From contig JABXJS010000192.1 of NCBI GenBank assembly GCA_013538855.1, positions 1 through 49,917 on the forward strand: a stretch of DNA of 49,917 bases, given 5' to 3'. Source of the DNA: Herpetosiphonaceae bacterium. GTDB taxonomy: Bacteria > Chloroflexota > Chloroflexia > Chloroflexales > Herpetosiphonaceae. Below the pieces are notes generated by a model. That model made no database searches and was not told where the DNA came from. It saw only the letters and a list, made by a program, of their open reading frames with translations. Both the position numbers and the translations under genes were made by a program. Of this stretch, positions 1-49,917 are shown piece by piece; the stretch's first letter is position 1; every line of letters begins with the position of its first letter.

Positions 1-290
1 ACGCTCCGTGTGGTGGCGCACGGGCGCGGCTGGCGCGGCTGCGGATTGGCCCACGCGGGCCGACGGTCAATGCAGCGCTGTCCATCCCCTATGCGGCTGC
101 ACGGCTGCGGATTGGCCCACGCGGGCCGACAGTCAATGCAGCGCTGAGCATTCCCTATGCGGCTGGCGCGACTGCGGATTGGCCCACGCGGGCGGACGGT
201 CAATGCAGCGCTGAGCATCCCATGACCAGCGCTGCGCACGAGGAGCAGTGGGCTGTTGGTGCCCAAGCCCGTGCTGTGATCTAGCGCCAT
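1..290. repeat. Three tandem imperfect 66-67 bp repeats
   Basis: Units begin near 41, 107 and 174, each opening with GCGGATTGGCCCACGCGGGC and ending around the phrase CAATGCAGCGCTG. The first spacing is 66 bp and the second 67 bp, so any reading frame is broken between units two and three, which argues against a coding repeat. The stretch from 226 to 290 holds nothing else I recognise. It lies downstream of the terminator of the minus-strand cluster, so it is probably non-coding intergenic DNA at the cluster edge. Confidence 0.75.
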
Positions 291-319
291 AAAAAACCAG
301 CCTGCGCGGGGCAGGCTGG
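291..319 (-). terminator. Rho-independent terminator ending the biosynthetic operon
   Basis: On the minus strand a perfect 9-bp stem (arms 297-305 and 311-319, loop 306-310) is followed immediately by six T residues (291-296). It sits 23 bases beyond the stop codon of the last gene of the minus-strand run. No comparable hairpin with a T-run was noticed between the genes of that run, so it is the best candidate for the end of the long transcript. Confidence 0.9.
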
Positions 320-342
320 CGGGGTGGGAAACGCAGCAGCGA

Positions 343-636
343 CTACGACTTACTCGTGATCAACGTTATGTTGAATACAAGATAGAGCGCCAGCGCGGCG
401 AGCGCCATATAGAGCGACACTTTGGACGGGATGCCCAGATTGACGGCCCGCAGCAGCGCTGCCAGCGCCAGCAGCCCCCAGACAAGCGTATGGCCCCAGC
501 GCAAAATCGCGTACTGGAGCGTTGAGGTGCTCGCGGTCACACGCTTGCTGGGCCAGACGAAAAGATAGACAATCGCGATTGCCAGCGCGGCGAGCGCCCA
601 GAATAACCATGGAATACCAAGAAATTTCTCGTTCAT
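343..636 (-). CDS. Small three-helix membrane protein, unknown function
   Basis: This 97-residue protein has three likely membrane helices (about residues 8-29, 42-65 and 74-93) and almost no soluble part, so it should sit in the cytoplasmic membrane. A GGAG ribosome site lies about 6 bases before the ATG. It is the last gene of the minus-strand run, 24 bases after its neighbour and just before the terminator. I do not recognise the family. The position behind the ABC exporter pair suggests an accessory to export or self-protection, but nothing in the sequence proves that. Confidence 0.7.
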   Translation of the reverse strand: MNEKFLGIPWLFWALAALAIAIVYLFVWPSKRVTASTSTLQYAILRWGHTLVWGLLALAALLRAVNLGIPSKVSLYMALAALALYLVFNITLITSKS

Positions 637-660
637 ATCCGCTCCACAACAGATCGGCGA

Positions 661-1011
661 CTACTTTGGCAGATCCTTCAGCTTCTCCAGCTCCTCCAGC
701 TTGCTCAGCAGCGGCAGCAGGCCCTTCAGGCCATCCAGGCCATCGAGATCGACTGTCTCGTCGCTGGGCGGCGCGACAGCGGCAGGCGGCGCTGCGGCCT
801 CCGGGGCGCTATCACTCCGGGCAAAAAGGCCGCTGGGCAGCGCTGGGCCGAAGCGCCACAGCAGCAGCAGCACCAGCAGCAGCACAATAAACAGCTGATT
901 GCGGCGGCGCGACTGGCGCAGCTGGCGCAGCTCATACTCACGCCGCTCCAGCAGCACCTCGGGGCGCACAGACTCGACATACTCCACCGTCTCCGGCTCG
1001 GGATAATGCAT
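661..1011 (-). CDS. Single-pass membrane protein with charged ends, unknown function
   Basis: The protein has 116 residues. The N-terminal 38 residues are hydrophilic with an Arg-rich stretch, followed by one strongly hydrophobic Leu/Val helix (about 39-54), an Ala/Pro-rich linker, and a C-terminal Leu/Glu/Lys helix (about 92-116) that could form a coiled coil. Basic residues before the helix predict N-in, C-out topology. The start at 1011 was chosen because AGGAG lies 7 bases upstream of it; a longer reading frame upstream only shadows the permease gene. It lies 38 bases downstream of the ABC permease. Family unknown; it could be an exporter accessory. Confidence 0.65.
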   Translation of the reverse strand: MHYPEPETVEYVESVRPEVLLERREYELRQLRQSRRRNQLFIVLLLVLLLLWRFGPALPSGLFARSDSAPEAAAPPAAVAPPSDETVDLDGLDGLKGLLPLLSKLEELEKLKDLPK

Positions 1012-1049
1012 TGAATAGCTCCTTTGCTCCATACGTGTTGGTGCTGGGC

Positions 1050-1811
1050 CTAGGCCACGCCCTGGCGGAACGAGCGCACCGCCCAGAGCAGCGAAAGCGC
1101 CGTGAGCACGCCGATAACCGCAAAGCCGTACATCACGCCCGGTGCCCACAGATCGCCGCGGAAGAGCAGGCGCGTTGCATCGACGGCATAGGCAAATGGG
1201 TTGAAGGTGGCGATATTGCGCAGCCACTGCGGCGCGAGCACCAGCGGCAGCGTGATGCCGGAGAGCAGCAGCACCGGCAGCATCAGCAGGTTGAGAATGG
1301 ACGAAATCGTGTTCTCATCGGGCAGCGCCAGCGCCAGGGCATACGACGCCGACGACGTCAGCAAGCCGATCAGGATGATCAGCACGAGTGACACGAAAAT
1401 GCCCGCTAGACTGGCCTCAAGGCCCATGAACCAGGCCAGCACCAGCAGCACAAACGACTGCACCAGCAGCACGACAATATCGCGGAACGAGCGGCTCAGC
1501 ACCAGCGCCAGGCGGCTGACCGGCGTGACGCGCATGCGCTCGAGCACGCCAGCGCGCATCTCGGCGATAAAGCCGAAGCCGACGAAGAGCGCGCTGGTGA
1601 CGCCGAGCAGCACCAGCAGGCCAGGGGTGAACACCATGTAGGCTTGGCCCGGCGGCAGACCTGGCGCAGCCGGCAGGCCCTTGAGCAAGGGCGCGTACAG
1701 CAGCAGCTGGCAGATCGGCTGAAACAGGCCGACGATCACAAAAATCGGGTTGCGCAGCGTCATCTTGAGGTAGTGCTTGAACAACAGCCACGTTTTAGCA
1801 ACAGCATCCAT
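1050..1811 (-). CDS. ABC-2 type transporter permease (DrrB-like)
   Basis: This is the membrane subunit of an ABC exporter, 253 residues with about six hydrophobic helices. The family-typical cytoplasmic stretch near residues 85-110 (EMRAGVLERMRVTPVSR) is present, as is the NPFAYAVDATR segment before the last helix, as in DrrB/NodJ-like proteins. The ATG at 1811 is preferred over an upstream TTG because GTGAGGA lies just before it. It follows the ATPase gene by 40 bases, so the two form a standard pair. By analogy with daunorubicin resistance proteins, the pair probably pumps the cluster product out and gives self-resistance; the substrate is inferred from context. Confidence 0.9.
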   Translation of the reverse strand: MDAVAKTWLLFKHYLKMTLRNPIFVIVGLFQPICQLLLYAPLLKGLPAAPGLPPGQAYMVFTPGLLVLLGVTSALFVGFGFIAEMRAGVLERMRVTPVSRLALVLSRSFRDIVVLLVQSFVLLVLAWFMGLEASLAGIFVSLVLIILIGLLTSSASYALALALPDENTISSILNLLMLPVLLLSGITLPLVLAPQWLRNIATFNPFAYAVDATRLLFRGDLWAPGVMYGFAVIGVLTALSLLWAVRSFRQGVA

Positions 1812-1851
1812 CAGAGTATCCTCACAGTTCAAAAAACGCCAGTAGCCAGCG

Positions 1852-2817
1852 CTAGTTCTTCAACGACTCGCGCAGCGAGCGGCCGGTCTGCATCAAAAAC
1901 ACATCGTCGAGCGAGGGGCGCGCCAGCTCGATCGTCTTCAGATCGAGGCCAGCGGAGTCAATCACGCGCAGAATTTTGGGCAGATCGCTCTCGCCATGCT
2001 CCACCGACAGGCGCACGCCGGTGGTCACAACCTGCACCTGGCGAATAAACGGCTGCTGCTGGAGCAGCATGCAGATCTGCTCCTGGCTGCCGTTGTGCAC
2101 ATCCATGCCCAGCACAATCGTGTCGCCGAGAATCTGGCGCTTGAGGTCGTCGGGCGTGCCGGAGGCGACGATCTTGCCCTCGTCGATGATCGCGAGGCGC
2201 ATGCACAGGGCGTCGGCCTCGTCGAGGTAGTGGGTGGTCATAAAAATGGTCGTACCGTGGGCATGCAGCGCGCGCAGCTCATCCCAGAGGCGATTGCGGC
2301 TCTGCGGGTCGAGGCCCACAGTTGGCTCATCGAGAAACAGCAGCTTGGGCTTGTGCACCATGCCCAGGGCCAGGTCGAGGCGGCGGCGCTGCCCGCCAGA
2401 GAACGTCTTGACCTTGCGGTCGGCGATGGCCTCCAGCTCGAAGGCGCTGAGCAGCTCGCCTGCGCGCCGCTGCGCCTCCGGGCGCTTGAGGCCGTAGATG
2501 CGGCCTTGCAGCACCAAGTTCTCGCGGGCGGTGCAGTCGGACTCCGCGCCGCCGGCCTGGCTCACATAGCCGATGTGCTTGCGAATCTGGCGCGACTCGC
2601 TATGCAGGTTGAGGCCAACGATGGTGGCCGTGCCGCCAGTCGGGCGCATCAAGGTGGTGAGCATGCGCATCGTGGTGGTCTTGCCTGCGCCGTTCGGCCC
2701 AAGAAAGCCATAGATCTCGCCCTGCTCAACGCGAATATCAACGCCTTTGACCGCCTCGACCAGGCGGCCGCGAACGCGGTAGCTTTTGCTAAGCTCGCTT
2801 GTCTCAAGAATGCTCAT
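1852..2817 (-). CDS. ABC transporter ATP-binding protein (DrrA-like)
   Basis: This is the ATPase of the exporter, 321 residues. It shows the Walker A motif GPNGAGKT (about 40-47), the signature SGGQRRRLDLA (about 140), Walker B LLFLDEPTVGLDP (about 158-170), and the switch His in MTTHYLDEA. A C-terminal extension of about 90 residues ends in the conserved PSLDDVFLMQTGRSL segment typical of the drug-resistance DrrA group. AAGGA precedes the ATG. It should bind the permease encoded 40 bases downstream and power export of the finished compound. Family assignment is secure; the exported molecule is inferred from position. Confidence 0.93.
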   Translation of the reverse strand: MSILETSELSKSYRVRGRLVEAVKGVDIRVEQGEIYGFLGPNGAGKTTTMRMLTTLMRPTGGTATIVGLNLHSESRQIRKHIGYVSQAGGAESDCTARENLVLQGRIYGLKRPEAQRRAGELLSAFELEAIADRKVKTFSGGQRRRLDLALGMVHKPKLLFLDEPTVGLDPQSRNRLWDELRALHAHGTTIFMTTHYLDEADALCMRLAIIDEGKIVASGTPDDLKRQILGDTIVLGMDVHNGSQEQICMLLQQQPFIRQVQVVTTGVRLSVEHGESDLPKILRVIDSAGLDLKTIELARPSLDDVFLMQTGRSLRESLKN

Positions 2818-2885
2818 TGGTTGTGTCCTTCATTGATCATTGGTAGGTCAACATGGATAAAACTCTGCCGCTGATGCAGCGCTAG

Positions 2886-4394
2886 CTAGACCTCGACCGG
2901 GCTGTGCTGCTGGCGCAGCAGCCGTCGCAGCACCTTGCCGCTAGGGCTTTTGGGCAGCGCATCCACAAACTCGAAGTGGCTGGGCACCTTGTAGGGCGCG
3001 GTGCGCTCGTGACAGTAGCGCGCCAGCTCCTCCGGCGAGATGGGCTGGGCTGACTCAGGGACAATCAGCGCATGCACGGCCTCGCCCTTGAGCGGATCGG
3101 CCACGCCATAGACGGCGGCCTCGCGCACAGCCGGATGCGTAAACAGCAGCCGCTCGACCTCGGCGGGATAGACTTTGAAGCCCGAGATATTGATCATGTC
3201 CTTGATGCGATCAACAAGGTAGAAGTAGCCATCGGCATCGCGCACCCCGACATCGCCGGAGGCGAGCCAGCCATCGCGCAGCACCCGCGCCGTCTCCGCG
3301 GGCGCGTTCCAGTAGCCCAGCATCACATTGGGGCCTTTGATCACAATTTCGCCCCTGGCACCTGGCGCAAGCTCGGCTCCTGTTTCATCGACGATCTTCA
3401 TGGCAACATCGGCGATGGGTGTGCCGATGGAGCCGATGCGATAGGCATCCACGTGGTTATAGCTGGCGAAGGGCGACGTCTCGGTGAGGCCATAGCCCTC
3501 GTGGATGGGAATGGCGAAGCGTGCGCGCCAGGCGGCGGCGACAGCCTCGGGCAGCACAGCGGCGGCCGAAAAGTAGTAGCGCAGCGAGGGCACATCGGCG
3601 CGGGTGAGCGGGCTGTTGAGCAGGGTGATGTAGGTGGTCGGCACGCCAAAAAACAGCGAGACCTGGTGCTGGCTGATCGAGTCGATGATCGCTGGCAGGC
3701 TAAAGCGCCGATGCAGCACCAGCGTAGCTCCGGCGTGGATCGCGCTGACCATCACGGCGTTCTGGCCAAAGCAGTGAAACAGCGGCAGAAACAGCAGCAG
3801 CCGATCCTCCGGCGTGATCGTGCAGTAGCGCTGCTTGGAGCGTGCGGTAAAGCGCACATTGCCGTGCGACAGCGTCGCGCCCTTGGGCAAGCCCGTGGTG
3901 CCGGAGGTATAGAGGATTGCGGCTGGATCGTGCTCGTGCACGCTCGCCAGGGCGCTCAGCGGCTGCATCTGCGCGCGCAGTGCCTCCAAGCTTTGCAGGC
4001 CAGCAGCTGCGCCCTCGGCGCTGAACACATGCCGCACGCTTGTGAGCTGGTCGAGGGGCAGGGCCGGGTAGAGATCGGCGGTGGTGATCACAACGCTGCT
4101 GCCGCTGTGGTTGAGCATATAGCTCAGCTCGGCGTGCTTGAGCATCGGGCTGATCGACACCGCGATGGCTCCGATGGACTGGATGGCAAAATAGCAGACA
4201 ATAAACTCAGCGCAGTTGGGCAAAAAAAGCGCAACGCGATCTCCGCGCTGAACGTCCAGCGCGCACAGGGCGGCGGCAGTCTGTGCTGCGGCGCGCTCCA
4301 GCTCACGATAGGTAAGCGTGCGGCCCTCGAAGATCACGGCTGGTTTATCGGGATAGATGCTGCTGCTGTGAGCAAGGCTCTGCGCAATGTTCAT
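2886..4394 (-). CDS. Acyl-CoA / aryl-CoA ligase (ANL superfamily)
   Basis: At 502 residues it is a free-standing adenylate-forming enzyme that would activate a carboxylic acid with ATP and usually transfer it to CoA. The P-loop-like motif YTSGTTGLPKG lies near 166-176, GYGLTETSP near 300-308, SGDVG near 373-377, and the catalytic Lys in KSPSGKVLRRL near 486-496. Overall it resembles the long-chain fatty-acid/4-coumarate CoA ligase branch. AAGGA precedes the ATG. Within this cluster it could make the fatty acyl-CoA used as starter, or a coumaroyl-CoA if the MIO enzyme acts as a lyase. I cannot choose between these from motifs. Confidence 0.85.
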   Translation of the reverse strand: MNIAQSLAHSSSIYPDKPAVIFEGRTLTYRELERAAAQTAAALCALDVQRGDRVALFLPNCAEFIVCYFAIQSIGAIAVSISPMLKHAELSYMLNHSGSSVVITTADLYPALPLDQLTSVRHVFSAEGAAAGLQSLEALRAQMQPLSALASVHEHDPAAILYTSGTTGLPKGATLSHGNVRFTARSKQRYCTITPEDRLLLFLPLFHCFGQNAVMVSAIHAGATLVLHRRFSLPAIIDSISQHQVSLFFGVPTTYITLLNSPLTRADVPSLRYYFSAAAVLPEAVAAAWRARFAIPIHEGYGLTETSPFASYNHVDAYRIGSIGTPIADVAMKIVDETGAELAPGARGEIVIKGPNVMLGYWNAPAETARVLRDGWLASGDVGVRDADGYFYLVDRIKDMINISGFKVYPAEVERLLFTHPAVREAAVYGVADPLKGEAVHALIVPESAQPISPEELARYCHERTAPYKVPSHFEFVDALPKSPSGKVLRRLLRQQHSPVEV

Positions 4395-4424
4395 GGTTGA
4401 TCCTTCGGGAAACTACAGGTATTG

Positions 4425-5441
4425 CTAGCACTGATGCTCGGCGAGATAGGCGCGATACCAGGCGATCGTCTCGCGCAGGCCCGCGTGCAGCGTGCGCTGC
4501 GGCTGCCAGCTCAAGATGCTGCGGGCCTTATCGGCGGAAAGGTACTGCGAGTGAATCTCGCCCACGGCCGTGTTCAGCACCTGCGGCTTGATGTCGGCGC
4601 AGCCCATCAGCTCTTGGATCGCGGCGACAAGCTCAAGCACGCTGACGGCGCGCTCGGGGCTAAAGTTAAACGCCTGGCCAACGACAGCGGGCCGCGCGCA
4701 GTGCTCGGCCAGAGTCAAGTAGGCGTGGCAGACATCGTGAATATGGACATAGTCGCGCAGGAAGGTGCCGTCGCTGCGGATCAGCGGGCGCTGGCGCTTG
4801 TACAGCGAGCGGATCGTACCGGGCACAATGCGGTTCCAGTTCAGATCGCCGCCGCCGTAGATATTGCCAAAGCGGGCGATCACCACCGGCAGCGCGTAGG
4901 AGTGAAAGTAGGACTGGGCGAGCAGGTCGGTGCAGCTTTTCGACACATCGTAGGGGTTGCGGCCCTGCAGCGGCATGTCCTCGGTGTAGGGCAGCTGTGG
5001 CTGCGCGCCATAGGCTTTGTCGCTTGAGGCCACAACGATATGCTTCACGACCGCAGCGTGAACGCGGCACGCCTCCAGCAGATTGTACGTGCCGCGGATG
5101 TTCGCCTCGAACGTCTGGAGCGGCGAGGTTTGCGCTGCGCCAACAATCGCCTGTGCCGCCAGGTGAAAGACCGTATCGACAGCGTACTTATTGATGCTGC
5201 GCTCAAGCATCCAGTAGTCGTTCAGGTCGCCAACCACCACCGAGCAGCGGGCGTAGTCGCCGGAGCGATAGAACTCGGACTGCGGATTAGGCGCGTGCAC
5301 GAGCGCGATCACGTGGGCGCGCTGCGCCAGTAGATCCTTGATCAGCCACGAGCCAACCAGCCCGGTCGCCCCCGTCACAAGCACGCTGCGCGACTCCCAG
5401 AAGCCTGGCGGCTGCGCTGCTGCCGTTACCACATTTTCCAT
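4425..5441 (-). CDS. rfbG: CDP-glucose 4,6-dehydratase
   Basis: An extended short-chain dehydrogenase/reductase, 338 residues, predicted to convert CDP-glucose to CDP-4-keto-6-deoxyglucose with bound NAD. The nucleotide-binding GATGLVGSW motif is at about 24-32, the active-site SSDKAYG at 139-145, and the catalytic pair Tyr164/Lys168 in NPYDVSKSC. The NIYGGGDLNWNRIVPG stretch is characteristic of the CDP-glucose group. The ATG at 5441 is chosen because AGGAGG lies 10 bases upstream; a longer frame starts at 5462. It overlaps the end of rfbF by 16 bases, so the two are probably translationally coupled. It supplies a 6-deoxysugar for the glycosyltransferases of the cluster. Confidence 0.9.
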   Translation of the reverse strand: MENVVTAAAQPPGFWESRSVLVTGATGLVGSWLIKDLLAQRAHVIALVHAPNPQSEFYRSGDYARCSVVVGDLNDYWMLERSINKYAVDTVFHLAAQAIVGAAQTSPLQTFEANIRGTYNLLEACRVHAAVVKHIVVASSDKAYGAQPQLPYTEDMPLQGRNPYDVSKSCTDLLAQSYFHSYALPVVIARFGNIYGGGDLNWNRIVPGTIRSLYKRQRPLIRSDGTFLRDYVHIHDVCHAYLTLAEHCARPAVVGQAFNFSPERAVSVLELVAAIQELMGCADIKPQVLNTAVGEIHSQYLSADKARSILSWQPQRTLHAGLRETIAWYRAYLAEHQC

Positions 5442-6214
5442 GGTGCATTGCCCTCCTGCCATAACGTGTTGAGTAGATGAAACTCGCGTGGTGTATCCAT
5501 CGCCTGCCAGAAGCCATCGTGGCGGTACATGTGCAGCTCGCCGTCACGGGCCAGGCGCTCCAGCGGCTCGCGCTCCAGCACCAGGTCTTCACGGTCATCG
5601 AAGTAGCGCTCAAAAATTTTGGCGCTGAAGACAAAGAAGCCGCCGCTGATGTAGCCGCTGTTGCTGATATCCGGCTTCTCATTGAAGGCGCGCACCTGGC
5701 GGCCAGCGAGCGTCAGCTCACCAAAGCGGCCAGGCGGATGCACGCCGGTGAGCGTGGCGAGCTTGCCGTGGGCGTGATGAAAGCGGATCAACTGCCCGAT
5801 GTCGATGTCGGCGATGCCATCGCCGTAGGTCACGCAAAATGTGTCGTCGGCACCAAGGAAGTGGCGGGCGCGCCAGATGCGTGCGCCGGTCATGGCGCTA
5901 TCGCCGGTATCAACCAGAGTCACGCGCCATGGCTCGGCGGGGTTGTTGTGAAAGGTGAGCCGCTCGGGCGTGGTGCAGGACAGATCGACGGTGACATCGC
6001 TGGTGTAGGCGGCGAAGTTCAAAAAGTACTCGCGGATCACATGGCCCTTGTAGCCCAGCAGCAGCACAAAATCGTTGAGATCGTGGGCCTGGTAGGCCTT
6101 CATGATGTGCCAGATGATCGGACGGCTGCCGATGGGCAGCATGGGCTTGGGAACGGTCTCGTTGACCGCCTGAATGCGGGTTCCGCGACCGCCGCAGAGA
6201 ATAAAGACCTTCAT
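5426..6214 (-). CDS. rfbF: Glucose-1-phosphate cytidylyltransferase
   Basis: This 262-residue nucleotidyltransferase makes CDP-glucose from CTP and glucose-1-phosphate. The N-terminal nucleotide-binding signature CGGRGTR (about 7-13) is followed by the VPKPMLPIG motif (about 21-29). The pattern GYKGHVIREYF and the central TYGDGIADIDI metal-binding region match the RfbF family, and the length is normal for it. GGAG lies upstream of the ATG. It is followed directly by rfbG, the usual pair. Use of CDP- rather than dTDP-sugars in a PKS/NRPS cluster is less common. No RfbH-type 3-dehydrase is present, so a 3-deoxy sugar is not indicated. Confidence 0.92.
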   Translation of the reverse strand: MKVFILCGGRGTRIQAVNETVPKPMLPIGSRPIIWHIMKAYQAHDLNDFVLLLGYKGHVIREYFLNFAAYTSDVTVDLSCTTPERLTFHNNPAEPWRVTLVDTGDSAMTGARIWRARHFLGADDTFCVTYGDGIADIDIGQLIRFHHAHGKLATLTGVHPPGRFGELTLAGRQVRAFNEKPDISNSGYISGGFFVFSAKIFERYFDDREDLVLEREPLERLARDGELHMYRHDGFWQAMDTPREFHLLNTLWQEGNAPWKMW

Positions 6215-6231
6215 AGCGTTCGCTCCGTTAT

Positions 6232-7659
6232 CTAGGCGCTAGCTGTCGCACGGGCCAGCGCGCGAATCTCCTGATAGGCTTGGCCGCTGGCCAGCACAGC
6301 GTCGAGAAAGGCCAGGCTGCGCTGAGTATCCTGTGTGTGCTTGAGCCGCTTCACAAAGAGCGCCAGGCAGGCGCTGAAGAACAGATCGGGATCAAGCCCA
6401 AGCACACGGGCGGCGTTGTGGCGGCCATACAGCGCCTCGACGGCATCGAAGCCCGCGTACCAGCGCACAAACTGCTGCTGCCAAGCCGGGCGTGGCTCGG
6501 CGGCCTGCGTCAGCTCGGTGACAGGCGGGCAGCGGTTGGTCAGGTACACATCCGCGCACAGATCCATCTTCAGCTCAGCGTGCTGCGCCAGCACAGTCAG
6601 CATCGAGTCCTCGCAGATCGTGGCTGGGTAGCATGTGGCGATCATCGCCAGCAGCGCCAGGGCCTCCAGGGTGCGGCCAAGCGTGCCGCCGCCGGGCATG
6701 CAGGCGCAGCCGTCGAACAGGCCGCAGGTGTACTGATAGATCTCGTGCATCGGCGAGCAGGGCGCGGCCAGGTTGGGCAGCAGCACAGGCAGCTGCGCGA
6801 CCTGGCCCGGCGTATCGTAGACACAGAAGCGTGTAATTGCGCCAAGCAAGGCCAGCTCTGGACGCTGATCAAGCGTGGCGATCAGCAGCTCAAGGCCAGG
6901 GCCGCGCCAGTCGAGCGGCGCTGGGGCCGCTGCGGCCGCTGGAGCCGCGCGCGCCTGCGCCTGCACAATGATGTTGATAATACGCGCCGGATCGTCGGGG
7001 ATCTTCTGCTGGAGCAGGCGCACCTGCTGTAGCTCGCGCTGAATGCTGCGGTCGTCGCTGTGGGCGATGAACAGCGACTCGGCGTCGAACAGCAGCGTGT
7101 ACTGCGGCGGCCGCCAGCCAGCGCGCAGACTTGGCAGCAGCAGGCCCAGCACCATCTCGCCGAGCATGCGCATCTTCCAGGCGCTGTCGCCGTGGGCCTG
7201 CGGATCAACCACGATCACGCGATGGCGCGCGGCAGGCGCGGGCAGCTGGGTGAGCAGCACAGGCGCAGCAGTCAGCGCCGGGCTGGCGCTGAACAGCGGC
7301 GCGGGATCGGCGGCGCGCCGGGTGTAGAGGCGCAGCACCTCGACATCGGGCAGCGTGCGCAGGTAGTCAAGCAGCGGATCGCAGGTGAAGCCATTGTTAA
7401 GTCCCAGCAGAATATCGGCGTACTTGCCAGCAGCAGCGACCTGGCGCAGCAGATTGGGGATGGTGTAGGGCAGCAGCGCCTGCGCGCCGTCGGCAGCGCT
7501 CACCAGGCCCAGGATGCGCCCAGTATCGACGTGGCCGCCGCTCCACTCCCGCAGCTGCCCGAGGCGCGCGCGGACCTTGGCGACATCGGCGTAGAGGCGC
7601 TGCGCCTGCGGGTCTGGCTGAGTTGGCGACTCAAAGTGGCTATTGATTATGTCTAGCAT
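6232..7659 (-). CDS. Unrecognised protein B, GT-A-like, paralogue of 9714-11186
   Basis: A protein of 475 residues with no family I can name. It is a clear paralogue of the protein at 9714-11186 along its whole length: shared blocks include YTIP, ADILLG, RHRV, GWRPP, LLFDAES, the Cys-bearing CMPGGGTLGRTL, TNRCP and QQFVRWY. The LLFDAES block (Asp192, Glu194) resembles a DxD metal site, and CEDSMLTVL (Glu350, Asp351) resembles the acidic acceptor-side motif of GT-A glycosyltransferases. A cytoplasmic sugar-transfer role is therefore possible, especially between a GT1 gene and rfbF, but this is inference. A middle Ala/Pro-rich stretch (about 237-250) is probably a loop. No signal peptide or membrane helix is seen. 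Confidence 0.75.
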   Translation of the reverse strand: MLDIINSHFESPTQPDPQAQRLYADVAKVRARLGQLREWSGGHVDTGRILGLVSAADGAQALLPYTIPNLLRQVAAAGKYADILLGLNNGFTCDPLLDYLRTLPDVEVLRLYTRRAADPAPLFSASPALTAAPVLLTQLPAPAARHRVIVVDPQAHGDSAWKMRMLGEMVLGLLLPSLRAGWRPPQYTLLFDAESLFIAHSDDRSIQRELQQVRLLQQKIPDDPARIINIIVQAQARAAPAAAAAPAPLDWRGPGLELLIATLDQRPELALLGAITRFCVYDTPGQVAQLPVLLPNLAAPCSPMHEIYQYTCGLFDGCACMPGGGTLGRTLEALALLAMIATCYPATICEDSMLTVLAQHAELKMDLCADVYLTNRCPPVTELTQAAEPRPAWQQQFVRWYAGFDAVEALYGRHNAARVLGLDPDLFFSACLALFVKRLKHTQDTQRSLAFLDAVLASGQAYQEIRALARATASA

Positions 7660-7673
7660 AACAATCCTTCGCT

Positions 7674-8867
7674 TCAGACCAGACAGCGCGCCGACGCAAG
7701 CCGTGTCAGCAGCGCCAGCAGGTGATCGGGGCCGGGCAGCGCCTGTAGCTCCTGCTGCATCTGCCTGGTGTTAGCGCGGTAGACTGGGTTGTGCAGCAGC
7801 TCGCGCACAGCGTCGCGCACACTGACCGCAGAGAACGTGCGCACCCACTGGTCAAACCCGGTATGTTCAGGGCGCTTGAGCGCACGTCCCAGCCCCAGCT
7901 CCATGGCCTTGACCGCACCGCCCAGCAACTCGCCAGAGAACGGCAGCAGCAGCAAGGGCACACCGTGGCTCAGCGCGCCCATCACAGTTGAAAACGGGCC
8001 ATGGGTGATAAAAACATCACACTGCGGCAAAAGCGCATGGTGCGGAATAAACTGCTCGATATGAATATGCGCAGGCTGAGCGCCGAACTGCGCCGGGTCC
8101 TGGCCGCGCCCGAGCGTCACAATGAGATTCACGTCCGCATCCTGCAGGGCGGCAATGATGGTGGGAAAGACATCCGGCACGCGATACACCGAGCTCATCG
8201 AGGCATACACCGTCGGGCGCGCTGGCAGCTCGCGGCACCAGGCGGGCAGATCGTCCGGGCCAGCGCTAGGCAGCAGCGGGCGCAGCGCATGCATGGTTGG
8301 CAGAAAGCGCGGCTGAAAGCTCAGCGGTGCAAACGAGAGATAGGCGTGGCGATACAGCATATCGATGGCCGGGTAGGGCGCTAAGCCATATGAGCTGCGC
8401 AGGTAGGCCAGCTGCTCGCCGATCAGCGGCTGAAGCACCGCCTCGGGCAAGAAAAAGCTAATGCTGATCGTGGCGTACGGCAGGCCCAGGCGCTCGCCGA
8501 CGATGCAGCTGGCGAACTCAAAATCGTTGCGCACGATGAGATCAGGCTGCCAGTCGGCGCAGAGCGCCAAGAGATCGGGGACCATGGCGTGGGCGGCCTG
8601 ATCGGCGAACACCTCGGTCAGCATCCACGTGCCCTGCTCCGCCAGCGCCAGCTCGGCAAACTCCGGAAAGGTGCGCGCCGTCTCGGCCTCCAGCCAGTCG
8701 AGGCCCGCGCTCAGCGCCGTCAGGCCATGGCGCTCCAGCGTGGGCAGGAACGAGCGAGCGCTGGCAAAGGCGACGGTGTGTCCAGCGCGCTCCAGCTCCG
8801 CGGCGACCGGCAGCATGGGCAGCACGTGGCCGATGCCAGGGTTGGTGGTAAACAAAACGCGCATCAT
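7674..8867 (-). CDS. GT1 (macrolide-type) glycosyltransferase with altered C-terminal motif
   Basis: A two-domain GT-B glycosyltransferase, 397 residues, of the MGT/antibiotic type. The N-terminal acceptor domain opens with TTNPGIGHVLPML, where His14 is the expected catalytic base. The donor domain has the HGP..TVMGALSHGVPLL segment at about 297-311. Canonical members have HGGxGTxxE there, so a Gly is replaced by Pro and the Glu by Gly, which may alter donor binding or activity. The ATG overlaps the stop of the thioesterase gene (ATGA), implying coupling. It would attach a nucleotide sugar, plausibly the CDP-6-deoxysugar made by its neighbours, to the peptide-polyketide. Confidence 0.85.
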   Translation of the reverse strand: MMRVLFTTNPGIGHVLPMLPVAAELERAGHTVAFASARSFLPTLERHGLTALSAGLDWLEAETARTFPEFAELALAEQGTWMLTEVFADQAAHAMVPDLLALCADWQPDLIVRNDFEFASCIVGERLGLPYATISISFFLPEAVLQPLIGEQLAYLRSSYGLAPYPAIDMLYRHAYLSFAPLSFQPRFLPTMHALRPLLPSAGPDDLPAWCRELPARPTVYASMSSVYRVPDVFPTIIAALQDADVNLIVTLGRGQDPAQFGAQPAHIHIEQFIPHHALLPQCDVFITHGPFSTVMGALSHGVPLLLLPFSGELLGGAVKAMELGLGRALKRPEHTGFDQWVRTFSAVSVRDAVRELLHNPVYRANTRQMQQELQALPGPDHLLALLTRLASARCLV

Positions 8868-9676
8868 CGCCCCCGCAGCGCCTGTGTAGGCAGCGCCGAA
8901 GCATCGCTTGGCAGCGGAACCGCTGGCCGCTGCTCGGCGAGCAAGTAGCTGCGCAGCGACTGGAGCAGCGCCGTCTGCGCCGCGCGCAGGTAGAAGTGGC
9001 CGCCAGGAAACAGCTGGAGATCGAAGCTAGCGCGGGTCTGCTCACGCCACAGCTCAAGGTGGCGCTGGCTGACGCTATGGTCGTCGCTGCCGCTGTAGGC
9101 GACGATTGGACAGGGCAGCGCAGGCTCTGGCGCATACGTGTAGGTCTCACAGACCATAAAATCAGCGCGGATGATCGGCAAAAACAGCTCCAGCAGCTCG
9201 GCGTGCTGCAGCACTGGCGGCGGCGTGCCCTCCAGGCCGATCAGCGCCTGCACGAGGTCGTTGTCCGCGAGCCGATAAAAAGCCGTCTGCGGCGGAATCT
9301 GCGGAGCCTGGCGTCCGGAGACAAACAGCCAGCGCGGCAGCGGCGCGGACTGGCGGCGCAGGTGGCGTGCCATCTCAAAGCTGACCAGCGCGCCCATGCT
9401 GTGGCCAAAGAAGGCGAAGTCTTTGCCTGCCAGCAGCGGAGCCAGCTCGTCGGCGATGGCGGGCACCAGCGCGTCCATGGAGCGAAACAGCGGCTCGTAG
9501 ACACGTGCGCCGTGGCCCGGCAGCTCAACAGCGACGATCTCGACCAGCGGCGCAAGCAGCTGCGCCCACGGGCGAAAGACCGCCGCGCTGCCGCCAGCAT
9601 GATAAAAACAGACCAAGCGCAGGGAGGCCAGCGGCTGCGGGCTAACAACGGTATGATGGCAAGTTAGGTGATTCAT
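8864..9676 (-). CDS. Type II thioesterase
   Basis: An alpha/beta hydrolase of 270 residues, of the GrsT/TesA-like editing type that removes wrong or stalled acyl groups from carrier proteins. CFYHAGGS (about 23-30) forms the oxyanion region, GHSMGA holds the nucleophile Ser93, Asp198 or Asp199 lies in SGSDDHSV, and GGHFYL supplies His227. The ATG at 9676 is preferred to an in-frame GTG at 9694 because MNHLTC directly precedes the family start and a purine-rich stretch lies upstream; this choice is moderate. The stop overlaps the following glycosyltransferase start. Its presence matches an assembly line with several carrier domains. Confidence 0.92.
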   Translation of the reverse strand: MNHLTCHHTVVSPQPLASLRLVCFYHAGGSAAVFRPWAQLLAPLVEIVAVELPGHGARVYEPLFRSMDALVPAIADELAPLLAGKDFAFFGHSMGALVSFEMARHLRRQSAPLPRWLFVSGRQAPQIPPQTAFYRLADNDLVQALIGLEGTPPPVLQHAELLELFLPIIRADFMVCETYTYAPEPALPCPIVAYSGSDDHSVSQRHLELWREQTRASFDLQLFPGGHFYLRAAQTALLQSLRSYLLAEQRPAVPLPSDASALPTQALRGR

Positions 9677-9713
9677 GGTCGATCCGTGCTCCACATACAG
9701 TGAGAATGGTCAA

Positions 9714-11186
9714 CTACCAAGCGGACTGGTTATCTGCGCCGACAAGCGAGAGCGGCTCCTGCAGGGCGTACTGCAACATCATGGTGTAGGACTCCTCGCA
9801 GCTCAGGAAGGTTTGCAGCAGCTTGAGGCTGGCGCTGGTATCGCCAGCGAGCTTGAGCGTCTGCGCAAAAATAGCCAAGATCGAGGTCATATAGCCGCTC
9901 TCCGGGCCGATGACATCTTTGGTGTACTCGGCCCCGTAGCGCCGATCGACGGCGACCACCGCCGAGTACCAGCGCACAAACTGCTGCAGCCAGGCGGGGC
10001 GCGGCGGCGTGTGGTTGGTCAGCTCAGCCAGGCCCGGGCAGCGGTTGGTGACATAGACGTGCGCGCACAGCTCCTCGTGAAAGCCCGCCGGCTTGGCCAG
10101 CACGGTCAGCAGCGCATCCTCGGCGCGCACATTGGTAAACGAGTCGGTGATCGCGGCCATGATCGAGGCCATGGCGAGCGTGCGGCCAAGCGTGCCGCCG
10201 CCGGGCATACAGCGCATGCTGGGCACGCTGCCCCAGGTGTAGTTGCACCACATATGCAGCGTCGAGCAGGGCTGGCTGAAGTCCGGCAGGTGCAGCGGCC
10301 CCGCCGCCGTCTCCTCCTGCGGGCTATAGACACAAAACTTGGTGATCGCGCCGGTGATATCGAGGCCAGGATCGGCATCGAGCGCCTGCAGCAGCACGTC
10401 GAGGCCCGCGCCGCCGAGGGCAAAAGTAGCATCGGCGGGAAACGCGCTGCGCGGCGGCGACTCCGCGCGGTCGCCGTAGGCCTGCAAAATAATGCCGACC
10501 AGCCGATCAAGGTCGTTGGGGATTTTGCGCTGCAGCAGCTTGATCTTCTCCATCTCGGCATCGAGGCGCGGATGGGCCTGGTTGACAATGAAGATGCTCT
10601 CGGCGTCAAACAGCAAGGTGTGCACAGGCGGACGCCAGCCCGCCGCCATGCTTGGCAGCAGCAGGCCCAAGAATATATCGCTGAGCATACGTATCTTGCC
10701 CTGCGAGTGCGGCCCAGCGCTCTGGTGCACCACAAACACGCGATGGCGCTGCGGATCGGCGGGCGCACGCAGCAGCACTGGCGCGCCAGCGAACGTCGGC
10801 GTTGACCAGGAGCGCGCAGCCGTGAGCGCGCTTGGGCGCGGTGGCGCGTAAAGCGGCACAACTTCGACATCAGGCAGCGCCGCCAGCGTCTCCAGCGTGG
10901 CCGGGCTGGTAAAGCCGCTGTTGAAGCCCAGCAGAATATCGGCGCGATAGCCAGCGTCGCCGACCTGCCGCAGCATGTGCGGGATGGTATAGCCCAGATA
11001 CTGCTCGGCACCATACGTGCAGCTGACCACGCCAAGCATGCGCTGCTCGTCGAACACGCCACCGGTCCAGGCTTCGATCTGAGCCTTGTAGCCTAGAATC
11101 CGCTCACGATCGTTGCGCATCGATGCGCTTTGCTCGGCTGTTGATGACAGCTCGTGTGATTTGATGGGTATGAGAAATGATTGCAT
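9714..11186 (-). CDS. Unrecognised protein A, GT-A-like, paralogue of 6232-7659
   Basis: A protein of 490 residues, clearly paralogous to the protein at 6232-7659 but with a longer N- and C-terminus. Conserved landmarks are ADILLGFNSGF (about 82-92), GWRPP, LLFDAESIFI with Asp194/Glu196, ITKFCVYSP, CMPGGGTLGRTL, RAEDALLTVLA with Glu356/Asp357, and YVTNRCPG. The acidic pairs resemble the DxD and ED motifs of GT-A glycosyltransferases, so an unusual sugar transferase is my best guess; function is not shown. The start at 11186 is supported by AGGGA 7 bases upstream; a longer open frame to 11633 only overlaps the PKS gene in another frame. It follows the terminal PKS gene by 49 bases. Confidence 0.78.
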   Translation of the reverse strand: MQSFLIPIKSHELSSTAEQSASMRNDRERILGYKAQIEAWTGGVFDEQRMLGVVSCTYGAEQYLGYTIPHMLRQVGDAGYRADILLGFNSGFTSPATLETLAALPDVEVVPLYAPPRPSALTAARSWSTPTFAGAPVLLRAPADPQRHRVFVVHQSAGPHSQGKIRMLSDIFLGLLLPSMAAGWRPPVHTLLFDAESIFIVNQAHPRLDAEMEKIKLLQRKIPNDLDRLVGIILQAYGDRAESPPRSAFPADATFALGGAGLDVLLQALDADPGLDITGAITKFCVYSPQEETAAGPLHLPDFSQPCSTLHMWCNYTWGSVPSMRCMPGGGTLGRTLAMASIMAAITDSFTNVRAEDALLTVLAKPAGFHEELCAHVYVTNRCPGLAELTNHTPPRPAWLQQFVRWYSAVVAVDRRYGAEYTKDVIGPESGYMTSILAIFAQTLKLAGDTSASLKLLQTFLSCEESYTMMLQYALQEPLSLVGADNQSAW

Positions 11187-11235
11187 AGCGTTTCCCTGTG
11201 TGCGCGTGAGATGCGCCATCTGTGTATAGATCAGC

Positions 11236-14200
11236 CTACGCCGCGACATGCTCACGCTGTGCATGCTCCAGCGCGTGCTTGAGCGCGTGCGCCACCGCCT
11301 GCACATGCGGCGCATGCAGCAAGGTCTGGTGATTGCCAGACACCGACGTGATCGTGAGCGGCCCGCGCACATACGCCGACCAGCCGAGGTCGTGAGCGGC
11401 GTCTGCGCCAAAGCCAAACAGCGCGCTGGACTCCACGGCCGCGCTGGCCCGCACAAGCAGCACAGCGCCAGCGTAGGGCTGCGGCTGATAGTCCCAGCAC
11501 GCCTGCGCGTGGGTGCGAAACATCTGCACAAAGTGGTGCAGCTGATCGAGCGTAAACTCAGGCGGGAAGTAGCGCTGGTGCAGCGCCAGCTCAAGCATGT
11601 GCGCCAGGCGGTCGGCCTCGGCGATGGGCGCAAGCTGCGCGGCGGTGATGCCTAGCTCCGGCCCGAGCATCGCGCAGGCCAGCTCGGCATCGCTGAGCTG
11701 ATCGGGCGCGAGGCCCTGCTGCTGCGCTGGCGTGTCCAGCAGCACCACAAGCGCGACCTGCTCGTGCTGCTGCTGTAGCTGCTGGGCCATCTCCAGCGCG
11801 ATCAGCCCGCCCATCGACCAGCCGCCGATGATGTAGGGGCCGCTCGGCTGCACGCTGCGCAGCTCGTCGATGTAGCTTGACGCCATCGCCGCAATGCTGG
11901 TGCGCGGCGGCTGGCGGCCATCGATGCCGCGCGCCTGGAAGCCGTAGAGCGGCTGATCTGGCCCAAGCAGGCGCGCCAGCTCGGCATAGCACAGCGCGAG
12001 GCCGCCGCTCGGATGCACGCAGAAAAACGGCGGCCGCGCGCCAGCAGGCTGGAGGCGCACGAGCGCTGCTGGCGCGTCCTCCGGCGCTGTGCGCAGCAGA
12101 TCGACCTGCGCCGCCAGCTCGGCAATCGTCGGGCGCTCAAAGAGCATACGCGGCTCCACCGCCACGCCGCAGACCTGCGAAAGCTGCGCGGTCAGCCGCA
12201 GCGCCAGCAGCGAGTCGCCGCCAAGATCGAAGAAGTTGTCGTGGATGCCCACCGCGTCGATGCCGATGGTGTCGCCCCAGCAGCGCGCCAGCAGCACCTC
12301 GGTCGCGCTGCGCGCCGCCACAAACGGCGTCGGCAGGTTGGGGCGCGCGTAGGCCGTCGATAGGCTGGGCTGGTCGCTGCTGGCCGCGCTGCTGGCGGTT
12401 GCTGGTGGCGCGCTAGCCGGTCGGCCCAACGGCGCGAGCCAGTAGCGCGTGTGCTCGAACGGATAGGTCGGCAGGCGCACAAACGCCCCCTGATCAGGAA
12501 AAACCTGCGCCCAGTCGAGCGCCACCCCGCTAAGCCACAGGCGGCCCAGCGCCGTCAGCAGCACAAGGTCCTCTGGCTGCTGGTCGTGCGGATGGCGGCC
12601 GGAGGCGATCACCGCATGGCGCGGCGTGAGCTGCGGATGCTTGCGCACAAGCGCGCTGAGCGCCTGGCCCGGGCCGACCTCGAGCAGCGCGCATGCTGGA
12701 TCGGCTAAGATGGTCTCCAGCCCAGCGTTGAATCGCACCGTCGACTCTAGATGGCGCACCCAGTAGTGCTGGTCGCCAAGCTCGGCGGCGCTGATCCAGG
12801 TGCCGGTGACATTGGAGATATAGGGAATGCGCGGCTGGCGCATGGTAATCGTCCGCGCATAGGCCGCAAACTCGTCGAGGATGGGCGCAAGCAGCGGCGA
12901 GTGCGCCGCCCGGTTGAAGGCGATCAGGCGGCAGGATATATCGCGCGCCGCGAGCGTGTCGGCAAAGGCTGCGACAGCCGCCACCGTTCCGGAGACAACG
13001 CACTGCGACGGGCTGTTGATCACCGCCAGGTAGACATCGGGCGGCAGCAGCGCTTGTAGCTCCTCGACAGCCAGCGCGACGCTTAGGCAGCTGCCTTCGG
13101 GCAAGCTATCGAAGAGCTTGCCGCGCAGCGTCACCAGGGCCAGCGCCTCCTCCAGCGTGATCGTCTCGGCCAGGCAGGCAGCGGTGTACTCGCCAAGGCT
13201 ATGGCCGATCAGCAGCGTCGGCGCAACGCCCCAGGCCAGCCACTGCTGGGCGAGCGCGTACTCCATCGTAAACAGCCCGAGCAGCGCATGGGCCGCCACC
13301 TGCTGGAAGGCGTCGCTCTGCGCGGCGGTTGGCGTGTGCGCGGCGTACATCAACTCGCGCAGGTCGGCATCAATCTGCGGCCGCACGATCTCGGCGCAGC
13401 GATCAACTGCCGCGCGAAAAGCAGGCAGGCGCTGGTACAGCGCGTGGCCCATGTTGAAGTACTGCGAGCCAGCGCCAGGGAAGAGAAACGCCAGCGCTCT
13501 GCGCTCCTGCTGCGCCACGCCGCTGAGCACGCGCTGCGGATCACGGGCGGCGAGCAGCGTCTGCGCCTCCTGCAGCGTTCGCGCCAGCACAACGCGGCGC
13601 TGGGCAAAGGCGTGGCGGCGCTCGCGCAGCGTGTAGGCCACATCGACGAGCCGCAGATCGGGCTGCGCCGCGCAGTGGTCGGCAAGCTGCGTCGTGGCCG
13701 TCTCGAGCGCGCTCGCGGTTTTGGCTGACAGCGGCACAATCTGCCAGGCGGCGGCGGCGGCAGGCGCAGGATCAGCGCACGGGGCCTCCTCCAAAATCAT
13801 ATGCACATTGGTGCCGCCAATGCCAAACGAGCTGACGCCAGCCCGGCGCGGCGTCGGGCCAGCGGGCCAGGGCGTCAGCGTGGTGTTGACGTAGAACGGG
13901 CTGCTGGCAAAATTGATCTCCGGGTTGGGCGCGCTGAAATTCAAGCTCGGCGGGATGCGGCGATGGTGCAGCGCCAGCGCCGTCTTGATCAGGCCCGAGA
14001 CACCGGCGGCAGCGTCGAGATGGCCGATGTTGCTTTTGATCGAGCCCAGCGCACAGAACTGGGTGCGCTCGGTGTGCAGCCGAAACGCCCGCGTCAGCGC
14101 CGCAACCTCGATCGGATCGCCGATCGGTGTGGCCGTGCCATGGGCCTCGACGTAGGTGATGCTGTCCGGCTCCACCTCGGCGAGCGCGTGTGCCGCTGCG

Positions 14201-15099
14201 ATCACCGCCGCCTGACCCTCCTCGCTCGGTGCAGCGTAGCCCGCCTTGAGATTGCCATCGTTGTTCACCGCCGCGCCTTTGATGACCGCGTAGATCTGAT
14301 CGCCATCGGCCAGTGCCTCCTCCAGGCGCTTGAGCACAACCACGCCGAGGCCATTGCCGCGCAGCGTGCCCGCCGCCTGATGGTCAAAGGGCCGACAGTG
14401 GCCATCGGGCGCGAGGATGCCGCCGGGCTGATAGAGGTAGCCCTGCCGCTGCGGAAAGCTCAGCGAAACGCCGCCAGCCAGCGCCAGGTCGCACTGATAG
14501 CTGAGCAGGCTCTGCACAGCCAGGTGCGCGGCGACGAGCGAGGTTGAGCAGGCGCTCTGCACGGTCATGCTCGGGCCGCGCAGGTTGAGCTTGTAGGAGA
14601 CGCGCGTGGCCAGGAAGTCCTTGTCGCTGCTGATGATGATCTGCGCGTAGTCGGCGGCGCTGCCGTGGCCCAGCGCGGCGAAGATATTATTGAACAGATA
14701 GGTGTTGACGCTCGCGCCGGCATACACGCCGATCTGGCCTGCGAAGCTGTGCGGCGGGTAACCGGCGTCCTCCAGCGCCGTCCAGGCCGCCTCCAAGAAC
14801 AAGCGCTGCTGCGGATCGATGGCCTCGGCCTCGCGCGGCGTATAGTCAAAAAAGCTGGCGTCAAAGCCCGCCACATCGTCGATGCACGCTCCGGCTTTGA
14901 CGTAGTTTGGCTGCGCCAGCAGGTCGGGGTCGATGCCCGCCTCCGCCAGCTCCGCAGCGCTGAAGAAGGTCACGGCCTCGACGCCGTCGCACAGGTTGCG
15001 CCACAGCGCATCAACTGAGCTAGCTCCTGGCCATAGCCCAGCCATGCCAATGATGGCGATGGACAGGGCGTCGGTTGAAAATGTATCGCTTGAGCTCAT
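11236..15099 (-). CDS. Terminal type I PKS module, KS-AT-ACP-TE
   Basis: This 1287-residue subunit is the last of the assembly line. KS covers about 10-440 with Cys184 (QSACSTS), His320 (HGTATPIGD) and His360 (NIGHLDA). AT is about 535-860 with Ser634 in GHSLGEY; the specificity segment reads RAAHS, which is neither clear HAFH nor YASH, so the extender unit is uncertain but malonyl is simplest. The carrier domain has GGDSLL with Ser963. TE is about 1022-1280 with GWSMGG Ser1095, Asp1122 and His1257. KR, DH and ER are absent, so the last unit stays a beta-keto group. After a Tyr-loading module this could give a free acid, or cyclise, for example to an N-acyl tetramic acid ring or a lactone through Thr; that is inference. 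Confidence 0.94.
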   Translation of the reverse strand: MSSSDTFSTDALSIAIIGMAGLWPGASSVDALWRNLCDGVEAVTFFSAAELAEAGIDPDLLAQPNYVKAGACIDDVAGFDASFFDYTPREAEAIDPQQRLFLEAAWTALEDAGYPPHSFAGQIGVYAGASVNTYLFNNIFAALGHGSAADYAQIIISSDKDFLATRVSYKLNLRGPSMTVQSACSTSLVAAHLAVQSLLSYQCDLALAGGVSLSFPQRQGYLYQPGGILAPDGHCRPFDHQAAGTLRGNGLGVVVLKRLEEALADGDQIYAVIKGAAVNNDGNLKAGYAAPSEEGQAAVIAAAHALAEVEPDSITYVEAHGTATPIGDPIEVAALTRAFRLHTERTQFCALGSIKSNIGHLDAAAGVSGLIKTALALHHRRIPPSLNFSAPNPEINFASSPFYVNTTLTPWPAGPTPRRAGVSSFGIGGTNVHMILEEAPCADPAPAAAAAWQIVPLSAKTASALETATTQLADHCAAQPDLRLVDVAYTLRERRHAFAQRRVVLARTLQEAQTLLAARDPQRVLSGVAQQERRALAFLFPGAGSQYFNMGHALYQRLPAFRAAVDRCAEIVRPQIDADLRELMYAAHTPTAAQSDAFQQVAAHALLGLFTMEYALAQQWLAWGVAPTLLIGHSLGEYTAACLAETITLEEALALVTLRGKLFDSLPEGSCLSVALAVEELQALLPPDVYLAVINSPSQCVVSGTVAAVAAFADTLAARDISCRLIAFNRAAHSPLLAPILDEFAAYARTITMRQPRIPYISNVTGTWISAAELGDQHYWVRHLESTVRFNAGLETILADPACALLEVGPGQALSALVRKHPQLTPRHAVIASGRHPHDQQPEDLVLLTALGRLWLSGVALDWAQVFPDQGAFVRLPTYPFEHTRYWLAPLGRPASAPPATASSAASSDQPSLSTAYARPNLPTPFVAARSATEVLLARCWGDTIGIDAVGIHDNFFDLGGDSLLALRLTAQLSQVCGVAVEPRMLFERPTIAELAAQVDLLRTAPEDAPAALVRLQPAGARPPFFCVHPSGGLALCYAELARLLGPDQPLYGFQARGIDGRQPPRTSIAAMASSYIDELRSVQPSGPYIIGGWSMGGLIALEMAQQLQQQHEQVALVVLLDTPAQQQGLAPDQLSDAELACAMLGPELGITAAQLAPIAEADRLAHMLELALHQRYFPPEFTLDQLHHFVQMFRTHAQACWDYQPQPYAGAVLLVRASAAVESSALFGFGADAAHDLGWSAYVRGPLTITSVSGNHQTLLHAPHVQAVAHALKHALEHAQREHVAA

Positions 15100-15133
15100 A
15101 CTCCTACCAATCTATCGAATGCACCATCTGGCG

Positions 15134-18100
15134 CTAGCGTTTAACCCGGCGCTTCTGCTGCAGCAGCGCCGCGCGCTGGCGCTGACCATGGCCCTGCATC
15201 GCCTGCAGCGTGCGCGCCTGGTCGGCAGCGCCGCCGTGCAGATGCTGGGCGAGCGCGCTGACGGTTGGAAAGCGAAACAGCGTGCTGATGCTTAGATCGC
15301 GCTGCAGCAGCGGCTTGAGCAGGCTCAACACCTTGATCATGCTGATTGAGCTGCCGCCGATGTCGAAAAAGTTGTCGCTGGTGCCAATCTCGGGCTGCTG
15401 CAGCACCTGCGCCCACACGCTGGCGATCTGCTGCTCCAGCTCCGTCGCCGGCGCACGCCGCAGACCGCTGCTGAGCGAGCGCAGTTCAAGCGGCCGCAGC
15501 GCCAGCGCCCGCCGATCCAGCTTGTTGTTCGGCGTCATGGGAAACTCGGGCACCACGACCAGCGCCGCCGGAAGCATATAGCTGGGCAGCTGCTGCCGCA
15601 GTCCATTCAGCGCGTCAGCGATCAGCGCATCAGCAGCGACGTGATCGTGCGCCAGCGCCGTGATGTAGCCAACCAGCCGCAGGCCCGCGACCGGGTCCGG
15701 CTGGGCCACCACTACGGCACCAGCGACGCCAGGCTGCTGCGCTAGCGCATGCTCAACCTCGCCGAGCTCGATGCGGAAGCCGCGCACCTTCACCTGGTCA
15801 TCGAGCCGCCCAAGATAGGCGATGGTGCCATCTGGGCGGTAGCGGCCTACGTCGCCGGTGCGGTAGAGCTGGCCGCTGCCAAAGGGGTTGGGCAGAAACT
15901 TCGCCGCGTTGAGCGTCGGGCGGTTGAGATAGCCCAGCGCCACGCCAGCGCCACCGATGTAGATCTCACCGGGCACACCGATGGGCACCGGCTGGAGATT
16001 GCGGTTGAGGATGTACACGTGCACATTGCCAATCGGACGGCCAATCGGCGGATCGTCCGGCAGCTCTGGATCGCAGCGCATCATCGTGGCGCAGACGGTG
16101 GCCTCGGTCGGGCCGTAGGCGTTGATGAAGCGGCGGCCACGGCCCCAGCGGCGCACAATCTCGGCCGAGCAGTGCTCGCCAGCGGCGATGATCGTCTCGA
16201 GCGCAGGCAGCTCCGCGTCAGGCAGCGCGGCCAGCAGCGCCGGCGACAGCGTCACCGTGGTGATCTGGTAGCGGTCGAGCAGATCGAGCACATCGAGGGT
16301 GCCGTGCGTGCCATCCGGCGGCAGATAGAGCGCTGCACCAGCAATCAGCGTGGTGAATATCTCCGACACCGAGGCGTCGAAGCTGAACGAGGCCATCTGC
16401 AGCACGCGGCTGTCCGGCGACAGGCCAAACCAGCCGATCTGCTCCTGCACCAGGTTGCACAGCCCGCGGTGGCGCAGCTGCACGCCCTTGGGCTGGCCGG
16501 TCGAGCCGGAGGTGTAGATCACGTAGGCCACAGCGTCAGGGCTGGCGCGGCAGGCAGGGTTAGCGGCTGGCGCAGCGGGCAGCGCATCACGCTGATCAAG
16601 GCAGATAACGCGCATATCCGGACGGGCGAGGCTAGTCTGAACGTGATCGAGCAGGCGCGACTGGGTCAGCAGCACGCTGATATCAGCATCGGCCAGCATG
16701 GCAGCCTGCCGCTCGGCGGGGTAGGCTGGATCGAGCGGCACGTAGGCCGCGCCCGCCTTGAGCACGCCCAGCAGGCCCACGATCTGCTCCAGCGAGCGCG
16801 CGCAGAGGATGCCAATGCGCATACCTGGCCCTGCGCCAAGCGCGATCAACTGATGCGCCAGCTGGTTGGCCTGCGCGTTCAAGCTGCGATAGTCCAGCGC
16901 CTGATCACCGGCCACCACAGCGGTGCGCTCACCATACGCGACGACCTGCGCCTCGAAGAGCTGCTGGATGCAGACACTGTCAGAAAACGGCCGCGCCGTC
17001 GCGTTCCACTCAAACAGCAGGCGATGGCGCTCGACAGGCGACAGCACCGTCAGCGCATCGATGGTGCTCTCCGGCCGCTGGCCAATCGCGGCGAGCAGAG
17101 TCAGAAAGTGGCCGAGCATACGCTCGATCGTGCTGGCATCAAACAGATCAGTGTTGTACTCGAGCACGCCACGCAGGCTGGCATCGGCCTCGCTCATCGT
17201 CAGCGTCAGATCAAACTTGGCCGGGCTGTGGATCTCGCTGAGCATGGACAGGCCGACCGGGCCACCGTGCAGCGGCGTGTTCTGCAGCGCAAACAGCACC
17301 TGAAACAGCGGCGTGCGGCTGACATCGCGCTCGACCTGGAGCGCATCGACCAGCACCTCAAAGGGCAGGTCCTGGTGCGCGTAGGCGTCGAGCGCGGTCT
17401 GGCGCACCTGGCGCAGCAGATCAACAAAAGCCAGGCTGCTGTCAAACGTCACGCGCAGCACCAGCGTGTTCACAAAGCAGCCGATCAACTGCTCCAGCGC
17501 CTTGTGGTGGCGGTTGGCGATCGGCGTGCCGATGAGCAAGTCATCCTGGCGGCTGTAAATGTGCAGCAGCACGCTCCAAGCTGCCAGCAGCGTCATAAAC
17601 AGCGTGGCCGCGTGATCCTGGCTGATTGATCGCAGCTGGGCGCTGACTGCGGCGGGCACCGTAAACGCCTGCTGTGCGCCGTTCAGCGTGCGCACCGGCG
17701 GCCGCGGGCGATCCGTCGGCAGATCAAGCACCGGCAGCGGGCCAGCGAGCTGCTGCTGCCAGTAGCCAAGCTGCTGCTCGAGCAGCGCGCCCTGCAGGCT
17801 CTGGCGCTGCCAGGCGGCGAAGTCGGCATACTGGATCGCCAGCGGCGGGCGCGTGATTGGCTCGCCGGCCAGCATCGCCGCAAAGATCGTCTCGATCTCC
17901 TCGACCAGCAGGCCCACCGACCAGGCATCGAAGACGCTGTGGTGCACGGTCAAGACCAGCAGGTAGCGCGCTGGCTCAAGCTGGAGCAGCCGCACGCGCA
18001 GCAGCAGGTCAGTGCTCATCTCAAAGCGCCGCTGCATCTCCGCGCGCACAATCGTCTGGGCTGTGCGCTCGCGCTCGGCAGACGCAAGCTGGCGCAGGTC

Positions 18101-18484
18101 GGTGTACGGCACCTCCACGGGCACCAGCGGATGGATGCGCTGCACGAGCTGGCCATCCACGAAGTCAAACGCGGCGCGCAGCACCTCGTGGCGGCGCGTA
18201 ATCTCGCTGAGGCAGTCGCTGAGCGCGCTGCACATGCCCGCAGCATCCTGCAGGCGGCGAATCTCAATCGTGGTGGTGATGTTGTACAGCGCCACCTCGG
18301 ACTGCATCTGCTCCAAGAACCACATGCGCTGCTGGGCAAACGAGAGCGGGTACTCGGCAAGATTTTCGCGCCGCTCGATGCTGACAGCGGGCGGTCTGCT
18401 GCGCACACGCTCCTGCATGCGCCGCACCAGCAGGGCGCGCTGCTGCGGCGAGAGCTGATTCAAGCGTTCGGCAAAGTCGTTCAT
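15134..18484 (-). CDS. NRPS module C-A(Tyr-like)-PCP
   Basis: This NRPS module has 1116 residues. The N-terminal LSPQQRALLVRRM segment resembles heads of NRPS subunits that dock to an upstream partner. C covers about 42-480 with His181, His182, Asp186 in HHSVFDAWS; the usual Gly after Asp is Ala. A covers about 500-1000 with YTSGSTGQPKG, NAYGPTE, YRTGD and Lys988. Pocket residues Asp703, Ala704, Ser707, Thr745, Ile766, Ala768, Ala789, Val797 and Cys798 spell DASTIAAVC, close to the published tyrosine-type code DASTVAAVCK as I recall it; phenylalanine is the main alternative. The PCP reads GGSSIS with Ser1046 as the phosphopantetheine site. Tyr choice fits the MIO enzyme of the cluster. Confidence 0.93.
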   Translation of the reverse strand: MNDFAERLNQLSPQQRALLVRRMQERVRSRPPAVSIERRENLAEYPLSFAQQRMWFLEQMQSEVALYNITTTIEIRRLQDAAGMCSALSDCLSEITRRHEVLRAAFDFVDGQLVQRIHPLVPVEVPYTDLRQLASAERERTAQTIVRAEMQRRFEMSTDLLLRVRLLQLEPARYLLVLTVHHSVFDAWSVGLLVEEIETIFAAMLAGEPITRPPLAIQYADFAAWQRQSLQGALLEQQLGYWQQQLAGPLPVLDLPTDRPRPPVRTLNGAQQAFTVPAAVSAQLRSISQDHAATLFMTLLAAWSVLLHIYSRQDDLLIGTPIANRHHKALEQLIGCFVNTLVLRVTFDSSLAFVDLLRQVRQTALDAYAHQDLPFEVLVDALQVERDVSRTPLFQVLFALQNTPLHGGPVGLSMLSEIHSPAKFDLTLTMSEADASLRGVLEYNTDLFDASTIERMLGHFLTLLAAIGQRPESTIDALTVLSPVERHRLLFEWNATARPFSDSVCIQQLFEAQVVAYGERTAVVAGDQALDYRSLNAQANQLAHQLIALGAGPGMRIGILCARSLEQIVGLLGVLKAGAAYVPLDPAYPAERQAAMLADADISVLLTQSRLLDHVQTSLARPDMRVICLDQRDALPAAPAANPACRASPDAVAYVIYTSGSTGQPKGVQLRHRGLCNLVQEQIGWFGLSPDSRVLQMASFSFDASVSEIFTTLIAGAALYLPPDGTHGTLDVLDLLDRYQITTVTLSPALLAALPDAELPALETIIAAGEHCSAEIVRRWGRGRRFINAYGPTEATVCATMMRCDPELPDDPPIGRPIGNVHVYILNRNLQPVPIGVPGEIYIGGAGVALGYLNRPTLNAAKFLPNPFGSGQLYRTGDVGRYRPDGTIAYLGRLDDQVKVRGFRIELGEVEHALAQQPGVAGAVVVAQPDPVAGLRLVGYITALAHDHVAADALIADALNGLRQQLPSYMLPAALVVVPEFPMTPNNKLDRRALALRPLELRSLSSGLRRAPATELEQQIASVWAQVLQQPEIGTSDNFFDIGGSSISMIKVLSLLKPLLQRDLSISTLFRFPTVSALAQHLHGGAADQARTLQAMQGHGQRQRAALLQQKRRVKR

Positions 18485-18525
18485 TACGGCGTTCTCCAGG
18501 CTAGGATCACGGGAGCGAAGAGCGG

Positions 18526-21500
18526 CTAGCGCTCGTTTTCCAGCAGCGCCTGTAGCTCTGCATCGGAGAGCGCATCGAGGTCGCTGAACATCTGGGCCAG
18601 CTCGGCGTCGTCGATCTGCTGCAGCTGGGCCTGGGCGATCACGGTCGCCAGCCGCGCCACGGTTGGCGCAGCGAAGATCTGGTGCAGGCGCAGCTCCACA
18701 TTGAAGGCGCTGCGCACCCGCGAGGCCAGCTGGGTTGCCAGCAGCGAGTGGCCGCCGAGCGCAAAGAAGTTATCGTGAATGCCCACCTGCTCGTGGCGCA
18801 GCAGCTCCTGCCAGATCGCCACCAACTGGCGCTCCACAGCATTGGTTGGCTGGCCCGCGCTGGCATCCGGCGCGTGATCACGCTCGAGCTGCAGCAGCGC
18901 CTCGACATTGACCTGGCCGCTGGCTGTGCGTGCGAGCGCATCGACGTGGCGAATTGTGATCGGCTGCGGCCCAAAGCGGGCGGCAATCTGCTCGCTCAGG
19001 ACATCGGGCATAATGCTGCCGACAGGAGCCGTGGTGTACAGCCGCAAAACCGGCGCATAGCTGAAGGGCGCATGCAGCAGCGCACGCACCTGCGGAGCCG
19101 CCGCGTCGAGGCCGATCAAGAGCTGATCGGCGCCCTGGGCCGCGCCCACCAGCAGCGACTGCAGACCGCGGCGCACGCTGATTGTGCGGTAGCCGCGCGC
19201 CCGTGAAATCTCCTGCATGTGCACAGGATTGCCAGCGCTCATGCCGACCTGGTCCCACATGCTCCAGTTCAGGCAGGTGGTGTGCGGGTGCGAGTGGTAG
19301 CGCTGATGCAGCAGCGCGTGGTCGAGGAAGCTGTTGGCCGCCGAGTAGGCGCTGAAGGTCGCGCCGCCAAAGACGCTGTTCACCGACGACGAGCCAATAA
19401 ACAGCACCTCCGGCCGCTCCTGAATGACCTGCTGCAGCGCCCAGGTGCCGTAGACCTTGGGCGCGAACATTAAGTCGAAGGTCGCGGTGGTCTCGACCGT
19501 CGCCCAGTGCTGATCCATCACCGTCCAGTGGTACTCCAGGTTGCCTGCGCCAGCGAGGTGCACAACGCCAGCCAGCGGCGCATCCCAGAGCGCCTCGGCC
19601 TCGTCCACGATGGCGCGCAGCGCGGCGGGGTTCTGGATGTCAACAGGGCGATAGATGCAGGTCACGCCGTCCGCCTGTAGCTCCTCGAACGCCTGCAGCC
19701 GTCTGGCGGCGCGGCTGTCGAGGCCCTCGCGGCTCTCGTGCGCCGCAGGCAGAATGCTGCTGCCAACCAGGATCAGCCGGGCCTGATAGGTTGCCGCCAG
19801 CCAGCGCGCCAACTGTGCGCCAATGCCGCCAAGGCCGCCGGTAATCAGATACACCCCCCCGGGCACAAAGGGATCGCGCGCCGCAGCCACATCGAACACC
19901 GCGCGCTCAAGCTGCGGCACCAGCCGCTCGCCGCTGCGGTAGGCGACCTCGACCGCCGCACGCGGGATGGCCAGCTCGGCCAGAATGTGGCTAGCATCGG
20001 CCGTCACATCCGCGCCAGCCAGATCGACATGGCGGCAGGCCAGCCACTCCAGCTCCAGCGCCAGCGTCTTGAGCATGCCGATCAGCGTTGACTGGGCGTA
20101 GGCCAGCGGCTCGCCGGGCCGCACCATCTGGACGCGGCTGGTTGCCAGCGTCAGCGCAGTGGCGGGCACCTTGGCGGCGGCCAGCGCCTGCACCAGCGCC
20201 AGCACGCTGTACACGCCCTGGTTCTGCGCCAACTTCAGCGCATCGAGTGTCTCCGGCAGGCCCACAGGCGCGCCGTAGCTCAGCAGGTGCAAAAACTCTG
20301 GCGCGGCGATGTCATCGGCGGCGAGGCTAGCGAGCAGGCGCGTGTAGTCCTCGCGCCGGGTGCAGTCCAGGCTGTAGGCGCTGGCCGTGTGGCGCGCAAA
20401 CGTGCTGCCCGGCGCAACCAGCACCACCTGGCGACCCTGGGCTTGCAACGCCTGCTGGAGCGCCTGACACAGCGGAGTATCCGCGCTCAGCAGCACAACT
20501 GGGCGCTGCGCAGGCTGCTGCACCAGCGCGGGCTGCTCGGGATGCCAGCGGCACTGAAAGAACCAGTCAGGCAGCGTGTTCTCGTTCTCTGTCGCGAGAT
20601 CGAGCTGGCGCGTGAGGGCGGCAAACGCGCCAGCGGCAAACTGGCGGCTCAGCAGCGTGCGCTGAATCTTGCCAATTGCGGTTTTGGGGATCAGGTCCTT
20701 GGTCACCGGCAGGCAGTAGCGCAGATGCAGCCCCATCGTGTTCGCCAGCAGCTGCTTGATCGCCGCGGACTGCTGGAGCTGGCGCTCGAACTGCGCATAC
20801 TTCGAGCAGAAGAACAGCACAACGCTGTCGGTGTTGCCGCTCGGATCGCGTACAGCGCAGGCGGCCGTGTACGAGACCTCCAGGCCCTCGACCTCCTCGG
20901 CCAGCGTTTCGATCTCGTTGCTGTTGTAGTTCAGGCCGTTGATGATGATCACATCTTTCTCACGCCCGGTGATCGTGAGCCGCCCATCCTTGATAAAGGC
21001 CAGATCGCCGGTGGTGAACCAGCCGTCGGCGCTGAAGCACTCCGCGTTTAGCTCGGGATTCTGATAGTAGCCAGCCATGATCGTCTCGCCCTTGACCTGG
21101 AGCCGCCCAATCCGCGCCTCAGGCAGCACCTGGTCGTGCTTGTCGACGATGCGCAGCGCCACGCCAGGCAGCGGCGCGCCCACCTCCACAAAGCTCACGG
21201 CAGTGTCATCTGGCCCGGCCGGGCGCAGCGCGCCACGGAGCGACTCCTGCGCCAGCTCGTGGAATCCGGTGGCGCTGTCCAGCGCAAGTAGGCTGGACGA
21301 CGTGATGCCCGAGGAGGTCTCGGACATGCCATAGGCCGGGTGGATGGCGTCCGCAGGCAGGCCGTGCGACTGAAGCAGGCGCAGGAAGGCCATCGAGGTG
21401 TGCACATTCACCGCCTCGCCGCCGTTGAGGATGAAGCGCAGCGAGCGCAGATCGCGCTGCACGGCGTTGACCTGCTGGTGCAGATCGTTGATCAGGCCAA

Positions 21501-23976
21501 AGGCGAAGTTGGGCGCCCACGTGATCGTGGCCCGGTAGCGCTCGACGATATCCAGCCAGCGCACTGGCCGCTCCAGAATGTCGCTGGTCTGAGCCAGAAT
21601 TTGGCTGCATGCGCAGCAGATGGCGCGGATGTGGAACATCACGATGCCGCCAACATGCTCCAGCGGCATCCAGTTGAAGGAGATGTCGGCGCTGGTGAAG
21701 TTGTTGTGCTGGGCCTCGGCCTTGGAGCGTGCGACGATGTTATGGTGGCTCAGCACCACGCCCTTGGGCACGCCGGTGCTGCCCGAGGTCAGCAGCATCA
21801 GCGCCGGATCGTGCGGCTGTGGCCGATGGTGGCGCTGATCGGGGTCGTGCAGGCGCAGCGCCTCGACCTCCAGCACGCTGGGCTGGCCGCCGTGCGCCTG
21901 AAACGCCGCCTCTAGCGCCGGGCGCACATCCGCGCTGGTCACGATCACCGCGCCGCTGAGCAGCGTCCAGGCGTTGTGCAGCCGCGCCACGGCGTCGCTG
22001 GCGTGATCGTAGGTCGGCGGCAGCGAGAGCGGAACCGGCACAAAGCCACCGAGAACACAGGCCCAGAAGGTCGGCACAAAGTCGAGATTGCGCGCGAGCT
22101 GAAACAGCACATGGCCGCCAGGCTGCACGCCGTGTGCACGCAGGCCCGCCAGCACACGCTCCGCCGCAGTCAGCAGCTCAGCGTGGGACTGGCGCACGTC
22201 GTCGCCAGCGCGGCGGTAGTAGTAGATGGCGTTGTCAGCGTAGCTGCCAGCGGCGCGCTCCAGCGCATCGACAAGCGTGAGCGGTGCGGTGCTGAGCGCT
22301 ACCAGCGGCGCTCCGTGCACCAGCGCACGCGGCTGATCGCCGGACGGATCAAGCACCACGTTCTCCACGGTATCGAGCGGCGCGAGCTGGTGCTCGGCCC
22401 TGGATGGCAGCAGATCATCAAGGTGCAGCGGCGTCACTGGCGGCGGCGCGAGCTGCGGCACAATCGCCACATCGCCGATGCCGTCGATGGCGCGCAGGCC
22501 CTGCTCGAGCATGGCGATCTGCTGGCTGTCCAGCGCCGTCACCTGCTGCAGCGCCGCACGATCCACAGCGCCAGCAGCCGTGCGCGGCAGACGCTCCAGC
22601 TGAATGACGCCGATAGACGGCGCGGCAGGCGCAAGCGCTGCGGCCAGATAGCGCTCTAGCTCCAGCGCATCAAGGCGCTCGGCGGCGGATACAAAGACCC
22701 GCGCATAGCTGCGATCCACGCCAGCGGCCGCCGCGACCACAGCGCACGCCTGCACCTGCGCGTGGGCGCACAGCGCCTGCTCGATCTCGGCCAGCGCCAC
22801 AGCGCCGTCGTCTGCATCGACAAAGCCAGCCCGCTCAGCAACAATCTCGAGCCTGCCGCTGGACTGCCAGCGCGCCCGATAGCCTGTGCGATACATCAGC
22901 GTCGTTGGCTGGTAGGGGTTGGCGGCAAACGCACGCGCCTGCTGCTCCGCGCTGTGCGGAAATCCAGCCACCACGCCGGGGCCGGCGACATACAGATCGC
23001 CAGGGATGCCCACGCCAACGAGCTGCTGGGCCGGATCGAGCACCAGCGCCTGCACAAAGGGCGTTGGCTTGCCAATGTGCCGAACATCCGCCGCCCCCGG
23101 CTCAGCCCGTGGCGTGGTCACCAGCATAAACTCCGGCAGGCCAAAGAAGTTGTGCCAGCTTGTGCCACGCCGCTTCAGCTCCGCGCGCAGCGCCGTGCCA
23201 TCAACCGCTGTAGTGCCGACGGTAACCACGTGGGCGATGCGGCCTGCGGCCAGCTCCAGCAGCTCGGCCTGCGCAGCGACACATAGGTCAAGCGGCAGGG
23301 CCAGGCTCTGAACCGCGCCGGGCGCAAGCCAGCCTGCCAGCTCCGCCAGGCTAGCGGCAAAGTGCACCACGCCGCCCTGGCTCAGGCTCGTCAGCGCCAG
23401 CGTAAACACGTCTGCGTCGCCGAGGCAGAACAGGCTGCGCAGATCGAGCTTGAGCGTGCTGTTGCTAAATTGAATCGCGCTCAGCAGCGCCTGCTGCGTG
23501 ATCTGTCGCCCCTCCATGCGCCCAGTCTCCGCCGAGGCGTAGCTCAGCAGCAGCGGGCTGTGCTCCGCTACCGGCGGCCACGCGGGCTGGTCGGGCGTGG
23601 CACGTGCAGCTGCGGCAAGCTCGATGCGCTGCCCGGCGAACGGCGGCGCAGTCGCGCCTGTGCCCGCCAGCAACAGCGCGGCCTGGCTATCGCGCAGCAC
23701 ATGCGCCAGCCTAGCCGGAGCAAGGTCCGCCGCCAGCGGCACCGCCGTGCGGCCGCTGCGCGAGATGGCCAGCAGCGCCACCAGCCACTCATCGGGACGC
23801 GGCGCGAGCAGCGCCACCGGGCCAGCGTCAGCGGCGCAGAGCGTGGCGGCCAGCGCCTGCGAGCGCACTTGCAGCTCGCGGTAGGTCAGCAGCGCGCCGT
23901 CGTAGGTGATCGCCGCCGCAGCAGGCGTCTGATCGGCACATGCATCAATAAGCGCGTGAAGCGAGGTATAGGTCAT
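18526..23976 (-). CDS. Hybrid protein: pseudo-adenylation domain, acyl-AMP ligase, KR, PCP
   Basis: An 1816-residue protein with an unusual order. Residues 1-475 are an adenylation fold whose motifs are broken: the phosphate loop near 145-157 no longer reads SGSTGxPKG, Asp of YRTGD is Tyr366, and the catalytic Lys is Ala470. Residues about 545-1130 are a second, intact adenylate-forming domain (TSGSTGVPKG at 730-739, FTTGDLA, Lys1103 in AIGKIQR) resembling acyl-ligases of PKS/NRPS lines. A KR follows (about 1135-1620; GGLGGIG at 1380, Tyr1544 in AYSAAN), then a PCP with Ser1744 (GGHSLL) and an acidic C-terminal helix. The upstream subunit ends in a C domain, so this protein completes that module. 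KR on a carrier-bound keto acid could yield a hydroxyacyl unit and an ester bond. Confidence 0.9.
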   Translation of the reverse strand: MTYTSLHALIDACADQTPAAAAITYDGALLTYRELQVRSQALAATLCAADAGPVALLAPRPDEWLVALLAISRSGRTAVPLAADLAPARLAHVLRDSQAALLLAGTGATAPPFAGQRIELAAAARATPDQPAWPPVAEHSPLLLSYASAETGRMEGRQITQQALLSAIQFSNSTLKLDLRSLFCLGDADVFTLALTSLSQGGVVHFAASLAELAGWLAPGAVQSLALPLDLCVAAQAELLELAAGRIAHVVTVGTTAVDGTALRAELKRRGTSWHNFFGLPEFMLVTTPRAEPGAADVRHIGKPTPFVQALVLDPAQQLVGVGIPGDLYVAGPGVVAGFPHSAEQQARAFAANPYQPTTLMYRTGYRARWQSSGRLEIVAERAGFVDADDGAVALAEIEQALCAHAQVQACAVVAAAAGVDRSYARVFVSAAERLDALELERYLAAALAPAAPSIGVIQLERLPRTAAGAVDRAALQQVTALDSQQIAMLEQGLRAIDGIGDVAIVPQLAPPPVTPLHLDDLLPSRAEHQLAPLDTVENVVLDPSGDQPRALVHGAPLVALSTAPLTLVDALERAAGSYADNAIYYYRRAGDDVRQSHAELLTAAERVLAGLRAHGVQPGGHVLFQLARNLDFVPTFWACVLGGFVPVPLSLPPTYDHASDAVARLHNAWTLLSGAVIVTSADVRPALEAAFQAHGGQPSVLEVEALRLHDPDQRHHRPQPHDPALMLLTSGSTGVPKGVVLSHHNIVARSKAEAQHNNFTSADISFNWMPLEHVGGIVMFHIRAICCACSQILAQTSDILERPVRWLDIVERYRATITWAPNFAFGLINDLHQQVNAVQRDLRSLRFILNGGEAVNVHTSMAFLRLLQSHGLPADAIHPAYGMSETSSGITSSSLLALDSATGFHELAQESLRGALRPAGPDDTAVSFVEVGAPLPGVALRIVDKHDQVLPEARIGRLQVKGETIMAGYYQNPELNAECFSADGWFTTGDLAFIKDGRLTITGREKDVIIINGLNYNSNEIETLAEEVEGLEVSYTAACAVRDPSGNTDSVVLFFCSKYAQFERQLQQSAAIKQLLANTMGLHLRYCLPVTKDLIPKTAIGKIQRTLLSRQFAAGAFAALTRQLDLATENENTLPDWFFQCRWHPEQPALVQQPAQRPVVLLSADTPLCQALQQALQAQGRQVVLVAPGSTFARHTASAYSLDCTRREDYTRLLASLAADDIAAPEFLHLLSYGAPVGLPETLDALKLAQNQGVYSVLALVQALAAAKVPATALTLATSRVQMVRPGEPLAYAQSTLIGMLKTLALELEWLACRHVDLAGADVTADASHILAELAIPRAAVEVAYRSGERLVPQLERAVFDVAAARDPFVPGGVYLITGGLGGIGAQLARWLAATYQARLILVGSSILPAAHESREGLDSRAARRLQAFEELQADGVTCIYRPVDIQNPAALRAIVDEAEALWDAPLAGVVHLAGAGNLEYHWTVMDQHWATVETTATFDLMFAPKVYGTWALQQVIQERPEVLFIGSSSVNSVFGGATFSAYSAANSFLDHALLHQRYHSHPHTTCLNWSMWDQVGMSAGNPVHMQEISRARGYRTISVRRGLQSLLVGAAQGADQLLIGLDAAAPQVRALLHAPFSYAPVLRLYTTAPVGSIMPDVLSEQIAARFGPQPITIRHVDALARTASGQVNVEALLQLERDHAPDASAGQPTNAVERQLVAIWQELLRHEQVGIHDNFFALGGHSLLATQLASRVRSAFNVELRLHQIFAAPTVARLATVIAQAQLQQIDDAELAQMFSDLDALSDAELQALLENER

Positions 23977-24069
23977 TGCAGCCTCTCAATCGTTCGTTGC
24001 ATCAGGTTCATCGGGCTTGCCGCAGCCGTGCCGCCGAGCGCCACGCTGTGCTTGCGTTCGGGCAGCGCC

Positions 24070-27000
24070 TTAGTCCAGATCATAGGCATCGTCAGCGGCG
24101 TTCCACTGCACCAGCAGCTGGCGCTGCTCGTCGGCGCTCAGCAGCGGAATCTGGCGGATGGGCTGGTCTGGATCAGCGACAGCGCGGCGCAGCAGCAGCT
24201 CGAAGTGGCGCAGCATGCGCGCGGCCGTCTCGGCGCTAAAGAGATCAGTGTTGTACTCGAGCCAGCCGACCACCTGCTCCTGCTGCTCGTAGAGCACCAG
24301 GCTCAGCTCGAATCTGGCCCCGTAGTTTTCAATCGACACCGGCGTGACCACACAGCCAGGCAGGTTCAGCTGCTCGCGCGTGGCGTTCTGCAGCACCAGC
24401 ATGGTCTGAAAGAGCGGCGAGCGGCTGCTGGAGCGGTTCGGCTGCAGCATGCTCACCAGCTGGTCGAGCGGCACCTCCTGGTTGGCATAGGCATCAAGTG
24501 CCAGCTCGCGCGAGCGCCGCAGCAGCTCGCGGAAGGATGGATTGCCGCTGAGGTCCGTGCGCAGCACCAGCGTGTTGGCAAAAAAGCCAATCAGCTGCTC
24601 GATCTCCACGCGGGTGCGGTTGGCGATCGGCGTGCCAATCAGCACCTCGTCCTGCTCACTGTAGCGCCCGAGCAGCGTGCTCCAGGCCGCCAGCAGCAGC
24701 ATAAACAGCGTGGCGTCCGCGCTGCGCGCGAGGTCGAGCAGCTGCGTGTACAGCGCGGACGGGATCGCACACTGCATATGCGCGCCGTTGAAGGTCTGCG
24801 TCGCCGGGCGCACGTAGTCGGTCGGCACGGCCAGCTCAGCCAGCGGGCCGCGCAGCTGCGCTTGCCAGTAGGCCAGCTGGCGCTCCAGCACCTCGCCCTG
24901 CAGCCAGTAGCGGTGCCAGAAGGCGTAGTCGGCATACTGGACCGGCAGCGCGGGCAGCAGCGTGTCAACCGCCGCGCCCTGCATCACGCCAGCATAGAGC
25001 GTGGTCAGCTCGTGGAATAAAATCCCCTGCGACCACTCGTCAAAGGCGATGTGGTGGATGGTGAGCACCAGCACATGATCCTGCGCGCCATGGCGCAGCA
25101 GCACGGCGCGCAGCAGCAGATCGCACGTCAGATCAAACGGCCGCTGCACCTCCTGCGACGCATACGCCCACAGCACATCGTCCGCCGCCTGCTGGTCAAC
25201 ATCGATGACCGTGAGCGCCACGGCGGTCTGCGCGCTGATCTGCTGGATCACGCCATCGGACAGCGGATCGTTGATGAAGCGCGTTCGCAACACCTCGTGG
25301 CGGCGCACAATCTCGCTCAGGCACAGCTCCAGCGTCGGCACGCTCAGCTCGCCGCGAAAGCGCCAGACCACCGGCACGTTATAGAAAGCGCTCTCCGGCT
25401 CAAGCTGATGCAGGAACCAGAGCCGCTGCTGGGCGAACGAGAGCGGCATGGTCTGTGCGCGCGGCATCGCCACAATCGGCGGCGCGGCGGCGGCGGGCGC
25501 GCTGCGGCGCTCACGCTCGACAACGGCCGCCAGCCCGCGCACCGTCGGCGCGGCAAAGAAGTCACGCAGCGCAATCTGCACCTGGAGGCGCTCCAGCAGC
25601 CGCGAGATCACCTGCGTTGCCAGCAGCGAGTGCCCGCCTAGCTCAAAAAAGTTCGCCTCGACGCCCACCTGGCTCAGGCTCAGTGTGTCGGCCCAAATTT
25701 CAGCGATCAGGCCCTCGATCGGCGTTGCGGGCGCTGTTGCACCTGCGTCGACGGCCACAGCTGCGCCGCCTGTCTGGCTTGGCAGCGCGCGATAATCGAC
25801 CTTGCCGTTGCTTGTGAGCGGGATCGCATCGAGCACAATAAACGCGGCCGGAAGCATATACTCAGGCAGGGCTTTTTTCAGATAGCGCCGCAGCGCGCCA
25901 AACGTCGGCACCTGCGCCGGATCAACCACCAGGTAGGCCAGCAGCCGCTGGTTGCCTGACGGCTCCTCCTGCACCGTGACCACGGCCGCACGCACCGCCG
26001 CGTGCTGCACCAGCACGCTCTCGATCTCGCCGAGCTCGATGCGGAAGCCGCGCAGTTTGACCTGCGTGTCAATGCGCCCGAGGTACTCCAGCTCCATGGT
26101 CGGCCGCCAGCGCACGAGGTCGCCGGTGCGGTACAGCCGCTCCGACGGCGCGCTGGCGAACGGCGACTGAATAAAGCGCTCCGCCGTCAGCTCCGGCCGG
26201 TTGAGGTAGCCGCGCGCCAGGCCAGCGCCGCCAACGAACAGCTCGCCGGGCACGCCCACCGGCACCGGCTGCAGGTGCGCGTCGAGCACGTACAGCGCCA
26301 GATCGGGGATCGGCTGGCCGATCAGGCTGCCCTGCGCTGCGCGGGCATCGGCGCTGGTCAGCGGGCGGTAGGTCACATGCACGGTCGTCTCGGTGATGCC
26401 GTACATGTTGATCAACTGCGGGCGCTGGTCGCCGTGGCGCTCGAACCAGGGGCGCAGGCTGGCGAGGTTCAGCGCCTCGCCGCCAAAGATCACATAGCGC
26501 AGCGCAAGCTCGGCGGCCTCGCGCTCCTGCTCAACCTGCATCAGCTGGCGAAAGGCCGAGGGCGTCTGATTGAGCACGGTCACGCCCTCGGCGCACAGCA
26601 GCTCGTAGAAGGCGGCTGGCGCGCGGCTCACCAGGTAGGGCACGATCACCAGCCGCCCGCCGTGGACCAGCGCGCCCCAGATCTCCCACACGGAAAAGTC
26701 AAAGGCGCACGAGTGAAAGAGGGTCCACACATCCTGATCGCTGAAGCGAAACCAGTGTTCAGTGGCGCGAAACAGGCGGCTGACGTTGGCGTGCGTAATC
26801 AGCGCGCCTTTGGGCCGTCCGGTCGAGCCAGATGTATAGATCACATAGGCCAAGTTGGCGGGTTTGGCCAGGCTTGGCGGGGCTGTGGCTGGCTCCTGCG
26901 CAATCTGCGGCCAGTCGCTGTCGAGGTTGATCACCAGCGGCACCTGCGCCGCCAGCGTCACCGCCAGCTGCGCTTGACTCAACAGAACACTGATGCCCGC

Positions 27001-28797
27001 GTCGGCCAGGATAAAGGCCACGCGCTCCTGCGGGTAGCCTGCGTCGATTGGCACATAGGCCGCGCCCGCCTTCAGCACGCCCAGCATCGCAACGATCAGC
27101 TCCACGCCGATGCCGCAGTAGAGGCCCACCAAGCTGTCGGGGCCAACGCCATGGTGGTTGAGATAGTGCGCGAGCTGGTTGGCGCGCGCGTTCAGCTCGC
27201 CATAGCTCAGGCGTACACCATCGTAGGTCAGCGCGATCGCCTCGGGCTGCCGCAGCGCCTGCGCGGTAAAGCGCTCGTGCACGCAGTCCGCCACGCTGAT
27301 CGGCAGAGCAGCGGCTTGCTGCGCCGCGAGCAGCGCCGTGCGCTCCGCCGGTCTGAGCAGCGCCAGCCGCCCGATCTGCTCGGCCGGGTCGGCGATGATC
27401 GACTCAAGCAGCGTCTGATAGTGCTCCAGCATGCGCTGCACCGTTGGTGCGTCGAAGAGTGCGGTTTTGTACTCCAGCGCCAGGCGCACGTCCTGCTCGA
27501 TCTGCGCCGCCTCAAGCGTGAGCGCGAACTTGGCGGTGCCGGTGTGCAGCAGCAGCGGCGCAACCTCCAGCCCGCTGGTTGAGAGCGTCTTGATCGCATC
27601 GTTCTGCAGCACGAACATCGTCTGGAACAGCGGCGAGTGGTGCAGGTCGCGCTCCGGCTGCAGGTCCGCGACGACCGTGGCAAACGGCACATCCTGGTGC
27701 TCGTAGGCCGCCAGCGTGGTCTGGCGCACCTGGGCCAGCAGCTCGCGGAAGGCCATGTCGCCGCGCAGGCGGGCGCGCAGCACCAGTGTGTTGGCGATGC
27801 AGCCGATCATCGGCTCGGTCGCGGCGAGGCTGCGGTTGGCAATCGGCGTGCCCACCAGAATGTCATCCTGGCGACTGTAGCGCTGCAGCAGAACATACCA
27901 GGCCGCCAGCAGCAGCATAAACAGCGTTGCGCCCTCCTGCTGCGTCAGCTTGGCCAGCCCGACGACCAGCTCCGGCTGGAGCAGCAGCTCCAGCCGCGCC
28001 CCAGCTGGCGCGTCGACCGCAGGGTAGGGCCGGTCGGTCGGCAGATCGAGGATGGGCAGCGGGCCGCCGAGCTGTGTGCGCCAGTAGTTGAGCTGGCGCT
28101 CCAGCACAGCGCCCTGCAGCCATTCACGCTGCCACACCGCGTAGTCCACATACTGCACGGGCAGCTCAGGCAGCGCTGGCGCTGCGCCTGCACCGGCCAG
28201 CGCCAACATATGCGCGCTGACCTCGCGGATGAGCACGCCAGCCGACCAGCCATCGAAGATGATATGGTGCAGCATACACACGAGCACGTGCTCGGCGTCA
28301 TCGAGCTGAATCAGCAGCATGCGGAACAGCGGCCCCTGCTCCAGGTCAAAGGGCGTGTTGATCTTGGCGCTGGCGATTGCGCTCATGCGCTGCTCGCGGT
28401 CGCTAGCGGGGCAGGCGCGCAGATCAACGTGCTCGACCGCACAGTGGCCCTGCGCGGCGATCACCTGCTGCGGCACACCATCGACAATGGCAAACGTGGT
28501 GCGCAGCGCCTCGTGCCGCGCAACCAGCGCAGCGGTGCTAGCCTGCACGGTGGCTGGATCGAGCGCGCCGCGCAGCCGCACGGCATAGGCGATGGTGTAC
28601 AGCGGGCTGGTCGGGTCCCACTGGTGCAGAAACCAGTAGCGCTCCTGCGCAAACGAGAGCGGGAACACATTGGTGGTGCGCGGCAGGCGCAGCAGCGGCG
28701 GCCGCTGGGCCTGCGGCTCCTGCCTGCGCATATGGCGCGCAAGCAGGGCGCGCTTCTCCGGCGAAAGATCGGCAATACGTTGGGAAAGGTCGCTCAT
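24070..28797 (-). CDS. NRPS C-A(Thr)-PCP-C
   Basis: This NRPS subunit has 1575 residues. The LSPEKRALLARHM head matches the head of the Tyr subunit. C1 (about 42-480) has HHIIFDG with His178 and Asp182 and would N-acylate the amino acid with the polyketide-extended acyl chain. A (about 500-1010) has YTSGSTGRPKG, NMYGITE, YRTGD and Lys999; pocket residues Asp700, Phe701, Trp704, Asn743, Ile770, Gly772, Met798, Val806 and His807 spell DFWNIGMVH, the established threonine signature. The PCP has Ser1057 (GGHSLL). C2 (about 1108-1560) has HHIAFDE with Asp1253, and the protein ends there, so its acceptor carrier must be on the next protein. A 93-base gap, the longest in the run, follows. Confidence 0.95.
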   Translation of the reverse strand: MSDLSQRIADLSPEKRALLARHMRRQEPQAQRPPLLRLPRTTNVFPLSFAQERYWFLHQWDPTSPLYTIAYAVRLRGALDPATVQASTAALVARHEALRTTFAIVDGVPQQVIAAQGHCAVEHVDLRACPASDREQRMSAIASAKINTPFDLEQGPLFRMLLIQLDDAEHVLVCMLHHIIFDGWSAGVLIREVSAHMLALAGAGAAPALPELPVQYVDYAVWQREWLQGAVLERQLNYWRTQLGGPLPILDLPTDRPYPAVDAPAGARLELLLQPELVVGLAKLTQQEGATLFMLLLAAWYVLLQRYSRQDDILVGTPIANRSLAATEPMIGCIANTLVLRARLRGDMAFRELLAQVRQTTLAAYEHQDVPFATVVADLQPERDLHHSPLFQTMFVLQNDAIKTLSTSGLEVAPLLLHTGTAKFALTLEAAQIEQDVRLALEYKTALFDAPTVQRMLEHYQTLLESIIADPAEQIGRLALLRPAERTALLAAQQAAALPISVADCVHERFTAQALRQPEAIALTYDGVRLSYGELNARANQLAHYLNHHGVGPDSLVGLYCGIGVELIVAMLGVLKAGAAYVPIDAGYPQERVAFILADAGISVLLSQAQLAVTLAAQVPLVINLDSDWPQIAQEPATAPPSLAKPANLAYVIYTSGSTGRPKGALITHANVSRLFRATEHWFRFSDQDVWTLFHSCAFDFSVWEIWGALVHGGRLVIVPYLVSRAPAAFYELLCAEGVTVLNQTPSAFRQLMQVEQEREAAELALRYVIFGGEALNLASLRPWFERHGDQRPQLINMYGITETTVHVTYRPLTSADARAAQGSLIGQPIPDLALYVLDAHLQPVPVGVPGELFVGGAGLARGYLNRPELTAERFIQSPFASAPSERLYRTGDLVRWRPTMELEYLGRIDTQVKLRGFRIELGEIESVLVQHAAVRAAVVTVQEEPSGNQRLLAYLVVDPAQVPTFGALRRYLKKALPEYMLPAAFIVLDAIPLTSNGKVDYRALPSQTGGAAVAVDAGATAPATPIEGLIAEIWADTLSLSQVGVEANFFELGGHSLLATQVISRLLERLQVQIALRDFFAAPTVRGLAAVVERERRSAPAAAAPPIVAMPRAQTMPLSFAQQRLWFLHQLEPESAFYNVPVVWRFRGELSVPTLELCLSEIVRRHEVLRTRFINDPLSDGVIQQISAQTAVALTVIDVDQQAADDVLWAYASQEVQRPFDLTCDLLLRAVLLRHGAQDHVLVLTIHHIAFDEWSQGILFHELTTLYAGVMQGAAVDTLLPALPVQYADYAFWHRYWLQGEVLERQLAYWQAQLRGPLAELAVPTDYVRPATQTFNGAHMQCAIPSALYTQLLDLARSADATLFMLLLAAWSTLLGRYSEQDEVLIGTPIANRTRVEIEQLIGFFANTLVLRTDLSGNPSFRELLRRSRELALDAYANQEVPLDQLVSMLQPNRSSSRSPLFQTMLVLQNATREQLNLPGCVVTPVSIENYGARFELSLVLYEQQEQVVGWLEYNTDLFSAETAARMLRHFELLLRRAVADPDQPIRQIPLLSADEQRQLLVQWNAADDAYDLD

Positions 28798-28815
28798 TCT
28801 GTACCGTACCTCTGC

Positions 28816-31800
28816 TTAGTGCTCAGCGCCAAGCCGCGCCTGGGCCTCGTCTGGTGAAAGGGCCTCTAGCTCCGCCAGCAGCCGGGCCAGCTCCTGCTCG
28901 TCGTGCTGCTCGGCGGCATGTTGCAGCAGCTCCAGCGCGCTATCCGCCGTCGTCGCCGCAGTGAAGCTCTCCGCCAGCTCATCGGGGTAGGCCAGCGCGA
29001 TGTGCGCAAGCAGCGTGGCGGCGATCTGCTCGACGCTGGGGCCTTGCAGCAGGTAGCTGATCGGCAGGCTCACGCTGAAAACCTGCTCGAGGCCATTTTT
29101 CAGCTCGATGCCCATGATCGAGTCAATGCCAAAATCAAGCAGCGGCCGCTGGTGCTCTAGGCCCTGTGGACTCATGCGCAGCACCTTGCCAACAACAGCC
29201 GCAACTCGCTCGGCGATCAGCGGCTGGCGCTGCGCTGGCGGCGCGTGCAGCACGCTGTGCACAAAGGTGTCCTGGCCCTCACGTGGTGCAGGCGCAGGAA
29301 GCGCCTGCTGCAAGGCGGCGAAGAACGGCGTTGCCGCTGCGGCGGGGTTCAGCGTCAGCCAGGTGGGCCAGTCCACGGCCGCGATGGTGGTCTGGACCAG
29401 CTCGCTGGTCAGCAGGCGACCGAATGCGGCCAGGGCCTGCGCGGTCGTCAGCGGCAGCATGCCCTGCGCCTGCATGTGGTCGGCGGCCCCGCTCTCCAGG
29501 GCCATGCCGGTCTCGCCCCACGGTCCCCAGTTCAGGCTCTGGCCCGGCAAGCCCTGGCGGCGGCGCTGCTGAACCAGCGCATCGAGGAAGGCGTTGCCAG
29601 CGGCGTAGTTGGCCTGGCCCACCGAGCCAAACACGGCGGCCAGCGAGGAGAACATGACGAAAAAGTCCAGCGGTGTGTCACGCAGCGCTGTGTGCAGATG
29701 CCAAGCGCCAGCAATCTTCGGCTGCAGGGCCGCGATCAGCGCCTCATGGGTCATGGTCGCGATCAGCTGATCGCGCAGCACGCCCGCCGCGTGGATCACG
29801 CCGCGAATCGGCAGGTTGGCCGCTGCGCGCTGCTGCACCAGAAATGCATCGAGCGCCGCCTGGTCGGCAATGTCGAGCGACGGCAGCAGCACCGTCGTCC
29901 CCAGCGCCTCGATCTCGCGCACCGCCTGCGTGATGCGGCCCAGGCGACTGTGGGGATCGAGCTGCGGCCAGTCAGCGCGCGGCGGTATCACGCTGCGGCC
30001 AAGCAAGATGAGCTGGCCCGCGCCGTGCTGCGCCAGCCAGCGCGCCACCGCCAAGCCCACGCCGCCAAGGCCGCCAGTGATCAGATAGCTAGCATCCGCA
30101 CGGATGCGCTGCTGCGGCTCCGCTGCGCTGAACGGCGGCTGCCGCTCCAGACGTAGCACATAGCGCTGCCCGCTGCGATAGGCGATCTGTAGCTCGTTGC
30201 CTGGATCGCATAGCGCCTGGAGCAGCTGGTCGGTCTGGGCGCTGATCGCGGCCAGGGGATCGAGATCGACCAGCGTTGGCCGTAGCTCGGGGTGCTCCAG
30301 CGCGAGCGCCTTGCCGATGCCCAGCAGCGGGGCCTGATTGAGCGCCAGCGGGGCGTCTGCGGTCACAGCCTGTGCGCCGCAGGTCACGAGCCACACGCGG
30401 GCTGTGGCGCGCTGGCTGGCGATCAGCGCCTGCAGCAGCGCCAGCGCCGCCGTGCTCGGCTCGAAGTGCTCGACATCGGGCGGTGTATCCGCCGCCGTGA
30501 TCGCGTGCAGGTAGATGATCTCGGTCGGCGTAGGCGCGCCGTCAGCGTGGCGCTCGATGAGCTGGCGCAGGGCGGCGGCATCGCGCAGATCAAGGCTCAC
30601 GCGGCCATCCGCAGCGACACTGCCAGGGGCATCAGCGCAGACAAGCGTGCAGCGGCTGCCTGCCGCCAGGAGCCGTGTGTGCAGCGTCGCGCCGAGGCCA
30701 GCGTGGTCGGCAAAAATCAGGAAGGAGCGCTGCTGGAGGTCGGAGCTGGCCGACTCCGGCGGCGCAGTGTGCCACGCTTGGGTGTAGAGCCAGTCCTCCA
30801 GCTGTGGCGGCTGCTGGCTAGCGCTGCTGAGTGGCAGACGGCGCAGCTGCAGGCCCTCGATCACAGCCGCCAGCACGCCACTATCGGTCAGCAGTGTCAG
30901 CGTCGCCTCGTAGAGACCAGCGGCGCTGCTCGGCGTGCGCACAAACTGGGTGTGGCACCAGACGCCCGTGCCAGGGTCGGCGTACACCTGCAGGCGGCGC
31001 ACGCCAACCGGCAGCAGCATCTCGTCGGCGCGGGCGCGCAGGTCTGCGGGCAGGGCGGCGGCCAGCGTTTGGAAGGCGGCATCGAGCAGCACTGGGTGCA
31101 GGGTGAAGCGCTGCGCCGTGTGTGCGGCAGCGCCAGGCAGCTCTAGACGCGCCACGGCCTCCTCCTCGCCCTGCCAGAGCGCGCTGAGCGCCTGGAAGGC
31201 TGGCCCGTACACCAGGCCGTGCTCGGCCATGGTGGCGTAGTGCGCGGCGGGCGCAACCGCCGTCGGGCAGCGCTGGCGCACAGCAGCAAGCGGCGCGTGC
31301 GTGGGCAGCGGTTGGGCTGCGACACGCGCAACCCGTCCGGTCGCATGGATCGTCCAAGCAGCGGCAGGGCCACTGCGGCTGGCGATCTGGATCTCGGCGC
31401 TGTGCGCGTCTGTCGGCGCGCTCGCCAGCTGGAGCGTGCAGGGCGCTGCGGCTGGAACCTCCAGCGCCTGCTTAAAGGCGAGGTCGCACAGCTGCACCGG
31501 CGCATGCGCAAACAGCGTCGCGGCGGCGGTGAGGCTCATTTCAACATAGGCGGCACCGGGCAAGATGGTGCGCTGCTGCACCTGGTGATCGGCCAGAATT
31601 GGCAGCGACTGCACGCTCAGCGCCGTCTGCCAGAACTGGCCCGTCCCATTCGCCGACTGAATGTGGTAGCCCAGCAGCGGGTGCTGATCGCTCTGATCGG
31701 CGGTCGTAGCGTGCGTGTGCAGCCCTGTCTGGAGGCCCATGGCGCTCAGCGGCACGCCGTCGGGGATGAGCTGGTCGTACCAGTAGCGCGCCCGCTGCCA

Positions 31801-34800
31801 CGGGTACAGCGGCAGCGCGACATACGGCGTCGGCTGCGGGTACAGCTGATCCCAGTCCAGCGTCAGACCAGCCGTGTAGAGCGTGCCCAATGCCGTGAGC
31901 AGCGCCGCGCGCTCGGGCCGATTGCGGCGCAGCGATGGAACAACACACACCTGGCGCTCGGCGTAGCGCGCTCCATCGAGGATGGCGTTGCTGAGCACCG
32001 CGTGCGGGCTGACCTCCAGAAACAGCGCGTGGCCCTGCGCCAGCAGATCCTGGATCACAGCACCAAACAGGAACGGCTCGCGCATGTTGCGCGCCCAGTA
32101 GGCGGCGTCAAGCTGCTGGCCGTCGATGGCGGCCCCTGTGACAGTGGAGATCAGCGGCACGGTCGTGGGCTGCGGCTGGAGGCGGCCGTCGAGGGCCGCG
32201 ATCAGCTCCGGCTGCAGCGCGTCCATCTGTGGACTGTGGAAGGCCAGCTCCACGCCCTGGAGCATGCGCGCGAACACGCCCTTGCGCTCCAGCGCGCCAA
32301 CCAGCCGCTCTAGCTCGGCTGTGTCGCCAGCCAGCACCACCGATGTGGGGCTGTTGCTGCCAGCGATCGCCAGCAGATCGTCGCGGCCAACCAGCAGCAT
32401 CTGCGCCTCGCTCACCGTCAGCTCGGCCAGCGCGGTCTTGCCCTGGCCAACCAACTGCTGCATCAGGCGGCTGCGCTGGTGCACAATCTGCACCGCCTCG
32501 GCCAGGCTCAGCGCACCAGCGACATAGGCGGCGCTAATCTCGCCCAGACTGTGGCCGACGACGACATCCGGCTCGATGCCCCACGAGCGCAGCAGCGCCG
32601 CCAGCGCCACCTGCACCGCAAAGATCGCCGGCTGAGTCAGCTCTGGCTCGTCGATGCGCGAGCTATCAGCCTCACGGGCCAGCTCGTCGAGCAGCGACCA
32701 TGCCACGTGCGTGCGCAGCAGGCTGTCGCACTCGCGCAGCACAGCGGCAAAGACCGGCTCCTGGGCCAGCAGCTCCTGGCCCATGCGCGCCCAGTGCGAT
32801 CCCTGGCCGGAGAAGACCCACACCAGCTTGCGCTGCTCAAAGGCTGCGGTGCGACTCGCTGAAGCAGGCGTGTCGGCCAGCTGCGCCGCCAGCTGATCGG
32901 CTAGCTCGGCGTGGGTGTCGCCGACCAGCGCCATGCGGTAGGCGTGATGGGTGCGCCGCGCTGCCAGCGTGGCGGCCAGGCTGTCGAGGCGCGGCGGCGC
33001 TGCACCCTGGAGCACGCGCAGATAGTCGGCGGCGCGCGCGCGCAAGGCCGCAGGCGTGTGGCCAGAGATCGGCAGCAGATACGGGCCAGCGGCGGGCGCA
33101 GCGCTCGGCTGGCGCACCGGCGGCTGGTACTCCTGCAGCACAACATGCGCATTGGTGCCGCCAAAGCCAAAGCCGCTCACGCCAGCCAGCGCAGGCGCGC
33201 CGTTGGTCTCCGGCCAGGGGCCATGGCGCTGCTGCACAGCCAGGGCCAGCTTATCAAAGGGGATCAGCGGGTTCGGCGTGGCGCAGTGAATGCTCGGCGG
33301 AAGCTGGCGCTTCTGCAGGGCCAGCGCAACCTTAATCACCCCCGCCACGCCCGCCGCCGACTCGGTGTGCCCAATGTTGCTCTTGACCGATCCGAGCAAG
33401 CATGGCTGATCCGCAGGCCGTCCAACGCCGACCACCCGGCCCAGCGCCTCGGCCTCGATCACATCGCCAAGGCTGGTGCCGGTGCCGTGCGCCTCGATGT
33501 ACTGCACCTGGCGCGGCTCCAGGCCCGCCGCATCGTAGGCTGCGCGCAGCACCGCCTCCTGCGACTCCTGGTTGGGGGCCATGATGCCGTTGGTGCGGCC
33601 GTCGCTGTTGACGGCGCTCCCCACGATCACTGCGTGAATGTGGTCGCCATCGGCGATGGCCTGCGCCAGCGGCTTGAGCACCACGATGCCCACGCCCTCG
33701 CTGCGCACAATCCCGTTGGCATCGGCGGCAAAGGCTTTGCAGCGCCCATCTGGCGACAGCGCGCCCGCCTTGGAAAAAAAGATGTTGCCATCTGGCAGCA
33801 AATTCACGCTCACGCCGCCAGCGATCGCCATGGTGCTCTCACCACTGCGCAGGCTCTGGCAGGCTTGATGGATCGCCACCAGCGAGCCAGAGCAGGCGGT
33901 GTTGATCGACACGCTCGGCCCGCGCAAGTTCAGGAAGTATGAGAGCCGGTTGGCCAGGATGCTTGGCGCGCTGCCCGGCCCCGAGTAGGCATCGAGCGCC
34001 GGCAGGTAGCTAAAGACCAGTCGGCAGTAGTCGCTGACGAGCGAGGCAATAAACACGCCGGTGCGGCTACCAGCGAGGCGCTCCTGTCTGATGCCCGCAT
34101 CCTCAAGCGCCTCGCAGGCGGTTTCGAGCAGCAGCCGCTGCTGCGGGTCGATGTGCGGAGCCTCGCGTGGCGAGATGCCGAAGTAGTCGGTATCGAACAG
34201 CTCAAGGTTGGGCAGAAATCCACCCCAACGGCCATACATCTTGCCTGGCGCGCTGCGATCTGGATCATAAAATGTCGCGAGGTCCCAGCGCTCCTGCGGC
34301 ACCTCATCCACGCCATCGAAGCCCGCCGACAAGCCCTCCCAGAAGGCCGCTGTGTTCTCGGCACCAGGAAAGCGACAGCTCATGCCAATAATCGCAATCG
34401 GCGCTTGCTGACGGTGCTGCACGGCGCTGGGGGCGCTGTCGCCCTGCGTGCGCTGGAGCTGTAGCGCCATATCGATTTGCTCCGGCGTGGCCAGCTGCAT
34501 GCGGATCAGAACCTCGCCCAGCCGCAGCGCGCCCTGGGCCTGCTGCTGCTGAAGCGCCTGCTGCAGCTGCTCCAGGGCGATCACCTCCGCAGCAACCAGA
34601 ATCTCGCCGAGCCGACTCCAGCGCCGCGCGCCCTCGCTGAGATAGCGCGTCAGCGCCTCAATCGTGGGATACTCCCACAGCAGCGCCGGGGCCAACTGGC
34701 GCTCCAGCACCTGCTCCAGCTTGCCCAGCAGCTCTAGCGCCAGCAGCGAGTCAAGGCCGTAGTGGCTAAACGGCAGGCGTGGGTCGATCAGCGCTGGCGG

Positions 34801-36657
34801 TACATCAAGCAGGGCGCTCAGCTGCTCGATTAGCCACGCGCGCAGGAGCTGGCTTGAGCGGCTAGCGGCCTGCTCTAGTGCGGTTGTCGAGGTCGGCGGA
34901 TCATGTGGGCGCTGGCGCTGCCAGCGATACAACACCGCGCCATCCTCGGCCTCGATCAGCTCGCGGGCGGCATGGCGCGCAATCTTGCCGCTCGATGTCT
35001 TGGGCAGCGCGCCCTTGGCAATGCCGTAGATGCTGTGCGCCTGCAGGCCGTGCTGCGTCGCCAGACATGCCTGGATCGCCGCCACCACCGCGGGCCAGTC
35101 CGCCGCATCCAGCGCAGACACCTCGTGCACAAGCACCAGCCGCTCCGCGCCGTCGGCCTCGACCGCGAAGGCCGCGCCGCCGCCAGGGATCAGCGCCGGA
35201 TGACAGAGCTCGACGTGCTGCTCGATCTCCTCTGGGTAGTGATTTTGGCCGCGGATGATCACCAGATCGCGGTAGCGCCCGACTACAAACAGGCTGCCTG
35301 CGCGCACAAAGCCCAGGTCGCCGGTGCGAAAGAACGGGCCTTCGCCGCTGTCCAAGTGCGCGTCGAACTGCTCACAGGTCGCATCCGGCAGGCCCCAGTA
35401 GCCCTGCGTCACACTTGGCCCGCGCAGCCACACCTCGCCCACCACGTTATCCGGGCAGGCTGTCAGCGTGCGCGGATCGACGACCAGCAGCTGCTGGCCA
35501 GGAATGGACGCGCCACAGCCAACCAGCATCCATCCGTCGCCATCAGCGGCACACGGTCGCACCTGCCCCTGCTTGAGCGCCGCCCGCTCGGCATAGAACG
35601 TCTCCGGCGCAGCAAAGTCGGCTGGCCCCGTCACAGTCGCGGTTGCGTCGGACATGCCATATGACGGGTAGAACGCTGCGCGCTGAAACCCACAGTCTTC
35701 GAAGGCTGCGCTGAAGCGCTCGATCACCGCCAGCCGCACTGGCTCCGCGCCATTGAGCGCCAGCGTCCAGCTGCGCAGATCAAGCTGGGCGCGCTGCTCG
35801 GCGCTAATCTTGCGCACGCACAAATCGTAGGCAAAGTTGGGCGCGCCGCTGGTCGTCGCCTGATAGCGGCTGATCAGCTCCAGCCACAGCAGCGGCCGCC
35901 GCACAAACGTCTCGGCAGCGAAGATCACCGCCAGCGCGCCCTGGTACAGCGGGTGCAGCAGCCCAAGAAACAGGCCCAGATCGTGGTACAGCGGCAGCCA
36001 CGACACAACGGTCTGGCACGGGCGCGCCGCAAAGCCTGGAAAGCTCGCTAGGTTGTGCATGATGTTGCCGTGCGTCACCATCGCACCTTTCGGCGTGCCT
36101 GTCGATCCAGAGGTGTACATCAGGAAGGCCAGCGTGGCGCTGGTGATCGGCGGCGGCTGCCAGCGGTCGCTGTCGTGCTCGGCCAGCGCTTCAATCGCCG
36201 CCCAGCGCAGCCCCGCGAACTCCGGCAGGATGGCCTGCCACTCCTCCGCCGCGGCCACATCCGCACGCGGCACCAGCACCGCCGCCACCTGCGCGTTTGC
36301 GGCGATGGCGCGGAAGCGCGGCAGCGTGCGCTTCAGACGGCTGCGCTCAAGCGGCATGGCCGGGATCGCGACCATACCAGCGTACAGACAGCCAAAGAAG
36401 GCCACAATGTAGTTCAGGTCGGTTGGGCCGCAGATCAGCACTCGTGCGCCTGGCTCGGCCAGCTCGCGCAGCCCGACCGCCACGCTGCGCGCTGCGCGAT
36501 CAAGCGCCGCGTAGCTGAGGCTGGTGATCGCGCCCGCATCGGCCACCGCGTGATAGGCCGCCTGGTGTGGCTGCTGCTGGGCGCGCAGGCGCAGCAGATC
36601 AACCACGTGCGCCGCTGAGGTCGGCGCAACGTCAACGCTCTGGATGGTGGGGGTCAT
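28816..36657 (-). CDS. Initiating hybrid PKS: FAAL-ACP-KS-AT-DH-KR-ACP
   Basis: A 2613-residue starter. A fatty-acyl-AMP ligase (about 1-590; YTSGSTGTPKG at 182-192, SWLPLYHDLGL, GAPNFAYDLCVRK) loads an acid onto ACP1 (Ser637 in GLDSLL). Two 30-residue repeats follow (682-741). KS is about 752-1178 (Cys922, His1057, His1097), AT about 1275-1600 (Ser1370; AFHS at 1473-1476 suggests malonyl-CoA), DH about 1655-1935 (His1691, Asp1859), KR about 1960-2410 (GGLGGVG at 2195, Tyr2351) and ACP2 has Ser2513. ER is absent, so a 2-enoyl chain is expected. The ATG at 36657 has AAGGAG 9 bases upstream and lies past the preceding stop; the longer frame to 36720 would overlap the glycosyltransferase. The acidic C-terminus probably docks to the Thr subunit. 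Confidence 0.95.
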   Translation of the reverse strand: MTPTIQSVDVAPTSAAHVVDLLRLRAQQQPHQAAYHAVADAGAITSLSYAALDRAARSVAVGLRELAEPGARVLICGPTDLNYIVAFFGCLYAGMVAIPAMPLERSRLKRTLPRFRAIAANAQVAAVLVPRADVAAAEEWQAILPEFAGLRWAAIEALAEHDSDRWQPPPITSATLAFLMYTSGSTGTPKGAMVTHGNIMHNLASFPGFAARPCQTVVSWLPLYHDLGLFLGLLHPLYQGALAVIFAAETFVRRPLLWLELISRYQATTSGAPNFAYDLCVRKISAEQRAQLDLRSWTLALNGAEPVRLAVIERFSAAFEDCGFQRAAFYPSYGMSDATATVTGPADFAAPETFYAERAALKQGQVRPCAADGDGWMLVGCGASIPGQQLLVVDPRTLTACPDNVVGEVWLRGPSVTQGYWGLPDATCEQFDAHLDSGEGPFFRTGDLGFVRAGSLFVVGRYRDLVIIRGQNHYPEEIEQHVELCHPALIPGGGAAFAVEADGAERLVLVHEVSALDAADWPAVVAAIQACLATQHGLQAHSIYGIAKGALPKTSSGKIARHAARELIEAEDGAVLYRWQRQRPHDPPTSTTALEQAASRSSQLLRAWLIEQLSALLDVPPALIDPRLPFSHYGLDSLLALELLGKLEQVLERQLAPALLWEYPTIEALTRYLSEGARRWSRLGEILVAAEVIALEQLQQALQQQQAQGALRLGEVLIRMQLATPEQIDMALQLQRTQGDSAPSAVQHRQQAPIAIIGMSCRFPGAENTAAFWEGLSAGFDGVDEVPQERWDLATFYDPDRSAPGKMYGRWGGFLPNLELFDTDYFGISPREAPHIDPQQRLLLETACEALEDAGIRQERLAGSRTGVFIASLVSDYCRLVFSYLPALDAYSGPGSAPSILANRLSYFLNLRGPSVSINTACSGSLVAIHQACQSLRSGESTMAIAGGVSVNLLPDGNIFFSKAGALSPDGRCKAFAADANGIVRSEGVGIVVLKPLAQAIADGDHIHAVIVGSAVNSDGRTNGIMAPNQESQEAVLRAAYDAAGLEPRQVQYIEAHGTGTSLGDVIEAEALGRVVGVGRPADQPCLLGSVKSNIGHTESAAGVAGVIKVALALQKRQLPPSIHCATPNPLIPFDKLALAVQQRHGPWPETNGAPALAGVSGFGFGGTNAHVVLQEYQPPVRQPSAAPAAGPYLLPISGHTPAALRARAADYLRVLQGAAPPRLDSLAATLAARRTHHAYRMALVGDTHAELADQLAAQLADTPASASRTAAFEQRKLVWVFSGQGSHWARMGQELLAQEPVFAAVLRECDSLLRTHVAWSLLDELAREADSSRIDEPELTQPAIFAVQVALAALLRSWGIEPDVVVGHSLGEISAAYVAGALSLAEAVQIVHQRSRLMQQLVGQGKTALAELTVSEAQMLLVGRDDLLAIAGSNSPTSVVLAGDTAELERLVGALERKGVFARMLQGVELAFHSPQMDALQPELIAALDGRLQPQPTTVPLISTVTGAAIDGQQLDAAYWARNMREPFLFGAVIQDLLAQGHALFLEVSPHAVLSNAILDGARYAERQVCVVPSLRRNRPERAALLTALGTLYTAGLTLDWDQLYPQPTPYVALPLYPWQRARYWYDQLIPDGVPLSAMGLQTGLHTHATTADQSDQHPLLGYHIQSANGTGQFWQTALSVQSLPILADHQVQQRTILPGAAYVEMSLTAAATLFAHAPVQLCDLAFKQALEVPAAAPCTLQLASAPTDAHSAEIQIASRSGPAAAWTIHATGRVARVAAQPLPTHAPLAAVRQRCPTAVAPAAHYATMAEHGLVYGPAFQALSALWQGEEEAVARLELPGAAAHTAQRFTLHPVLLDAAFQTLAAALPADLRARADEMLLPVGVRRLQVYADPGTGVWCHTQFVRTPSSAAGLYEATLTLLTDSGVLAAVIEGLQLRRLPLSSASQQPPQLEDWLYTQAWHTAPPESASSDLQQRSFLIFADHAGLGATLHTRLLAAGSRCTLVCADAPGSVAADGRVSLDLRDAAALRQLIERHADGAPTPTEIIYLHAITAADTPPDVEHFEPSTAALALLQALIASQRATARVWLVTCGAQAVTADAPLALNQAPLLGIGKALALEHPELRPTLVDLDPLAAISAQTDQLLQALCDPGNELQIAYRSGQRYVLRLERQPPFSAAEPQQRIRADASYLITGGLGGVGLAVARWLAQHGAGQLILLGRSVIPPRADWPQLDPHSRLGRITQAVREIEALGTTVLLPSLDIADQAALDAFLVQQRAAANLPIRGVIHAAGVLRDQLIATMTHEALIAALQPKIAGAWHLHTALRDTPLDFFVMFSSLAAVFGSVGQANYAAGNAFLDALVQQRRRQGLPGQSLNWGPWGETGMALESGAADHMQAQGMLPLTTAQALAAFGRLLTSELVQTTIAAVDWPTWLTLNPAAAATPFFAALQQALPAPAPREGQDTFVHSVLHAPPAQRQPLIAERVAAVVGKVLRMSPQGLEHQRPLLDFGIDSIMGIELKNGLEQVFSVSLPISYLLQGPSVEQIAATLLAHIALAYPDELAESFTAATTADSALELLQHAAEQHDEQELARLLAELEALSPDEAQARLGAEH

Positions 36658-36679
36658 TGCAATGGCTCCTTCAGTCCGC

Positions 36680-38083
36680 TTAGGCCATCGGGCGCTCAGC
36701 GGCGCGGTCGGCGTGCCCAACCATGCTCGCGGCCAGCTCCGGCTGGGCGCTGTGCTCGCCGCCGAGCAGCGCGTTGATCACCTGCAAGCCGCGCCCAGCC
36801 GCCTCTTCGCGCTGGAAGATGGCGCGCAGCGCCGCAGCGTGCTCCGCGTAGCTTGGCTCTTCGAGGATCGTCGCGATCTCTGTCTGCAGCCGCTCCTTGG
36901 CGACGCGGCGCATGCTGCCCATCAGGCCCAGCTTGTGGTAGGCGATCCGCGCCGCATAGCCTGGCTGATCGCGCGTGATCGGGTAGGCCAGCACTGGCAC
37001 GCCAAAGAACAGGCACTCCTTGAGCGTGCCTAGCCCCCCGTGGTTGATCATCAGCGCGGCGCGCTCCAGCAGCTCTGTGTGCGGTGCCCAGCGCACCACG
37101 ACCATATCGTCGGGCACCTCGCCGAGCATGGCCGGGTCAAGGTGCGGGCCAACCGCCAGCACCAGCTGCCACGCTGGCCGCTCGGCCACCGCCGCCACCA
37201 CCGCCTGGAAAAACTGGCGGCTCTTGCTGTACAGGTGGCTCTGGCTGCCCAGCGTGCAGAAGATCAGCTTGCGCTCGGGATCGAGCTTCTCCCAGGGGAA
37301 GGGCACGCTCGGCCGCTGGAGATCGATCGAGGCTTCGATGTAGTTCACGCCGCTGCTGGCTGCCCCAGGCCGGGGGAAGTCGAAGGCTTGCGGGCACAGG
37401 ATCAGCTCGGGCATCGCGGCGCTCGGGGCCAGCCGCGGATACAGCGCCGCGCGCTCCAGCCGCTCCAGCGGCACGCCGTAGCGCTGCATCACGCGCTTGA
37501 GCGCCTTCTCGAAGTTAAATCCCACCAGCAGCCCCGTCACAGCGCGGCCCATGCCGCTCATGCGCCAGGCGATCCGCGCCTTGGATCGCGAGGGCGGCGT
37601 GTCGTCGGGCACGATGTTGGTCACCACCGGCGGGTAGTTCTCGGCCTCCGGCAGATTGATGTTGATGCTCAGCAGCGCCACGCGCAGCCCCAGGTGCGCG
37701 GCCAGCAGCGCCACCGGTGCCAGGAAGCCGTCGGCGATCACCAGATCGGGCTGGCTCTCGCGCAGGTAGCGCGCAATCTCGCCCTGCTCCTGCTGCACAT
37801 CCGCACACAGCGCCGCATAAAATGGCGCTTGCGAGACCTCGCGCAGAAAGCCGATGCCTTTGCGCTTGGCCAGATTCGCCACCTGCTGCTTGCGCCAGCC
37901 CTTGCCAAATGCGCCTAGCTCGATCGCCGCAAAGGCAAAGCCCTGCGCCTGCACATAGTCGGCAAAGTCCGGCAGCCCTAGGTAGGTGATCGCATGGCCG
38001 TCGGCCTGTAGCGCGTGGGCCAGGTTGAAGCTTGGGATGAGGTGGCCCTCCTCAGGGAACATGGTGATAACGATCTTCGCCAT
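36680..38083 (-). CDS. GT1 family glycosyltransferase
   Basis: A GT-B fold transferase of 467 residues. The N-terminal MFPEEGHLIPSF places the likely catalytic base at His14, and the donor-binding domain carries the canonical NHGGLGTLKECLFFGVP and the downstream Asp-Gln pair in TRDQPG. It is therefore the better-preserved of the two GT1 enzymes of the cluster. GGAG precedes the ATG. The gene sits directly before the first PKS gene (22 bases), which ties its expression to the assembly line. It would transfer a hexose or 6-deoxyhexose from a nucleotide donor to the product. Similarity to sterol/flavonoid-type UGTs and antibiotic MGTs does not allow the donor to be named. Confidence 0.9.
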   Translation of the reverse strand: MAKIVITMFPEEGHLIPSFNLAHALQADGHAITYLGLPDFADYVQAQGFAFAAIELGAFGKGWRKQQVANLAKRKGIGFLREVSQAPFYAALCADVQQEQGEIARYLRESQPDLVIADGFLAPVALLAAHLGLRVALLSININLPEAENYPPVVTNIVPDDTPPSRSKARIAWRMSGMGRAVTGLLVGFNFEKALKRVMQRYGVPLERLERAALYPRLAPSAAMPELILCPQAFDFPRPGAASSGVNYIEASIDLQRPSVPFPWEKLDPERKLIFCTLGSQSHLYSKSRQFFQAVVAAVAERPAWQLVLAVGPHLDPAMLGEVPDDMVVVRWAPHTELLERAALMINHGGLGTLKECLFFGVPVLAYPITRDQPGYAARIAYHKLGLMGSMRRVAKERLQTEIATILEEPSYAEHAAALRAIFQREEAAGRGLQVINALLGGEHSAQPELAASMVGHADRAAERPMA

Positions 38084-38127
38084 AGATGTCTCCAGATTGT
38101 TGGTGCGCGGCAGCAGCGCCAGCGCTT

Positions 38128-39057
38128 CTACTCGTGCGTCTTGCGTTCGACCTGCGCGATGATGTGGGCCAGCCCAGCCCCGGCCGCCCCGGCCAGCGCC
38201 GCCAGCGTGTGCGCGCGCGCTAGCTCCGGCTTAGCCGCTACGGAGCGCCCCAGCAGGTTAAAGCCGGTCATAAATACGACCATGCCCGCCGGTACGTCCT
38301 CGGCCGTCGGCGGCTTGATCTTCTGGCGGTTCAGCAGCATCGCGGTCACCAGCGCGCCAAGCAGACAAAAGGCCGGTCCGGAGACGCTGACCACCGGCTC
38401 CTCGGAGTCGCGGTTGAAGATCACGCTCAGCAGCCCCACGAAGATGCCCAGGCGCAACATCGAGAAGGCCAGCGCCGGCGACTCGAGCCGCGCAATCGCG
38501 GTTCCAAAGCTCATCACGGCGGCGATGTCGCCCGCCGCGTGGGCCTTGTCGGTGTGCACAAAGGCGTGCGTGAACACGCGCCACCACTGGCCCTTGCTCA
38601 CCGCCGCCTTCTGAAACGCACCCCACTGCATCTCGCTGTCTTGGTCGTCGGTGTCGCTTAGCTCACGCAGCACCTGCACAATCGCCATCGCCAGCGCGCT
38701 GCCGTACACCGGCCACATCGCGCCAAGCTCGTCAGCGCTTGGTGTGAACAGCGCGTTCAGCCGGTAGCCGCCAGCAGGCGCTGCGGCCTTGGCCGGGCTG
38801 AAGGTGCGCGCCAGCAGTGGCGTGAGCATATCGCCAAGCGCGATGGCCGCGTCGCCGGTATCTGCGCCCGCCGTTTGAGTCAGCCGCTCTAGCTCCAGCG
38901 CGCGCGTCTTAATCTGCTCGATCTGCGCTCCGGAGGGGATGCGATCTACCAGCAGCGGCAGCTTTTCAACCAGCCCGGCAAGCGTAACCAGCGTGCTGTT
39001 CTGCTCACGCTTGAAGGCGCGGACAAGCCCAAGTAGCTCTTTTAGCGGTATGTTCAT
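38128..39057 (-). CDS. Rhomboid-like membrane protein
   Basis: A protein of 309 residues with a soluble, helical N-terminus of about 110 residues and several membrane helices after it. QWWRVFTHAFVHTDKAH (157-173) matches the L1/TM2 region of rhomboid proteases, SVSGPAFCLLGAL (224-236) matches the GxSG loop with Ser226 in the nucleophile position, and RAHTLAALAG (281-290) matches the TM6 His region with His283. The first Gly of GxSG is Ser224, and the oxyanion Asn of HxxxN is Asp177, so activity may be altered. Rhomboids cut substrates within the membrane. Its partner here is unknown; the gene is second in the cluster, between the MIO enzyme and a glycosyltransferase. Call made from motif order alone. 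Confidence 0.6.
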   Translation of the reverse strand: MNIPLKELLGLVRAFKREQNSTLVTLAGLVEKLPLLVDRIPSGAQIEQIKTRALELERLTQTAGADTGDAAIALGDMLTPLLARTFSPAKAAAPAGGYRLNALFTPSADELGAMWPVYGSALAMAIVQVLRELSDTDDQDSEMQWGAFQKAAVSKGQWWRVFTHAFVHTDKAHAAGDIAAVMSFGTAIARLESPALAFSMLRLGIFVGLLSVIFNRDSEEPVVSVSGPAFCLLGALVTAMLLNRQKIKPPTAEDVPAGMVVFMTGFNLLGRSVAAKPELARAHTLAALAGAAGAGLAHIIAQVERKTHE

Positions 39058-39106
39058 CGACCTTTTCTTTCTCTAGCTGCGGCACGCCGCCACAGGCACC
39101 GAGGCG

Positions 39107-40813
39107 CTAGAGCGCCACAATCGTGTTCAGGTCCTGCATGGTTTTGCTCACGGCCCCTAAGATCGTGCCTGGCCCGCGCATGTCGGCGACAATGCTGCGG
39201 ATGTAGTGCTCCAGCGACTGCTCATCATCGTTCCAGATCAGCGGCCGCTCCTCGGTCGGCGCACGCCCGATCACGCCACGCACCGCTGTGTACAGCGCCG
39301 CCGTGCGCGGCGACAGGTGCCGCCCGGCGTCATAGTGGCCCTTCAGCCGCTTGGTGCGCAGGTCCACCGCCTGCACCGCAAAGATCAAGGCGATGGCGAT
39401 ATACTGCTGGAAGGTCTCGATCGACTGGCGCGTGAGGTTGGCCGAGCCAAAGCCCTGGCTGTTGATGTTCTGGTTAAACTGCTCGGCGTGGGTCGGGAAG
39501 CGGTCGGCCAGCGAGTTGCCGTAGAAGGTCAGCAGCGGCATGATCGAGTTGCCCACGATCTGCAGCGCCTTCAGGCCCATGTTCACCGGCTTGGCTTGGT
39601 TGCCCACCAGCGAGGCCGGCAGCCCATTGCTAAACTCAGGCGATACCAGCAGCGAGATCTGCACGTCGAGGTGCTTCGCCAGCAGCCCCAGGTAGTAGCG
39701 CAGCTGATCCATGCCGATGCCGATGTACTGGCCCAGGAAGTTGCCGCCGTGGTAGCTGGCCGCGTTGTCCACATCGATCAGCGGGTTGTCGCTGGCCGCG
39801 TTGATCTCCACGTTGACCTGCCGCGCCACCTGCGCGATGCCCTCGACCAGCGGCCCCATGTACTGCGGCAGACAGCGCAGCGAGTAGCGATCTTGGATCA
39901 GGTCGCCGTCGCGGTAGTCGTGCTGGCCATCAAGCTCGTCGCGGATCAACTCCGACTCAGCCAGCAGGTCCAGCATCTGCTGCGCCACCCAGCGCTGGCC
40001 ATGATGCGGCTTGTGCTGATGAATAAATGGATGGAACGACTGGTTCGTGCCGCGCAGCGCCTGAATCATCAGCGCGTGGGCCTCCAGCGCCAGCGCCAGG
40101 ATGCTGCGTGCGTCGTACACGCAGTTGGCGGCAATCCCCGACATCACCGAGGTGCCGTTCATCATCGCCAGGCCCTCTTTCGGACGCAGCTTCAGCCGCG
40201 GCAGATTGAGCCGCTCCAGCGCGGTGAGGCAGTCAACGGTCTCGCCAGCAAAGTCAACGCTGAAGCAGCTGTCGGCCCCAATCAGCGCACCGGTGATGTT
40301 GATCAGCGGCACGAGATCGCCGCTTGCGCCAATCGAGCCAAGCTCGCACACGTGCGGCGTCACATTGGCGTTTAAAAACGTCATCATGCGCTTGATCAGC
40401 TCCAGGCGAATGCCCGAGGCTCCGCGCATGTGCGAGTTCGCCCGCAGCAGCATCGCCGCGCGCACATCGGCCAGCGGCAGCGGCTTGCCCGCCCCAGCTT
40501 TGTGCAGCCACACGGCATTGTTCTGCAGATCAGCCGCATGCTCTGGCGAGATAATCACGTTGGCCATGCCGCCAAAGCCCGTGGTAACGCCGTAGATCGG
40601 CCGACCAAGGGCTACCGCCTCGGCCACATAGTCGCAGGATGCATTGACGCGATCAAGAACATCCGCGTTGTCCGATAGCCGCGCCCGCACATTGTGCCGC
40701 GCAACGCGAACAACTTCGTCAATCGTGAGGTCCTCACCGTTGATGATGACGGTCTCTGCCTGGCTTTGTTCATCAACGAGCGTGCCCGAACAATAAGCAT
40801 CAGTGTTTGACAT
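39107..40813 (-). CDS. MIO-dependent aromatic amino acid ammonia-lyase or aminomutase
   Basis: At 568 residues it is a soluble, tetrameric-family enzyme using the self-made MIO cofactor from Ala163-Ser164-Gly165 (SIGASGDLVPL). Tyr74 in IYGVTTGFGG is the expected catalytic Tyr. The whole chain follows cyanobacterial phenylalanine ammonia-lyase closely (RANSHMRGASG, GNFLGQY, HAEQFNQNINSQG). The substrate-selectivity pair, Phe-Leu in that enzyme, is Leu103-His104 here; a His at this place is typical of histidine lyase and tyrosine aminomutase SgcC4. So the likely reaction is on Tyr, giving beta-tyrosine or p-coumarate. It is the first gene of the run; the ATG has only a weak GGAA upstream. The Tyr-type A domain in the line fits. 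Confidence 0.9.
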   Translation of the reverse strand: MSNTDAYCSGTLVDEQSQAETVIINGEDLTIDEVVRVARHNVRARLSDNADVLDRVNASCDYVAEAVALGRPIYGVTTGFGGMANVIISPEHAADLQNNAVWLHKAGAGKPLPLADVRAAMLLRANSHMRGASGIRLELIKRMMTFLNANVTPHVCELGSIGASGDLVPLINITGALIGADSCFSVDFAGETVDCLTALERLNLPRLKLRPKEGLAMMNGTSVMSGIAANCVYDARSILALALEAHALMIQALRGTNQSFHPFIHQHKPHHGQRWVAQQMLDLLAESELIRDELDGQHDYRDGDLIQDRYSLRCLPQYMGPLVEGIAQVARQVNVEINAASDNPLIDVDNAASYHGGNFLGQYIGIGMDQLRYYLGLLAKHLDVQISLLVSPEFSNGLPASLVGNQAKPVNMGLKALQIVGNSIMPLLTFYGNSLADRFPTHAEQFNQNINSQGFGSANLTRQSIETFQQYIAIALIFAVQAVDLRTKRLKGHYDAGRHLSPRTAALYTAVRGVIGRAPTEERPLIWNDDEQSLEHYIRSIVADMRGPGTILGAVSKTMQDLNTIVAL

Positions 40814-41684
40814 ACAGCAGTTCCATTAGCTAAAAATTCGCCGATCTAGACCAAAAATCACATCTTTAATCGTGGTGCATACCGCTTTTATACCAATGCG
40901 CCAGCAAGCCGGTGTAGGTGCAACCTTGCCGGGGCTTGGAGCCGCGGCCCACACCGCTTTTCAGTGCGCGCGATCCACCCTGCACGGGTATGCGCTTGCC
41001 CAGCCCGTAGCCTGGCGCAGGGCATAGCCCAGCTAGGGCGTGGGGACTGTGCCCCACACCTGCGCACATTGCTGGAGCGCTAGCATGAGTTGGTGTAACA
41101 AATCGCAAGAGCCGGGCTACACAACAGCGTCGTTGCTGTTTTGAGGAGCTGGGTCGTGCTTTCGCGAGCGGATCAAGCTGCCTGGCAGCGCAGCGGCCCA
41201 TAGAGCAGCCCCATGGCCCAGATAGCACGCTACGGCCGTGGGAGCCTACGCACCGCCTCCAATATCCATTTTCTATCAGCTCGGGTGGTCTTTAGAGCAT
41301 TGCACAGATTGCACTCCAGCGCGCTAAGCAGGATATGAGCAGTCGCGCACCTGTGGTACCGCCACACGCCCCATCGCTCAGCTGATCGCTGACTGTGGGT
41401 GCGCTGTTGGCGTAGCTGCGGCTGACGCTCATAGCCAGGTATCCCCGTCATATGTGCGCTTGCTCGCGCGATCAGCTGCTGCTTACACCACATCACATAA
41501 GCTCGCAGCTGACGCGCGCCGAGCAAGATTTGCGCACTGTTGCCGGGGTGAGCCATGATCTCCATGCCTGTTCGTTGGATCAACAGCCATGGGTTACGGC
41601 CCCAAGATCGTTCAGGCAGCATCGCTGCCGCTGTCGCTGAGCCGCCTGCACGCTCGCAGAGCGCAGAAGTGTGGCTCGTAGGTC
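40814..41684 (-). other. Long leader region of the cluster, no convincing gene
   Basis: This 871-base stretch lies between the first cluster gene and the putative SARP-type promoter. Two open frames in series on the minus strand (41230-41622 and 40866-41228) lack ribosome sites and have a more even third-position base use than the cluster genes, so I do not call them. A 6-bp hairpin of GTGGGG/CCCCAC (41040-41057) and an AT-rich stretch with TATAAA (about 40890-40896 on the minus strand) are the only other structures seen. The AT-rich part may hold a second, gene-proximal promoter. Confidence 0.5.
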
Positions 41685-41729
41685 ACTCTAGCAAAAGCGT
41701 GTTGACAAACTGGCGACAAATTGGCGACA
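41685..41729 (-). promoter_or_regulatory. Putative SARP operator and promoter facing the biosynthetic cluster
   Basis: Read on the minus strand, heptamers TGTCGCC (41723-41729), TGTCGCC (41712-41718) and TGTCAAC (41701-41707) are separated by 4 bases, an 11-bp pitch. Ten bases after the last one is TAGAGT (41685-41690), a TAnnnT minus-10 box. SARP activators are known to bind heptamer direct repeats at 11-bp pitch just upstream of minus-10 boxes, and a SARP-type regulator gene is adjacent. The same layout recurs at 46702-46746. Transcription would run toward the MIO gene and the assembly line. Confidence 0.6.
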
Positions 41730-41763
41730 TAGCCCTGGATTCGTTACGATTTTTAAAGAAATC

Positions 41764-41795
41764 GGCCGACTAGCCTGCAATACGGCTAGCCGACC
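41764..41795 (-). terminator. Probable terminator of the regulator gene
   Basis: An inverted repeat with 12-base arms (41764-41775 and 41784-41795, two mismatches, 8-base loop) is followed on the minus strand by a T-rich stretch (TTTCTTTAAAAA). It lies about 200 bases past the regulator stop codon and just before the operator-like repeats, so it may insulate the cluster promoter from regulator transcription. The T-run is interrupted, hence moderate confidence. Confidence 0.5.
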
Positions 41796-41996
41796 TCCTC
41801 TGCGCCACCCCACCACTGCCAGTGACACAGTGCATGCATTTTTTATTTAGATATGCAGCGCTGTGCTTAATCACCCGCTGTGCAGCAGGCGCTTGCGCTG
41901 GTGCTAGCCCGCTCCTTCCTCGGCGCAGGGCCTGGTTGGCAGCACCTAGCGCTGCGCTGCGATGGTCTAGTCAGTGCGTTAACGTCACCAGCGCGC

Positions 41997-44900
41997 TCAG
42001 CTCCTGCTGCGCGCCTGCCCCAGCGCATACTCTTTGGTACCGGTCTCATTGAGGATACGCTGCGCGACGACCCATATGTCAAGATCGCGGCCTGCATCCC
42101 AGGCGGCGGCAAACTGCTCGGCGCTGAGCGTGGCGCGAATTAAGCTGTCCAAGCGCCCATAGATGATGGTGTCAGCATCGGCCTTGAGCACCATATCGAT
42201 CTGCTGCCGATAGTGGCTAGCGACGCTGAACAAACAAGCGCCCGCGTCAGGCTGTCCGCGCAGCGCCTGCAATACCGCCCAGGCATCCAGGGTTGTCGAA
42301 AGCTTCAGCCCCTGCTCCTCGGCGAGCCAGTAGGCCAGCGTGGCGCGCGTGTAGGAGTGCGCCGCCTCCAAATCGTTGCGCAGCAGCGCGCAGACGCCCA
42401 GCAGGTACTGCGCATGGGCGATGCCCCAGGTCGAGCGATAGTAGCGCTGGCGATACACCAGCCCCTCGCTGAGCAGGCGCTGCGCCTCGTCGTAGTCGCC
42501 GGCCAGCAGCGCCACCGTGCCCAGGCCCACCAGCACTGTTGGCAGCAGTTGATCATCGGGCAGCTGGCGCACCAGCTCCAGCGCCGCCGCCAGATCGGCC
42601 CGCGCCTGCGCCAGGTGGTTCTGCGCCAGCGCAGCGGTGCCGCGGCGCTGCAGCACCGTCACCCGAAAGGCCGGATCGCTGCTGACGAAATCCAAGCTAA
42701 GCGCCTGATCCAAATAGCTGGTCGTCTGATCATACTGGCCAGAGGCCAGCGCCGCCCAAGCCAGCCACACCAGCAGCTCGCCCACCTTCCGCGTCTGCCC
42801 ACCCAGCTCGTAGAGCGCCAGCGCACGCTTGTACAGCGCGGCGGCCTCGATGTGGCGACCCTTGCGATCAAGCAGCGCCCCCCATGCCTCGTAGATCGGA
42901 GCCTGCACCGCCGCCGCCGCATCTGCGACAACGTCGGCGATCTGCTGCACCCAGCTTAGCCCCTCGCTCCACATGCCGTAGTTCGCCCACCACTGGCCCA
43001 TCGTCTGGCCGTAGTCGGCGGCCAGCAGCGGATCGGCGTGCAGACACCACTGTAGCGCCGCGCGAATATTGTGCAGCTCAGCGTGCATGCGCTGCACCCA
43101 GCGGTGCCGATCCGGCGCGGCCGTGGCCTCCTGCGGCTGCTTGGCGACCGTGAGGTAGTAGAGCGCATGCGCCCGATGTGTGGCGGCGCTCAGTCCACGC
43201 TCCTGCAGCCGCTCATAGGCGTACTCGCGAATCGTCTCCAGCATGCTGAAGCGTGGCTCGCTCGCCTCGCCAACGCTGCGCTGCACGAGGTGATTGTCAA
43301 GCAGCGTGTTGAGGCCATCGATCACATCAAGCTGGACCGTTTTCGCCGCCGCAGCCACCGCCTCGGCCGCCTCCAGCGTCCAGCCCTGCGCAAACACAGA
43401 CAGCTGCTCCAGCAGGCGCTGCTCGTCTGGCTCCAGCAGATGATAGCTCCAGTCGATCGTCTGGCGTAGGGTCTGCTGGCGCGGCGGCAGATCGCGCTTG
43501 CCGCCAACCAGCAGGGCAAAGCGCTGATCAAGCCGCGCCAGCAGCTTGTGCGGCGACAGCACCTTGATGCGCGCAGCCGCTAGCTCGATCGCCAGCGGCA
43601 CGCCATCAAGCCGCACGCACAGATCAGCGATCACTGGAATACTTTCCTGCGATACGCGAAAAGTCGGCAGCTGCGCCCGCGCGCGGTCGATAAATAGGCG
43701 AATGGCCGGAATAGCGACGGCATCGGCCAGCGTCGGCAGCGCCGCCGGATCAGGCAGCGCCAGCGGCTGTAGGCTGAAGACATACTCGCCCGACACACGC
43801 AGCACCCGCCGACTCGTCACCAGCACTTTCAAGCCGGGCACACGCTTCAGCAGCGTGCACAGCAGCGGCCCAGCCGAAATAAGATGCTCAAAGTTGTCCA
43901 GCACCAGCAGCAGCTTACGCTCGCTGAGCTGCGCCTGCAGCACGTCGATCAGGTGCTCATCTGCGGTCTCGCTAATGCCAAGCGCATGGGCGATGGCCCA
44001 CAGCACTTTGTCGGCCTGGCGCAGCGGAGCCAAGTCAACAAACACCGTGCCATCGTGAAAGTAGCCCGCCAGCTGGTTCGCGGCGGCGATCGCCAGCTTG
44101 GTCTTGCCAATCCCGCCAAGGCCGCTGAGCGTAATCATCCTGAGCGCTGGCGTCTTCAGCAAATCGCAGAGCTTGGCGATCTCGTGTTTGCGCCCAATGA
44201 TCGGCGTAAGCAGCTCTGGCAGCGTCTGCCCATACTCGCGGCGCGGCGACACAGCGCGCGATGGCGCGCGCGCTGCCGCCGCGCTGGCCGCTGCCGCCGC
44301 AGGGTACTGGTGGCTGCGCACCTGCTCATAGAGCGCAACGGTGGCTGGCGCAGGCGCAACGCCTAGCTCGCGCTGCAAAATATCGCTACACTGCATAAAG
44401 TGGCGCACAGCGGCAGCTTGATCGCCAAGCTCCGCATACAGCTTCATGACCTGCCGATGCATCTCCTCAGCCGTCTCATCGATCACCAAATAGCGCTGAG
44501 CCGTGGTCAGGGCTTCCTGATATGCGCCTGCTGCGCTCAGCTGCTCGCAGGCCGTGGCCAGCGCGGTCAGCGTGCGCTGCTCCCAGCGCGTCCGCTCCTG
44601 CTCGGCCCAGGCCTCAAACTCGGCGCTGTTGGGCAGAAAAAAGCCCTCCAGAAAGCGGCCGTTGAGCAGGTCCACAGCACACTCAAGCGCATCAAGGCGC
44701 TGTGGGTGCTCGGCAAGCCGCAGCAGCTGCTGGAAAGCCGCCGTGTCCGACCAGGTTTGCTCCACATCCAGGCCAACTTGATCAGGTGTCGTCTGGAGAA
44801 CATCAGGATTCGGCAAGGCGTGACGGGTTAGGGTCAGGAGATGGGTCAGATTGCGCCGTGCTGCGCTGTCGGGAATATCAGCCCAGAAAAGATAGCACAG

Positions 44901-45086
44901 CTCTGCACGCGATACCGGCTCTAGATCAACCGCTAGGCGGTAGAGCAGCGCGCGAATCTGACGCCGCCGAACAGTCAGCGCTGCTTCATTCCAGGTGATC
45001 GTTGGCACACCGAACATGCGCACGCGCAGGGCTGTAGCAGCATAGTCGGCGTTGGGCGTTGGGTGGGGCAGTGAGACAAACGCCAT
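41997..45086 (-). CDS. SARP/AfsR-type transcriptional activator with NB-ARC and TPR domains
   Basis: A cytoplasmic regulator of 1029 residues. Residues about 18-108 form an OmpR-like winged-helix DNA-binding domain (VRRRQIRALLYRLA, RAELCYLFWAD), about 109-265 a bacterial transcriptional activator (BTAD) domain, and about 290-620 an NB-ARC ATPase with Walker A GLGGIGKT (322-329) and Walker B LLLVLDN (392-398). The rest is helical TPR-like repeats, a likely signal-sensing part. AGGAG lies 9 bases before the ATG. Proteins of this kind activate antibiotic clusters by binding 11-bp-pitch direct repeats; such repeats occur in both flanking intergenic regions, so it is the probable cluster-specific activator. 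It is transcribed from its own AT-rich promoter. Confidence 0.92.
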   Translation of the reverse strand: MAFVSLPHPTPNADYAATALRVRMFGVPTITWNEAALTVRRRQIRALLYRLAVDLEPVSRAELCYLFWADIPDSAARRNLTHLLTLTRHALPNPDVLQTTPDQVGLDVEQTWSDTAAFQQLLRLAEHPQRLDALECAVDLLNGRFLEGFFLPNSAEFEAWAEQERTRWEQRTLTALATACEQLSAAGAYQEALTTAQRYLVIDETAEEMHRQVMKLYAELGDQAAAVRHFMQCSDILQRELGVAPAPATVALYEQVRSHQYPAAAAASAAAARAPSRAVSPRREYGQTLPELLTPIIGRKHEIAKLCDLLKTPALRMITLSGLGGIGKTKLAIAAANQLAGYFHDGTVFVDLAPLRQADKVLWAIAHALGISETADEHLIDVLQAQLSERKLLLVLDNFEHLISAGPLLCTLLKRVPGLKVLVTSRRVLRVSGEYVFSLQPLALPDPAALPTLADAVAIPAIRLFIDRARAQLPTFRVSQESIPVIADLCVRLDGVPLAIELAAARIKVLSPHKLLARLDQRFALLVGGKRDLPPRQQTLRQTIDWSYHLLEPDEQRLLEQLSVFAQGWTLEAAEAVAAAAKTVQLDVIDGLNTLLDNHLVQRSVGEASEPRFSMLETIREYAYERLQERGLSAATHRAHALYYLTVAKQPQEATAAPDRHRWVQRMHAELHNIRAALQWCLHADPLLAADYGQTMGQWWANYGMWSEGLSWVQQIADVVADAAAAVQAPIYEAWGALLDRKGRHIEAAALYKRALALYELGGQTRKVGELLVWLAWAALASGQYDQTTSYLDQALSLDFVSSDPAFRVTVLQRRGTAALAQNHLAQARADLAAALELVRQLPDDQLLPTVLVGLGTVALLAGDYDEAQRLLSEGLVYRQRYYRSTWGIAHAQYLLGVCALLRNDLEAAHSYTRATLAYWLAEEQGLKLSTTLDAWAVLQALRGQPDAGACLFSVASHYRQQIDMVLKADADTIIYGRLDSLIRATLSAEQFAAAWDAGRDLDIWVVAQRILNETGTKEYALGQARSRS

Positions 45087-45232
45087 GATGAAATTCTCCT
45101 GGTGGTCTTCAGTTGTGGTAGAAACCTGCCGCGGACATAATGGTTGCTATTTTTAAAGAGGTGCCGCTAGGCTTGCTGACCCCTCCTTAAACTACCCTAG
45201 GCTACCGCTAGTTACGTACTGAGGTAGTATCA

Positions 45233-45261
45233 ATTATACAAGATATTTAATTTTAGGTTAA
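45233..45261 (-). promoter_or_regulatory. Sigma-70-type promoter of the regulator gene
   Basis: On the minus strand TTAACC (45256-45261) is followed after 17 bases by a perfect TATAAT (45233-45238). It lies about 150 bases upstream of the regulator ATG in the most AT-rich part of the window. No heptamer repeats like the SARP sites were seen here, so the regulator itself may not be autoregulated through that motif. Confidence 0.65.
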
Positions 45262-45425
45262 TAGATAGACCTGCAATGTCCGGTTTAGGCGCAACAAAGC
45301 CCCGCCAGCACCACATTTGCAGCATGGCCGAAGAAGAGTATCTAGCGGCAGATAGCCACCACCAGTGCAGCCCAACAGCTGCACAGCGCACTACGCACGC
45401 GGCACACGGTATGAATGGTGTGAGG

Positions 45426-45465
45426 AAAAACTGTGAGGGTTGGCGGGTGCTCGGCGGCCGCAACC
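45426..45465 (-). terminator. Possible terminator after the SDR gene
   Basis: On the minus strand GGTTGCGG (45458-45465) can pair with CCGCCAACC (45438-45446) with one bulged base, followed after 7 bases by five T residues (45426-45430). The gap before the T-run makes it weaker than a textbook case. Confidence 0.35.
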
Positions 45466-45482
45466 AGCCCCAACCGCCATGG

Positions 45483-46418
45483 TCAGGCCGACTGCCGCAG
45501 CATCCAGGCCCGCGCCATCCAGCGCCAGGTGCGCTCGAGGCCCACCGCCAGCGTGGTCGTTGGCTGCCAGCCTAGCTCTTGGCGCGCCCGATGAATATCG
45601 AGCACCTGAATCGGCACATCGTGCGGCTTGGCTGGGCTGAAGCATAGGCGCAGCGGCCACTCTCCAAGCCGCTCAATCTGCCGCAGCAGATCGCTTAGCG
45701 CGGTGCCCACGCCCGAGCCAATGTTTAAGATCGCCTGCGGGCGCGGATTCGTCGCCGCCAACAGCGCCGCCCGCGCGACATCGCCAACATAGATATAGTC
45801 GCGCACGCTGCTGCCATCGCCCCAAATCTCAAGCGGCTCGCGCCGCAGCAGCCGATGCATCGCCACGCCAATGATGCCCTGCTTGCCGGTGGGGTTCTGA
45901 CGCTCGCCGTAGGCGTTGGCCACCCGCAGGATCTGATACTCCAGCTGATGCCGGTGAGCATACAGATGAATGTACTTCTCGATCATCAGCTTGGCCACGC
46001 CATGCGCCCCGATCGGATCAGTCGGGTGGTCTTCAGCGATCGGCAGACGACAGGCCGGCCCATACACCGTCCCGCCAGAGGAGAAGAAGATCAGGCGCGC
46101 AACGCCGCGCCGCACCATGGCATCTAGAATCGTCAGCGTTGGAAAGAGATTCTGCTGGACATTGCCGATCATATCCTGCTCTGCGGTCAGCGGAACGCTG
46201 GCGCTCGCTAAATGATAGACTACATCCACCCCCGCGAGCGCTGTGTCCAGCAGCGCAGCGTTGGCCGCATCGCCGATAACCTGCTCGACAGCCGCCGCAG
46301 GCGCATACCCGTGGCCTGGCTGCCGCGAGAGCACCCGCACCTGATGACCATGTGCACACAGCACATCCACAAGATGCGAGCCAATAAAGCCGCTTCCGCC
46401 AATCAGCAACGCCTTCAT
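45483..46418 (-). CDS. NAD-dependent sugar-nucleotide epimerase/dehydratase-like SDR with Tyr-to-His change
   Basis: An extended SDR of 311 residues, likely acting on a nucleotide sugar. GGSGFIGSH (7-15) binds NAD(P), FFSSGGTVYG (111-120) is the active-site strand with Ser113/114, and Lys143 is in place. The Tyr of the YxxxK motif is replaced by His139 (CAT at 46002-46004), one base from TAT. The enzyme may be inactive, use His, or act in a changed way. The ATG at 46418 has GGAGGT 6 bases upstream. It could reduce or epimerise the CDP-4-keto-6-deoxyglucose made by rfbF/rfbG. It lies apart from the main run but downstream of a SARP-like promoter, suggesting co-regulation. Confidence 0.83.
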   Translation of the reverse strand: MKALLIGGSGFIGSHLVDVLCAHGHQVRVLSRQPGHGYAPAAAVEQVIGDAANAALLDTALAGVDVVYHLASASVPLTAEQDMIGNVQQNLFPTLTILDAMVRRGVARLIFFSSGGTVYGPACRLPIAEDHPTDPIGAHGVAKLMIEKYIHLYAHRHQLEYQILRVANAYGERQNPTGKQGIIGVAMHRLLRREPLEIWGDGSSVRDYIYVGDVARAALLAATNPRPQAILNIGSGVGTALSDLLRQIERLGEWPLRLCFSPAKPHDVPIQVLDIHRARQELGWQPTTTLAVGLERTWRWMARAWMLRQSA

Positions 46419-46981
46419 CGCGGCACCTCCGCTCCTGTGCGCTCGGTGGAGTGTGTGCATCCCATCGCCATGCCCTATCTAGACGCTCAAGCCTGCCCCA
46501 GCTTAAGCGTCCACTCTGCCGCCGCGCCTGTTCAGCAGCATCAACCCACCGCGCACTGTCTGACCCCTGCATCTGCCCAGCACCACTGCGCACACCAGCA
46601 GCATGCGCCACCCCTACGCTCATGCAAACGCTTGTGCCGTGCGCACTCATGCGGCGGCTGCCCGCAGGCGGTGTATCCCTATTAGCAAGCCTAGTCCAGC
46701 CACAATAGCAGAGCAATGCCGACAAACTGGCGACAAACTGGCGACATTGTTGGTGCAGATACGCGCTGCGCTCGGTGCGCCCAGCCACACCAACGCCTGT
46801 TGCAGGCTAATCAGGCGGCAAGCAATCCCGCCCAAGCGCGCGACTGCTGCACGGCGCAGGCGCATGCAGCCCGCCGACCGTAGCGCAACCACAGCGCAGC
46901 ATTTCAAAAAAACTTCCGCCAGCAGGCGCACGTGTGCTAGGATCGGCAGAACGTCGTCAGCTCTGTAGAAGGAGTGGCACC
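46419..46981. other. Divergent intergenic region with SARP-like site
   Basis: This gap lies between the minus-strand SDR gene and the plus-strand acetyltransferase gene. It contains the second triple-heptamer promoter (46702-46746), which leaves a leader of about 280 bases before the SDR ATG. A TAGGAT (46937-46942) could be the minus-10 of the plus-strand gene, though no good minus-35 partner is seen. No gene is called here. Confidence 0.5.
46702..46746 (-). promoter_or_regulatory. Second putative SARP operator and promoter, facing the SDR gene
   Basis: On the minus strand TGTCGCC (46740-46746), TGTCGCC (46729-46735) and TGTCGGC (46718-46724) are spaced by 4 bases, then exactly 10 bases lead to TATTGT (46702-46707), a TAnnnT box. 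Even the 4-base spacers between heptamers are alike (AGTT). Layout, spacing and orientation equal the site at 41685-41729, which makes chance unlikely. It would place the SDR gene under the same activator as the cluster. Confidence 0.62.
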
Positions 46982-47495
46982 ATGGCCATTCGCCGACGAA
47001 CATCCCACGCCGCGCCAGCCTACCAGGCTGTGTGGCTGCGGGCGCTGCGCGAGCACCCCGAGGCGTTTGGCGCAGCGCTGGAGGAGCACCAGCAGCTCAC
47101 GCAGGAGCAGGTGGCCCAGCAGCTCGCCGAGCACGTTGACAGCCGCATTGGCCTTGGGGTCTGGATCGACGCGCAGCTCGTCGGCATCAGCAGCCTGCTG
47201 TGCCACACCCGCCGCAAGACGCGCCACAAGGCCATGGTCAGCGCGCTGTCTGTGGCCCCAGCCGACACGGGGGCGCGGCGTCGGCCACAGACTGCTGGAC
47301 AGCATGCTCGCGCTGGCCCACGCCACGCCAGAGCTAGAGGATGTGCCGCTGGCGGTCACCGTCGGCAATCTGGCCGCCCGCACGCTCTACCGCCGCGCCG
47401 GCTTTGTGCCCTACGGCGTCGAGCCACGCTCCACCAACGTTGACGGCCGCTACTTCGACACCGAGTGGATGCTGCTGCATCTGCGCGGCGAGTAG
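46982..47495 (+). pseudogene. Frameshifted GNAT N-acetyltransferase
   Basis: AAGGAG lies 7 bases before the ATG. The first frame gives an N-terminal half ending VSALSVAPADTG, after which the protein-like sequence continues in the next frame as RGRGVGHRLLDSML, the acetyl-CoA-binding motif, then NLAARTLYRRAGFVPYG and a stop at 47495. The break falls in a run of five G (47269-47273); removing one G restores a single frame of about 170 residues. Without correction, the first frame runs on out of phase to 47443. It may be a true pseudogene, a sequencing error in the G-run, or slippage. It is outside the biosynthetic run and probably unrelated to it. Confidence 0.8.
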
Positions 47496-47643
47496 CGCAC
47501 CATGGACGCAAAAGCACACTAGGCAGCCACCGGATAGGCCGCCGACTGCCCAGCAGCTACACTTACAGCAGGCACACACAGCCAAGCGCGCCAGCGGGCG
47601 CAGCAGCGCCCCCGCGCCGCTGTACACATAAGGAGGGGTAGCC

Positions 47644-48471
47644 ATGATAGCGCATAGTGTAGCTTGGATACGACGACGGCCGCTCGTCGCCTACGTCGGG
47701 CTGGCGTTTGCAATCACGTGGATTTTAATCGCACCGCTGGCGCTCCACGCGCCGATCTCGCCGCAGTGGCACGCCCTCGGAGCGCTTGGGCCTGCGCTGG
47801 CGGCGCTGGGCGTTACGTGGGCGATCAGCGGTCGCCGGGGGCTGGCGGCGCTGGGACGCCGCTTGATACCCAAACACCTCGGCCCGCTGTGGCTAAGCAT
47901 CGCGCTGTTTAGCCCGCTGCTGCTGTTTGGCGTCGCCATGCTCGCGCTGCGTGTGGCAGGCCAGCCCTGGCCCAATTTCAGCCTGCTCAGCAGCGCCGAG
48001 TATGCCAGCTTCGCCTGGATCGGCAGCACCTTGCTCGCCGCAGCCAGCTACGGCATCTGCGAGGAGATCGGCTGGCGCGGGTTTGCGCTGCCGCGGCTCC
48101 AGCAGGGCCGTGGAGCGCTCGCAGCCACGCTGCTGCTGGCGCTGTTCTGGGCGCTGTGGCATATCCCGATGTTCTTCTACCGCTTCGAGTTTGGCACCGC
48201 GCAGGTGGTTGGCTTCTTCATCAGCCTGGTTGCTGGCGCGATCTGGCTGACATTTCTCTACAACAGCACCAGCGGCAGCATCTTCGCCGTAGCCGCATGG
48301 CACACCGTCTGGAATATTGTCAACATCGTTGGACTCCTCATCGCCGTCGATGTTGTGTCGCTCATGAGCGCGCTCGTCATCGTGGCCGCAGTCGTGATCG
48401 TGCTTGTGTGGCGGCCGACGCGGCTAGCAACCACGCGCAAGGTTACGCTGTCCGACCTAGAGCCAGCTTAG
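47644..48471 (+). CDS. CPBP family intramembrane metalloprotease
   Basis: A membrane protein of 275 residues with about seven or eight hydrophobic helices. The family motifs are complete: Glu140-Glu141 with Arg145 in EEIGWRGFALP, His173 in LWHIPMFF, and His220/Asn224 in AAWHTVWN. These form the metal site of CAAX/Abi-type proteases, which cut prenylated or other membrane-linked substrates; many bacterial members are linked to bacteriocin immunity, but the substrate here is unknown. AAGGAGG sits 7 bases before the ATG, and a terminator follows. It is probably a stand-alone gene next to the cluster rather than part of it. Confidence 0.92.
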   Translation: MIAHSVAWIRRRPLVAYVGLAFAITWILIAPLALHAPISPQWHALGALGPALAALGVTWAISGRRGLAALGRRLIPKHLGPLWLSIALFSPLLLFGVAMLALRVAGQPWPNFSLLSSAEYASFAWIGSTLLAAASYGICEEIGWRGFALPRLQQGRGALAATLLLALFWALWHIPMFFYRFEFGTAQVVGFFISLVAGAIWLTFLYNSTSGSIFAVAAWHTVWNIVNIVGLLIAVDVVSLMSALVIVAAVVIVLVWRPTRLATTRKVTLSDLEPA

Positions 48472-48482
48472 TCGCTGGTGCG

Positions 48483-48524
48483 CCGCTGATCTTCGCCCGT
48501 AGGCAGGATCAGCGGACTTGTTTT
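48483..48524 (+). terminator. Terminator after the CPBP protease gene
   Basis: A perfect 9-bp stem (48483-48491 with 48507-48515) encloses a 15-base loop and is followed by ACTTGTTTT. It begins 12 bases after the stop codon on the plus strand. Confidence 0.6.
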
Positions 48525-48683
48525 AGGGAAGGACTACCCCGCTACGCTCGCCAGCGTCTGCTGCGCCAGCGTTCGCCCGTGCACAGTCCACGCCAGGCCG
48601 CCGCCGTGCCATCCGCGAGCCCTGATGACCAGCGCTGCGGCCTAGCGCCCCCACCGCTGATTAATCAAACAGCGCATAATCTT

Positions 48684-48848
48684 CAGCGCTGCGCCTGCAC
48701 CACCAGCCTGCGCCCCACCGCTCCCCCCACCCACAGCGGACTCGGCCTCTGCGCGCCTGCCGAGCACCACCGCCCTGCGCTGCGCCGCCTGCACCAACCG
48801 CTCGCTTGTCATCAGCGCTGCGCCTGCACCTCCAGCCTGCGCCCCACC
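48684..48848. repeat. Two near-identical 36-bp direct repeats
   Basis: Copies at 48684-48719 and 48813-48848 differ at one base. Both begin CAGCGCTGCGCC. Their centre-to-centre distance is 129 bases, and the DNA between them is related in composition but not clearly a third copy. Function unknown. Confidence 0.7.
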
Positions 48849-48948
48849 TGCGCCGCCAGAAACACCGAGCGCTACATCTGCATACGCGCTACGCACCACC
48901 AACCAACAATATCCAAAATCATGTGCTTGGCGACGGCGCACACGCAGC

Positions 48949-48979
48949 AAAAAGCCGCACCACAGCGCTGTGATGCGGC
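48949..48979 (-). terminator. Rho-independent terminator of the secreted protein gene
   Basis: On the minus strand a 13-bp inverted repeat (48954-48979, one mismatch, almost no loop) is followed by five T residues (48949-48953). It lies 17 bases past the stop codon of the gene at 48997-49677. Confidence 0.8.
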
Positions 48980-48996
48980 AGAACAATACGAGCTTT

Positions 48997-49677
48997 TTAG
49001 CGCAGGCGCAGCGGCGGCAGGAGCGGCAGCTTGAGCATGGCGCTTGGCGTGCGGAGCTGCGTGCTGGCGGACTTGAGCACCAGCGGCAGCAGCAGGCGAT
49101 TGGGAGCAACGCCCGGCGTCGCTGTTGGCGTAGCCGTTGTGGCTGGTGTGGCCGTCGGCGTCGCCGTAGCGCTTGACGTTGGTGTTGGCGTCGTCGTCAG
49201 CTCCGGTGTCGCCGTCGGTGTTAGTGTGGCCACCGTTGCCGTCGCCGTTGGGGTAGCGGTTGGACTCGGCGTGCTCGTCGGCGTGCTCGTCGGCGTATCG
49301 GTCGGCGTGCTCGTCGCCGTCGGCGTATCGGTCGGCGTGTTCGTCGCCGTCGGCGTGTTCGTCGCCGTCGGCGTGTTCGTCGCCGTCGGCGTGTTCGTCG
49401 GCGTTGGGGTCGCCGTCGGCGTTGGCGTGCTGGTGGGCGCGCCGTGCCAGAAGCCGCCCTCAACCGAGAACTGACCGCCGCTGTGCTCGGAGGCAGCAGC
49501 GTCAGCTTGGCCGATGGAGCCAGCGACAGCGAAGTCGCCGCCGTCGCTGCGGCCACCGCCGCCGTCGATGGTCGACCAGGTCAGGCTAAAGCCGCCGCCG
49601 CTCTGCGCGAGCACCAGGCTGACGCCGAGCGCGAGGGCCAGCGCGCTGGCGATGAGCCAAATCGTGCGCCGCTTCAT
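48997..49677 (-). CDS. Secreted Thr-Pro-rich repeat protein
   Basis: A protein of 226 residues. A signal peptide covers about 1-24 (basic KRR, hydrophobic core, VLA then QS). Residues 25-80 form a Gly-rich domain ending in EGGFWHG, a pattern often seen before Thr-Pro linkers in Chloroflexota surface proteins. From about 82 to 190 the chain is Thr-Pro-Thr-Ala/Asn repeats, probably extended and possibly glycosylated. The end has [11 protein letters not shown], another habitual ending in that phylum. The start overlaps the stop of the preceding gene (ATGA). Function unknown; likely cell-surface. It is unrelated to the biosynthetic run but is the best clue to the organism. Confidence 0.85.
49258..49434 (-). 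repeat. Minisatellite coding the Thr-Pro repeats
   Basis: Units of 18 bases and related 12-base units, with the plus-strand core GTCGCCGTCGGCGTGTTC, run in tandem inside the secreted protein gene. They code Asn-Thr-Pro-Thr-Ala-Thr-like units on the minus strand. Copy number may vary between strains. Confidence 0.8.
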
Positions 49678-49917
49678 GCTGCGCCGCCCTTCTGGCTGCG
49701 GCGGCCCAGACCCCAGCCCAGGCCCAGGCCGCCGAGCGCCACGGCCAGCAGCATCACGAGCCAGGCTTGGCTGCTCATGCCGCTGGCGCGACCGCCCTGC
49801 TCCAGCGCCGCCAGCCGCGCCTCCAGCGCCGCGATCTGATCGGCCTGCTCGTTGGAGACGCTGTTGAGGCCCTGGATGGCGGCGAGGGCCACGCCGTCGG
49901 CATCGACGGTGGCGATG
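49674..49917 (-). CDS. C-terminal part of a tail-fibre/S74-like protein (cut by window edge)
   Basis: Only the last 80 or so residues are visible; the gene enters from beyond the right edge. The first visible residues, around [14 protein letters not shown], resemble the end of the intramolecular chaperone (peptidase S74) domain of tail-fibre-like surface proteins. Then come a short coiled coil ([17 protein letters not shown]), a hydrophobic membrane helix ([20 protein letters not shown]) and a basic tail. This would anchor the protein in the membrane. The stop overlaps the start of the secreted repeat protein, suggesting one operon. The family call rests on a short segment. Confidence 0.6.

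Follow-up and report, generated by a model that had tools for sequence, protein, structure and literature searches.

Heptamer repeats flanking a large SARP gene very probably form the switch of a peptide-polyketide cluster in a Herpetosiphonaceae bacterium

The biosynthetic cluster described here very probably carries its own DNA switch, a set of repeats at which an AfsR-like activator turns on a glycosylated peptide-polyketide cluster. We read the two repeat regions, sites A and B, as operators with core promoters that belong to a cluster-situated SARP encoded between them and that work by AfsR-like activation; on sequence, a structural model and analogy together, we regard this reading as highly probable. 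In actinobacteria, SARPs with heptamer operators are familiar switches for antibiotics. The host lies outside the actinobacteria, as the initial annotation had held, and the relatives include Herpetosiphon aurantiacus. The window is the whole analysed stretch of 49,917 nucleotides from contig JABXJS010000192.1 of Herpetosiphonaceae bacterium, and its features are collected in Table 1.

On the minus strand, site A (41729-41685) reads TGTCGCC AATT TGTCGCC AGTT TGTCAAC ACGCTTTTGC TAGAGT, and site B (46746-46702) reads TGTCGCC AGTT TGTCGCC AGTT TGTCGGC ATTGCTCTGC TATTGT. Site A had been described before as two copies of TGTCGCC and one of TGTCAAC at 11-bp pitch, followed after 10 bases by TAGAGT, and this is confirmed. 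In both sites 10 bases separate the last heptamer from TAnnnT, and TGC stands before TAnnnT. The minus-strand order is site B, epimerase gene, weak promoter, SARP gene, hairpin, site A, leader, lyase gene and remaining cluster; the two sites flank a single SARP gene, with site B upstream of the epimerase gene.

Table 1. Features around sites A and B, in minus-strand order (window positions).
Feature	Position	Strand	Remarks
Operator B: TGTCGCC, TGTCGCC, TGTCGGC	46718-46746	minus	11-bp pitch
-10-like TATTGT of promoter B	46702-46707	minus	TGC just before; predicted transcription start near 46695
NAD-dependent epimerase/dehydratase gene, after site B	45483-46460	minus	likelier start ATG at 46418
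Sigma-70-like promoter TTAACC-17-TATAAT before SARP gene	45233-45261	minus	weak: 1 found, 0.7 expected in shuffles
Large SARP regulator, 1029 aa	41997-45086	minus	winged helix ~20-113, BTAD 117-257, NB-ARC ~296-427, TPR
Terminator-like hairpin between SARP gene and operator A	41764-41795	minus	region has 2 terminator-like sites vs 1.0 expected in shuffles
Operator A: TGTCGCC, TGTCGCC, TGTCAAC	41729-41723, 41718-41712, 41707-41701	minus	exact 11-bp pitch; positions -51, -40, -29
-10-like TAGAGT of promoter A	41685-41690	minus	TGC just before; spacing as in site B, relatives and AfsR box; predicted transcription start near 41678
Leader of ~865 nt after promoter A, apparently noncoding	40814-41684	minus	predicted start to lyase start codon
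Aromatic amino acid lyase, first clear gene past site A	39107-40813	minus	
Rest of cluster	1050-39057	minus	rhomboid protein, glycosyltransferases, PKS and NRPS modules, thioesterases, sugar genes, ABC transporter

The genome statistics are based on genome-wide pattern searches and on individual loci. Across the 6.3-Mb genome, TGTC-N7-TGTC-N7-TGTC has two matches, which are sites A and B, and the reversed control has none. The composition-based expectation is 0.39 for the TGTC triple, and 0.0005 when two of the heptamers are full TGTCGCC. Triple repeats followed by TAnnnT, 17 bp past the start of the last repeat, were counted at each pitch in 257 kb of sequence surrounding the full set of 14 BTAD genes: at 11 bp there are three (site A, site B and one beside another BTAD gene), at pitches 7-10 and 13-16 none, and at pitch 12 four.

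The geometry can be compared directly with a known complex. In AfsR-afsS a 22-bp box of two 11-bp repeats spans -40 to -19, and the upstream duplex holding the -10 element ends at -7 (PMC10936776); from these values it follows that the downstream repeat starts 17 bp before the -10. The step from the start of the last repeat to TAnnnT, at -12, is also 17 bp at site A, at site B and in the relatives, which places the last two repeats at -40 and -29 and the additional, first repeat at -51. The pitch had been proposed as typical of the SARP family, and the geometry of the site indeed equals that of the published AfsR box. Both sites show the marks of SARP promoters: heptameric direct repeats at 11-bp (or 22-bp) pitch, a fixed distance from the 3' repeat to the -10, and repeats overlapping the -35 region. 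A search for a sigma-70 -35/-10 pair near site A found none. In general, the layout of the two sites appears to match what would be expected of a SARP-dependent promoter.

The gene between the sites is of the SARP/AfsR type, in agreement with the initial annotation. The protein matches BTAD (E=6.6e-20), NB-ARC/AAA and TPR domains. Its N-terminus has an OmpR-type winged helix followed by BTAD, according to both domain matches and the model, and its C-terminal part has the NB-ARC/STAND ATPase and TPR regions of AfsR-type large SARPs. The best sequence match in the PDB is AfsR (E=1.5e-16). An AlphaFold2 model of residues 1-265, built from a 15-row alignment, has a mean pLDDT of 90, and when compared with PDB folds it matches, at E<0.001, AfsR transcription complexes and EmbR only. 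Against the AfsR equivalog model NCBIfam NF053617 the protein scores 79 bits, where the cut-off is 1430, so it is a relative of AfsR and not AfsR itself. Among the conserved DNA-contacting residues of AfsR (Q48, W74, P79, T88, R94, K95), Q48, W74 and R94 are kept, while P79, T88 and K95 are replaced. AfsR T88, R92 and K95 correspond to H82, L86 and H89 here; in the AfsR complex these three touch bases or phosphates, T88 and R92 being base-reading. Since the base-reading residues are replaced, recognition must differ from that of AfsR in detail.

A search of genome contigs with the whole SARP protein found no relatives, and for this reason an alignment of the N-terminal part was used. The closest SARPs are encoded on pHAU01 of Herpetosiphon aurantiacus and in two MAGs, one from Herpetosiphonaceae and one from Chloroflexota; at each of these loci, TGTC pairs are spaced 11 bp apart and followed by TAnnnT at +17. 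In H. aurantiacus the candidate TGTC promoters number three (G007:C2 27614, 35547 and 49403). Further, a Chloroflexaceae MAG has a triple repeat about 30 bp past its SARP gene. Across 82 genomes of the order the pattern has 21 matches, against 4 for the reversed control. It is present in 9 of the 12 genomes of the order that have the SARP subfamily and in 3 of the 70 others (Fisher p=1.5e-7); two of the nine (G038 and G049) look like chance, and dropping both gives p=2e-5. A broader scan accepted any pair of 8-mers with 7 of 8 positions identical and TAnnnT at +17; with it, versions of the TGTA and TGTG type turned up next to SARPs in Anaerolineae, in Caldilineaceae and in other families of the order.

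The position of the sites also recurs. At 14 of 30 SARP loci, a set that includes some loci taken because the pattern was already present, a pair of this kind at pitch 11 follows the SARP stop codon on the same strand at a distance of up to 600 bp (0.08 expected), and eleven other pitches give one match in total in the same zones. Among the loci chosen for the SARP alone and with enough flank (L244-L250, L252, L253), 5 of 9 have a site; these come from four genera in three families and are thus related, but not copies of one case. In some members of the subfamily (e.g. L165, L188, L190, L252) no site was detected although the 3' flank is long enough. The position frequencies of 24 sites give TGT[C/A][G/A][A/C]CA, where TGT and TAnnnT were fixed by the search patterns, and the C at -34 and at -23 in part; the T at -31 was not fixed in this way, and 24 of 24 sites have it. 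A degenerate pattern (a TGTM..C pair plus -10) shows no excess over 400 genomes of the phylum (67 matches vs 59 for the reversed control); its value is confined to the neighbourhood of SARP genes. Together with the AfsR-type neighbour and the AfsR-box geometry, the recurrence beside related Chloroflexota SARPs supports the operator reading of the initial annotation.

Sites of the TGTCGCC/TGTCAAC kind go with H82 in the regulator, and TGTCGAC with V82/Q86. No helix code of one residue emerged, however: TGTA sites occur with both R82 and H82. A small protein with the motif SFLxRxW...W..xxExxQSG and no Pfam match is encoded near SARP operators of several Chloroflexota (L163:13637, L172:12842, L192:5770, L247:6063). 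In a MAG of 71% completeness (G055) there are seven pattern matches on separate contigs (L192-L196 and others), mostly of the TGTC[GA]AC type, two of them around a SARP-like fragment, possibly a wider SARP regulon.

It should be considered whether the sites are instead Pho boxes or serve a different response regulator of the OmpR type. PhoB/PhoP have an OmpR-type winged helix and use 11-bp direct repeats just before the -10, and the E. coli pho box consists of TGTCA repeats, to which TGTC at 11-bp pitch looks similar; moreover, AfsR and PhoP have a binding region in common at the Streptomyces afsS promoter. However, the repeat of sites A and B is not found at the phosphate transport genes of this genome: next to pstS there is an 11-bp repeat of TTAACA type but no TGTCGCC pair, which makes a Pho box unlikely, and the pst regions of H. 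aurantiacus and of G061 are without TGTC[GA][CA]C pairs. The sites track SARP genes and not genomes at large, as the 3 in 70 genomes without the subfamily indicate, yet pstC is present in every genome tested for it. We consider it very unlikely that the sites are Pho boxes. Near pst genes, 11-bp repeats of the TTAACA/TTAACC type were seen at L268:5568 and L269:2158, and these are likely the Pho boxes of Herpetosiphon-like Chloroflexota.

With 14 BTAD genes in the genome, the repeats might also be operators of a different BTAD protein or another regulator encoded elsewhere, while the adjacent SARP would control something else. Against this, in many genomes this type of repeat accompanies the SARP subfamily and sits adjacent to its gene, and a further BTAD gene here, C148, carries a different repeat, TCTGAACGATC, at its divergent promoter. 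To assignment elsewhere we give just as little credence as to the Pho box. The C148 triple (L069:9882-9926; G000:C148 ~32881, + strand) reads [GG/TC/TC]TGAACGATC at 11-bp pitch, with TACAGT at the 17-bp step, and lies in the divergent promoter of a lipoprotein-like gene. From its sequence it is likely a second SARP operator of the genome with a different heptamer. Reading it as an AfsR-like box on the other strand (CGTTCA) was rejected, as no -10 follows in that direction. Finally, chance repeats without a regulatory role are extremely improbable: the motif is short, its two-repeat form gives chance matches in genomes without SARP and there is no global excess in the phylum, but the two triple sites in 6.3 Mb both lie beside one SARP gene, and the pitch and -10 step are conserved across families.

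For operators of the SARP encoded between them, the repeats, their geometry, the predicted fold and the conservation beside related SARPs are what we build on; how binding, activation, start sites, signal and operon length fit together we infer as follows. Two or three SARP monomers would bind next to each other, each on one heptamer. The monomers at -40 and -29 would cover a promoter that lacks a good -35 and would keep RNA polymerase in place by way of sigma region 4 and the core enzyme, in the manner of AfsR at afsS; the shared geometry and fold are the reason for this proposal. The NB-ARC/TPR part would gate activation in response to a signal. Transcription from site A would run into the aromatic amino acid lyase gene and the peptide-polyketide operon, and that from site B into the epimerase gene, perhaps on into the SARP gene, which would create a positive loop. 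The weak ordinary promoter may supply basal SARP.

The terminator-like hairpin just ahead of site A speaks for the operator reading, whereas the ~865 nt that separate the predicted start from the lyase start codon speak against it, as do the replaced DNA-contacting residues and the subfamily members in which no site was detected. In the leader after promoter A there is no evident gene: its ORFs (130 and 120 aa) are without the codon-position G+C pattern of the neighbouring genes. The leader has no Rfam family match and encodes none of the small proteins found after the site in relatives. Intergenic gaps in the cluster are mostly below 100 bp, with one of 1.5 kb, and because they are mostly short, a single transcript that starts at site A could cover a large part of the cluster. 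The polyketide synthase carries a ligase-type loading part. The lyase and the ligase-ACP loading part (28816-40813) suggest a starter of cinnamoyl or coumaroyl type and a glycosylated peptide-polyketide product.

The second operator, the terminator before site A, the ~865-nt leader and the changed DNA-contacting residues all go beyond the initial annotation. A SARP-activated promoter is a known kind of element, but one apparently undescribed outside actinobacteria; full-text searches of open-licence papers turned up no description of a SARP operator from this phylum, Chloroflexota. What appears to be new is the lineage, the heptamer sequence, the altered recognition helix and the repeated occurrence of the site directly 3' of the regulator gene. 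We further think it fairly probable that a Chloroflexota branch of large SARPs has an operator code of its own, TGT[C/A/G][G/A][A/C]C at -51/-40/-29, with a recurrent module of regulator, operator and target and a helix without the base-reading residues of AfsR. If so, it would become possible to read from sequence what many unstudied Chloroflexota regulators act on, and pairs of helix and heptamer could show how SARPs choose DNA. If the operator reading itself is right, a short searchable code would link cluster-situated regulators to promoters in a phylum with many unstudied clusters, and give a direct way to switch such clusters on, along with a natural series of helix and heptamer pairs for work on DNA reading by this class of regulator.

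Among known systems, AfsR of S. coelicolor is likewise a large SARP, in which a winged helix and BTAD are joined to nucleotide-binding and TPR parts. Its afs box, in the afsS promoter, also has 11-bp repeats that begin at -40 and -29 and overlap a poor -35 (PMC10936776). The differences are the phylum, the heptamer (TGTCGCC here, CGTT(T/C)AT in the AfsR box), the third repeat at -51 and the replacement of T88, R92 and K95 in the DNA-contacting helix; further, AfsR is a pleiotropic regulator, whereas the SARP here sits in a gene cluster. SARP operators of two or three heptamers are well known in Streptomyces, as in the DnrI, ActII-ORF4 and PimR sites, which resemble those described here in having three heptamers, 4-nt spacers and the activator gene inside the biosynthetic cluster (PMC10972967, PMC5930380). 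However, the heptamer sequences differ, and the main PimR operator is clear of the -35. Unlike in the Streptomyces cluster SARPs, a second operator flanks the regulator gene here, and in relatives the site is usually past the SARP stop codon. From the Pho boxes of PhoB/PhoP the sites differ in following SARP genes, the candidate repeat at pstS being of TTAACA type. EmbR of Mycobacterium tuberculosis has the same N-terminal winged helix and BTAD fold, but ends in an FHA domain where the SARP here continues with NB-ARC and TPR.
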